From Linderina pennispora (Eukaryota > Kickxellomycota > Kickxellomycetes > Kickxellales > Kickxellaceae), in assembly GCF_002104995.1 (NCBI RefSeq), contig NW_024468367.1, forward strand, positions 1 through 29,993: a stretch of DNA of 29,993 nucleotides, in the 5' to 3' direction. This document shows, in pieces, positions 1 through 29,993 of this stretch (the stretch's first letter is position 1; the number at the start of each line of letters is the position of its first letter). The translations under genes and the position numbers were made by a program. The notes beneath the pieces are model-generated. The model had not been told where the DNA came from. It did not search any database and worked only from the letters and a program-made list of their open reading frames with translations.

Positions 1-162
1 GCTCCCCTCTGCTCAATTTCTCGTAGTGCGACAATTCAACAGAGACTCTGCTACTGGTGCCATACATGTCCAGAGCTAATATAAAGTGTGTGTCTGGTCA
101 CAGGTGCAGAGGCCACCCGCTGAATAAATCCACCTCGCCAGTCCTTGGAAATCCACAGGCGC

Positions 163-279
163 CTCGCTTCTTGTCTTCGTTGCTCCCCTTTTTCTCCTCT
201 CCCATTGTCAACTTTGCCCCCTTTTCGGCTTTCTTCCATTTCAACATTATAGCCTAATATCGCCCCTTATAATTCAACC
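163..279 (+). promoter_or_regulatory. pyrimidine-rich 5' flank of the first gene
   Basis: A C/T-rich stretch (roughly 170-240), followed by a short AT-rich stretch, precedes the ATG at 280. This is a common look for fungal promoters and 5' untranslated regions. No specific factor site or canonical TATA box was recognised. Positions 1-279 hold no convincing coding sequence. Confidence 0.3.
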
Positions 280-2418
280 ATGCCCCCGCTGACCGAGCAG
301 GCTCTGGGCGAGCACATACGGCTTTATGGATGAGGAGGGAGACCAGGGCAGCATATACCGCATGGCTGTGGGGCTGGACAATCTGGCGAGGATGTCGTCA
401 CCATCGCCGTCGCTGAGGCTGCAGCACCAGCAGCAGACGGGCGGCAGTCGGAGAATGGAGAAAGGCAAGCTGGTCGGCGTCCTAAAGTATCTCAAGAGCC
501 AGCACACTCTGACACAGGAGAGCCTGCCGGTACTGTTTTTTGGCTGACGACGAGGCATGCGAGCAGTCCAGGCCTCTGGGCAGCGTGGCCGATAATCGCG
601 AGGATACGCGTACCAGCATTCTGGCAGGCCCTGCACAGCAGCGTAGTTGCAGGGGGTCTACGAGACGGAGATCACGGAGGGGTTTGCGTGGGGCCAGCAG
701 CCAGCAGCAGGTAGAGAGCAGCGGGGGCAGAAAGGGCCGTTGCAAAACAGCCAGCAGGAATCACTGGGTGCCAGCGCTGCGGGCTTTGCATTTGGCGACA
801 ATCCACGCTCTCCCGAGCGTCTCTTTGGCACCAGGCTCTGCTGTAGCAACAGCAGCAGCAACAGCAGCGGGTCAGCACTCCCAGCCAGGGCGTCTCGGAA
901 TCTTTTAGCAAGGGCAAGTCAGTTGCATCCAACATGCACGGTAGGTGCAGAATTCGCTAGTTGCCGGGTAGGCAAGAGTGCACTGGAGCTTTGGTGTATC
1001 ACACTTGTCATCTTTGTTCCTCCCCCACCCTGCCTGCCTTGTTTTGCACCGCCTATGCATATGCACCGCATGCATTGTGTTAATTGGAAAGGCACTAAAT
1101 GCCCGGAGTGTCGCACCATGACTATTGGAGGGAAGGGGACACATACGGCAGCGGAGAAACATCACCCATTCATCATACATACGGCATTATCTATTACAAA
1201 TTGTAGACGTCGATTTTACCTCAGGTGCGGGGGTTTTTGCGGCGCACCCGCAGCACCAAATCGCAGCAGAGGGCCCCACAGCCGCAGGGAGACGATCAGC
1301 GCAAACCTGCCAGTGCCCCTGCTAGCCGCAACAGTAGCCATATTGCAGCGGATAGCGTTGGCTACAGTGCTACTACCGAGCCACAGATTGACCTGAACAC
1401 CAATGGTGCCACTGACGCCACTGACATACTGGGTCCCAGGCTAACGCACCAAGAGCAACCCTTCATCGACTACAGCAACATGTATGACTCGCTGAGCGAC
1501 GGTACTCTAGACAGGACCGATGACTACCATTATCGCTCTCCTTACACTAGCAGTCCACCTGTGCCTCAGTCTTGTCCGCAGCCCCACCTGGTCTATAGTG
1601 ATAATAGTCATAGCGTGCGCCGTCTACCCAACAACGACGGCCTGCGGATGCAGCCATCCTCATCAAGCTCTCAACCTGCCTACCTGGCATCGTCCAACAC
1701 GCACCTCCTGAACTCGATTGAAGAGTGCCTGAATGAAGATGGTTTTGCAATCGCCGGCTGTCCCTCCAGAATGGACGTTGACGAACGTGAAGATGGGGGC
1801 CCTAGCGCTGTGGTTTCTGGTGCCGTTGATGCAGCAAACCTCAGCTTCATATTTGATGAGTCTGATGGCCACGACGACTACCCCAGGGACCTCATAGGCA
1901 ATATATCGAATACTGCACTCTCGGCCTTTGCCAGCCATATATTTTCATCAAACCCCGATATGGCCAGCGCACGCCATGTGGGCGAAAGAACTGTGTCAGA
2001 TTTTAACAACAGCGTGTACCACAGGCATCGCCCGCTCCACCTGCCCAGCGCCGACCGGCACGTGTCATTTGGCGATCTGCGTGATGACAGCTACGATATT
2101 TTGCCCGAGTACCAACCGCAGACAGAGTTGCCGCCGCCTTACCCGCAGAGCACCAACAACAGTAGCAGCTATATTAGCAACCGGTCACGCCAGTTTCGGA
2201 GACAGAGTTCGCTGCACGAAACGTCGCTGTTCAACAGGTCGCGTGGAGCCATATCGCTATCTGTGCGCTCTGAGGAAGGCTCTGCCCACAGAAATGCGAG
2301 ACGGTATGACATACACAACGCCTTGTACAGCAGCAACAGTTCTGTTGCTAGGCGGCCCAACAATGCCTCGGACGAGATGAATACCAGGTTCCGGTACTAC
2401 CCTCGTCAGCTAAACTAA
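280..2418 (+). CDS. uncharacterised low-complexity protein with a PPxY motif; 5' half frame-disrupted
   Basis: The last part is one clean reading frame from 1225 to the TAA at 2416-2418, about 397 codons. It is rich in Ser, Asn, Asp, Pro and Arg, has no membrane segment, and contains a PPPY stretch (a possible WW-domain/Nedd4-ligase binding site) about two thirds along. A plausible start is the ATG at 280, but that frame closes after 17 codons. Protein-like sequence then moves between frames at about 326-545, 540-640 and 647-940. A likely intron runs from the GT at 941 (GTAGGT) to the AG at 1224, with the phase uncertain because of the frame breaks. The G5/T5 runs near 1228-1237 and other homopolymers are candidate indel sites. 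I do not recognise the family. Function unknown; the PPxY suggests an adaptor role only as inference. Confidence 0.5.
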
Positions 2419-2442
2419 TTTATACATACCCAATCTTGAATA

Positions 2443-2470
2443 CTAGACTTGTCGTGTCTGCAATGCGAGC
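2443..2470 (-). repeat. Helitron H3 3' terminus with decayed hairpin
   Basis: CTAG at 2443-2446 is separated by 9 nt from a hairpin position (2456-2461 with 2465-2470, loop 2462-2464). That is exactly the spacing seen at the H1 and H2 ends. The distal arm GCGAGC matches H2. The other arm, GTCTGC, now pairs with two wobbles and one mismatch, so this is the oldest or most decayed of the three ends. Confidence 0.65.
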
Positions 2471-2974
2471 TCAGCTAGTCGGTAAAGCTTAGATGGTCGG
2501 TAATGTGGCAGAGAATCTGCCAAAGAGTTTCACGGCAGATGACTCTTGCGTAGTCAGACGTATCCATCGAGTAGTTGCTGATGCGCATCACCGAGTCAAG
2601 CCCTGCATCAGGGTATGTCATAGCTGGCAGCCACGAATATTAAATAATAGAATGTAAAAGGGGGCTTGTAGGGAAGTCAGAATATGTAGAGGGGGCGAGG
2701 GATTAGAAAAGGCAGATAGCGCAAGAGGGACCCCATTTATATATAGGATATGTGCTGGCCAGCAAGCCAACAGTTCCAAGCGTGAGCACCGAGGATAAAG
2801 AAGTTGAGTGATTCATTTATTGGGTTGCTGGACCTACAAAATGAAGGAGCGAAGACAAATGGCGCTTTGATATGTGGTTCCGAGTTCGATTTTACAAGTG
2901 CTTTTAAGGCATATATTTGACACCTCAGGATCTGAATCCATCGGCCAAAGGAGAGGATATTATTTTTAGGTGTT

Positions 2975-3003
2975 CACAGAGCGAGTCACGCATACTCGCT
3001 GTG
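2975..3003. repeat. subterminal hairpin near the H3 5' end
   Basis: CACAG/CTGTG (2975-2979 with 2999-3003) and CGAGT/ACTCG (2982-2986 with 2994-2998) form a 10-bp stem with a 2-nt bulge and a 7-nt loop. The corresponding region of H2 (near 6347-6360) keeps the GAGCAAGTCACT-like half but not the second arm. Confidence 0.5.
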
Positions 3004-3088
3004 AGACTCGAAACTGCGTGAATCCCTCCAACCATCCAAAAACGCTCTAGCGGACAGTCGGACGCGATTTGGACTATAAGATCTCATA

Positions 3089-3116
3089 CTAGAAATACTC
3101 TGCTCGCGATGCGAGC
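3089..3116 (-). repeat. Helitron H2 3' terminus: hairpin, 9-nt spacer, CTAG
   Basis: GCTCGC (3102-3107) pairs with GCGAGC (3111-3116) around a GAT loop. Nine bases later on the minus strand comes CTAG (3092-3089), then T. H1 has the same arrangement with GCTTGC/GCAAGC, which is a compensatory C:G to T:A change that keeps the stem. A hairpin a short distance before a CTRR end is the hallmark of Helitron 3' ends. Confidence 0.85.
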
Positions 3117-3240
3117 TCGGCTGCTAGTCAGCATGGGTTGACACGTCGATAAGGGCATCACGGCGAACCGGTCATTTGAACGTGTCGGATGGTTGTTGGT
3201 GCAATGTCGATCATGGACATCTCCCATCTTGATGGCCTGC
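3089..3240 (-). ncRNA. candidate Fanzor guide-RNA scaffold (fRNA/omegaRNA region)
   Basis: This is the 152 nt between the Fanzor stop codon and the 3' end of H2. In TnpB and Fanzor systems the guide RNA scaffold is transcribed from the region overlapping or just downstream of the nuclease gene up to the transposon end, and the guide is read from the flank. This stretch has the right position and strand, and contains the 3102-3116 hairpin and a nearby imperfect palindrome at 3122-3134. The assignment is positional inference; the hairpin alone is also explained as the Helitron terminator. Confidence 0.35.
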
Positions 3241-5851
3241 TCAGCGTAGGCGCTTCAGCGCTGGCTCGCTGCTGCTGGCAACAGAATCGCCTGCTGCTGC
3301 ACGCCTCTTGCGCGGGTTCTTTGTTGCAGGGGTGGTGCCAGAAGTATCGGCAGCAATGGCCGTAAAGCGACGGAACCGTTCAGGAATACTGCCTGAATCA
3401 CAGAGTGACTGGAAAATGAGTCTGAAGTTTAGAACTGCTGCGATATCGCGGTTCAAGAGCCGAGACGAATAGGCTCGCCTGTATTGTGCCATGGCCCGCT
3501 TACATGACTCGCTTGTACAGCGGAGAAGGCCATGGCACTTCACAGTTGGGTTCTTCGATCTCTGGTAGGGCCGCGGATTGGGGACATGCCGGAATGTCTG
3601 CAGTGACTTATCGCAGCAGAACGGGCACACCGACGATGTCCGGAATTCGTCGATCAGATAGACTTCAAAGCCATGGTGCTTGAACTTGTCGCGCCATCCC
3701 TTGCCACGAATCGGCGCATGGTGCCGGGCCATCGGCGCACTCCAATTGCCCATGATCAGCACTGGATCTGGACCAAACTTGCTCCGGAGTTTCGCGGCAA
3801 GCCTGTGGTCTGCACGGGCCTGGTTCATGAATGAATCAAGGCGCAGCTTGCGGTGAAGCGGGTACACCTTGGGACTGGTCCCGACACCCGGATGGGCCTT
3901 CCAGCGCCTCTGATGCTGCTTGTTTGACTTAGTGGGCTGCTGCTCTAGTAGCCTTCGCGCTGTCATCGTGTTGGCATAAAATGGTGCTAGGACACACCGC
4001 ACAGATGCACGGGCAGCAATGTAGGCACGGAATTTTGCTGGGCTAAGGGTCCGGCAGCAGTGCTTGGAAAGCTCTGCCTCTGCTCTGCGGACAGCATCTT
4101 CTGGGACTTGATCCTTTGTAGCCCGACGAATCCTGTCATAGTGGCGCAGCTTGAGCTCCTTATTGCGCTGCTGCCGTGTGTAGCGGTAGAGCATTCTCTC
4201 ACCCTCTTTCCCATTGCTGCTATTTTCGTGCATCATGTATAGCAAATCGCCCCGACCTGGATCGATGAATACACAGCGGCCTTTCAGATTCTGCAGCTCT
4301 GGCTGTGGGATCTGGTGGATATAGCGACAGTCAGCTATAGTATTGCCTCTCACAGCACCACCTCCTGCAACATCGCCTGTAGCATCGCCTCCCACAGCAT
4401 CGCCTGTAGCATCGCCTCCTGTAGCATCGCCTCCTGTAGCATTGCCTCCTGTAGCATCGCCTCCCGCAGCATCGCCTGTAGCATCGCCTCCCACAGCATC
4501 GCCTCCTGCAGCACCAGCCTTAGGTACCTTGTCTTGTAACAAAATGCATATCGTTACACCATCTGTTGTCGCCATTCCGTGGAATTTTCTATCACCATGC
4601 GCCTTAAATGGCTTCGATGTTAGATCTGCGACCCGGCCCCACACATCCCACACAGGTTGTGTGATCCCTTGGACCGGGTCGTGTGCACAGACTGGGGTGC
4701 TGGTGCATATGCATTGTTAAGTGCTGCAACAGTGTCTGCTGCTGCCGCCGATGCAGCAGCAAGTGAATCAGCCGCTACTGCTGCAGTTGCTGCAGTGGCC
4801 TCTGTTGCATCTGATGGCATCTTCGCTGCTTCGCGTGCAGCCTTCTTGGCCAATTTTTCGCCCTTTTCTGCTGCTTTCCTTGCCTCTGTTGCTGCCCTCT
4901 TTGCTGCGTTGATCTTGGTAACCTCCTCACGGGTTTTCGAAATAAACACCTGCTTGATTATTTGCTTGTCTAAGCGCACATGGCCTGGGATCCATGATGT
5001 CCGCAGAGGCAAGCATTGGGGGGAGACTTGCCAAGCTGCTCATTCTCAATAAGCTGGCATAGGCGAATGTATGCACGCAGGTGCTTAAGTGGATTCACCT
5101 TGGCATCATAGTATCGGCTGTCTTTGGCGAATCTGTACTTGGCATCATAGGCATTAAGGACTGGTGCCAGCTTGTTGTAGATTGCAAGCATCGGTGGGGT
5201 GAGCACACTGAGATCAGGGTGTCTAGAGGCAACTGCCTGGCGGAGCTTCTGTGCGGGTGTATAGATACACACTTGACATGCATTATTGAACTCAGCCTTG
5301 GACACATTGCCCATTGTACTGTGCAGTGTGTTTTTGCGGCTGCGAATATCAATCAATTTGGCCAGAATCCGCTGTAGGCAACTGCCATAGTGCAACACAA
5401 TGTTGTTCTTGTATGCTGTCATCAGCTCGGTATCCACGTATGTCGCTACCTGATTCATTTCACGTACGCCATGTAGCTCGATATCGCCATTATGCAATAG
5501 ATAATCATAAATATGATATCTAACTACACCACCGAAATCTGCGCTCGACAGTTCTGACCTGTCCTTCCGGTTGACGAAATCCTCGGCAGATATGACAGTC
5601 TTCGCCTTCAGGTTGCGATAAATAAATAAATAAATGGAACGAAAAAACCCCTTTTTCACAAATATTGCAGGGTCAAAGGCATCATCGTCAGCTAGTTGAT
5701 GGAGTAATATCCATCGTGCAAGCATGTATGTATGCTCTTTGATGATATTGACGCTGTGTACAAATTGCTCTAGGCGAGGCAACATAGAATCACGGAAGCC
5801 AATACCACCAAGTGATGTCTTTATGACAGTAGTACTGCGGGTAATATCCAT
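3241..5851 (-). CDS. Fanzor (TnpB-like RNA-guided nuclease), three frames, RuvC motifs intact
   Basis: Read on the minus strand in three segments: 5851 to about 5020 (N-terminal, helical), about 5020 to 4685 (PLRTSWIPGH motif, then an Ala/Lys-rich stretch), and about 4680 to the stop near 3241. In the last segment, counted from codon 4653-4651, I see TDGV (residues 30-33), the first RuvC Asp in FIDPGRGD (D131), the Glu in LIDEFRTS (E336), a zinc ribbon (C343, C346, C379, C384) and the third acidic residue in NRDIAAVLN (D403). Having the Glu just before the zinc ribbon is the rearranged RuvC-II layout described for Fanzors. The first frame break fits loss of one C in the C6 run (5018-5023). 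The second lies near the GTGTG at 4681-4685 and fits a 2-nt change. A (GGDAT)n insert separates TDGV from RuvC-I. Family knowledge: Fanzors are guided by an RNA made from the element's 3' end. Identity is secure; whether this copy makes active protein is not. Confidence 0.85.
4354..4515. repeat. 15-bp minisatellite inside the Fanzor gene
   Basis: About ten degenerate copies of a 15-bp unit related to GCATCGCCTCCTGTA. On the minus strand it stays in frame and encodes repeats of Gly-Gly-Asp-Ala-Thr (residues about 48-100 of the last segment), between the TDGV motif and the first RuvC aspartate. Units of 15 bp keep the frame, so this looks like replication slippage tolerated in a surface loop. 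Confidence 0.85.
5618..5634. repeat. (ATAA)n microsatellite in the Fanzor N-terminal segment
   Basis: About four ATAA units, read on the minus strand as the hydrophobic run IYLFIY. It is in frame in this copy but could be a site of length variation. Confidence 0.7.
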
Positions 5852-6462
5852 TTGAGAAGTTCAATAGGCAAGTAAGAAGAGAAATGATGCTGTTCAGTTT
5901 TGCTGTATTGCGTATGCATAGCATTAAGAACTTTTTATTAAAAATGATCTGGCTTGCATGGTTCTTGGGGCCCTTAGCACTGATACAGTCTCTTGAATCA
6001 GTCTATACATACTGGGTCCGTTGTGACCCAAATACTATCGCTTACGCATGTTCATAAGACAAATTAATTTATAAAATAAACCCACAAATATTGCATAACC
6101 ACCAGAAGAGCTATATGGACTTATTCAATAGGTGCTCATAGATAAATATCCTAAGAGTATTGCGCAGCCAGTGATGACCACCATGATGACGCCATGGAAG
6201 TTATCAGGTCGACCGATACTGAGAGCAGCTCTTGCGCTGAACCAATGGAGATATCCAGTAGAGACCTGTGATCACTACAACAATAACTTGTCACCCTGGT
6301 TTCACCGGTGAGGTCAGATGCCGCACAAAACCAAAGGGAGTTTACAGAGCAAGTCACTCAAACCCGTATTGAAGCTTAAGAGTTTTTTTTTAACCAATTA
6401 AATAATTTCTAGCGGACGGTCGGACACTTTTTGGACTATAAAATCTTATATATAGGTAAAGA

Positions 6463-6545
6463 CTAGCAGTCTCATGCTTGCGATGCAAGCGCACCTCTAT
6501 GTGTGCCAAACGCTGTTTGTCACACATTTCGGTGGAGACTGCTAG
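6463..6545 (-). repeat. Helitron H1 3' terminus folding as a three-way junction
   Basis: The terminal CTAGCAGTCTC (6463-6473) is perfectly inverted at 6535-6545 (11 bp). Inside are hairpin 1, GCTTGC/GCAAGC (6476-6481 with 6485-6490, loop GAT), and hairpin 2, ATGTGTG/CACACAT (6499-6505 with 6521-6527), which continues after one mismatch as a 5-bp CAAAC/GTTTG stem with a 3-nt loop. Every strong complementarity in the 83 nt nests into one fold that includes the terminal CTAG. Confidence 0.75.
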
Positions 6546-6559
6546 CGCCTGCAGCGGGC

Positions 6560-6703
6560 TGAATACATAAATAAATACAAATTTGTTAATGAATATAATA
6601 GGTTTTAATATAAAATATTTAATAATTTTAATAATATTAATAGTATAAGGTAGAAATTAGTATTAGGTAATAAAAATATATTTAATATAAAGTTAAAATT
6701 AAA
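6560..6703. other. very AT-rich subterminal stretch of H1
   Basis: A stretch composed almost only of A and T, between the helicase stop codon and the 3' structure of H1. No gene is present. The contrast with the GC-richer host genes fits old, mutated transposon sequence. Confidence 0.6.
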
Positions 6704-6997
6704 CTAAGAAAATATCTCCTTATAGACTATGTTTTTAGTCTTAGGTTCACCATCAGGATAATGCATAGTTGACCCTACTATTATCTTTAGATTATTAAAT
6801 GATTGTATGCAAGAAAGTGCCACATAGAGTTGACCATGAGTAAAGACAGGTGATGGAAGGTAAAGCCCAACTCGTTCCATTGTTTGACCTTGGGCCTTAT
6901 TTATAGTCATTGAGAAGGCAAGGTGGATTGGGAACTGGCATTGGTGTAGAACAAATGGTAATTGCTGGTGCTTAGTTGTTAATATCATTCGGGGTAT
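6704..6997 (-). pseudogene. Helitron PIF1 helicase, C-terminal fragment (cut off by the gypsy insertion)
   Basis: The minus-strand reading continues the helicase cut at 11803, starting in PRMILTTKH after the target duplication. It holds the last helicase motif, including SMTINKAQGQT and the following GQLYVALSC region, and ends at TAG (6706-6704). Removing the retroelement with one GTAT copy rejoins the frame exactly. Confidence 0.85.
6994..6997. repeat. target-site duplication, left copy (GTAT)
   Basis: GTAT directly precedes the 5' LTR; the same four bases directly follow the 3' LTR at 11803-11806. Confidence 0.8.
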
Positions 6998-7134
6998 TGT
7001 AGTGTATGGGCACGTGAGACTAGCCACGAGGGAACAAAGCACACCCCCAGGACGCACAGATAAAAGGCCGTATGTGACAGAGATACAGATTGTTTCCACA
7101 GGTTTATTCTTTTACTCAAAATACAAACACGTCA
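6998..7134 (+). repeat. 5' LTR, 137 bp
   Basis: Starts TGTAGTG and ends CGTCA (TG...CA termini). Base-for-base identical to 11666-11802 by eye. It contains CACGTG near its start and an A/T-rich GATAAAAGG that may act as a TATA-like element. Confidence 0.95.
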
Positions 7135-7135
7135 T

Positions 7136-7148
7136 TGGTAGCATCACC
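7136..7148 (+). promoter_or_regulatory. primer-binding site
   Basis: TGGTAGCATCACC begins one base after the 5' LTR. TGG complements a tRNA 3' CCA, and TGGTAGC is the start seen in elements primed by initiator tRNA-Met. The exact tRNA is inferred from only the first seven bases. Confidence 0.65.
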
Positions 7149-7181
7149 TTATTATTCACCTTATATACAAAAGAACGTAAC

Positions 7182-8132
7182 ATGGCTCGAACGGCCATCG
7201 GAGAACTGCCAACGTACTCAGGCAGGAATGATGTGAGGACATTCCAGGAATGGCTAGCAATGGCTACGGATGCTTTCTTGGAGGATAATATCGCAGATAG
7301 CAATCGTCAATTGGCTTGCCTACGCCGTCGCGTAGAGGGGCAAGCATTGGTAGAGGTCACCCTACACCGTCAACAGGAAGCACTAACACAAGGGGAACAA
7401 GCAATCCTAGGCTGGCAACCGGTCCACAACATCGAGGACTTTAAGCGCTACTTTGCACCGAAATTCGCAGCTATCACTGTGGACGATACCCTGCGCGAGA
7501 GACTGCGTCAACTGAAACAGACTGGCACTGTATCCGAGTATATCACTGCCGAGTCAAAGATCGTCGGAACATACCAGATGACTGACGAGGAGAGGCGTTA
7601 CGACTTCATCCATGGGTTACAACCTAAGCCGCGTGAATATGTCCGTGCACAGGAGCCCCAGTCATTCACTGAGGTGATCGCAGCAGCCCTCAAGTATGAG
7701 TGTATCCGGGGTGGTAAGACAGCCACTGAGGATAATGTGGAGAGAGTCGAAACACCGATGGCAGTGCCACTAGATCCCAATGCCATGGAGGTGGATGCGA
7801 TTCGCATGAATACTATACCCACGGGGACCCCCATGGTCACAGCACCAACACATGGCTTCTCTATCAGCGATATGAAACAACTCATGGAGGTCGCTGCTAT
7901 GTTCATGGGACACCAGTACAGCAATACGGGAGGGCCGAGTTATCGCAAAACCCCTCGTGGTGGACAGGACCGTCTCATTACACTCGTTATCAATGGACAG
8001 GCCATGCAGGTCAATATACGCCAACCATGGGTACGCCAATACCTGCGTGATAACCACCTATGCTACCGGTGTGGTAGTGCGGACCACCAATCTCGTCACT
8101 GTAGCCAGGGAAAAGCCGCTGGTCAGCAGTAA
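7182..8132 (+). CDS. Gag polyprotein
   Basis: 316 codons from the ATG at 7182 to TAA at 8130-8132. I chose this ATG because the upstream part of the open frame is LTR and leader. The N-terminal and central parts look like a Ty3/gypsy capsid (retrotransposon gag domain, including a WQPVHNIEDFKRYFAPKF-type segment). The C terminus has one CCHC zinc knuckle, CYRCGSADHQSRHC, the nucleocapsid motif for RNA packaging. No internal stop. Its last codons overlap the start of the pol frame and contain the frameshift signal. Confidence 0.92.
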   Translation: MARTAIGELPTYSGRNDVRTFQEWLAMATDAFLEDNIADSNRQLACLRRRVEGQALVEVTLHRQQEALTQGEQAILGWQPVHNIEDFKRYFAPKFAAITVDDTLRERLRQLKQTGTVSEYITAESKIVGTYQMTDEERRYDFIHGLQPKPREYVRAQEPQSFTEVIAAALKYECIRGGKTATEDNVERVETPMAVPLDPNAMEVDAIRMNTIPTGTPMVTAPTHGFSISDMKQLMEVAAMFMGHQYSNTGGPSYRKTPRGGQDRLITLVINGQAMQVNIRQPWVRQYLRDNHLCYRCGSADHQSRHCSQGKAAGQQ

Positions 8133-8150
8133 CTAGCCATGCTGCTGACC
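8108..8150 (+). promoter_or_regulatory. -1 programmed ribosomal frameshift signal between gag and pol
   Basis: Slippery heptamer GGGAAAA (8108-8114), phased G|GGA|AAA in the gag frame (the X XXY YYZ pattern). A 6-nt spacer follows, then a perfect 9-bp stem, GGTCAGCAG (8121-8129) with CTGCTGACC (8142-8150), around a 12-nt loop that contains the gag stop. Slipping back one base enters the pol frame, which is open from 8105. Element, spacing and frame all agree. Confidence 0.85.
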
Positions 8151-11100
8151 CCATGCTGTTCGGTAATGCCAATAAATTATCGGACCACCTTTCGGCTAAG
8201 AATGCACAGACAGTGGAGACAGAGGAGGCCAAAAACGCAGAGAACAGTAGCGAGTGCTCAAACAGTATGTACGAAACTGCCAGTGAGGACCACGAGGCTG
8301 TCCACGAGAATGATGAGCGCCGACGTAAACGGGAGTATGAGCCACAAGACAATGATCGCGAGAAGCGCCTACGTGTCAGCGAACCAGAGATAGTCACAGT
8401 GGGCAGTATGGCCTCAGATAGTGCACAGCGCCCCTTTGTACAGCTCACAGTGAGGAAACAAATGATCCAGGCATTGCTAGACTCGGGTGCTTCGAAGTCC
8501 TTCATTTCCCCTAGCTGTGCTCAACGACTCAATCTGCCCCTGCAGTGTGGAGCCCCCTTGATCGCAAGGACAGCTGATGGCAAGGAGACACAAGTGGAGC
8601 AAACGGCATGGCTGAGATTCACCTGTGGGACTGAGACAGTCGAAGTGCCGGTATACGTCTTTCCGTTGGGAGATGTCGATATCATCTTAGGATATGACAC
8701 GTGGCAGAAGTTCAATATCCAACCCGGCTATGCAGGTGACCCATGGCAATGGACAGTAGCAGGACAGACAACACCGATGCAAACAGTACTACCCCCAGCT
8801 CCCTTCCTAATGAGTCGTCAGCAATTAGCACGAGCATTGAGGAAAGCACAAGTCGATGAGTGCTACGCAGTACAGATCGACAATACAGGCATAACCCAAG
8901 GCGAGGTCAAACCCATTTGGAGATCACTCGACCAGCTCGTTGACAAGTATGAGGATGTCTTTATTGACCACGGATATTCAGTACATGCCAAACACACGGT
9001 TCAGCATGTGGTAGATACGGGTAATTTGGCACCAGTAGCCAAAGCAGCATATAGGATGGGCGAAAAACAGTTACAGGAGTTAAGGCGACAGCTCACGGAT
9101 CTACAGGCTCGAGGTCTCATCCAACCCTCATGCTCTCCATATGCAGCACCGATCTTATTCGTCCAGAAGAAAGATGGTTCTATGCGCATGTGCTGCGATT
9201 TTCGTGCACTGAATAAGGCTACAATCAACGACCGATATCCATTACCACGGATCGACGACTGCCTTGACCGCCTGGGTGGGGCTAAGTACTTTTCGCGCCT
9301 AGACCTAGCGCAGGGATATCACCAGATTCCGATGCATCCAGATTCGGTCCAGAAGACTGCGTTCACAACAAGATATGGTGCCTTCGAATGGCTCGTTATG
9401 CCATTTGGGCTCAAAGGCGCACCTGCAACCTTCCAACGATATATGAATACGGTCCTACATGAGTATTTGGACCAATGTGTCGTTGTGTACCTGGACGATA
9501 TCCTCATTTTCTCGAAAACTAAGGCTGACCATGAACGCCATGTCCGACAAGTGCTAGAGACGATATGCAAACACAAGCTGGTACTAAAGCGCAGCAAATG
9601 TGCCTTTGGACTCACATCGACAGAGTTCTTAGGCCATATGGTCGGACATAACAAAATTGCACCTTGCCAAGACAAAACGGCAGCAATCCATGACTGGCCC
9701 TTACCTGAAACGGTCACGCAGCTACGGTCATTCCTTGGTCTCTGTAACTACTACCGCTGATTTGTTCCAGGATATGCTGCTATCGCCAAGTCGATGTACT
9801 CATTAGTCAGTGGACCAGCGGGCTGTAACCATACTGTGGAGTGGACAGCAGAGGCATGTCATGATTTCAAACGGCTAAAAGAAGCACTTACAGCGACGCT
9901 CACACTCCGTGCAGTAGACTGGACGAAACCTTTCGTAATCGAGACAGATGCCAGTAACTTTGCACTCGGTGCAGTACTATCCCAAGAACATGATGGCACT
10001 TGCTATCCAATCACGTTTGAGTTGAGAACGTTGACAGCAGCAGAACGCAACTACACGGCAAGGGAACGAGAGATGCTAGCGATTGTCCACGCTCTTCGGA
10101 TATGGCGATACTATGTCGAGGGACATGCCATCCGCATTGTGACAGATCATAAAAGCCTCGAAAAGATCTTCACAGATAATGCACTCGAAGGTCGTCTTGC
10201 ACGCTGGATAGAGGATATTCAACACTTGAGCCCGACAATTATGTACCGCAAGGGTGCTGATAACATACCTGCAGATGCCCTATCCCGACGCTATGATCTC
10301 GCAGCTATGCAGACGACGCCATTAGATTCGAGGGGGGATGATTCCATGGATAGCAGAGAGGAGGTCGCAACCAACGACACACGAGAGGACATGTCTGAAG
10401 AGCCACTGAAACACCTGCACAGAGACACACGAACATTTCGGATGATACACGGCCAGTTATACCATATGTCCAAGGCGGAGGTACCAATTCCATATGTACC
10501 TGCCACAGACTGGGAGCACCTTGTAGGGCAGTATCATCAGCAACTTGCGCATATGGGTGTCACATCTATGCTCAGTATCCTGCGACCACGCCACTGGTGG
10601 CCAAAAATGGAGTTGACAGTCGCATGAGTTCTAAGTCGCTGTCCAGCATGCCAAGTATGTGGCAAGGGGAAGAAACTAGAGGCGCCAGTCACACCGTTTA
10701 CACCAGTAGATAGGCCATTCGTACATTGGGGCATTGACTTTATTGGCCGATTACCAAAGACGCCAAACGGTAACCGCTGGATCCTACTAGCTATTGACCA
10801 CACAACCAACTGGATAGTAGCCAAGGCCGTCCCAGAGGCAACAGTCAAAGTGGTTGCCGACTTCATCCACAAGGAGATCGTACTCACATATGGCATGCCC
10901 AAGGAAATTATCTCAGATCGTGGCCCACAGTTCCGAGCCGACCTAGTCCGCGAATACTGCAAGAGACAGAACATCCAGCAGTGTTTCACATCGGCATATC
11001 ACCCGCAGTCAAATGGCAAAACGGAGCGTGCCAATGGAACAGTCGGTGCAGCTTTGAACAAATATGCCTTCAAGAACAAACATCGCTGGGACGAGTACCT

Positions 11101-11665
11101 TGAGACAGTTATCTGGGCCACACGCATACGCACCCACAGTGTCACCAAGTTCTCGCCATTCCAATTGGTATATGGTACCAACCCAAGACTACCAACTGAT
11201 GTCACCCCGCCAGCAGTCCCGAACAGTAAGACGGACAATACAGATCGATATACCCAACAGCTTCGCAGATTCGACTTCCTCAAAGGAGCTAGAGCCCAGG
11301 CTACGGAAGCCCAAGTTGCCGCGGCCTACAAGGTAGAAGAGCAATATCGACAAAGAGGAGACTACCAACGATTTGAGATCGGTGACTGGGTCATGGTCAA
11401 GAACATGAAGAGACAAAAGTTCGACGCCAGATTCTACGGGCCATTCCGGGTCAAACGCTGTGGCCCCTTCTACACATACAAACTATCCTTCCCCAACGGC
11501 GAAGAACTGACAGAAATGATCCATAACGAACGACTACAACGTGCAACAATTGGTGAGCTGGTACTGAAAGCGATGTGGTCGAAAGCATCGATAGGGATAC
11601 GAAAAAAGGCAGAACTGAATGAGGACGTTGACGAAGAGACACATCCACAGATAAGAGGGGGATGA
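8111..11665 (+). pseudogene. Pol polyprotein (PR-RT-RH-IN), two in-frame TGA codons
   Basis: One frame, -1 relative to gag, from the slip site to TGA at 11663-11665, directly against the 3' LTR. Order: aspartic protease (LLDSGASKSF, about 8470-8510), reverse transcriptase (LDLAQGYHQ, then YLDD near 9490), RNase H (FVIETDASNFALG and TDHKSLE), integrase zinc-binding HHCC, integrase core (GIDFIG Asp near 10737, ISDRGPQF Asp near 10918, GKTERANG Glu near 11027) and a GPF/Y-like tail. Two TGA codons interrupt it: 9758-9760, just after the RT domain in the NYYR motif, and 10625-10627, inside the zinc-binding domain. Family alignment expects Arg at the first and is compatible with Arg at the second; CGA to TGA explains both. 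Catalytic residues are otherwise present. Without readthrough this copy makes only Gag plus PR-RT. Confidence 0.9.
11653..11662 (+). promoter_or_regulatory. polypurine tract
   Basis: AAGAGGGGGA ends three bases before the 3' LTR, where plus-strand DNA priming is expected. The intervening TGA is the pol stop codon. Confidence 0.75.
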
Positions 11666-11802
11666 TGTAGTGTATGGGCACGTGAGACTAGCCACGAGGG
11701 AACAAAGCACACCCCCAGGACGCACAGATAAAAGGCCGTATGTGACAGAGATACAGATTGTTTCCACAGGTTTATTCTTTTACTCAAAATACAAACACGT
11801 CA
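11666..11802 (+). repeat. 3' LTR, 137 bp
   Basis: Identical to the 5' LTR at 6998-7134 and followed by the GTAT target duplication. Confidence 0.95.
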
Positions 11803-11806
11803 GTAT
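11803..11806. repeat. target-site duplication, right copy (GTAT)
   Basis: Directly follows the 3' LTR and matches 6994-6997. Confidence 0.8.
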
Positions 11807-13330
11807 AAATACCCTGGTACCATAAGCAGCACAAGTTATAATTTCAGCATCAATCACATGGGGCTATAACCTATGGCATATAAGTCGTGTGCCATTACAT
11901 AGACCATGGGCAGAATCTAGGTTACATAGGAGTATGATTGGTGCCCCTACTTTGAGGCGGAGGTGATGAGGTGGTAGGGTTCCACCAACATCTAGTGAAT
12001 TAAGAAATTCAACTGGGAATAGCTGCTGGGTTTCTGTAGTTGCACCATCAGTATCTACAATTGAGTCAGCACTATAGTAGTTAATGATAGTGCATGGTAG
12101 ATGGTCAATGATCTTGTTATTTAGATCATTAACTGAGGCATTAGTTGGTGACAGGATGCTACGATTGACCATATAGTTGGCTTGATTATATTGATATGCT
12201 AAATTAGTATAAATTGCATTGATCAATAGCTCAACATTATCTGAATCTGAAGGTATTACAGTACCCACAGGCAATTTAATTTGGTCATATTCATCGCTGG
12301 GTAGCCTTCCTTCCCCAACTTGAAGTAGCCAGTCAGCAAATTGGATAGCTGTACAATCCTGGGCATCAGCCCTAAGTTGGAGTCGCATATTGGTAGTAAG
12401 GTGTAGAATATGTGCATGACTCCATAATGGAGATTGGCAAAGAGCTGCATCAACCATTTGAGCTCTATTTCCCTTTGGAATGACTGGGAGAATTTGGCGG
12501 AAATCACCACCAGCTACTACTACCTTACCTCCAAAAGGCCGATGCTTAAGGGCTGGATCAACAGAACATATTATATCTCGCAGTGTGCAATCAAGGGCCT
12601 CAAATGTATGCCGATGCATTATTGGTGCCTCATCCCAAATAATCAGCCTTGTGGCCTGGAGCAATGATGCCAAGTTAGTACCAAGGGAGATATTGCATGT
12701 TGAAGTACTATCTACAATTAGTGGTATCTTAAATGTAGAGTGAGCAGTTCAACCACCAGAGAGAAGCATAGCAGCTATGCCAGAGGAGGCAGTTGCTAAG
12801 GCAATTTGGCCTTGGCTCCGAATATGGGCAAGGAGAAGCTTATACAGGAATGTTTTGCCACTTCCTCCAGGGCCATCAAGGAAGAAGAATGTTGCTGTGG
12901 TAGTAGGTAATCCTTCTACAGTAGACATAATTGTATTGTAGGCTGCTAACTGCTCAGCATTAGCCATACGAAGCATTTGTTCAGTGCAATCAGCAAGCTC
13001 AGATTGATTAAATGATAGCTGCTCACTAATTAAATAGTTTTCAGTACTATCATCATTAGCATGTTCTGGTATTGGAACTGGCATGCCAGGGTAGTTGCTA
13101 AGTGAGCGCCCAGAGTGGAGAAGAATAGAGTTAATCTCCCTAAGGGCACTGTTAATAGCAGATTGCTCAGCAGCTTCCTAATTAGCTGTATGCATGAGGG
13201 CTCTATATAATAGGTCATCAATTAGGCTTGTCTGGTGCTGTATCCACAGTGCATATGGGTTCACTGGGTTTTCTTGAGCAAGAATAGTGGCAAATAAATA
13301 TCGGAGTTGGTGACCAATCTGGACTTGTTT
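11803..13330 (-). pseudogene. Helitron PIF1 helicase, N-terminal and central fragment, three stops
   Basis: Minus-strand coding sequence of a Helitron-type PIF1 helicase that begins abruptly near the H1 5' end with QIGHQLRYLFATIL, typical of the start of the helicase region and not of a whole Rep-helicase protein. Motifs: Walker A GPGGSGKT (about 12850), GGxTAHSTFKIP, Walker B-like IIWDEAP (about 12640), VVVAGGDFRQILP and TNMRLQ. In-frame stops: TAG 13180-13178, TGA 12751-12749 and TAG 11866-11864. Each is one C-to-T change from CAG, CGA and CAG respectively; the CGA case is supported by the conserved Arg of GGRTAHS. The reading resumes at 6997 beyond the retroelement. Role in the intact element: 5'-3' unwinding during rolling-circle transposition. 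Confidence 0.88.
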
Positions 13331-13361
13331 TGGACTATAAAATCTTATATATAGGTAAAGA

Positions 13362-13373
13362 TATAGGTAAAGA
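13362..13373 (-). mobile_element. displaced first 12 bases of Helitron H3
   Basis: The minus strand reads TCTTTACCTATA, the family 5' terminus up to the A^T where H2/H1 inserted; the continuation TATGAGATC is at 3088. It is preceded by A (13374), as Helitron target preference requires. It produces the visible duplication of the 12-mer at 13350-13373. Confidence 0.8.
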
Positions 13374-13378
13374 TATGC

Positions 13379-15118
13379 CTATATCCTGGCCAGCGAGTAG
13401 ATGAACAGGGTCCATGCCACAAGCAGGAGGACGATGATGGTGCCCATGTATAAGAACCGCCGCTTGGGAATCACCGCTGGCTTGTCGGCTGCCATCGACG
13501 ATGCCTGTGTGTGCGAGTCGGATTCACTGATCTCTGGCTTTTCGTCCAAGTCAGAGCTGCTACTTTGGTCGTGAAGGTGCTGCTGAGCTGACTTGCGCCT
13601 CCCTGACTTGTCGTAAGGATCTGCCGAATTGAGTAGACCGCTGTTCTTCAGGTAGTCGTGGCACACGCTGGCTACAGCGACAACAAGCAGGAATGCGGCA
13701 AATACAACCAGCCCAATCAGCACTGTGTCGTACCGGTTGTGGTCGGCGTCCTGCAGCAGTCCGTCGAGCATCTCCATCAGCGTGACGCTGGCAAACTCGG
13801 CTGACCGGATTAGTCCCAGAGCTGCACCCGCTATCTCGCCGTTGTCGATAACAATATTCATTAGCGAGAATATCGACGCCGGGACCAGCGACCCGCTAAT
13901 GTTCATCAGTATGAGCGACAGGATAATCGGGACCTTGCGGACGAAGCGGATGAATATGGCTGCCATGAACACCAGCACCGAACCAAGGCAGAATATGTTG
14001 ATGCGGTGGCCGTAGCGGTTGATGACCACGCCGGTGATAACATGCAGTACGATAGGTATAACGTGCAAGTATACGAACAGTTTGCTTGCCTTGGCCTTGG
14101 TGTATCCCCACTCGGTCTCCATCATTTCCGGCACGATCTCGTGGAGCGGGATGAACAGCGTGCCCTGGATCGATACACACAAAAGCATATGCCAGTATGA
14201 CTCGGGTAGCGCCGATAGTCTTAAAAATAGCTCTTTAGTGCGCTGCCACCAGCGACCAAGCAACCCGTGCTTCTGCGATTCCGACACGCTGGGTGGCGGG
14301 ATGTCTGACTCGGAGTCGTTAAATGGCAATAGCTGTGCAGCCCTGGCTGGATGCAGCACAGCGACAGTAGGGTGTGGCTTCGGCGAAAACTCGTCTTTCT
14401 CCTGCACTATCATGCCATCCTGCGATTCCGACGAGCAGGTAATCTGCGGAATTCCTTCGCTGGGCTCCCTGGTGCTAGCCTCCTTTGCGAACTTCGAGTA
14501 GTGGATGAGCGCATAGAATCCGACGCATAGCAGACCAAACGCGGATAGTCCGGTTGCGATCCAAAAGGGGATTGCGGTCTTGGCATGGTTTGTCAAGATA
14601 GCGGTGACAGTGGCCGGGCCCGAAAACGACATGATACTGCTGATAGTTGACGAGACGCCGTAAGCAATCGGCAGTGCGCGGCCTTTGAACCATTTGAGCA
14701 TAATGACCTCGCCGACAAGCAGGACAGCACCGCCGCCAACACTGTATATTGCGCGGCCCAACAGAAAGATATTGAGGCGATGCGTGGCAACAGCGATTGC
14801 GCACACGCCGTTGCCGGCGAGGATCAGGAAAACAGAGAGAGCCCCGGCGAGGGGTGCACCGAGAGAGTCAACAACGAGGCCAGCGATGAAGGGTGTTATT
14901 GAGCTGACTGTCCAGACCATCGAGATCACAGATGACCACTGGGTATTGTTGATGTGGAGCTCCTTCTTCAACGTGCTTTTGAGCGGCGAGAGCAGCGACG
15001 AGCCCATGCGTTTGCCCCAGGACATCATCACGACGATCAGGATAACCGATGCCTGCACCATGTGCAGTCGTGTGATTTTGAACTTTAGCCTCGGATGTGT
15101 GCCTTGTGGTGATTGCAT
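13379..15118 (-). CDS. MFS transporter, MFSD1-like
   Basis: 579 aa, uninterrupted. About twelve membrane segments in two blocks: residues about 20-205 (first helix VQASVILIVVMMSW) and about 315-495. They are separated by a long hydrophilic loop (about 205-300, Ser/Glu/Pro-rich). After a hydrophilic Ser/Asp-rich tail comes one extra membrane segment at the extreme C terminus (GTIIVLLLVAWTLFIYSL). The arrangement and the helix 1-2 sequence resemble MFSD1-type carriers (lysosomal/vacuolar dipeptide uniporters in animals); substrate here is inferred only. Start: the first ATG, which precedes the first helix. The stop (TAG, 13381-13379) is 5 bp from the Helitron island, so its 3' UTR and poly(A) site must now lie in transposon sequence. 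Confidence 0.8.
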   Translation of the reverse strand: MQSPQGTHPRLKFKITRLHMVQASVILIVVMMSWGKRMGSSLLSPLKSTLKKELHINNTQWSSVISMVWTVSSITPFIAGLVVDSLGAPLAGALSVFLILAGNGVCAIAVATHRLNIFLLGRAIYSVGGGAVLLVGEVIMLKWFKGRALPIAYGVSSTISSIMSFSGPATVTAILTNHAKTAIPFWIATGLSAFGLLCVGFYALIHYSKFAKEASTREPSEGIPQITCSSESQDGMIVQEKDEFSPKPHPTVAVLHPARAAQLLPFNDSESDIPPPSVSESQKHGLLGRWWQRTKELFLRLSALPESYWHMLLCVSIQGTLFIPLHEIVPEMMETEWGYTKAKASKLFVYLHVIPIVLHVITGVVINRYGHRINIFCLGSVLVFMAAIFIRFVRKVPIILSLILMNISGSLVPASIFSLMNIVIDNGEIAGAALGLIRSAEFASVTLMEMLDGLLQDADHNRYDTVLIGLVVFAAFLLVVAVASVCHDYLKNSGLLNSADPYDKSGRRKSAQQHLHDQSSSSDLDEKPEISESDSHTQASSMAADKPAVIPKRRFLYMGTIIVLLLVAWTLFIYSLARI

Positions 15119-15458
15119 TGTATGTTGGATATAGGGTTGAAATGGAAGGTTCGAAAGAAAAATAATGCCGATGTGTGCGCTCTATCTAATGGTTGTCAGA
15201 TACAGAGGGCCAGCGGGCATGGTTGCACAGCAGCAGGTGTGAGAAATAAAAGGAGCTAGTCGTCGCGGAGTGTCCGGGAGAACATCAAGAAACAGGCACA
15301 CTCTAGGCATCTTAAACATTTCTTTGAGGAGAGCACCGATGTCGTAAAGGCGTGTTAATAATAGCAGCATTTGAGCTATATAAATGCGCATGAGCAAATG
15401 CAAAGCACAAAGGTGGCGGTCTCACAAAAACGAGAGTGCAAAAGTCTACTAGGCGGTA

Positions 15459-15606
15459 CGCCGGGTGGTTGTGTCAGAAGATGCAAGCCATTAGGGCCAT
15501 CGCAATATCCAGGTGTCATATTTACTGCTCGTGTCTCCCCCGCGCTAGAGTGATGGCCTCGAATTGGCGAGCATTCTCTGGGCTCTGCTGTCCCTGACAC
15601 CCGGCG
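15459..15606. ncRNA. candidate structured RNA or long imperfect hairpin 1
   Basis: CGCCGGGTG...TGTCAG (15459-15477) is the inverse complement of CTGACACCCGGCG (15594-15606), apart from a small bulge. Nested inside, GGCCATC (15495-15501) pairs with GATGGCC (15552-15558). A TATATAAA lies about 80 nt upstream. I cannot match it to a known RNA family. Confidence 0.25.
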
Positions 15607-15692
15607 GTGAGGGGGTTGGAGGTGGCAGTCGTAGAACAAAATTCCGCTTGACTGCGCTATTGCGTCACTGCATATATAAATCGGCATATGGA

Positions 15693-15809
15693 AGTGTTAG
15701 CTCCAACACTAAGGGCGGCTCCGTCGGACTGGCCTTGACGGCTGCAGGGGCCGCCCTACTCTGAGGGGCGTTGGCACGCGTCCACGCGCAGGCTCTCCAA
15801 AACGGAGAG
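15693..15809 (+). ncRNA. candidate structured RNA 2: three consecutive hairpins after a TATA box
   Basis: AGTGTT/AACACT (15693-15698 with 15705-15710). Then a nested stem, GGGCGGC/GCCGCCC (15713-15719 with 15750-15756), enclosing CCGTC/GACGG (15721-15725 with 15737-15741). Then CTCTCC/GGAGAG (15793-15798 with 15804-15809). TATATAAA at 15673-15680 is close upstream. Family unknown; it could also be promoter structure. Confidence 0.25.
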
Positions 15810-16376
15810 TGGAAGCACAGGCCGCAAAGATGCCACATCGCTCTCACACACCTGTAACGCTCGGCAGCCATAGAATGCCGCCTCCAGGCTCCAAGGAGCC
15901 GAGGGTGACAAGGGGAGCCGACCTGACTAAAAAGTGTGTTCGTGTTATCAGAGGTTTTGTGGCCGATCGCAGCCCCCAGGCGCTGCTGACGGCACCGATT
16001 CGCGCCCAAACAGATCTTATGGAATTGCTTCTGATTTTTTTGGCTTTCCTTGTGAAGCGCAGCGTTTGGAGCAGCCAGCTCTGAGGCGCCTGGCGCTCCG
16101 GTTTGCCTTTCTGCTGAGCTATTCGGCTCTCTCCAGCCAGCCTGTGGCAGCTGGCCCGGGCTGTTGTTGGCCCACCAGGCCGTGGCCGTGCCTCTTCCTT
16201 GCAATGGGACGGCGGCCCGTGTCTGGCCGGTGCTTGCTTCGGCTTTGCCAGGAGAAAATCAGGTGCGGAAAAGTGCGAGCCATCCCTCGCCCGCGTTCCC
16301 CAAACAAAGCCGCAACAGCCCAGGTAGCGGCGTGGGCGCGAAGCGGTCGCTATATCACGCACGCGGTCTCCTCCCT

Positions 16377-16404
16377 CTTTCATCTTTCATCTTTCATCTT
16401 TCAG
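16377..16404 (+). repeat. tandem CTTTCAT repeat in the promoter of the FRAG1-like gene
   Basis: Four copies of the 7-mer, the last one diverging, about 55 bp upstream of the ATG at 16460; a pyrimidine-rich leader or promoter element. Confidence 0.6.
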
Positions 16405-16459
16405 CACACTGCCTATTTTCTTCTCAAATCCTCGGGCAAATTTCTGAACAAAACTGCAA

Positions 16460-17361
16460 ATGCTGGGCTCTACGAGACACGAGTCACCGAACGGCCTCAC
16501 GCGCGAGTTCCACCTGACAGCAGGCGGCGCCCTGAACAAGGTAAACAGCAGAAGCCAGTAGCGGCAGCAGCAGCCGGGGCTCTGAACGTCCCTCGGCAGG
16601 CTCTCCATCCATTGTTTGTTGGCACCACAGCAACTCAATCCCCCGTTGCGGCCCTGTAGGTTACCGGCTGGTGGATCCCATTCCTGCACACAGTGTGTGC
16701 GGCGGCAGCGTTCCTGAGCGCGCTGGTCATCGGTTGGAAGCTGCACTACTACAAGATTGTGCAGAACGAGCACTACGGATACCCGGACGAATGGTTCCCA
16801 TCGGTGTCGGCGACAATTGGCGACCGGTACCCTGGCCGCAACATGTTCCAGATCCTGATTGCCCTGACGTGTCCACCGCGCCTGTTCCTGCACCTGTTCT
16901 GGTATATTCTGACGGTGCGGGCAGCACCGAAGCGTGCCAAGGCTCTGTTCTGGGTTGGCTTCGTGCGGACGTGCACCTGTGGTGGTTGGGTGTATGTGAC
17001 CTCTGGCGACGACCACGATATCCACGATGTCATGATGATCTCGTACATGATCCTTACTATTCCGTATATGGCGCTGCTGATTCAGCTGTGCGACAAGTCG
17101 CCGTTCACGCACAATGTCAAGGCGCTGGTGGCCAACAAGTCGCGCCGCAAGTGGGTGGCATTCGCGTTCTTTGGCTCGATCCCGCCAATGATCTACTTCT
17201 TCATCAATCACAAGGTCCACAAGATCGCCGGTGCCTACACGACGTACGCCTTCTTCGAGTGGGCACTGATCATCTTTGACGTGATGTTCGATTCGCTTGC
17301 CATGGAGGAGTTCAAGGCTCTCGATCTCGGCATTCTGCCCGGAAAGCCCGACGAGCGGTAA
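16460..17361 (+). CDS. FRAG1/PGAP2/Cwh43-N family membrane protein, two exons
   Basis: Exon 1 is 16460-16540 (27 codons from ATG). The intron is 16541-16659 (GTAAAC...CTGTAG, 119 nt). Exon 2 is 16660-17361, ending in TAA; phase 0, 260 aa. Exon 2 supplies the first membrane helix (GWWIPFLHTVCAAAAFLSAL). The luminal segment has the family-typical DEWFPSVSATIGDRYPGR, then five or so more helices with CPPRLFLHLFWYIL after it. The FRAG1/DRAM/Sfk1 superfamily includes PGAP2 and the N-terminal half of yeast Cwh43, which act in GPI-anchor lipid remodelling in the ER/Golgi; which branch this belongs to is uncertain. It is convergent with NOP58, with 170 bp between the stops. Confidence 0.82.
16541..16659 (+). 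other. spliceosomal intron of the FRAG1-like gene
   Basis: Donor GTAAAC, acceptor TAG. A CTGAAC-like branch site lies inside. Removing it joins two frames that together give the first transmembrane helix, and the unspliced frame has a stop soon after the donor. Confidence 0.8.
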
Positions 17362-17531
17362 AACCTTCGTTAGTTTGCTAGTCAATTGGAACAAAGGTGC
17401 GACAGTACTACATAGCACCGCCCCATCAAATGTAGCCCTTCATGTGCCGACTAGTGGCAATGATGATGGTGGTGCATGTTCGATTTTTGGGATGTATTTG
17501 AGGTATATAGACGAGAAAGCAGAGCTAGGGT

Positions 17532-19061
17532 TTAGTCCTTCTTGTGCTTCTTATCCTTCTTTTCTTTCTTGTCCTTCTTTTCTTTCTTTTCTTTCTTGTC
17601 CTTCTTTTCCTTCTTCTCCTTCTTCTCCTTCTTGGACTTCTTGTGCTCCTTCTTCTCCTCCTCGGCATCCGACTCAGCGTCCGACTCCTCCGACTTGCGC
17701 TTCTTCTTGTCCTTGGTCTCGTCGGTCGAGGTCATGACAGCATCGACAGCTGTGTTGTACGAGGCAGCCTCCTTGCGCTCAAACTTCTTCTGCTGCCTGC
17801 CGTTGTCAGCACCCGATGCGCGGTCGGCACGGGCAGCCTTGGCGGCGAAGCGACCCTCGAGCTGGCGCAGGCGGTTCTCGACCTTGACGCGGCTGTCAAT
17901 TCCAACCTCAGCGGTGTCGGTCTCGCCGAGAGCGTCGACACGCACGGAGATCGAGGCCTTGGTGGCTGTGATACGGGCGATCTTGCCCTTGACCTTGGGG
18001 CCAGCCTGGCCGACAAGCGACGCGTGGTAGATGAGACCGTACTTGGGAGTATCGTGCTTGGTCTTGAGGGCACGGAACAGCGCCTTCTCGGCACCAAGGA
18101 TCTGGATGGTCGAGGCCGGGTACTTGGCCAGAGTCATGAGCGAGCCAGCGTGGGCAATGAGGCGGGCGCCAACGAGCTCGCCAACAAGGGCAGTGAGGTT
18201 GGGCGCAATGGCGAACATGCGGTTCTTCAGGTACTCGTACAGCTGCGTCCGGTACTCGGTGATCGAGATGACCTGGTCGCAGAGAGCGGTGATGTTGAGC
18301 AGATCCTCGTCGCTGATCTCCGTACCCATCGAGATCTCGGCAGCCTCCTTGATCTCAGCCTCAATCTCCTCGGGCAGGATCTCGGCAAGGTCGGTCTCGC
18401 CGATGTTGGAGCGGAAGCCAGCGGTCTTGATGACCTTGGCGTAGGCGAGGTTGTCGGTGACGATCTTGCCCATCTCGGGGAAGTGCCAGCCATACCATTC
18501 CTTGACGCGCATCGCGTATGTGTTGAGCTCCTTGTCCAGGTCGTCCAGCAGCGAGATGGCCTGCACAATCATGGTATCAACCTTGTCCGGCGAGAACTTG
18601 AGCTTATAGCGCGACAGCGAGTGCGACAGACCCAGCTCCATGGCGGCCATGTCTGCGGCTGAGACGCTGGTCAGCAGCGACTCGATCTGGTTGCGAATGC
18701 CACGGTACAGCTCGTTGACCGACGAGTCAGCAACGACATTGATGCCAAGCTTCTTCGAGATAGCGCTACCCAGCTTCGAGTCGGCGACAGCCAGCTTCTC
18801 CTTCTTCCACTCCTTCTCGCTCACATCGGTCGTGAGGAAGCCCTTCAGGTTCTTCGAGATCTTGCCCTCGACCAGGGCAGTGACGGCCGACAGGGCATCC
18901 ACAGTGTTCTCAAACTTGTGGAAGGCATGCAGCTTCACCGACTTGTTTGCCGACTCGGGCGTGGCAAAGTCCTTGTACAGATCGTCAGCCTTCGCGAGCT
19001 TGCTGTCGTCCAGCAGCTTGAACAGCGCGTAACCAGCAGCGGTTTCGTAGAGAACGAGCAT
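17532..19061 (-). CDS. NOP58: NOP58, box C/D snoRNP core protein
   Basis: 509 aa, single exon, full family length. NOP5 N-terminal domain (MLVLYETAAGYALFKLLD start, residues 1-65), coiled-coil/NOSIC region (about 160-300), Nop domain (about 250-400, with AGSLMTLAKYPASTIQILGAEKALFRALK, cited here in part as the GAEKALF motif), and a C-terminal KKE/KKD tail (from about residue 455) of Lys/Glu/Asp repeats typical of fungal NOP58 rather than NOP56. It acts in the nucleolus with NOP56, fibrillarin and Snu13 to guide rRNA 2'-O-methylation and pre-rRNA processing. The tail is a purine-rich simple repeat at the DNA level (17532-17650). The 233 bp up to the TOE1-like stop must hold its promoter. Confidence 0.96.
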   Translation of the reverse strand: MLVLYETAAGYALFKLLDDSKLAKADDLYKDFATPESANKSVKLHAFHKFENTVDALSAVTALVEGKISKNLKGFLTTDVSEKEWKKEKLAVADSKLGSAISKKLGINVVADSSVNELYRGIRNQIESLLTSVSAADMAAMELGLSHSLSRYKLKFSPDKVDTMIVQAISLLDDLDKELNTYAMRVKEWYGWHFPEMGKIVTDNLAYAKVIKTAGFRSNIGETDLAEILPEEIEAEIKEAAEISMGTEISDEDLLNITALCDQVISITEYRTQLYEYLKNRMFAIAPNLTALVGELVGARLIAHAGSLMTLAKYPASTIQILGAEKALFRALKTKHDTPKYGLIYHASLVGQAGPKVKGKIARITATKASISVRVDALGETDTAEVGIDSRVKVENRLRQLEGRFAAKAARADRASGADNGRQQKKFERKEAASYNTAVDAVMTSTDETKDKKKRKSEESDAESDAEEEKKEHKKSKKEKKEKKEKKDKKEKKEKKDKKEKKDKKHKKD

Positions 19062-19294
19062 TTTCTTTTTCCCTTTTCAAGTCTTTAAAGTCGTGTAAAT
19101 ACAAAAAGGAGAGGGGGAGAAAGCGAGAGGAAGAAATAAAATAGCTAACAACAGGGCTGTACTTGGAGAGGAAGGGCGAGAAAAGTCGCCGTCCAGCAAT
19201 AAAAATTTTCAAAACGATCCCAGACGCATTGCACCAGACAGTGTTTTTTTTTCTGATCCGGTGAGTTAACCGCTTGATGGTGATTTAGCATGAT

Positions 19295-20722
19295 TTATTT
19301 CTGAACCCGATCCTTGGACGCCTTCGATTTGGGCTGTGGCCTCGCCTTGGCCGGTGCCTCCTTCTTTTCGAGGATCGGCTTGGTCTGGACGTAGGTTAGC
19401 GAGTTGCTGGCAAACAGGCTGGGCTTGATGAGGAGCGGCTGGTCGGGACGACCCATCAGATAGACCTTGTTCATGTATTCCCCAATTCCCTCGCCAAGGC
19501 GGATCTGGTGCGAGGCGAAGATGTAGCCCGTCATGTATGCGTCGTAGGCGGCTGTGTGGTACATGTTCTCGTTGTCACTGCTGCTGGGCTTGCTGACGGC
19601 CTCTTCCGAGTGCTTGCGCGCCTTGTGCGCCCTTTTGCTGTCCGAATCTGAGGAATCAGCGCTGCCTTCGTCACCAGCACCGCGCTTGCGCTTCTTGCTG
19701 TCATCGCCATTGGCGCTGCTCTCCGGCCCTTCGCCTCCCGACTCCTTCGCCTTCTTCTTCGCCTCTTCGCGCTCCTGGCAGTCCAGGATGAAGTTGATGT
19801 CATGCGACTTGGGGCACTTGTTTCTGAACCGGCAGTGGCCGTGCAGTGCAAAGTTCAGGCAGTACTCTATGTCCTTCTCGGCTTCCGGCAGAGCCGGATA
19901 AGTGGGCTCGGCCGGCTCCTGGTACTTTAGCGGGCTCTTGAGCTTGGCCTGAACCGCAGGCTCGTCGGCCTCCAAGCGCCGCTTCTGGATCCGCTCGTTT
20001 TTGTGGAATGTGTATGCGAGGAATGAGGCGCTTCCGGGTTCCACCATCTCCGAGATGTACTTTGTGTCAAAGATGCCTCCGGGGAACATCTCGGACAGAT
20101 CGTAGGCAAATGCATTGTACGAGTCGGGCAGCGGTCCAACAAATGCCTGGTAGACATACACCAGATCGAACAGCCCGTTGTGAATGACCAGCGGCACTTT
20201 GGAGCGAATAATGTCCAAAAAGATCTCGCGCATAGCCAGGCCTTCTCTGTTGGCCAGCTCGTTCCTGGTCACAGGCGGCATCGGGTTGGGACCAGCATAG
20301 AACCGGATCCCCTCAGATGCCTGCCTGTTGAGATCAAACCCGTTCTGGGCCAGGAAGGCAACGCTGTTGGCACTGATCAGGTGCGAGTTCTGCTGCTGGA
20401 CAGTGAAGTTGTAGTTGTTGACGTTGAAGCTCCCAGGCTTGCTGTGGCGCTTGGAGAACACGCTCATGCCGAGCGAGACCAGCGCATGCGACTTGGCAAC
20501 ATTGGACATGGCCTTGTACTTGTCTTCCATCTGCGTAGCGCGCGTCACCCACTCTTGGGTGTTGAAGCCAAAGACCGGCGAGGCATTGCTAATAGACAGC
20601 CCAGTGAACTCTGTATCGATCGCAATGAACTTGGCGTCAGCTATCTGCTCCCGGATCGTGTCAGCGACCAGAAGGAGGTTCCTGCGAGTAATGTCGTTGT
20701 ACGCTGCGGTTGCTGTGCCCAT
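19295..20722 (-). CDS. TOE1: TOE1-like DEDDh 3' exonuclease with CCCH finger
   Basis: 475 aa, single exon. CAF1-type nuclease fold: D36 and E38 in IDTEFTG, D186 in HNGLFD, and H389 with D394 in HTAAYDAYMTG, making the DEDDh set. Between them sits a CCCH zinc finger (C288-x8-C297-x5-C303-x3-H307) and then an acidic/basic low-complexity stretch with a nuclear localisation signal (KKRKRG, 343-348). A CAF1 domain split by a CCCH finger marks TOE1 (Target of EGR1) rather than Pop2/Caf1 or PARN. TOE1 trims the 3' ends of snRNAs and other small nuclear RNAs in nucleus and Cajal bodies; that role is carried over from animals. Basic C terminus. Divergent from the ABC transporter gene. Confidence 0.93.
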   Translation of the reverse strand: MGTATAAYNDITRRNLLLVADTIREQIADAKFIAIDTEFTGLSISNASPVFGFNTQEWVTRATQMEDKYKAMSNVAKSHALVSLGMSVFSKRHSKPGSFNVNNYNFTVQQQNSHLISANSVAFLAQNGFDLNRQASEGIRFYAGPNPMPPVTRNELANREGLAMREIFLDIIRSKVPLVIHNGLFDLVYVYQAFVGPLPDSYNAFAYDLSEMFPGGIFDTKYISEMVEPGSASFLAYTFHKNERIQKRRLEADEPAVQAKLKSPLKYQEPAEPTYPALPEAEKDIEYCLNFALHGHCRFRNKCPKSHDINFILDCQEREEAKKKAKESGGEGPESSANGDDSKKRKRGAGDEGSADSSDSDSKRAHKARKHSEEAVSKPSSSDNENMYHTAAYDAYMTGYIFASHQIRLGEGIGEYMNKVYLMGRPDQPLLIKPSLFASNSLTYVQTKPILEKKEAPAKARPQPKSKASKDRVQK

Positions 20723-21688
20723 TTTGAATGTGTAATGACCTTTGAGCGAGAGGAGCGGCGTGACAAGACAAGGAAAGCAGGAGTCACAATTTTTGGAAAA
20801 ACCAGCGTTTTGCAGGGTATTCCTAGATCCAGATTACACAATGAAATCAGACAGCGAAGGTTGAAAATATGCTCTATAAACCAGTGCGACCTGGAACGCG
20901 CAGCATCGGCACACTATGTGTGGTGTTGCGCCAACATGGCAGCTAGTTGGAATATGAACTAGCGACACCATGCTTCTAGTAGTAGCTTGTTGAATCCATG
21001 GACAGGGTACAAAAATAGCAACGTCTCGGCGACCTGAATATATTAGCCATCTGGAGGCACTGCTTACGAAGCCGATCTACTCTCGTCAACGGGCTTTATC
21101 CAGGACCTGCGTGGTATAGGGTCCCAAATAGTGCTATCAGTGAAGAGGGTGGTAGCAGCCAAGAGTACTGGCAGGGACCCAAGAGGCAATGGTGCAAGCG
21201 TTTTTCTATGGAAGTACAGGTGAGTAAATTCTAGGGCATTTGTGCACCTGGTTTTCTCAGGAGTGTCTCCTTTTTTTGTCAATTAGGGTTGTGTACGGCC
21301 ACCTCGCCACATACAGGGGAGGCACTGCTGTCCAGCAGCAGCGCGATCATCTTTGTTAGATAGCACATCTATTCAGTACGGAGAGACTCCCAACTACTCA
21401 TTCACAAAGCCTCGGAGAAAACCATGCCATAAAAGTTGCAATAGAAAGAGGTTGCTGCGGCCATTCCAGATTTCAAAAATGGTGACGTTGCCGATTTTTG
21501 ACAACCCTATTTCCAACACCAATGAGGTTACAGAGAACCCGAGTGTGAGACACTCTGACCTGGGATACATGTCGTGCATATCCCCCAGGAGGAGCTGCGC
21601 GCAGGGATACAATCTGCTCGTGCAAACTTGACATCTAACGTTCGCATCGTCTCTCCCCATCTCTATTTTTTCCTATATTCTTTTGAAG
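20723..21688. other. divergent intergenic region, TOE1-like / ABC transporter
   Basis: 966 bp with no convincing gene. The longest open frames (21353-21631 + and 21064-21282 -) are short and without recognisable features. Promoters of both flanking genes are expected here. Only a few small palindromes (for example GAGTGTGAGACACTC at about 21541) were seen. Confidence 0.5.
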
Positions 21689-24600
21689 ATGCCTTCACTT
21701 AAGGAACACTTGCCCCTTGCTGTTCACCTCTATGCGCTAGGAACTCTGGGGGTTTTGTGGGCCCGGGATGCCCCTCATCGCAAGCACCACCTCGATTCGC
21801 CTCTAGCCCTGTGCGTCCATGCGTTGCTCGTTGTTGTGGCAGTACAGGCTATTCCTGGCTGGTTTGGGGCCGTTCATCAGGTGTCTGTTGCAATGCTGCC
21901 AGCGCTAGCACGCTACATTGATGGCCAGCTCGGGTTCAGGCTCGTCAACCTCGTTGGACTTCAAGCCCTCTTTCAAGCCAGTGGAACTCCTTTTTCCCTG
22001 CAAACAACCGGATTCCTGCTGCACCTGTGTCTGCTTGCTGCTGACCTCGATGCACAAGGCTGGCACGATCTGCATAGTGTGGTTCGCAGTGCGCTTTACA
22101 CCAAGGAGATTGCTTTGAGTCGGCTTGGGCACATTCGTGAGCTTACTATCGACGACTTTTGGGCCCTGCCTGAGCGGCTCCGCCTACAGACAGCACACCA
22201 AGAGTTCAAATACGACCAGAACGAGACACTCTTCATCCTCCGAGCTATCGTTCGGATGATGTGGCGTCCATACCTCCCACTCCTCGCTGTGCAGTCGCTA
22301 TCCCGTATTTCTCATGTCATGCAGTCAGTCATGTTCGCAAAGGTACTCCAGTGTGCTGAAAATCCGTCAGGCCACGCATGGTACCAGACATATCTGTATA
22401 TATTTGCCAGTCTGGTGCTACAGCTGATCAACTCGCAGTCTGGCCGCATCAGCAAGCTGCTGTCAGAAGAAGAACAGCGAGTGTCAAGGGCGATGGAATT
22501 AGAGCTTGTCCGACTGCCGCTTCTATCGGCTGGCAATCAAGTGCCAAGAGGCGGGCGCATGAACTATTTGGTGAATAGGATCTTCCGATGTCTCCGCAGC
22601 AGTCTCTCCAAGGTATCCTCTCTAGCGACGGCTGCATTTACTCTCTGGCTGACCTACCGGACAATCGGCTGCATTTCATTCATCCCCATTGCTGTTATCA
22701 TTGCCCTGTCTTCGGTGACCTGGGCAATTGGGCAGCTCCAGCAGTGGTGTGGTCGCCCATACCATGAGGAGTGGGCTGAAAAGTTGGACTCTACCGAGAT
22801 CTATAGGAACATCAAGATCATCAAATTCAACAGCTGGGAACAGAGGTATCTTGACCCCGCTCTCGCTACCAACAGAGACACAGATTGGTTAGGCAGCGAT
22901 GCAATCCCTAAGAGGTATCGTCGTGCGGTATTTTTGGTTCTGGGAGTGATTGCCAACATTAACGGCATTTTGCAAGGGATTTCGAGCCAACTGGCAGTTT
23001 TCTTCACTGTGCAGCTGCATATTCAGAGCGGCAGGACGCTGTCCAGTGTTGAGTTGCTGCAGATCGCCGACCAGATTTCACAGACCAAGGCTAATGCTGC
23101 AAGCGTTATATCCGGGTTCAGATCATTGTCTGAGGCGATTACTACAAACATCCGGATGGAAGGGTACCTAAGGATCGGGCCCACAGACGGTGTTCTGGTA
23201 CATCCAGCGACTTCAACGGTAGGCCCGTCAATCGAGATGAAGGATTGCACATTCACGTATCAGTCACTTGAGTCTACAATGAAGGAGAAGAACGTGCTGG
23301 AGCGCGTATCACTCAAAATCGGCAGCGGTGAGCTTTTGTCAGTCAAGGGCAGTGTCGCATCTGGCAAGACATCCCTGCTGCATGCGATGTGCGGAGAAGT
23401 GAGGATGCGATCCGGAACTGCATCGGTTTGTGGCAGGATCGGGTATCTGGAGCAGTCACCGTACATCATGAACAGCACGCTGCGTGACAACGTTCTGTTT
23501 GGCCATGACTTTGATGAAGCGTTTTACTGGCGTGTCATGAAGGCCTGCGCGTTAATGGAGGACATCGAGCAGTGGCCGGATCGCGACATGACGCTAATTG
23601 GCGAGCGCGGCATCAATATTTCGGGTGGACAGAAGGCTCGGCTGGCGCTTGCTCGTGCAGTGTATACTCGGGCTGATATATACATCCTGGACGATCCGCT
23701 CTCTGCGGTTGATGCACAGGTCAAGCGCCATCTGCTAGACCATGTCTTGCTAAACACTGGGTTGCTCGGCAACAAGTTACGTGTGGTGTCGATGAACTCT
23801 AACCACTTGGATGCGTTTGCCAACAAGAACATCACTGTCGATAAGGGTCAGGTCATCATAGAGATCCAGGAGCACCCGAGAGTGCACATAATTGCAGAGC
23901 AGTCGGAGCCAGATCAGAAACCTGAGTCTGAGGATGACACTATGTCTGTGAACTCAGCGACCACGCTGACCAGCAATGGCAGTGCGCCTTTGGTGACAGA
24001 CAGTGCCCAAAACACGCAGCCTGCCAAAACTGAGGAAGTGAAGAAGGATATCAGCTGGGGGAACTTGAAGTATGTCGTGGATATCCTTGGGCTGCCTGTC
24101 CTTGGGCTGCTTCTCTTTTCGGCTGTGTTTCACCCGATTGTCGACCATATCGCGGAAGGGTACAAGCTCGATGCGTTGAATGAGAACAGCAAGTCTGTTG
24201 ACTCAAAGGCTATCAACAAATATCTCTGGGTGCAGGTGATTTCGGTCTCTATTACGCATGCTGTCCATGCATTGGAATGGAGGCTTAGAGATGGACTGGT
24301 CAGCAGCTATGTGTCAGACCGTATCATCCCGCGTGTTTTCCCACAGTCTGATTTATGCACCGATGTCGCTATTCGACAGCACCAGCGTTCACGAAATCAA
24401 CTCTGTGCTTCAGACATGCAAATATGATATTATGCGGATTATTCCTTCATTGGCCCAGTCAAGCATTTCAACACTCCTGAGGGTCGCGCTGTCAATCTAC
24501 CGGATCAGCTACAAGGCACCTCTGCTTCTGCTTATTGCTCCTGCGATGGGCTTCGTGATGAGCTATACTGCCAAGCTGGTTGACCCTGCAAACAGGTCAT

Positions 24601-25955
24601 TGAGCAGTGTCAGGAAAACCTTTAGGATCGGACAATCATGGGTCAAGGGCATCCTTATCGATAGTACCAGGACGATTCGCATACATGGTGTTGAAGAGCA
24701 CTTCACAGGGCTTTATGCAGACAATGTTGACGAGGGTGTCCGTCTCGGTCGGCCAAGCAGTTCTTTAGGCTCATTGTCGGGTACGATCGATAGTATCGTT
24801 GACATCGTTACAAGTGCTGCTGTCACATCCGTAATGGTTGCTCAGTCACAGTTCACTGACTACAAGCTATCGTCGGGCGAGCTCGAGGCGTTTCAGTCGC
24901 TAGTCAGCAGAATGACATCAAATATGTCAAGTTTGGTATCTCTTCGCAAACGTCTGATCTTCTTGCTCGACAGCGTAGATAAGGTGCGCACATTCGTCAG
25001 CATACAGTCCGACAAGGCATGGAGTATGGATGGTGTGCAGCCGCCAGCAAACTGGCCCACGCGCGGCGAGATCGAGTTCCGCAACTACAGCATGCGCTAC
25101 ATCCCGGATCAGGCCCTGGTACTAAAGAGCGTCTCGTTCACGATCAAGAGCGGCGAGCGCATTGGCATTGTGGGCCGCACTGGTGCAGGCAAATCGTCGC
25201 TGACACGTGCATTGTTCCGGCTAGTTGAAGGCGAAGGCGGGTCGATTCTGATTGACGGCGTCGACATCGCAACTCTGCGTGCTGACAGTCTGCGTCCGAA
25301 TATTACAATTATCCCGCAGGATTCGACCCTCTTCTATGGTTCTGTCAGAGCAAACCTTGACCCGCTGAAGCAGTTTTCGATTGAGGACATGTGGGCAGCG
25401 CTTATCAAGGCAGATATGGTCGGCGTGATCAACTCGGAGAATATGCACGACAAGGCAAGAAAAATCGACGATGGCAGCGACTGGTACATTGGGGAGTCGA
25501 AGTGGCAGAGAGAGAAGCGACGCAAGTCTGGCTGGCTGATGCGCATGTTCTTGTGGCTCTGCCTTGAGAAGAGGTCTCTTGTCAAAAGTGAGCCAACTCT
25601 GGGTAACTGGGGTCTATCTAGCTGGGTTGGCGGTAGCACACTGACCTCAGGACAGCGGCAGCTTTTCAGTCTGGCCCGTGCGCTGATGCGCAAACGCAAG
25701 ATCCTGGTTCTTGACGAGGCGACGGCAGACGTTGACCTCAAGACAGACAAAACTATCCACGACGTCATCCACAAGGAGTTTGCCGGCTGTACGATCCTGA
25801 CCATCGCGCATCGCCTTGAAACCGTCATGAGCAGCGATCGCATCATCGTCATGGATCATGGTAGTATCGCCGAGTTCGACACGCCTGCAAATCTTCTGGC
25901 CAAGGGCGGGTTGTTTGCTGAGCTGTTCAAGTCCAATGATTTTGCCAACACCTAA
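21689..25955 (+). CDS. ABC transporter, ABCC (MRP/Yor1-like) full transporter, one frame break
   Basis: About 1,420 codons. An N-terminal membrane region and first transmembrane domain; NBD1 with Walker A GSVASGKTS (about 23350), ISGGQKARLALARA (about 23625) and Walker B YILDDPLSAVD (Asp for the catalytic Glu, normal for ABCC NBD1). Then the second transmembrane domain and NBD2 with GRTGAGKSS (about 25170), LTSGQRQL in place of LSxGQ (about 25645) and Walker B LVLDEATADVD (Glu present). The frame changes near 24330-24345, where GTGTTTTCCCAC would read through with one extra T; both sides match family sequence (RVF before, SHSLIYAPMSLFD after). I therefore treat it as one gene with a 1-nt deletion or sequence error. 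NBD2 has a longer-than-usual basic insert before its signature. Substrate unknown; likely export of organic anions, conjugates or drugs. The ATG at 21689 is the first in frame and begins MPSLKEHLPLAVHLY. Confidence 0.88.
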
Positions 25956-26162
25956 CGTATATATACCAGCATATAACTGCCGTTTTGCACTATCCCCAGC
26001 AGCAGCAATATTGGTGAGCATTTTGGATCATGATCCGCCGGGAAACCACAACCTTATAAGATCACTCTCAGGAATCCAGACGTGAGTGGGGTGTTGGCTG
26101 CGTTGGATCTACGCAAACTCATCCGGCCCACTTGATCCCGTCCTTTTTTCTCCTTACATCCA

Positions 26163-26897
26163 ATGTTTCGTCCAGCAGCCCACCATATCGCAGCGTCCGG
26201 GCGCAACACCCATAGACTATCGGCCTGTCGATTCACATCCGACGCCACCGCCAGCCGTGTGATTTTTGAAGCAATCCCCGCGCGCGCGATTCGCATGCTC
26301 AAGGCCATGTCGCTTGGCGGCTCTCTCCTCGCCTGCTCCGTAACCGGCGGCGTTATGTACGCGCAGTCCCAGGGCCAGCTGCAGGACGACGATCTCAGCA
26401 CATCCACATTGGTGATGGCCACATCGGTCAGTCTGCTGTCGACGTTTGCCGTGAGCAGGCTGTTCTCTCCGTTTGTGATTCGGGTGACACTGTTGCCGGC
26501 CAAGCGCGTACAGGGGATCCAGCTTGATAAGCACGGGCTGCCAAAGTTCGACAGCATCATATCGACGGGCCAGAAGCACGCAGCGAAGGCAGGCAGCGAC
26601 AGCAAGGTCCAGGCGTTGCTAGCAAGAGGAGTGACAAGCGACTCGGAGCTGGTGTTTGAGACACCTGGGTTCTTTGGGCTCAATACAAAGACCACCAGGC
26701 TGCGAATCAGGGATTTGAGGCCGTCGTCGACCAAGATCCGCACATGGGATATTAAGGAATCCGCGTGGGAGCGGATGAAGCAGGAGAAGGCTGTGCCAAT
26801 GCCACTGAAAAAGTACACAATCATGTGGAAGTCGTCCAAGAACACGCCGAACCGGCGGATAATGCAGGACATTGATAGCCTCATTGGATCGCAGTAG
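26163..26897 (+). CDS. mitochondrial membrane protein, TMEM70/TMEM186/TMEM223-like
   Basis: 244 aa. The N terminus is Arg/Ser/Ala-rich without acidic residues (MFRPAAHHIAASGRN...), a likely mitochondrial presequence. Two hydrophobic segments form a hairpin (residues about 45-67 and 80-103), followed by a soluble basic C-terminal domain (about 105-244). That plan is shared by the TMEM70/186/223 family, which helps assemble respiratory complexes in the inner membrane; I place it there on architecture, not on strict motifs. 208 bp downstream of the ABC gene on the same strand, and convergent with the next gene (stops 43 bp apart). Confidence 0.55.
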   Translation: MFRPAAHHIAASGRNTHRLSACRFTSDATASRVIFEAIPARAIRMLKAMSLGGSLLACSVTGGVMYAQSQGQLQDDDLSTSTLVMATSVSLLSTFAVSRLFSPFVIRVTLLPAKRVQGIQLDKHGLPKFDSIISTGQKHAAKAGSDSKVQALLARGVTSDSELVFETPGFFGLNTKTTRLRIRDLRPSSTKIRTWDIKESAWERMKQEKAVPMPLKKYTIMWKSSKNTPNRRIMQDIDSLIGSQ

Positions 26898-26940
26898 TGT
26901 GGAGCAAGTTTGTGGGCATTTCGAAATAGACATGGGAAAC

Positions 26941-28434
26941 CTAGTTGAACTCGATGTAAATCTCGCCGCTGATGGCGTGGTACGCAGCACAGACTCACCC
27001 GCCTGGGTGCTGTCGGCAGGTCCAAAGGTGCCGGACTTGTAGTTGCCGTAGTCCTTGACAAAGTGCAGGCGGTTGGTGCCATCGCTGGCATCCTCGACAG
27101 AAACGCGGCCGCCAACAATGTTGCGGGCCAGGAAGGACCCGTCGAATCCGCCCGAGACACGGGTGTTGATGGTGCCACTGACAGTCTCAATGACGATGGT
27201 GGACTTGGGGCCTTGGCAACATTGACACCAACGTCGACGACAGCCTTGACGGTGTGGATGTTGATGCTGTTACGCACAAAGTAGTGGCCGTTCACATCGC
27301 TTGTCACCGTGTTGATCGTCCAGGTCCTCGCCGTGGATCGATGGGATCTGGAGCTTGCCGGTAACAGAGTTGACCTCGAACTTGCCAAAGTCAATAGCGC
27401 GCGCCAGCTTGCTGTCGAGGTCGAACTGGCCGTAGACGAAAGCCGGTATGCAGGAGGTCGAGGCTGGTCAGGGTCGATGGCAGGAGAGCACGATATCGGC
27501 GTACGCACACTCGCCCTGGCGCAGGATCTTGGGGCCCTCGAGGACAAACGAAATGTTGCCCTCCTCGTCGGTGGTCTGCTTGAGGGAGATCTGCTCAGCA
27601 ATCTTGGGGTCGGACGCCAGAGCGCGCACTGAGAACGTGGCCTCGGAGGCAGAAGTGCTCACGATGCGGACAGACGAACCGATGCTGCCCGCGGACAACC
27701 TGGGAGATCTTGGTGAAACTTGGTAGGGTCGAAGGTGAAGGTTTCAAGGCCCTCAACAGGCACAATAGGCACGCAGATATCGTTGTGGTTGACGCGGAAC
27801 AGGGAATCGACTGTCAGTAGCCGCAAGCTCGCCACGCGATAGAGCGGCCAGAGCAGTGTGGTTGATGCGGCTGTTGGCCATCATCTGGAAGGCGGGACGC
27901 ACGCTCTTGTTAATCTGCTCAAGAATGTGCGCAACAGTCTCCTCGATCTGCTTGGTAGGCTGCTTCCACGGCCTGGTAATACGCTGGTAGGGGAAACCGG
28001 GCTCATCTCCAGGCTTGTGATGGGGTGGTGATGGTGGTGCTGTTCATGCAGTGGTGGGCGGAGGCATGAGGGTGGTGAGGGTGCCGTCGTATACCTGTCC
28101 ATTCGAGTAGTACACATCGGACCCAGCCCCCGCCCTCCGTCTTTCCCCACTGCTCGCCGCCATGGCACGGGTGTTTTGCCATCCATCTATCGACCCGCTC
28201 GTTGCCAAACACCGAGCGCATCAGCTGCCGTTGTTGTGGTGCACAGCATGGAACAGGACCAGGCGCAAGGTGAAGAAAGCGACCAGGAAGATGGCAAGGC
28301 GCTTCAGGACCTTCTTTCCCACGCACGGCTGGCGGCGAACCGGGCTGCTCGCTGAGAAGACCCGTCTCGATGTCCTCGGGGACGCTGCCATCCGAGTTTA
28401 CGATGATTTTCATACGCTGCTTTTCGTCAGACAT
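26941..28434 (-). pseudogene. single-pass membrane protein with DUF4097-like repeat domain, many frame breaks
   Basis: On the minus strand, starting at the ATG 28434 (MSDEKQRMKIIVNSDGSVPE, an acidic cytosolic head). After a frame change near 28325-28340 comes a membrane segment (RLAIFLVAFFTLRLVLF). A His-rich patch and a helical segment (about 27985-27830, KQIEETVAHILEQINKSVRP) follow. Then repeats with glycine turns (TVSGTINTRVSGGFDG, NIVGGRVSVEDASDG) resemble the beta-solenoid of DUF4097-type proteins. The last recognisable piece is HAISGEIYIEFN before TAG at 26943-26941. I count at least five frame changes, and segments that read well are separated by 1-2 nt slips. It may be a genuine pseudogene or a badly sequenced gene. 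Function unknown. Confidence 0.5.
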
Positions 28435-28745
28435 GGTGAGAAATAAAATAGGTAATGTTTGGAAGAAAATAGGTGTAGAGCGGAAGAAAGGTGCTTAAAT
28501 GCCAGTGGCGCTTGTTTGCCAAGACTTTTCTGGTGCCCATCAGAGCAAGAGGACTGTAGGCTGCTGGCTCGGCGCCCACAGGCTGCTGGGCACCCACTGC
28601 ATGTCCACTGCATCCCCTCCTCCACTGCGGCCTCGTGACTTTGTTCTTTCCCACCTGCACGGCCACCGGCCTACTGCAGATGGTGCCACGGTGCATACGT
28701 AAGCTTGAGCAATGACAATGTTAGAAAAGAATGAATGTGATGTTT
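28435..28745. other. short intergenic region
   Basis: About 310 bp between the start of the DUF4097-like gene and the end of the peptidase gene, both on the minus strand. It should hold the promoter of the former. No other feature was recognised. Confidence 0.4.
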
Positions 28746-29993
28746 TTAAGCCTCAAGTCCGATACTCTTGAGGAAGGCCTTGTTGGTTTGGCTTGCGGCC
28801 CAGGAACTTCTCGAGGCTGACCGACCGTCGCGGCTGCCGCCAGGCAGCAAGGATCTCGCGGCGGTAGTCCATGCCGGTGCTGGCGTTGGCAACGCCCTCC
28901 TTCTGGAAGCGCGAGGCAAACATGTCGGCCGCTGAAGACCTCGGACCACAGGTATCCGTAGTAGCCCGAGTCGTAGCCGCCCATCATATGGCCAAAGGTC
29001 GCCGATCCCCAGGTATCAATATCGCCGTTCTTGAACAGGCCGATTTCCTCGCGCAGCGACGTGTACAGGTTCTTGACGTCGACCTTGCCGTCCTCGGTGT
29101 TGTGGATGGCCATGTCGTACAGACCAAAGAACACCTGACGGAGGTTGAATAGGCCAGCACTCTCGTTCTTGGCAGCCACCAGGCGCTTGACCAGCTCGTC
29201 GGGGATAGGCTCGCCGGTCTTGTAATGCACGGCAAACTGGGCCAGAACCGACGGCTCCCAGCACCAGTTCTCGAGCATCTGCGAGGGAGCCTCACGAAGT
29301 CAGTCTCGGTGCTGGTGCCGTGGAACCGGGCCCACTTTGTGATCGAGCAGATGCCGTGGAAGACGTGGCCCAGCTCGTGCAGCAGCGTCGTCGCGTCATC
29401 GTGCTTGAGCAGCGCCGGCGTCGTGCCGACGGCTTGGGGAAGTTGGCCACCATGGCAGCAACAGGATACTCGCGCGAGCCGTCGGGCTTGGTGTAGCCGG
29501 CGCGGATCGGCCACACAGCGCGTGGTTGTACTTGCCCTCGCGCGGGTACAGGTCCAGGTAGAAGTGGCCGACGAACTTGTCCTCGGTGGCTTCCCACACC
29601 TCGTACATGTCGACGTCCTCGTGCCACACGGCGGGTTCTCGACCTTGACGAACCGCAGGCTGAGCATGCGCTGGTAGATGTCCAGGATGCCGCGGGTAAC
29701 CTCCTTCATGGGGAAGTACTGCTTGACCTCCTCGTCGCTGATGTTGTGCTTGCGCTCCTTGACCAGGTTGGTGTAGTAGCGGAAGTCCCACGAGAACAGG
29801 CCCGTGTACTCCTCGCCAACCGCCCTCTTGTCAGCGCGCTTCAGCTCCTCAATCTCTTCGACCTCCTTCAGTCCCAGCACCGTCAGGCGCTCGCGCAGGT
29901 CGTGTTCAAAGTCAAGCACCTCCTTGGGCGTCTTGGCCATGTGCTCCTCGAGCACGTACTCGGCGTGGGTGCTGTAGCCGAGCATCCTGGCCG
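28746..29993 (-). CDS. PRD1: M3A metallopeptidase (thimet oligopeptidase/saccharolysin-like), partial, several frame breaks
   Basis: The gene runs off the right edge; only the C-terminal two thirds are here. Reading leftward: HAEYVLEEHMAKTPKEV, SWDFRYYTNLVKE, YFPMKEVTRGILDIYQ, then VWHEDVDMYEVWEATEDKF in a second frame, FYLDLYPREGKYNHA, YPVAAMVANFPKP in a third, the zinc site HELGHVFHG (HExxH, about 29360), QMLENWCWEP, MMGGYDSGYYGYLWSEVFS and finally FLKSIGLEA before TAA (28748-28746). This order is that of thimet oligopeptidase/neurolysin/yeast Prd1, cytosolic zinc enzymes that cut short peptides. The region needs about five or more 1-2 nt corrections to read continuously. The symbol is by family resemblance; mitochondrial Oct1 is less likely. 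Confidence 0.8.

Follow-up and report, generated by a model that had tools for sequence, protein, structure and literature searches.

The window (the whole 29,993-nucleotide stretch of Linderina pennispora DNA analysed here) contains a Helitron unit with a Fanzor gene, H2, in tandem with a RepHel Helitron, H1, and on sequence evidence the two form a composite, because the pair sits as a single insert in the 5' end of a third Helitron, H3. The composite interrupts H3 (13362-13373 on one side, 3088 downwards on the other) without duplication, and together the two halves fill a single A|TA site; this is the one composite insertion (n=1) with both flanks read as one site. A preliminary description had presented the Fanzor as cargo of a non-autonomous Helitron, which fits solitary Fanzor elements, whereas in the window the unit is the downstream half of a RepHel-Fanzor tandem. 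The features are:

2443..3088, minus strand: remainder of H3, an older Helitron without Fanzor, its 3' CTAG at 2446-2443
3071..3088, minus strand: flank for the putative guide, TA (3088-3087) and then the guide in its presumed register; here the 5' end of H3
3089..6462, minus strand: H2, the Fanzor-bearing Helitron unit, running from its 5' end (6462) to its 3' end (3089)
3089..3116, minus strand: 3' terminus of H2 (hairpin, 9-nt spacer, CTAG), from a terminus pattern search
3089..3198, minus strand: last 110 nt of H2, a putative omega-RNA scaffold whose probable extent is drawn from low diversity
3241..4653, minus strand: C-terminal part of the Fanzor, third frame, with RuvC D131, E336 and D403 and the C4 zinc ribbon
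4620..5012, minus strand: middle part of the Fanzor, second frame, with an Ala-rich stretch and the LPLRTSWIPGHV motif; joined to its neighbours in intact copies
4970..5851, minus strand: N-terminal part of the Fanzor in the first frame, on the REC side, with its ATG at 5851
6383..6462, minus strand: opening 80 bp of H2; the H1 copy at C157 (L068) begins with the identical sequence
6463..13361, minus strand: H1, RepHel Helitron and tandem partner of H2, with an internal deletion and an LTR insert
6463..6490, minus strand: 3' terminus of H1 (hairpin, 9-nt spacer, CTAG), touching the TC of H2; 8 genome copies
6704..6990, minus strand: C-terminal helicase fragment of H1 past the LTR insert; weak helicase match (E 7e-4, under the family cut-off)
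6998..11802, plus strand: LTR retrotransposon in H1 with a 4-bp duplication, ATAC; apparently Gypsy-like by its reading frames
11864..12673, minus strand: PIF1-like helicase fragment of H1 (PF05970 6.2e-42, PF21530 6.5e-18)
13362..13373, minus strand: first 12 bp of H3 (TCTTTACCTATA), left side of the composite's target site

Read along the minus strand from 6462 to 3089, H2 opens with TCTTTACC and closes with the hairpin GCTCGC-ATC-GCGAGC, 9 nt and CTAG, followed by T, so that both ends previously claimed are confirmed on this strand. By contrast, the claim that the TC start of H2 is preceded by A proved wrong: the base before the TC at 6462 is G, the final base of the neighbouring Helitron's CTAG, and it is H1, at 13361, whose start has an A before it. 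A DNA search with H2 against its own genome returned at least 67 matching stretches, at least 19 of them near-full-length, at 91–100% identity (lower bounds, 40 of 324 first-look candidates having been scored). In these 19 copies, which include the window copy and some haplotype pairs, the two termini fall at common positions to within 5 bases; the Fanzor is part of what is repeated and not external to it. The 5'-end pattern (up to 3 mismatches) had 142 genome matches and the 3'-end pattern (up to 2 mismatches) 261, the latter taking in all families with such an end, versus none for either backward-read control; this copy number excludes a chance origin of the unit.

The element has the canonical Helitron1 ends, a 5' TC and a 3' hairpin followed by CTRR, and inserts, with exceptions, between A and T without duplication; an allelic empty site (L066) agrees with A|T insertion, with one substitution. 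The RepHel protein (HUH and helicase) of canonical Helitron1 is found in the H1 half, H2 alone being without it. Membership of Helitron2 was rejected: comparison of the first 40 with the last 110 nt of the element revealed no asymmetric terminal inverted repeats (TIRs) of 8–15 bp, and the longest complementarity, 5 nt, was equalled in 435/500 shuffles.

The H1 3' end was found in eight genome copies (up to 3 mismatches), each directly abutting a Helitron 5' end and none solitary; the 5' end that follows is of the Fanzor type in 7/8, as far as read. One H1 copy has Helitron_like_N and PIF1 domains together with the HUH and KYLFKYVYKG motifs, and the RepHel copy examined (L068), whose H1 aligns through 6704..6990, is broken. 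A solitary Fanzor element (L020, on C5) and a composite-borne one (L006, on C157) have a common left flank (75/81 bases) and are sisters in the copy tree (support 1.0). The two are likely allelic, though this is uncertain because their host flank (93%) is less alike than in other haplotype pairs. Solitary Fanzor elements look to be derived from the composite, and are probably the commoner form.

The gene within H2 is, by homology, a Fanzor1 related to that of Parasitella. The window piece matches Parasitella Fanzor1 (9cf0) at E 1e-60; an intact copy, L002, matches it at E 1e-83, in four alignment segments that lie within residues 7-819 of L002 and include the N-terminal region (query residues 7-302). 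Homology to solved proteins covers REC/WED, RuvC and the zinc ribbon; the best matches are to Fanzor1, as the earlier identification had it, and not outside the TnpB/Fanzor superfamily. Against a protein database, L002 gave one match, and low-complexity words are suspected of having filled the candidate list. A 470-aa piece (4653 to 3241) carries D131, E336 and D403 with cysteines 343, 346, 379 and 384, and conforms to the published Fanzor1 motif, D-X(125-275)-[TS][TS]-XX-C4 zinc finger-RD (PMC3627910), with DPG at the first Asp. The catalytic residues and four cysteines reported earlier are therefore present, but the window gene is broken, since it is split over three frames (5851-4970, 5012-4620 and 4653-3241). 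Unbroken genes exist in other copies, long intact frames (860–889 aa) being present at 7/30 loci examined. The Fanzor reads toward the hairpin end of H2, which supports the TnpB-like geometry noted previously.

Because the right flank is TA at 62/63 Fanzor-type CTAG ends, the site reads A|TA, and insertion is mostly at this site. Left-side target deletions were seen at two insertions (L003 and C53), and the L002 insertion carries filler plus a 5-bp repeat. Among 14 loci of H3-like Helitrons, grouped by hand with duplicates merged, the right flank is TA in 9 and has A at the second place in 11; the second base is A in 67/68 of the Fanzor group, where some haplotype pairs remain, versus 11/14 of the H3-like group (Fisher p 0.015). 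Left out of the H3-like group were L071/L076 (TT) and L072 (CA), which belong to other families, and any row that does not represent a Helitron end. As a Fanzor-specific mark TA is weakened, most H3-like elements having it too; since it is also common in these Helitrons, right-flank TA is largely a Helitron preference. The site fits known Fanzor1 TAMs, which are ATN for the Parasitella enzyme (PMC11423790) and CATA for SpuFz1 (PMC10432273).

Nucleotide diversity (pi) is 0.035 in the last 110 nt of H2; it is 0.065 for the 5' UTR and reaches 0.10 over the 45 nt that immediately precede this region. Diversity as low as this also occurs in 30% of the 70-nt windows taken from the rest of the element, most of which are coding. 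Folding of the 3' region was no better than in shuffles (z -0.4 over 152 nt, -0.8 over 252 nt). Covariation there was unconvincing (RNAalifold term -0.16), and 8/10 both-side changes in that alignment come from one misplaced row (L174) that is not a 3' end. An Rfam scan yielded no family above its cut-off; an isrG match at 4722-4800 on the plus strand (24 bits versus a cut-off of 100) was taken as chance.

A canonical Helitron composite, with RepHel moving the pair and putative Fanzor-omega-RNA homing at ATA plus guide, would jointly explain these features, and we favour this reading with moderate confidence. RepHel would read through the internal H1 end and move the H1-H2 pair, and could also mobilise solitary H2 units and deletion derivatives, forms that may arise partly by recombination between the two 80-bp 5' repeats. 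The Fanzor would bind an omega-RNA from the 3' end, with the flank after CTAGTA as guide, and would cut the unoccupied allele at the TAM-like ATA plus guide, after which repair would copy the element in. By analogy with IS200/IS605, replicative ssDNA transfer and RNA-guided homing would act as a pair.

It seems distinctly unlikely that H1 and H2 are instead separate Helitrons brought repeatedly into tandem by self-insertion or as concatemers, with no transposition unit. Fungal Helitrons are reported to occur in tandem and to insert into themselves (PMC5148889), composite-borne Fanzors are spread over four places in the copy tree, with weak support for some, and at 3/8 loci the sequence past the internal CTAG opens with different bases; however, the same H1 end in the same order every time, with 0/8 solitary, argues for a unit, as do the window's two outer flanks, which derive from one site, and the joint CTAG|TC, which is no A|TA site of the kind into which H2 inserts. 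A further reading, in which the ends and RepHel do everything and the Fanzor is a passenger that persists as young copies not yet decayed, we think improbable. It would agree with the multiplication of deletion derivatives whose Fanzor is out of frame, with the readiness of Helitrons to capture genes and with the TA site of H3-like relatives, but less well with the intact frames at 7/30 loci or with the pattern of coding changes. Shared changes (N/S 89/103, per-site ratio 0.30, so mostly synonymous) compared with singletons (194/94, 0.72, closer to neutrality; Fisher p 5e-6) show what appears to be purifying selection on the Fanzor coding sequence, which the word cargo understates, correct as it is in placing the Fanzor inside a Helitron unit. 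Frame-broken deletion copies were dropped as a neutral control: the shared ratio of their N-terminal part is equally low (0.27 over 6 copies, without near-fixed differences), so that the control does not discriminate, and perhaps reflects inherited variation. A role for deletion derivatives as dead-nuclease regulators was also rejected, the 6 copies read having an out-of-frame joint and other frame breaks.

Four empty alleles were found, and none retains both an intact putative TAM (ATA) and a guide match. The L066 empty allele reads GCAAA with 0 guide mismatches in 22, that of L093 reads GTATT with 0 guide mismatches, that of C46 keeps TA with 3 guide mismatches, and that of L062 has no matching site. 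Their state is what RNA-guided homing would predict and provides a lead, though four is a small number, with haplotypes diverging by 2–4%, and C53, a 5'-truncated copy among the four filled ones, cannot encode the nuclease. Further empty sites were sought at L007, L017 and C175, all filled in both haplotypes. The TA after CTAG could alternatively be the element's own or made by insertion, in which case the AA and TT of altered empty alleles would carry no information on TAM loss; we consider this possible but doubtful. Two of three locatable empty sites (L066 and L093) do differ from the filled allele exactly inside TA, whereas the C46 empty allele keeps TA, and at L167, as in the window with its nested insertion, TA is part of the 5' end of the element that was the target. 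We tentatively raise, as a possibility short of probable, that this rolling-circle transposon of a eukaryote carries a natural homing drive guided by RNA: RepHel would copy the element into A|TA, the Fanzor, with its guide taken from the new 3' flank, would cut the homologous empty allele (TAM ATA), and repair would transfer the element to it; if so, empty alleles surviving opposite filled ones would mainly have lost the TAM or the guide match.

These findings bear on why eukaryotic transposons carry Fanzors. In a single genome, one unit combines a Fanzor with a canonical Helitron transposase; copies are many, some with intact genes, the A|TA site is defined, dead derivatives can serve as controls, and haplotype pairs offer filled and empty alleles. 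The homing idea thereby turns into a sequencing question, and a cutter's help in transposon spread becomes directly testable. The canonical RepHel-Fanzor composite appears to be new, while Fanzors in Helitrons are already known; no report of such a composite was found in the literature searched, mostly without subscription papers and bioRxiv, which is no proof of absence.

In IS200/IS605 elements, TnpA and TnpB pair an HUH transposase with an RNA-guided nuclease that has a 3'-flank guide and a short fixed target motif. The Linderina composite would resemble these in its pairing of HUH transposase and RNA-guided nuclease (guide and cleavage being putative here), in a putative guide from the 3' flank and in a short fixed target motif, and differs in its eukaryotic RepHel with a helicase and in its two complete element ends in tandem. 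By the same analogy, Saito et al. suggest that Fanzors promote ssDNA transposons (PMC10432273). The association of Fanzors with transposons is, as had been noted, not new in principle, Fanzors in Helitrons being known from Chlamydomonas reinhardtii, whose CRe-1, CRe-2 and CRe-3 are Fanzor1 elements (Bao and Jurka 2013, PMC3627910). As in these, a Fanzor1 lies in a non-autonomous Helitron whose ends are common to an autonomous family, internal deletions are many, and some insertions show direct repeats and extra sequence (PMC3627910). The CRe elements, however, are Helitron2: they have a 5' hairpin and asymmetric TIRs, insert after TTTT, contain multi-exon genes and are often truncated at the 5' end, and the accessible text describes no RepHel-Fanzor fusion (PMC3627910); the Linderina element has TC...CTAG ends, an A|TA site, a single-exon gene and a RepHel tandem partner. 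Spu-1/SpuFz1 of Spizellomyces punctatus is likewise a fungal Fanzor1 with many copies and partial and ghost loci, and its TAM, CATA, resembles the Linderina site (H)A|TA; unlike the Linderina element, Spu-1 has 30–33-bp terminal inverted repeats and putative TA duplications, and the accessible account records no transposase between its repeats (PMC10432273). Among solved proteins, Parasitella parasitica Fanzor1 (PDB 9cf0-9cf3) is the nearest relative over most of the length; its TAM, ATN, fits ATA, and it differs in an additional, cyclophilin-binding FRI domain; the accessible text does not mention Helitrons (term count 0; PMC11423790). The composite and self-inserted FoHelis of Fusarium are, like the present elements, fungal Helitrons with tandem or duplicated termini, but are Helitron2-like, and no Fanzor is described for them in the accessible text (PMC5148889).

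The preliminary description had placed a Fanzor RNA-guided nuclease gene within a Helitron at 3089–6462, and this core claim stands, on the evidence of the element's ends, its Fanzor1 matches, its catalytic residues and its recurrence as a multi-copy unit. The elements involved lie as follows.

Elements discussed, in window positions
3089–6462, minus strand: H2, the Fanzor Helitron; 5′ start TCTTTACCTATATATAAG; 3′ end a hairpin (GCTCGC-ATC-GCGAGC), nine bases and CTAG, then T
6490–6463, minus strand: 3′ end of H1, a RepHel Helitron (6463–13361); hairpin, nine bases and CTAG, directly upstream of 6462
6998–11802: LTR retrotransposon in H1, Gypsy-like by its reading frames, with a 4-bp duplication (ATAC)
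2446–2443, minus strand: CTAG at the 3′ end of H3, an older Helitron (2443–3088 and 13362–13373) with no Fanzor

In a search of solved chains, the C-terminal frame of the window Fanzor (4653→3241, 470 aa) matched Parasitella parasitica Fanzor1 (E = 1.1e-60) and Spizellomyces punctatus Fanzor (5.5e-33). This piece contains the published Fanzor motif, with D131, E336, D403 and cysteines 343, 346, 379 and 384 all present, while a Pfam scan of the window Fanzor gave a sub-threshold TNB match only. Database relatives were mostly from Coemansia, with some from Mucoromycota (119 matches among 8000 scored candidates). The window copy is divided among three reading frames, and the C-rich stretch at which its frame breaks is the site of the same break in several deletion copies.

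Searches were extended to the assembly of Linderina pennispora, a member of the Kickxellales (26.2 Mb, 222 contigs). The H2 unit matched at least 67 stretches, at least 19 of them near-full-length copies of 91–100% identity including the window copy (40 of 324 first-look candidates scored), and a Fanzor protein search gave at least 117 matches (90 of 336 candidates scored). The 5′ end pattern was found at 142 places and the 3′ end pattern, which counts every family with such an end, at 261, with 100 places listed for each and none for the reversed controls. An uninterrupted Fanzor frame of 860–889 aa was present in 7 of 30 fetched loci (L001–L030), about ten of which are partial or deleted copies. 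The Fanzor Helitron family is thus real and multi-copy. Small contigs of the assembly are often second haplotypes: the window contig, C23, aligned with C2 at 97.6%, and further alignments paired C174/C24, C173/C112, C203/C157, C158/C2 and C161/C1.

Exact CTAG closed 63 of 67 distinct Fanzor-type 3′ ends and was followed by TA in 62 and AA in one; TA also followed all four altered ends. Among five further ends, with upstream sequence too short for automatic labelling, four had TA and one (L116) had TT; this tally leaves out L044 and L060 (repeats of L025 and L008) and, as the haplotype partner of L121, L166, each of which also has TA. Of 54 5′ ends (H1, H2 and other types pooled), 50 were parsed mechanically, and 42 of these had A on the left; we attribute most of the remaining eight to misparsing of variant TCTTTA repeats and take L026 and L094, with G, to be genuine exceptions. 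Such TCTTTA hexamers stand in variable number directly after the target A (L003, L008, L020, L022, L109 and others). The insertion site is mostly (T/C/A)A|TA. Since H3-like elements, grouped into loci by hand, also largely have TA (9/14; A at the second place in 11/14, Fisher p = 0.015 against Fanzor-type ends), the TA is chiefly a preference of Helitrons. Even so, it suits the target motifs (TAMs) of the Parasitella enzyme (ATN; PMC11423790) and SpuFz1 (CATA; PMC10432273). Reading the putative guide from the flank after CTAGTA would place ATA before it at most native sites, in a register that we infer.

The H1 3′ end occurred eight times in the genome (≤3 mismatches), and in all eight a Helitron 5′ end starts at the very next base, its first bases altered at three. 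Because these include the haplotype pairs C2/C23 and C157/C171 (the latter with common left flanks), they amount to about six independent loci. Fanzor-type sequence followed in seven of eight, as far as read (120 bases only at C171 and C157:1115020), with a deletion-type copy on C112. On C2, an H2-like 5′ end continues directly into H3; in this other haplotype of the window locus (C2:649032–649716; L047, L067) the Fanzor unit is gone, apparently removed when the similar H2 and H3 5′ ends recombined. The H1 copy L068 (C157) has Helitron_like_N and PIF1 domains and HUH (GLPHAHILL) and KYLFKYVYKG motifs in an interrupted frame; its first 80 bp are identical to those of window H2 and the sequence beyond is unrelated. 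The earlier label 'non-autonomous' was only half right: solitary Fanzor elements exist, but H2 in the window, judged from sequence, is half of a composite with the RepHel element H1.

The twelve bases left of H1 (13373–13362, TCTTTACCTATA) and those right of H2 (from 3088 down, TATGAGATCTTATAG) join into the usual 27-base Helitron 5′ end with two differences, so the composite sits as a unit in the H3 5′ end, inserted at TA|TA with no duplication. H3 relatives (at least 58 matches; 40 of 60 candidates scored) are old, mostly 70–81% alike. Elsewhere, an H3-like Helitron lies in opposite orientation inside another Helitron's 5′ end (L075, C79:251205), and C68:198243–198650 belongs to a second Helitron family, with a 1989-aa open frame around a Rep domain. 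The LTRs of the retrotransposon in H1 (about 137–144 bp) are 98% alike, and next to L008 there is a solo LTR related to them.

The composite on C157 (H2 copy L006) and a solitary Fanzor element on C5 (L020) have the same left flank (75/81 host bases alike), and the two copies group as sisters (support 1.0) in a tree of 27 copies. Since this flank is somewhat less alike than in other haplotype pairs, they are likely, not certainly, allelic, and loss of H1 through recombination of the 5′ repeats would explain the difference. Composite-borne copies occupy four places in the tree, some weakly supported. This scatter fits a long-lived composite that may repeatedly yield solitary units; composites formed by repeated joining of H1 and H2 would also account for the four places.

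Selection was assessed in 20 full-length or nearly full-length copies with Ala- and Gly-rich repeats masked. Changes common to at least two copies (89 nonsynonymous, 103 synonymous; rate ratio 0.30) differed from singletons (194 and 94; 0.72; Fisher p = 5e-6), which we read as suggesting that the copies with descendants were those that kept the Fanzor protein. Six deletion derivatives lack ~1.1 kb including the D131 and E336 codons and are out of frame; their N-terminal ratio of 0.27 for common changes (n = 6) is a poor control, given few data and inherited variation. Deletion copies (L024–L028, L030 and others) are joined at a GCAGCAG microhomology and have multiplied as ghost loci, with the 3′ block retained and, for the most part, the 5′ end as well. 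Over the last 110 nt diversity was 0.035, compared with 0.065 for the 5′ UTR and 0.10 for the 45 nt immediately before this stretch. Values as low occur in 30% of the 70-nt windows in the rest of the element, and these are mostly coding. The low 3′ value is in keeping with a putative guide-RNA scaffold plus transposon end; structure tests of the 3′ region were negative.

Four loci had one filled and one empty haplotype. At L008/L066 (empty ...GCAAACATGAATATG; filled ...GCA[element]TACATGAATATG) and L003/L093, the empty allele matches the putative guide over 22 bases, with AA and TT, respectively, in place of TA; at L003/L093 the 3′ end is exact and the alleles differ by ~1.2 kb of left flank, which the filled allele lacks or the empty allele has in addition. 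The C46 empty allele (L177) retains TA with three putative-guide mismatches; its filled partner on C53 (L181, L179) holds a 5′-truncated copy with an exact 3′ end and lacks ~160 bp of the target on the left. At L002/L062 (C174/C24), the insertion is not a clean one at A|T but has filler of ~20 and 17 bases and a 5-bp direct repeat (GTCAC), resembling the repeat-flanked insertions of Chlamydomonas; a matching site is therefore absent from the empty allele. L002, L003 and L008 each retain an intact Fanzor frame, which the C53 copy lacks. All four empty alleles thus have no intact putative target, a lead rather than proof since 2–4% haplotype divergence makes a change in ~19 bases not rare. The two changes exactly in TA are the more striking part, and here TA may instead come with the element, not from the target.

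Fanzor1 in Helitrons is on record from three Chlamydomonas families of non-autonomous Helitron2 (Bao and Jurka 2013, PMC3627910), an association repeated by Saito et al. 2023 (PMC10432273) and in PMC10711439. Tandem and composite Helitrons are described from Fusarium, with no Fanzor in them in the available portion of that account (PMC5148889), and Helitron1 with another accessory gene from other fungi (PMC12730594). Our literature search, within the available portions of its sources, turned up neither a canonical Helitron that unites RepHel and Fanzor in a single unit nor any Fanzor in Linderina. The composite and the haplotype pairs raise this case above another Fanzor in another transposon. 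In anatomy, as known here from sequence, the H1–H2 composite resembles a TnpA–TnpB pair.
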